Source of the DNA: an uncultured Eubacterium sp.
Lineage (GTDB): Bacteria; Bacillota; Clostridia; Peptostreptococcales; Anaerovoracaceae
Length of the DNA stretch: 13,178 bases
Direction of reading: 5' to 3'
Assembly: GCA_947367725.1 (NCBI GenBank)
Contig: CANBFZ010000016.1
Location: forward strand, 1 to 13,178
The first letter of the stretch is position 1. Every line of letters starts with the position of its first letter. This document shows positions 1 to 13,178 of this stretch, piece by piece. The notes under the pieces are model-generated. The model made no database searches. It had not been told where the DNA came from and saw only the letters and a program-made list of their open reading frames with translations. Position numbers and translations under genes: made by a program.

Positions 1-1
1 G

Positions 2-604
2 GCGTTTGCAAAGTACATGCGCAGTGCAGGTGTTGCGGTGGTCACCGATGCAGACAGCCGCAACAATATCAACATGGTAGCGCAGGTGGCGAAAGCCAAC
101 CGGGAAAAGACGGAAGTCTTCATTTCCCTGCACTGTGATTACTACAAAGCGCCGTCCGGAACGATGCCGCTATATGTATCAAAAGAAGGTAAGAAGCTGG
201 CAAAATGTCTCAATGATGCAGTGATGGCACGGATGGACATGAAGACCAGAGGATTGACAAAGCGGACAGATTTGTATGAACTGACGGCGACCGATATGCC
301 GGCGTGTATTTTTGAGACCGGTTCTATCAAAGCAGATCTGAAAAGGCTGAAAGACGCTGAAAATTATGGATTTGCGCTGGCGATGGGATTATGTCAGTAT
401 CTGGGCGTTGACATGGCTTTTGACGTAAAGACAAGAGGGAAGCTGATTGTGCGAAAAACCTCAATGCTAGCGTCGCCGAAGCTGCGATACCTGGAAAAGG
501 GCAAGAGTTACAAAATTGTCAAAACCAACAAGAAGGGCACCAGAGGAAAGCTGGCGCAGGGCGGCTGGATTACCATTACAGGCAAGTATGCCAAAATTTT
601 GTAA
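2..604 (+). CDS. Phage endolysin, N-acetylmuramoyl-L-alanine amidase (Amidase_3 type) with C-terminal SH3-like domain; 5' end cut by window
   Basis: The frame is open from base 2, so the N-terminus lies outside the window; the ATG at 17 is internal. Family knowledge: Amidase_3 enzymes are zinc hydrolases that cut the MurNAc to L-Ala bond of peptidoglycan, here to lyse the host. Seen: the motif ISLHCD (His at about residue 39 counting from the ATG at 17) fits the second half of the zinc site, and PACIFETGSI fits the conserved catalytic Glu segment. The first His/Glu ligands would lie upstream. After a short hinge at GVDMAFDVKTRG, the last 55 or so residues (GKLIVRKTSML to GGWITITGKYAKIL) look like a bacterial SH3 wall-binding domain. 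An amidase just before tail genes is an unusual position; lysins usually follow the tail module. It could belong to an adjoining unit. The family is confident. Confidence 0.85.
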   Translation, partial: AFAKYMRSAGVAVVTDADSRNNINMVAQVAKANREKTEVFISLHCDYYKAPSGTMPLYVSKEGKKLAKCLNDAVMARMDMKTRGLTKRTDLYELTATDMPACIFETGSIKADLKRLKDAENYGFALAMGLCQYLGVDMAFDVKTRGKLIVRKTSMLASPKLRYLEKGKSYKIVKTNKKGTRGKLAQGGWITITGKYAKIL

Positions 605-692
605 AGACAGCGCAAGAGTGTGCATCGGGTACATAAAAAGATGATACACTGTGTATGGTGAAAAGACGCATCAGGCAGCACGCAGAAACAGA

Positions 693-727
693 ACAGGCGG
701 GGCACGCCGCGCCGCCTGTCTTTCTGA
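693..727 (+). terminator. G+C-rich hairpin, possible terminator after the endolysin gene
   Basis: ACAGGCGG (693-700) pairs perfectly with CCGCCTGT (712-719), and CTTTCTG follows. The stem is strong, but the T-run is short and broken by C. It is a plausible intrinsic terminator for the lysin transcript, not a certain one. It could also be part of a larger structure with the tRNA-like element just downstream. Confidence 0.4.
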
Positions 728-732
728 ATTTG

Positions 733-779
733 GCGGGTAAGGGATTTTGCAGGCAGTTCGATTCTGCCGCCCGCAGCCA
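733..779 (+). other. tRNA-like 3' half: T arm, acceptor strand, discriminator and CCA
   Basis: Seen: GGCAG (752-756), loop TTCGATT (757-763) and CTGCC (764-768) form a perfect 5-bp T arm with a canonical T loop. It is followed without a gap by a 7-nt acceptor-like strand GCCCGCA (769-775), discriminator G776 and CCA (777-779). Upstream, GCGGGU (733-738) can pair with GCCCGC (769-774), closing a minihelix. No D arm or proper anticodon arm can be fitted in the right register, and no 5' acceptor strand lies at full tRNA distance. Possible readings: a tRNA remnant, a tRNA 3' end kept as an attachment core, or a tRNA-mimicking RNA element. Confidence 0.5.
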
Positions 780-816
780 AAACTAAGCTTAGTGATAGAT
801 GATATCTGCAGCGGGG

Positions 817-843
817 CGGAAAGCGCGCGATTCCGTTTTGTTT
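817..843 (+). terminator. Terminator-like hairpin upstream of the tail module
   Basis: CGGAA (817-821) pairs with TTCCG (831-835) around a GCGCGC-containing loop, followed by TTTTGTTT. The stem is only 5 bp, so termination may be weak or partial. It lies about 45 bases before the next start codon. Confidence 0.3.
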
Positions 844-888
844 GCAGGACAAAGAAAAGAGAAGCCGAAATAGCAAAGGAGGGAATGT

Positions 889-1335
889 ATGGAGAAGAGA
901 GAGACGAGCGCCCAGGGATTTAAACAGAAAGCGCTGGCGATGATTGCAGACTGCACTGCGATTACAGATGCCATCGGCGAGACAGACACACAGGCGATTT
1001 TTCCCTATGGAGTCGTGCCGGAAGATGCAGGTGGTCAAAAATGCTGTATTAGCGTGGAGGAAGCCGTCAGCGGGATCTCAGAAGCAAATCCTTTTTATAA
1101 AAAGGCGCTGCTGGTGATCACCATCTGGTGCCGCAGGGCAGATATTGAACAGGACGGCATCAACCGCATGGATATCATTGAGGAAGAACTGGATCGGCTG
1201 TTCAATCGTTTTCAAAGCGTAGGAAGAGGGGATATGAAACTGATTTCCAGCTGGGAAGAAACCGCGGGAAGTGTGTATAACAAACGTATTATGCGTTTTC
1301 AGTCGATGGAACCTCTGCGCGGGACAGGTGCTTAA
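889..1335 (+). CDS. Probable tail-completion / head-tail joining (neck) protein, 148 aa
   Basis: The start is fixed by AAAGGAGGG five bases before the ATG. The protein is acidic to neutral with no signal peptide or membrane segment. Seen: an N-terminal helix-like stretch, a central region with hydrophobic strands (KKALLVITIWCRRADIEQD), a helical stretch (INRMDIIEEELDRLFNRFQ), then strands ending NKRIMRFQSMEPL. Small alpha/beta proteins of this size just upstream of the major tail gene are usually tail terminator or tail-completion proteins, which cap the tube and join it to the head. I assign the role mainly from position and length; no diagnostic motif is visible. The stop is followed one base later by the next ATG (TAACATG), which suggests translational coupling. 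It could instead be a minor capsid protein. Confidence 0.6.
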   Translation: MEKRETSAQGFKQKALAMIADCTAITDAIGETDTQAIFPYGVVPEDAGGQKCCISVEEAVSGISEANPFYKKALLVITIWCRRADIEQDGINRMDIIEEELDRLFNRFQSVGRGDMKLISSWEETAGSVYNKRIMRFQSMEPLRGTGA

Positions 1336-1336
1336 C

Positions 1337-2080
1337 ATGACAGCACAGCCCAAAATTTCTCTGCTTCGCGGAGAAGCCTATGCAGTCAATGAAACCATTA
1401 CAATTTATCATCCGACCATAAGGGAAATTGCCGCCTATGGGGAGGAAGCTTACTGGCGCCTTGTCAGCCTTTTGACAGCGACTCCTTTTGACTATAAAGT
1501 GGCTCTTTTCGACATGGGAATTGACTACGAAGAAATCACAGATTTTACGCTGTTTATCATGCTGACGCAGAATCTGTCCAAAGAAGAAACGAAGATTTTA
1601 TTTGGAGAACTTGACTTTTCGCGGTTTCAGGTATTTACCAGGCGGCAGGTGGAAAGCCAGGAGGAAGATATCGTTTTGCGGGATGCAGAAGCAGACATTA
1701 TTATTGATGAGATTATCTATCAGGTAATCACAGCGCATCTGCGCAGCATGCACAGGACAAAGGTAAATCAGCGGAAACCTGGCAATGCGGTAACTAAGAA
1801 AATCTATATTGAAGAGGACAGAAGAGCGCAGGTCCGAAACCAGAATCAGATGTTTTCATCGCTGCTGGCGCCGCTGATTTCAGGTCTTGTAAATTGTGCT
1901 GATTTCAAGTACACCTATGAAACTGTATGGGATTTACACCTGTACGCCTTTCTTGACGCCGCATATCGGATCAGGAAACTGCAGAATTACAGGAATCTGA
2001 TGACGGGTATTTATACGGGCAATATAGATGCCAAATCGATTTCCGACAAACAATTGGATTGGCTTGGGGACATAGAATGA
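1337..2080 (+). CDS. Uncharacterised phage structural or assembly protein, 247 aa
   Basis: I do not recognise this family. The start at 1337 sits one base after the previous stop, so translation is probably coupled; the same frame is open upstream to an ATG at 1271, but that start would lie inside the previous gene. Seen: no signal peptide or membrane helix. The sequence is rich in amphipathic helix-like stretches with many Glu, Asp and Arg. It includes two aromatic patches (HPTIREIAAYGEEAYWRLVS and YETVWDLHLYAFLDAAYRIR) and a basic middle (LRSMHRTKVNQRKPG). Lying between the putative neck protein and the major tail protein, it should act in tail or neck assembly. Helical scaffold- or chaperone-like proteins can look like this, but that is a guess. 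It ends 33 bases before the next ATG. Confidence 0.6.
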   Translation: MTAQPKISLLRGEAYAVNETITIYHPTIREIAAYGEEAYWRLVSLLTATPFDYKVALFDMGIDYEEITDFTLFIMLTQNLSKEETKILFGELDFSRFQVFTRRQVESQEEDIVLRDAEADIIIDEIIYQVITAHLRSMHRTKVNQRKPGNAVTKKIYIEEDRRAQVRNQNQMFSSLLAPLISGLVNCADFKYTYETVWDLHLYAFLDAAYRIRKLQNYRNLMTGIYTGNIDAKSISDKQLDWLGDIE

Positions 2081-2113
2081 TCGCCCGAGCAGAAAAATTA
2101 GGAGGTAACACAT

Positions 2114-2893
2114 ATGTTTAATGTAGAAAATTTAATTATCAACAGAATTCTGAGAGGTACACTCTTTGACAAAGCAACGGGAGAAGTGCTTTTCTCCATC
2201 GATCAGATCAGTGATCCGTCTCTGGAATGTTCTGGCGAGCAGGTATTCGTCAACGATTCCATGGGGCAGAAAATCGCAGCTTTTGACAGAACAAAAGACG
2301 CCAAATTTACTGGCTCCAACGCTGTCATTAATTTTGGCCTGATGGCTGCGCAGCTGGGATCTGACAAGGAAGTGGCTGACGCTGACAAGAAAATCATCGT
2401 GCCGGCATTTGAACTGATTGAAGTAAAGGACGCAGCAAAGGTGACACTGGCAAATGAACCTTACGGCGAACTGAAGTACATCTATTCTACGCACTCGGAT
2501 AAGAGCAAAAACAAAGCGTATCCGGCTGCAATGGAAGCAGGCGCAGAAGCCTTTTCTATCACTGGAAAGGAAATTACGCTGCCGACCGGCGCATTCCAGG
2601 TTGGCGATTATGTTGCGGTATGGTATGACAGAGAATCTGCAGAAGCAGTGAAAGTGACCAATACTGCGGAACATTTTGCAAAGGGTGGTAAGTTCGTACT
2701 GGAAGTATTGGCAGCCGATGTATGTGATGTGAATACAGAATATTACGCTTATGTAATCTTTAACAATGCGAAAATGGACAACGCGGTGACACTGACATTG
2801 ACCAATGAAGCAAAACACGGCTTTACTGTCAATGCAATGCAGGACTACTGTTCTCCGACCAAGGAGCTGTTCACCATCGCTATTGCAAAATAA
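2114..2893 (+). CDS. Probable major tail (tube) protein, 259 aa
   Basis: GGAGG at 2101-2105, eight bases before the ATG, fixes the start. The protein looks like a tube subunit: mostly strand-type segments, no signal peptide, one start-to-end soluble domain, and a length usual for siphovirus major tail proteins. The N-terminus (FNVENLIINRILRGTLFDK) is followed by a segment about a cargo or state label (EVLFSIDQISDPSLECSG). The C-terminal half has strand-rich repeats ending TLTLTNEAKHGF and a short tail (SPTKELFTIAIAK). Position supports it: a neck-type gene before it, and a chaperone-type gene plus tape measure after it. Family knowledge: such subunits stack as hexameric rings around the tape measure. 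No diagnostic motif was seen, so a different structural role is possible. Confidence 0.65.
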   Translation: MFNVENLIINRILRGTLFDKATGEVLFSIDQISDPSLECSGEQVFVNDSMGQKIAAFDRTKDAKFTGSNAVINFGLMAAQLGSDKEVADADKKIIVPAFELIEVKDAAKVTLANEPYGELKYIYSTHSDKSKNKAYPAAMEAGAEAFSITGKEITLPTGAFQVGDYVAVWYDRESAEAVKVTNTAEHFAKGGKFVLEVLAADVCDVNTEYYAYVIFNNAKMDNAVTLTLTNEAKHGFTVNAMQDYCSPTKELFTIAIAK

Positions 2894-2905
2894 GGGGGAT
2901 CGCGA

Positions 2906-3205
2906 ATGGCAGGAACGCAGAACAATCACACCTGTATCCTGTGCGGCGCCGCTTACTATGCCTGTGATGACTGCAGTAGAGTCAAGAGCTACACTGCGTG
3001 GCGAACAGTCTGCTGCAGTCGGCAGCATTATCTAATCTATATGGTGCTGAAAAGTTATCAGGCAGGTCTGACAGACGCCGAAACTGCCTGCAAGGAATTG
3101 GTAGACTTAGGGATTTCCCGAGAAAAGACAGATGAATGGACAGAAGGCGCAAAACACCTCCTTGCGGAGATTTTTGCCCAAACAATAAGTAGTAAGAACA
3201 GATAG
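2906..3205 (+). CDS. Small zinc-finger phage protein, 99 aa
   Basis: The start at 2906 follows AGGGGG by eight bases and lies 12 bases after the previous stop. Seen: C10-x2-C13 and C20-x2-C23, then C36, C37 and H41, enough to hold one or two zinc ions in the first 45 residues. A helical tail follows (MVLKSYQAGLTDAETACKELVDLG). Short proteins with a CxxCG...CxxC head and a helical tail, sitting in virion-gene clusters, are common in Firmicutes phages; their function is not established to my knowledge. Here it lies between the tube gene and the chaperone/tape measure genes, so a regulatory or assembly role is possible. A terminator-like hairpin starts six bases after its stop, so it is likely the last gene of the upstream transcript, or partly so. 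Confidence 0.75.
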   Translation: MAGTQNNHTCILCGAAYYACDDCSRVKSYTAWRTVCCSRQHYLIYMVLKSYQAGLTDAETACKELVDLGISREKTDEWTEGAKHLLAEIFAQTISSKNR

Positions 3206-3210
3206 GAGCA

Positions 3211-3249
3211 GAAAACAGGGAGCATGGTAGTACATGACTCCCTGTTTTC
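3211..3249 (+). terminator. Strong terminator-like hairpin, possibly bidirectional
   Basis: GAAAACAGGGAG (3211-3222) is perfectly repeated in inverse as CTCCCTGTTTTC (3238-3249), a 12-bp stem. Its loop can fold again (ATG 3224-3226 with CAT 3233-3235). The A-rich 5' side and T-rich 3' side would allow termination in both directions. It begins six bases after the zinc-finger gene. In a late phage operon, complete termination here would cut off the tape measure genes, so either read-through occurs or a downstream start exists. Confidence 0.65.
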
Positions 3250-3466
3250 ATAACATGGAAACTATCGATGTTCGATAGTTCCGTATGTTTCAACGCATAC
3301 TTTGTATGCGCCTACACGCATTGTATTCGCTATGCTGACCTTTTTGCCTGACCAGGCAAAGCTGGGGCAAAAGGGCAAGAAACGTACCTTGCGAAGTGTC
3401 GCCCTGAAATCGGCGACATGTGTGCATAGGAATCTTTGCTTATTTTATAACGAAGGAGATGAGAAT
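3250..3466. repeat. Non-coding leader with four further perfect inverted repeats
   Basis: After the terminator-like hairpin there are four more perfect stems in about 160 bases. They are AACTATCGA/TCGATAGTT (3260-3268/3272-3280), CGCATAC/GTATGCG (3294-3300/3304-3310), TTTGCCTG/CAGGCAAA (3343-3350/3353-3360) and TGTCGCC/GGCGACA (3397-3403/3412-3418). The stems differ from each other, so this is not a CRISPR array or a simple repeat. No gene is supported: the frame that is open from 3302 into the next gene has no ribosome binding site at its start. It may be a structured leader RNA for the chaperone and tape measure genes, or a remnant of a small mobile element. Confidence 0.5.
3453..3458 (+). 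promoter_or_regulatory. Ribosome binding site that decides the chaperone-type gene start
   Basis: AAGGAG lies eight bases before the ATG at 3467. No comparable site precedes the in-frame ATG at 3302, which argues for the shorter protein. Confidence 0.8.
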
Positions 3467-4048
3467 ATGAAACTAATGACGAAGAAAGAGATGAAAGTTT
3501 TAGATAAAGTCGTATCAGGAGATTTAACCGGAACCTTTCAGGTTTCCGGAGACGAAGATGCGGCAGCATGTGTCGTGCAGTACCGCAGACGAATTTCTAT
3601 GGAAAAAATGCTGATGATGGTAGATACGGTGGCTTATGCAGCAACCTGTGACGAAGATTACAATCCTATTGCGAGAGACATGATGCTGTCTCGCTTTATA
3701 TTAGAATACTTTACCAATATCCCAGTGCCGATGGATAAACAGCAGAGGGATTCTCAGGTGGCTGATTTGGCGAAATGTTATGCCTATGTATTTCAGACAG
3801 GACTATATCAGCAATTGATGGTAGACACAGAGCTTCCCTTTATTGAAGGCTATATCGATAAGAGACTTGCCTTTGCAATCGAAGAGCAGCATGGCATGAA
3901 CCATCTGGCTGGTAAAGTGGAACAGTTACTGGAAGAAGCGCTAGTTTCTTGGCGGAATCTTTCCGCACAGATTGAAGCGCAGGCAGAGATGCAGTCTGGT
4001 CAGGCATCGAGAAATGCAGCGGAGATAGAGAAAAAGGAATTGTCCTAA
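3467..4048 (+). CDS. Probable tail assembly chaperone, 193 aa
   Basis: The start is chosen from AAGGAG eight bases upstream. The protein is soluble and mostly helical: an N-terminal MTKKEMKVLDKVVSG, a Met-rich helix (EKMLMMVDTVAYAA), an aromatic middle (RFILEYFTNIPVPMD) and a Gln/Glu-rich C-terminal helix (AQIEAQAEMQSGQ). It sits directly before the tape measure gene, where siphoviruses encode the chaperone that coats the tape measure until the tube is built. The role is inferred from position and helical character. Near its 3' end the bases GAAAAAG could permit some -1 slippage, but the shifted frame stops after 14 codons at 4078-4080, so no classical G/GT fusion is apparent. A 106-base gap separates it from the tape measure start. 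Confidence 0.6.
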   Translation: MKLMTKKEMKVLDKVVSGDLTGTFQVSGDEDAAACVVQYRRRISMEKMLMMVDTVAYAATCDEDYNPIARDMMLSRFILEYFTNIPVPMDKQQRDSQVADLAKCYAYVFQTGLYQQLMVDTELPFIEGYIDKRLAFAIEEQHGMNHLAGKVEQLLEEALVSWRNLSAQIEAQAEMQSGQASRNAAEIEKKELS

Positions 4049-4144
4049 TGCTGTGTGACGGAGAAAATGACAGGATTTAGTTTAAAAAGTATTGAAAGTG
4101 TCAGAAATGGAATTCCATAAACTGAAAAGAAGTTACCAAAAGAA

Positions 4145-4150
4145 AGGAGG
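4145..4150 (+). promoter_or_regulatory. Ribosome binding site for the tape measure gene
   Basis: AGGAGG ends four bases before the ATG at 4155. This favours 4155 over the in-frame ATGs at 4092 and 4107, which lack a good site. The spacing is slightly short but usable. Confidence 0.7.
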
Positions 4151-4154
4151 ACAT

Positions 4155-4518
4155 ATGGTAGAAAGTAAAACAAAGCAGACGGTGAAAGCTGAGGTTGTCA
4201 TTGACAACAAAGAAGCCCTTGCAAAGCAAGTGCAGAAAGAACTGGAACAGGCAGTTGCGAAATCAACGAGCAAATTGCACACTGCACCGCTGGAAGTAGG
4301 CGTGAAACTGTCACAGAAGGATATCTCGCGGATGAAAGCGGAATTAAAGGATTTACATGTTGCAATTCCGAAGATTCAGCAGACCGTTGAGGTGAAGGTG
4401 AAACCGAAGGTGGATGATAAAGCACTTTTATCAATTCCGCAAACGCTTGGTAGTTTGTCAATGATAATGCCAGATTGGCTTAAGAAAAACGATATCATAG
4501 GTAAAAGATTTGCCCGCT
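4155..4518 (+). CDS. Tape measure protein, 5' exon (residues 1-121 and first base of codon 122)
   Basis: The exon codes for a charged, soluble N-terminal region with alternating strand- and helix-like pieces (VKAEVVIDNKEALAKQVQ, EVGVKLSQKDISRMKAEL, VEVKVKPKVDDKALLSI). This is usual for the start of Clostridial-type tape measure proteins. Read without splicing, the frame runs only to TAG at 4533-4535, giving a 126-residue product ending RLPQVC. That is far too short, and the tape measure body continues in another frame about 950 bases downstream. The predicted 5' splice site is after U4518, a G-U wobble in the P1 pairing of the group I intron. Spliced to U5483 it restores the frame with a Leu codon (UUA) at the junction. 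The exact splice base is inferred from pairing and not proven. Confidence 0.7.
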
Positions 4519-4890
4519 TACCGCAAGTCTGTTAGGCAAGCGTTAGGCTGTCAGCCATGTAGCTGATATGAAGCTTTCAAATTGCTGGAACAGGCTAAAG
4601 CCTGCAAGACCAAAGCGGAATCGGAAACGATAGACGTCATGGTGGGAAACCCAGAAAAAACATGCAGGATGGTATAGGCTGAGAAAAAGCCGCTGAAAGA
4701 TAGCGGTGCTAAGTACTGTAAAATGCCAAATCAGCAGCCAAGCCCCTAAACGTAAATTGCAAGGGGAAGGTTCAACGACTGTAAGGAAGCCGGAGTTATC
4801 TGATAGATAGCTTTGAAGAGACAGTCTGAACTGCAGGGAGAGCCTGCAGAGCAGGGATGAAGTGCCCTGCCGCCGTAATGATTGAAATTG

Positions 4891-4918
4891 AAAAAGAAAA
4901 AGGCGCAGAAAGCGCCTT
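4891..4918 (-). terminator. Intrinsic terminator of the antisense zinc-ribbon gene
   Basis: Read on the minus strand, AAGGCGC (4918 down to 4912) and GCGCCTT (4906 down to 4900) form a 7-bp stem with a 5-nt loop, followed by a T-rich run (4900-4891, continuing into more T). It lies 26 bases past the stop codon at 4944 and just outside the ribozyme core, whose P9.1 ends at 4870. Transcripts of the antisense gene should therefore end before copying the core. Confidence 0.8.
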
Positions 4919-4943
4919 CGTATACTGAATAGATGTGAAAGGA

Positions 4944-5414
4944 TTAACGTTGCCATTTGTAACCGCAATTTTTGCAGACGTTACGATATCCGGTAGCAAC
5001 TAAACCATCACCGGAATCCCAGCCGTAGCCAGAGGCTCCAACGCCGTTTGAACCATATTCGTAGCCGCCGCGGGTATTGATATTGGTGGAAAAACAACGC
5101 GGGCAGTGAAGACCAGAGGGAATAGCAGTTCTCTGAAGAACTTCCCTTTCCATTTCGGGATCGTATGAGCCTAAAGGGTCAATGACCTGTTTGCGCACGA
5201 ACTCAAAAACATCTTCAAAGTCAAAGTACTCAGAATTTGGAAGTTTAGCGGGGGCATCAGGCATTTGATCAAGAGCAGCTTCCCATTCTTCGTAGGATTT
5301 GCCTGTATCGATGACTTTACCACCACAGTCGGAACAACGCTGGACGGTGCCAACTTCCAAATCATCTGGCATAGCACACCTATTACACATAAATAGATGG
5401 ATTTTTTTCTCCAT
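4944..5414 (-). CDS. Double zinc-ribbon protein of unknown function, antisense inside the intron, 156 aa
   Basis: The ATG (complement of 5412-5414) is preceded by GAGGTGAGG. Seen: a first ribbon with C10-x2-C13 and C27-x2-C30 (CNRC, CSDCGG); an acidic helical middle (residues about 40-95, EEWEAALDQMP, FEDVFEFVRKQVIDP); and a second ribbon with C104-x2-C107 and C147-x2-C150 (CPRC, CKNCGYKW) flanking a Gly-rich loop (about residues 116-142). Zinc ribbons of this C-terminal form occur in many small Firmicutes phage and mobile-element proteins, generally without known function. It has no LAGLIDADG, GIY-YIG or HNH motif, so it is not an evident homing endonuclease. It is the only minus-strand gene in the window and has its own promoter and terminator, as expected of a moron. 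A nucleic-acid- or protein-binding role is plausible but unproven. Confidence 0.85.
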   Translation of the reverse strand: MEKKIHLFMCNRCAMPDDLEVGTVQRCSDCGGKVIDTGKSYEEWEAALDQMPDAPAKLPNSEYFDFEDVFEFVRKQVIDPLGSYDPEMEREVLQRTAIPSGLHCPRCFSTNINTRGGYEYGSNGVGASGYGWDSGDGLVATGYRNVCKNCGYKWQR

Positions 5415-5437
5415 GAATCCTCACCTCGCTTTCATTC

Positions 5438-5466
5438 AGTATATCATCATCTAAATGCTTTTTCAA
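5438..5466 (-). promoter_or_regulatory. Housekeeping-type promoter for the antisense zinc-ribbon gene
   Basis: On the minus strand, TTGAAA (complement of 5461-5466) and TATACT (complement of 5438-5443) are separated by exactly 17 bases, close to the SigA consensus TTGACA/TATAAT. The start codon follows 23 bases after the -10 box. The whole promoter lies inside the predicted intron, 16 bases from its 3' end. Confidence 0.75.
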
Positions 5467-5482
5467 TCAAATTTACGGTCAG

Positions 5483-8400
5483 TAACAAGAAGCACTTGTG
5501 AAAGTAACAGAGTGAAATATGAAGGAAACCAGCCAGGAAAGGTTGGGTTTGGAAAATACTTTTCCGATACTACTAGCAGTAAAGGATTGGTAATCCGTGA
5601 TAGTGAACTGGATGCTGTTAAAAAGTATAATCAGGCACTAAAAGATGGAATGTCTTCAGGAAAGGCAAGTAGAAAGCATTTAGAGGGAGTTTCTGCAGAA
5701 CTTAAACGTGTTGCTCGATCCGCCAATGGTGCAGCCATCCAATACCAACAAATTGGCTCGGCTGCCCTTGTCGGCGCATCCGGCATGAAAGGTCTTGGTA
5801 CAGCAGCAAAAATGGCAGCTTTTGAATTCGGCGCGATGCTAAAGAGCTTTGCCCTCTTCTACGCCGTTTCTGAAGCAATCAACTTGCTTTTCAAAGGGTT
5901 GCAGGCATTGTGGAATCTGGTGCCGACCCAGGATCATCTTTTGCAATGGGCAGCAGAGTCTGCGCAGAAATTGGAAGAAACCCAGTCCAACCTGGAAAGC
6001 CTGAACAGTGAACTAAAAACCACCCAGGACAGGATTTCTGAACTGAGAAATAAAGGACCGCTGTCGCTGGTGGAGGAGAAAGAACTGGACGCACTTGAAG
6101 AGGCAAATGCGAAACTAGAACGGCAGAAAGCCTTATTGGAAGCACAGGAGAAAACGCAAAAACAGAAGGCGAGTGACGACGCGTATAACGCATTGAAAGG
6201 CTATGCGCAGGTTATCACTAGACCGGATAGAACCCAGAAAAGAGTGGGCATCGATGAGCAGATTGAAATTGCAACAACCAGATATGAGAATGCAAAGGTA
6301 AATTATGCCTCGGCAAAGACCGATGCAGACCGAAAAGAATATGCTGCGCAGATGAAAAATGCCAATGAAGAAATTCTGGATTTGGCATCAAAAGCAGAAG
6401 AACAGATGAACAACATCGACCTTTCCACCGCAAGCGCAGAGGTGAAAGCCTTTGTTCTGAGCACAAAATCCGCAATCAACGAAGGACTGCTTGCTAACGG
6501 AACATTGTCGCTGGACGATTTGCTGGGCGGCGCGTTTCGTGAAGACGAATTCCGAAACTATGGAAATAAGCTGAACAGGTTGCTGGAAAATAAGGACTTT
6601 ACTTTCAGCGAAACTTCGTTGAAAGAACAGCTTGGTGAAGAATTTGTAATTGCCTGTGAGGAGGCAGGGATTTCAGTGGATGACTTAGCTGAGCACTTGC
6701 AGGAACTGAAAGATTCCGGCGGAAAGATTGAAGTCAAGGCACCAAGCTTGGAGGACTCCATCAATGAAATTTCCAACATGGAAAATGCCATGGGTGCGCT
6801 GGGAAGTGCCTGCAGTGAATTTGCTGAAAACGACGGCAAGGTATCTATCGAGACCATAGAGGGTGTTGCAGAAGCCTTTGATTCCATGTCAGATACCAAA
6901 GAGTTTCAAAATGCTATTGAAGTGCTGAGCGATTCGTCTTCATCTATTGAAGATGTTGAGGCAGCAATAAATGGTCTGGTAAACGCGTATCTGAGTAGCG
7001 AAGATGTAATGCGAAATCTGACAGATAAAAATAAGGAGTTATACATCAGCCAGCTGAAGCAGATGGGTGTTTCCAATGCGCAGGAAGTCGTAGAGTACAG
7101 GCTAGCAATGGCAAAACTACAGAATGCGTCTGCGACGGAGAAGGAAAAAGAACAGGCAAGAGCACAGATTCAAACATTACTAAAAAATAATTTAGTATTA
7201 AATGCAAATGCGACAGCAGCGTTAAATGCTGCACAGAAAAACGCACTACTTGCGACATATCAATCCTATGTATCAGGGAGCAGCTTTTCGCAGGTTGTTG
7301 CTAATAATGCGAAGTTTTTATATGAAGTAGGCCTTGCTGCGGGAGTTGCTGGAAAAAGTTTAGCACAATATGCTGAAATCATGATTCAAATCCAGGAGTT
7401 GCAAAAAAATCCCAAAGGAGAAAATGCAGTAATAATAGGAGGATTAATTGGAAAAGCAGCAGTTTTGTATGGTGAAGCGCAAGCAGCATATGAAAATATG
7501 TTTTCATTTAATAGCAGTTATATGCCGTCAGGGTTATCCTCGCCTTCAACCCCAACCTCCGGCGGCGATTCTACCCCCAAGAAAAAGCCTTCGGAGGAAC
7601 GCCGTGACGAGTACAACGCTGCAAAGGAAAAGCTGGATGACCAGCTGACAAAGAACACGATTTCCTATACGCGTTACTATCAGAAACTCACTGCGCTGGG
7701 AAAAAAATATCTCAAAGGGCAGAAGGGCAATGCCGCCGATTATCGCCAGCATTTAAATGATGTAATCGCTGCCAGAAGAGATGCTTTTTCTCATTATAAA
7801 GAACAATTGGAGCAAAGTTATGACCAGGGCACTATCAGCATCAGAACCTATTATAAAAAGACAAAGGCGCTGATGGACAAGTGGCTCAAGGGGCGCAAGT
7901 CCACAGAAGAGGATTATGCCAAAGCTTCCATCGAACTTGCGAAGAAAGTGGTGCAGAGCTGGAATGATCGGATTAGCGCCAAAGAAGCGTTTATTGAGCG
8001 ACGTGAACTGAAGCAGGACTGGGGACCTGGAAAGAATGCAGTCACTTATTGGAAAAAAGAAATGGAGCGGCTGCAGGAAGATTATGGTGCTGGTTTATTT
8101 GGCAGTACCAAAGATTTTCTGGAAATATACCGTAAGCTGGAAGAAAAACTGTTGAAAGCGGAGCGGGAACTTGCTGAGGCAGAACTGGAGAAAATCGAGA
8201 AGCGCGTAGATTCGATCAATAGTTTGACGGACATGGTTTCCGACATGCTGAAACAGCGCCATGAAGATATGATCGACGCGCTGGAAGAGCAGGTTGATAA
8301 GTATAAAGAGATTGTTGACCAGAAGAAAAAATCCTTGGATCTCACCCGAGATGAACTTTCCTATCAGAGAGAGATGAAAGAGCAGGGGGAAGAGCTGGCG

Positions 8401-9660
8401 AAAATGCAGGCAAGAGCCGCAGTGCTGGCGCTGGATAATTCCCGCGAAGGTAAGGCGAAGTATGCCGCCCTCATGGAGGAAATCCGGCAGAAGCAGGAAG
8501 ACATCAGTGAGAAACAAGCAGACAGAGCCTATGACGCCAAGGTGAAAGCACTTGACGAGGCAAGCGATGCTTATGAAAAAGCGATGCAGCATAAGATTGA
8601 TGGGCTGAATGAACAGATGGAGCATGCGGGACAGTGGCAGGAATATGTTTATAGCTATATCAAAAATACCAATCCTTCCCGCCTGTTGGAAGAGCTGAAC
8701 CGCTACAATTATCAGTACGGAGATGGAATGAAAAATACCGTATCAGATATATGGATTGAATGTAAAGATCTTTTAACGCAGTATGGCTCGGACATTGTAC
8801 AAATTTTGCAGGCGCAAAAAACTGCGGAGCAGGAGCAGAAAAAGAACCTAGGAAATAGTGATAACCCATCGGCAGCGTATATCTCGAAAGCAGAAGTAGA
8901 AAAGGCGATCAAGCCGAAGAATTCGCGGGCGGCAAGTGAAGACTATAATTTTGCTATATTGGACAGACTGCAGCGAGGCGGTTGGAACAATGGGAATATC
9001 TGGTATGATACAGAAAACAAGGTATTCTATGCGGGAAAACAGGGGGATCGCAGAGTCACAGTACACACGTATAAATTAATTGATGAAATGAAAGAAATCA
9101 ACGATTCTAAGAAGTCTAAGTCAGAAAAAGAAAAAGCACTGAAATCGAAGCTGAAAACCCTTAAGTCCATGTGGAGTTATGGCGAAGCCCATTTGGAATG
9201 GAATAGTAAAGAAAAGAAATTCCATTTGCACAAATATAAAGGCACCAGCGCCAAATGGCAGATTTTCCACGACGGACTTTCCGCAGGTTTTGTCGGCAGC
9301 TACGTTCCAACACCGAAGCAGAACGAAACCTATGCGCTGCTGCAGAAGGGAGAACTGGTACTGAACCGTGCCGACCAAAAGCGCCTCGGCATACAGATGC
9401 AGGCGCTGACGTTTTTGACAGAAGGACTGCACAAGACAGGGCTTTCCGGTATAAGCAGCGGAGGTCTTGGCATGGGGGATATCGTAGTAAATGTGCAGGC
9501 GCCTGTCACCATCGAAGGAAATGCCGATGCGAATACTGTGAAAGCGCTCCGCGAGTATGGCGATTATATTTCCGGGCAGACCCTTTCCAAGCTGCAGTCC
9601 GCTATGAATCGCCGGGGCTACGCGTCTCGTGCCGCAGCAAATGCAATGAAAAGACAATAA
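5483..9660 (+). CDS. Tape measure protein, 3' exon (remainder of codon 122 to residue 1513)
   Basis: This exon holds the bulk of the tape measure, which sets tail length and is ejected during infection. Positions refer to the spliced protein. Seen: a hydrophobic, potentially membrane-interacting segment at about residues 225-270 (MAAFEFGAMLKSFALFYAVSE); long coiled-coil-type stretches at about 280-350 and 1005-1180; a Ser/Thr/Pro/Gly linker at about 806-830 (SSPSTPTSGGDSTPKKK); two tandem 58-residue repeats starting at 7627 and 7801; and a C-terminus typical of these proteins (FHDGLSAGFVG, LLQKGELVLNRADQKRLG, NVQAPVTIEGNA). The first ATG of the uninterrupted frame, at 5455, has no ribosome binding site and directly follows a stop, so it is unlikely to be used. 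The first 230 bases and about 6960-7530 are visibly more A+T-rich than the rest, suggesting a mosaic gene. A stop at 9658-9660 precedes the next gene by 22 bases. Confidence 0.9.
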
Positions 9661-9682
9661 TAAATGAGAAAAGGAGGAATGA

Positions 9683-10534
9683 ATGATGTTTACAGCAAAA
9701 TCGTTTACTTACGATGGGAAATCCAGCGATGATTTTGGACTGCTGGTCTATTATCTGGATCACCAGGCGATAACCGAAGAGCCGATTTGGGAGTCGGAAA
9801 TTACAGAAACCAGATTGGCGTCTCGTACAGACCCGCTGTTTTTCGGGCTCAATGTGAATAAGCCGCTGACCTGGTCTTTTGTGGTCGGAAGCGTGAAATC
9901 CCTGGAGCGGGAACAGATTGACGAAATCATGGACTGGCTCACATCCTGCGATACCTACAAGTGGCTGGAAATCGAGCAGGACGATATGAGCGGCTGGCGA
10001 TACAAGGCGCTGATACAGAATGTGCAGCTGATTCACTTTCATGGACTTGCGGCAGCTTTTCGCTGCACTGTGGTGTGTGACAGTCAGTTCGCTTATGAAT
10101 ATCCGGTACAGTATTCGTACCGGGTTGAGGACGGAACCGTGAAAAACGCAGCAGGAAAGACGTTAGAAAAAGTGGTGCTGAGAAACGACAGCGCATTTTC
10201 CGGCTATCTTTACCCAAAGATGGAACTGCGCCTTTCAAAGGATTGTGAGGCTTTTACCGTAATCAATGCAAGTGATGGCAATCGTCCTTTTACGATACGA
10301 GTGCCGAAGGACTTTACCGCAGATGACGGCAGCGAAGAACTTGTCGTAAAGGTGGACAATAAGAATCAGATTATCACCTGCAACAGCAGCGCACTCAATA
10401 TCTACGACTGCTTCGGCGATGAGGAAAGCCGTCACTACTTTTTCCGCCTTGTAAAAGGGGATAACGTGCTGTGCTTTACAGGCAGCGGCCTTCTGCGCGT
10501 CGAGTGTGAGTTTCTGAGGAAAGGAGGTGTGTAA
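9683..10534 (+). CDS. Distal tail protein (Dit; siphovirus tail component family), 283 aa
   Basis: GGAGG at 9673-9677 precedes two adjacent ATGs (9683 and 9686); either could start translation, with 9686 having the more usual spacing. Seen: the N-terminus FTYDGKSSDDFGLLVYYLD with WESEITETRLA and the later PLTWSFVVGSVKSLEREQIDEIMDWLTS match the pattern of Sipho_tail-type Dit proteins. In this family the N-terminal domain forms the hexameric ring at the end of the tube. The C-terminal part (about residue 150 on: KVVLRNDSAFSGYLYPKMEL, FTIRVPKDF, VKVDNKNQIITCN) is a strand-rich galectin-like domain as in other Dit proteins. The position between tape measure and tail-associated protein is the standard one. 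It ends one base before the next ATG, so the two are probably translationally coupled. Confidence 0.85.
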   Translation: MMFTAKSFTYDGKSSDDFGLLVYYLDHQAITEEPIWESEITETRLASRTDPLFFGLNVNKPLTWSFVVGSVKSLEREQIDEIMDWLTSCDTYKWLEIEQDDMSGWRYKALIQNVQLIHFHGLAAAFRCTVVCDSQFAYEYPVQYSYRVEDGTVKNAAGKTLEKVVLRNDSAFSGYLYPKMELRLSKDCEAFTVINASDGNRPFTIRVPKDFTADDGSEELVVKVDNKNQIITCNSSALNIYDCFGDEESRHYFFRLVKGDNVLCFTGSGLLRVECEFLRKGGV

Positions 10535-10535
10535 G

Positions 10536-13178
10536 ATGATTGTAAATTTTCATGATTTGCAGATGGAGCCGGGCGGAAAGCTGAGACAGCCGGTGCTGTT
10601 TCTGAAGACCATGACTGGTGCGCCGATTTGTCCGGTGAGCGGGTATTATGATCTGCAGGCGGAGTTTCGCTTTAACGATGTATCGGAAATCAGTTTCAGT
10701 GTGCCAAGGCAGTACATGGACGGCGACAGGCTTTCGGACAATCCGTGTTTTGAAAAACTTTCCGGTATGCGCACAGTCACCATGGAGCCTTACGGCACTT
10801 TTATTCTGGTTAATCCGACGGTCAAAGACGATGGAATCACACAGGTGAAAGAATGCAAAGCGTATTCCTTGGAGTACGAACTGAATTACAAGACCGTTTC
10901 TGCCATAAGCGGCACCTATATGTTTTACGATCCGGTGGGGAAAAACGAAGATACCATCATGGACATTCTTTTATCGGGGGTTCCCGGCTGGAAAATCGGA
11001 CATATCGATACGGCAGTGGCGACCCGTTACAGAACCTTTGATATTTCGGCGGACTCTGTATATTCGCTGATGATGAACACGCTGCAGGAATCCTATTCCT
11101 GCATGTTTCTCTTCGAAACGGAAATGCGAGAAATTCACGTTTACGACGCGGAGTCAGCGGTTTCCAATGTGCCGCTGTTTCTCTCAAAGGTCAATCTTAT
11201 TGAGAACCAAAGTTTTGAGGAACTCAGCGATGAAATCGTTACTTGTCTCAGCGTATACGGTGCGGAGGATACGGATATTACCAGCGTGAACCCACTCGGC
11301 GGAAACAAAATTTACAACCTGGACTATTTCATCGAAATTGGGGATATTCCACAGACGCTGGGTGAGAAGTGGAAACGGTGGCAAGGAGACTGCAGGCAGT
11401 ATCAGACCATTTTCAGCAAGATACACGCTGCGATTTGCACAGATTCGGCTGTCTGCAATGGTGAAGCCGTACGGCTGGCGGATTTGCAAAAGGATTTGGA
11501 TGCGCAGCTTCTGGTGATGGATAGTTATAAGACGAATCCTGGTGGAGCATTGGCTGCGGATATCGCCAAATGTCAGCAGCAGATTGACACGCTGACCGCT
11601 GCGGTGGTGGCGCAAAAGCAGGTAGTGGAAAAGCTGGAAAAAAGTCTGGAAGAAAATTATATTATGTTGGAAAAAATCAGCGGTTTTTGCAGCTTTGACA
11701 GATACTTTACTGCAGATGAGCTGAAGGAACTAAATCCGTATCTGAAAGAGGATTCGCTGCAGGACAGCACTTATGTGGTATCAGAGGTTTCTGACGAGCT
11801 GCAGACTTGCCGGAAAGTCAGCGCCTCAGATGGTTATCAGGTGTCGATTACAAAGGGCAGCATCAAGGAAAGCGGCGACAATAGAAATCTGTCGCCAGAG
11901 GAGCTGGCAGCGCTGAACCTTTCTGAAAGCGAAAGGCAAAAACTCTCTGAACTGTTGGAATCGCTGGATACGGTTTATTTGGGAAGACGATTTTTCTCGA
12001 TTGATTTGGGCGTTTTGACCGTCCAGAATACATCCGGTGATTTTTTGCTGACGGGAACCGCGGTGAATTCGACCCTGTCCATTGAGGCAGAGCCTGGGAT
12101 TGATGGAAGTTATGGCTGTACCGTAGTGCTTCATGTGGAGCATCCGTCTTACAACGGGGATGACATGCGCTATTCTAACGGAATCTTTGTGGTAAGTGGC
12201 AGCTTGACAGGACTTACCCATGAAGAGGTTGGCGATTTATCTTTTCAACTGACCGGTGGCACGTTGACTTTGACCTTGGACGCAAGCCTGTATCAGCAGC
12301 AGAATACGGTGCAGGATTTGTACGATTACGGCGTCTCCTGCCTAGACAAATTGGCAAGACCGTCCTACGAGTTTTCGGTGGACAGCGCCAACTTTATGGC
12401 GCTTGCTGCGTTCAGTGAGCTGCGGAATCAAATTGCCCTTGGCAAATCGGTAAACTTAGAGTGGAAGGACGGCATGTATCTGCAGCCGATTCTCATTGAA
12501 ATGAAGCTGAATTTTGAACAGCCGGAAAGCTTTCAGATGACTTTGAGCAATAAGTTCAGAGCCAATCATCCGGAATTTTTGCTGGCAGACATCATCGGGA
12601 AAACTGCCAAACAGGCAGCAAGTCTTGATGCCAGCAAGTTCAGTTACAGCGCATTTCATAATTCCAATATCGAAAACGATGTGGAAAAACTGATACACTC
12701 GGCGCTGGATGTGAGCAAACGCGCCATCATCAATGGGAAAAATCAGGATGTTTTAATCGACGGCGCGGGGATTCATCTGCGCAGACTGACAGACAGAGAA
12801 AATGGGGTCTTCGACCCATGCGAAGTGCGTATGATTCACAATCAGATTGTATTTACCGATGATGGATGGAATACGGCAGGACTTGCCCTGGGCAAGCTTT
12901 CGGTGGATGTGGATGGCACGGAAAAGTCGGTGATGGGTGTAGTTGCGGAAAGCCTGATTGGAAATATGCTCATCGGAAACAAATTGACCATTGAAGCAAC
13001 CGGTGTGGACGCTGTAACCCAGCAGCCAAATGTGACACATTTTCGCGTGGATGGCAGCGGCGCTTATTTGGGCAACGCTGCCTTTGTGATGCAGGGCGCG
13101 CCCCATGACGGGATTCCCGGCAATCAGATGGTACTGGACCCCCGCTACGGACTTGTGGCAGGAGACCACACCCTGTTT
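10536..13178 (+). CDS. Tail-associated (baseplate hub / prophage tail) protein, N-terminal 881 aa; 3' end cut by window
   Basis: AAGGAGGTG (10520-10528) precedes the ATG at 10536; the frame stays open to the last base. Seen: an N-terminal region with ICPVSGYYDLQAEFRFNDVSEISFSVP, YGTFILVNP and CKAYSLEYEL, the pattern of phage hub proteins of the Tal/prophage-tail group, covering about residues 30-260. A coiled-coil region follows at about 313-385 (DLQKDLDAQLLVMD, QQQIDTLTAAVVAQ). A strand-rich inserted domain spans about 487-560 (FFSIDLGVLTVQNTSGDFLL), and a region at about 590-710 resumes the hub-like fold (YDYGVSCLDKLARPSYEF). The end carries fibre-like repeats (VDGSGAYLGNAAFV). In relatives this protein closes the tail tip and may carry a peptidoglycan hydrolase or receptor-binding part further on, outside this window. 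Confidence 0.8.
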   Translation, partial: MIVNFHDLQMEPGGKLRQPVLFLKTMTGAPICPVSGYYDLQAEFRFNDVSEISFSVPRQYMDGDRLSDNPCFEKLSGMRTVTMEPYGTFILVNPTVKDDGITQVKECKAYSLEYELNYKTVSAISGTYMFYDPVGKNEDTIMDILLSGVPGWKIGHIDTAVATRYRTFDISADSVYSLMMNTLQESYSCMFLFETEMREIHVYDAESAVSNVPLFLSKVNLIENQSFEELSDEIVTCLSVYGAEDTDITSVNPLGGNKIYNLDYFIEIGDIPQTLGEKWKRWQGDCRQYQTIFSKIHAAICTDSAVCNGEAVRLADLQKDLDAQLLVMDSYKTNPGGALAADIAKCQQQIDTLTAAVVAQKQVVEKLEKSLEENYIMLEKISGFCSFDRYFTADELKELNPYLKEDSLQDSTYVVSEVSDELQTCRKVSASDGYQVSITKGSIKESGDNRNLSPEELAALNLSESERQKLSELLESLDTVYLGRRFFSIDLGVLTVQNTSGDFLLTGTAVNSTLSIEAEPGIDGSYGCTVVLHVEHPSYNGDDMRYSNGIFVVSGSLTGLTHEEVGDLSFQLTGGTLTLTLDASLYQQQNTVQDLYDYGVSCLDKLARPSYEFSVDSANFMALAAFSELRNQIALGKSVNLEWKDGMYLQPILIEMKLNFEQPESFQMTLSNKFRANHPEFLLADIIGKTAKQAASLDASKFSYSAFHNSNIENDVEKLIHSALDVSKRAIINGKNQDVLIDGAGIHLRRLTDRENGVFDPCEVRMIHNQIVFTDDGWNTAGLALGKLSVDVDGTEKSVMGVVAESLIGNMLIGNKLTIEATGVDAVTQQPNVTHFRVDGSGAYLGNAAFVMQGAPHDGIPGNQMVLDPRYGLVAGDHTLF

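Follow-up and report, generated by a model that had tools for sequence, protein, structure and literature searches.

An antisense zinc-ribbon gene within a group I intron of a phage tape-measure gene, a probable passenger at a recurrent cargo site

The window analyzed here (i.e., the whole stretch of 13,178 bases) is one contig (G000:C16) of a 360-contig assembly with a completeness of 74%. It encodes a phage tail region with an amidase, structural proteins, a tape measure (TMP) and a Dit-like tail protein, which we infer to belong to a prophage, and the TMP gene carries a group I intron. The Rfam model RF00028 was matched at 4493–4849 (+) over its full length (model positions 1–253; 75.2 bits, E 5.8e-18), covering the conserved core P3–P9 of such introns, and this was the sole Rfam group I match at E ≤ 0.001 in the whole assembly. 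The ends of the intron (4503–5514, +, 1012 nt) were placed by hand from P1, P10 and the omega-G at 5514. TMP exon 1 (4155–4502, +) is an ORF of 116 codons ending in ...KNDIIG (GGU), its splice site being set by P1 and by the frame of exon 2, while exon 2 (5515–9660, +) is an ORF that begins AAAUAU and matches the tape-measure family phrog_4211 (E 3.9e-17). P1 was read as GGU-AAA / UUU-GCC, with the U.G pair at the splice site and the 5' cut after GGU at 4502 (GGU|AAAAG), and P10 as AAAU/AUUU; the intron ends in GAAAGTAACAGAGTG (5500–5514, +) with its terminal G, and the reading frame is kept across the junction of the two exons. A 5' splice site of the same kind and a similar 3' end motif were present in G040, a genome from a different genus of the same family, and in the IMG/VR locus L088.

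Downstream of the core, a peripheral hairpin (GCAGGG...CCCTGC, 4851–4870, +) was recognized by eye, followed by the 5' strand (4873–4887, +) of a stem whose 3' strand lies at about 5461–5478 (+), where it overlaps the –35 box of a promoter on the minus strand. When the two strands were joined by a linker, RNAfold gave this stem an energy of –17.5 kcal/mol, and as it encloses an antisense gene, the gene occupies a peripheral loop of the intron. The inverted repeat that forms this stem was considered as the end of a mobile element, which was rejected in favor of a peripheral stem since G040 shares it in the same place. Neither a transposase nor TnpB was seen by eye among the listed ORFs in 4503–5514, so the intron lacks the hallmark of an IStron.

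The sequence-only reading of this DNA had placed an antisense double zinc-ribbon gene in the 3' part of the intron, and this is borne out: an ORF for 156 aa without internal stop (4944–5414, –), for which homologues were found, lies with its signals between the core and the 3' splice site, at the 3' end of the intron. The complete transcription unit that had been claimed for it stands as far as its parts are concerned, i.e., a SigA-type promoter (TTGAAA-17-TATACT, 5438–5466, –; 10/12, with TG before the second hexamer), a Shine-Dalgarno-like GAGGTGAGG read from the sequence 4 nt before the ATG (5419–5427, –) and an intrinsic terminator formed by an 8-pair hairpin and a T-run (4899–4919, –), but each of the three is only modestly better than chance. 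One promoter-like site was found in the scanned region against 1.5 expected, with its score being reached by 3% of shuffles of the 110 nt that precede the ORF, and three terminator-like sites, all on the minus strand, against 1.1 expected. In a first set of loci, promoters scored at least 9 in six of eight cases (sum reached by 38/2000 shuffles); among 12 held-out IMG/VR loci, L090 (12/12) and L104 (11/12) had strong promoters and the sum was not significant (114/1000 shuffles). A phage moron would have a promoter and terminator of its own, lie opposite to the surrounding genes and be dispensable for phage structure; such signals are present here but modest against shuffles, and for the promoters not significant in the held-out loci.

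Could the ORF be a chance open frame on the minus strand of the intron? Among 1000 dinucleotide-shuffled versions of the 1012-nt intron, 24 had an ORF as long, and the codon usage of the real ORF, unlike that of phage genes, scored below all eight phage genes compared, as a fortuitous frame would allow, but homologues down to about 25–30% identity, in other introns as well as outside introns, still keep the zinc ligands, and this conservation of cysteines brings the explanation close to exclusion. Judged by these homologues, the antisense ORF is a real gene because the cysteines are conserved, and not because of its length or its signals.

The protein has two CxxC...CxxC ribbons (C10, C13, C27 and C30; C104, C107, C147 and C150) and will be called ZR below. 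In an alignment of 17 sequences ten positions were invariant, seven of them cysteines (C10, C27, C30, C104, C107, C147, C150), with C13 nearly so. It had nine protein matches at E ≤ 1e-3 (39–97% identical) and 21 by profile, and it weakly matched phrog_2546 and phrog_3845, two PHROGs with no assigned function. The window gene had no tblastn match in INPHARED phages or PLSDB, and IMG/VR queries with the close ZR family, the intron P7 pattern, the TMP or the G040 ORF returned nothing for it; its one contig match (L002) was discarded as, by eye, a TerD-like protein with a zinc ribbon in an unrelated context. Several of the homologues P0002–P0008 share near-identical C-terminal 55 residues next to strongly divergent N-terminal parts, as if one half had been exchanged by recombination. 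Two further homologues (P0004 and P0093, 75% and 51% identical to the window protein) both have a longest contig of 45,252, perhaps reflecting two ZR genes in one phage. Profile matches to solved structures were weak (best a gelsolin chain, E 0.0014); many of them were zinc-ribbon subunits of RNA polymerase, which suggests that ZR may contact nucleic acid or the polymerase.

The gene had been described as standing in place of a homing endonuclease, a fair description given that scans of family members (Pfam, NCBIfam, PHROGs, PADLOC) gave no nuclease domain with a convincing score. LAGLIDADG, GIY-YIG, HNH, His-Cys and PD-(D/E)XK domains were absent from the longest intron ORF and the scanned relatives; besides this ORF, the intron has a 141-aa frame with a TTG start over the core (4543–4968, –). 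The lack of a catalytic nuclease domain at a convincing score, together with the weak structure matches, speaks against ZR being a mobility or maintenance factor of the intron itself (as an unrecognized endonuclease, by binding the target site or by assisting splicing) instead of cargo, an explanation that we regard as unlikely. It draws some support from weak matches of zinc regions, namely that of the G040 protein to an HNH endonuclease PHROG (E 0.028) and that of P0007 to the integrase phrog_95 (E 4.5e-7) and the recombinase XisF (E 2.4e-6, far below its cut-off), and from the existence of antisense homing endonucleases such as the LAGLIDADG gene of G238 (see below) and the putative one of phage LittleE (PMC3706429). 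As to location, it is supported by ZR adjoining the TMP 3' exon in most loci, whereas the other genes vary; on the other side, ZR lies 2.5–6 kb from that exon in L095 and L102, and relatives elsewhere stand, by eye, beside integrase-like genes.

Genomes were surveyed for such genes at increasing taxonomic breadth. Within the family (349 genomes) a first ZR profile matched two genomes, and RF00028 was found at E ≤ 0.001 in six, five of them above the cut-off. The order (393 genomes) gave six genomes with a ZR match, three of them strong (the window, G040 and G207); around the three weak matches no TMP was seen among the ORFs within about 1.5 kb. Among 391 genomes of the class 42 had a match, and the context was read from 15 fetched loci, mostly the best-scoring: ZR adjoins the TMP 3' part in antisense, 44–446 nt away, in five of these (L055–L058 and L064) and lies away from TMP in ten. 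L057 and L064 resemble decayed remnants, the contig of L055 lacks the TMP 5' part, and in L061 the ZR gene is on the same strand as a neighboring ORF that is TMP-like by eye and had no BLAST match. The phylum (398 genomes) added nine genomes besides the window, with weak matches mainly to the C-terminal ribbon, none of them beside a TMP within the short flanks examined. In the INPHARED record MT837120.1 a TMP 5' exon is followed by antisense ORFs and a truncated ZR at the contig end, so that any 3' exon would fall beyond the contig.

A scan of IMG/VR with an alignment of distant ZR sequences yielded 18 loci. Twelve of them (L088–L091, L093, L094, L098, L100, L101 and L103–L105) have a ZR ORF in antisense 6–275 nt from the start of an ORF with the TMP 3' exon, although in L100 the abutting ZR ORF differs from the one originally matched. 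In L095, L096 and L102 the gene lies 2.5–6 kb upstream of the TMP 3' part; L097 repeats L095 on a stretch without TMP (L095–L097 being near copies of one another), and two of the 18, L092 and L099, are without TMP. TMP 5' pieces were found beyond the insert in L088, L090, L093, L098, L100, L101, L103 and L104, and the 5' part was located further in the records of L091, L094, L095 and L102. Every abutting ZR gene is antisense, in 5/5 class and 12/12 IMG/VR loci. A single origin of the TMP-located ZRs was considered and found unsupported (tree with six changes, 84/500 shuffles as low). In three loci successive inserts cut the TMP gene into at least three exon-like pieces (L098 8796–14395, L103 11312–14165, L100 11137–13962).

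These distributions do away with the possibility, raised as a counter-test of the sequence-only reading, that homologues always lie outside introns and that the window is a one-off, as ZR stands antisense against TMP in G040 and G207, both of the window's family, in 5/15 class loci and in 12/18 IMG/VR loci. The wider proposal of a cargo-carrying intron gains from this recurrence at TMP 3' exons and is tempered by the relatives that lie away from TMP (10/15 class loci), and the check proposed with it, whether related introns elsewhere carry the same or other antisense cargo, showed antisense ZR genes recurring and extra cargo lying between some TMP parts.

The nearest parallel is G040, whose TMP gene has a group I intron (64.5 bits) with in-frame splice sites, a P10 of 6 bp and the 3' end motif GTAACAG. 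Its downstream TMP exon is 38% identical to that of the window, and its antisense ZR (264 aa, with a duplicated N-terminal ribbon and about 30% identity to the window protein) is preceded by the promoter TTGACC-17-TATACT and a strong Shine-Dalgarno site. Of the TMP homologues found in the protein database, the six nearest (75–94%) start at or just before exon 2, and the fused exon 1 was absent from all six, as expected if all of them are split at this site. The ZR protein P0006 and the TMP P0013 probably share a contig, their longest contigs both being 109,694. In G207 (protein named Anaerovorax sp. IOR16) ZR lies on the opposite strand immediately upstream of TMP exon 3; aligned with P0019, an intact TMP, exon 1 matches up to residue 653 and exon 2 from 654. 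The second insert of this gene contains, besides ZR, an IS256-type transposase and other genes (by eye), and for this reason does not have the size of a simple intron; the G207 gene had been a candidate for a free-standing homologue, which was dropped as its neighbors place it between TMP exons. The first TMP intron of G207 (L015 5530–7580, +) differs from the ZR-bearing second insert in that its gene is on the sense strand; this gene, which has CapR/DUF4379 zinc repeats and a weakly matched DUF2726 end, likely encodes a homing endonuclease.

For intron cores in more distant relatives, a group I model (R1) was built from the window, G040, G349 and G351 and run on 14 of the 18 IMG/VR loci. It matched L088 (1.3e-11), L090 (1.1e-8) and L102 (1.1e-8), none of which was in the training set, and more weakly L101, twice (0.003 and 0.018), with three further matches at E 0.1–0.8; two matches in L098 (1.6e-7, 1.3e-5) are upstream introns of the same TMP. 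In L088, L090, L102 and L101 the R1 core lies between the TMP 5' part and ZR, starting in L102 about 260 nt past the end of the TMP 5' match, and of the eight IMG/VR loci in which ZR abuts TMP and a TMP 5' piece is present as well, three have an R1-supported core in the ZR insert, one of them weakly. The two models disagree because RF00028 misses the R1 cores in L088, L090 and L102: at the gathering score Rfam found no group I intron in eight of the IMG/VR loci, L088 and L090 included, and RF00028 had no match at the place of the L102 core. L088 was read by hand as GGU|AGAAAUAUGCC at its 5' splice site and GAAAGTAACAGATTG at its 3' end, followed by exon 2 (ATATTA), with a P10 of 5 bp, an in-frame junction and a 3' motif as in the window.

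The ZR-bearing TMP inserts of G207 (the second), G579, G766 and MT837120 were matched by neither RF00028 nor R1. Hand-read P4, P6 and P7 helices are present in all four, and we take their P7 strands to resemble those of classical introns. A crude core descriptor was equalled in 0, 1, 0 and 22 of 40 shuffles, respectively, a test of low power given that it yielded 7/40 for G040 and 20/40 for a known intron, which it missed. From the collinearity of their TMP parts and the hand-read helices these inserts are probably group I introns.

Several other elements were encountered in the same genomes. Downstream of TMP exon 2 in G579 there is another group I core (L056 1336–1482, –; R1 E 4e-15, RF00028 63 bits), and the G579 prophage also has a probable IStron (L071 5834–7923, –), in which genes that look, by eye, like TnpB and an IS607-type recombinase are next to a group I core (R1 E 2e-7, RF00028 46 bits, under the cut-off). 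In G238 an antisense LAGLIDADG gene lies just downstream of the tmRNA gene (L011 1840–2268, –; L016 5333–5659), the 3' end of which has a weak group I match (28 bits), making this a probable tmRNA intron with an antisense homing endonuclease gene. A skipping-rope RNA (RF02924, 68 bits) was found within the TMP insert of L103 (9550–9633, –).

The inserts appear to use the same place in TMP, within the limits of such alignments. On P0019 the 5' exons of G207 (exon 2), G579, G766 and MT837120 end at about 731–742 when extended to the last residue, and on P0052 exon 1 of G579 ends at about 686 where exon 2 of the window starts at about 687 (both extended from the matched parts); exon 1 of the window had no match in the TMP alignments, and that of G040 had weak matches elsewhere. 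What lies between the TMP parts varies. Bro-N antirepressors were found there in L088 (Pfam) and, by eye, in G207 and G579, as well as in G762, by eye and without its TMP 5' part; the G579 insert also has an ImmA/IrrE-like protein (by eye), and those of G207 and G766 contain IS256-/IS66-type elements and tail-fibre-like genes (by eye). In G766 about 11 kb separate two TMP parts (L058 8642 to L070 5067), a stretch in which an IS66-type element accompanies several tail-fibre-like genes, again by eye.

Ten cargo proteins were scanned against PADLOC, five of which had no match at E ≤ 0.001. The others matched models for NsnB in L091 (9e-63) and L094 (8e-74), NsnC in L091 (5e-12), NsnA in L095 (2e-60) and AbiU in L102 (4e-23), at L091 3136–5607, L094 8369–9901, L095 4302–5741 and L102 4841–6712; Pfam assigned AAA_15, GmrSD_N with Mrr_N, and AIPR domains to these proteins. 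In all four records the defence-like genes lie between TMP parts, with the TMP 5' part on the same strand beyond them; the parts are about 15, 8, 16 and 10 kb apart (L091, L094, L095 and L102) and the 5' matches end at P0019 positions 719, 735, 737 and 741, the one in L091 containing two stop codons. The NsnB/NsnC and AbiU genes have the orientation of TMP, whereas the NsnA-like gene and, in 4/4, ZR run antisense to it.

Such mixed contents would also be expected if common phage ZR genes repeatedly landed at a permissive, recombinogenic spot in TMP and the intron were incidental, and the IS256-/IS66-type elements (by eye) and unrelated genes of the inserts, the non-monophyly of TMP-located ZRs and the several inserts without a model-supported core all fit this explanation. 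We nevertheless consider it improbable, as the TMP parts flanking the inserts remain collinear with intact TMPs, model-supported cores are present in the window, G040, L088, L090 and L102, and the antisense orientation is constant in abutting loci, L061 offering the one same-strand neighbor. Moreover, the TMP parts join in frame in the window, G040 and L088, which would need splicing.

We therefore favor, with reasonable but not full confidence, the reading that a group I intron, recurring at one site in phage TMP genes, serves as a harbor for accessory genes, with ZR as the commonest passenger seen. The intron, its splice frame, the antisense gene, the recurrence and the extra cargo between TMP parts can all be read from the sequences, and the recurrence supports the cargo reading; splicing, minus-strand expression, a benefit and an activity of the protein would follow from it. 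Late in infection, TMP transcription would run through the cargo and the core would excise everything between the exons, so that full TMP could be made. ZR, which is antisense and in most cases the 3'-terminal gene of the insert, would be expressible from its own promoter when the late operon is off, for example in a lysogen; the antisense orientation would permit a terminator with its U-run on the minus strand only, for which reason the late transcript would not be stopped by it. The protein would most likely bind nucleic acid or RNA polymerase and act as an accessory regulator or exclusion factor expressed from the prophage. A broader version would make the TMP introns of temperate Clostridia phages into a general cargo island, where a single splice site allows 1–16 kb of accessory genes (including anti-phage defence systems and antirepressors) to be stored in an essential late gene, with the antisense ZR as a signature component that may control expression of the island or of the late operon. 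This version strikes us as evenly poised; the finding of defence-like genes between TMP parts in all four records raised its odds.

Known systems share parts of this arrangement. IStrons are group I introns fused to IS elements that carry further genes removed by splicing; their cargo is a transposition module, and the window intron has no such ORF by eye. A giant group I intron of coral mitochondria reportedly holds other genes. The large, complex intron described for coral (PMC6545197) is a case of organelle gene order and not of phage cargo. Closer are the introns in the TMP gene of Vibrio phage ICP1 (PMC10448857), a multi-intron gene with splicing confirmed by RNA-seq and RT-PCR, where intron content varies and the splice junctions stay. 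The TMP gene is the host in both cases, but the ICP1 cargo consists of homing endonucleases, whereas an antisense ZR, with defence-like genes in relatives and no recognized endonuclease, is found here. The capsid intron of mycobacteriophage LittleE (PMC3706429) likewise interrupts a late phage gene and carries an opposite-strand gene, in that case a putative homing endonuclease and not a recurrent accessory gene. Opposite-strand genes in group I introns are also described for nuclear rDNA (PMC9548176), where the setting is eukaryotic and the antisense genes encode His-Cys homing endonucleases.

Earlier work documents TMP introns with homing endonucleases (ICP1) as well as phage introns whose antisense gene encodes an endonuclease. 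Among the open-access titles and abstract openings listed, a set outside which most subscription papers and preprints fall, no description of non-endonuclease or defence cargo in TMP introns was found. What our data support is a phage group I intron with an antisense accessory gene as passenger, in a place of TMP where other phages carry larger and in part defence-like cargo. The usual view of phage introns is that of selfish homing elements. Should TMP introns prove to be recurrent cargo holds, they would show how a packed late operon can take up further genes and stay intact, and the antisense layout predicts that these would be expressed in lysogens. Unannotated accessory and defence genes could then be sought by a simple rule, namely to look between TMP fragments.
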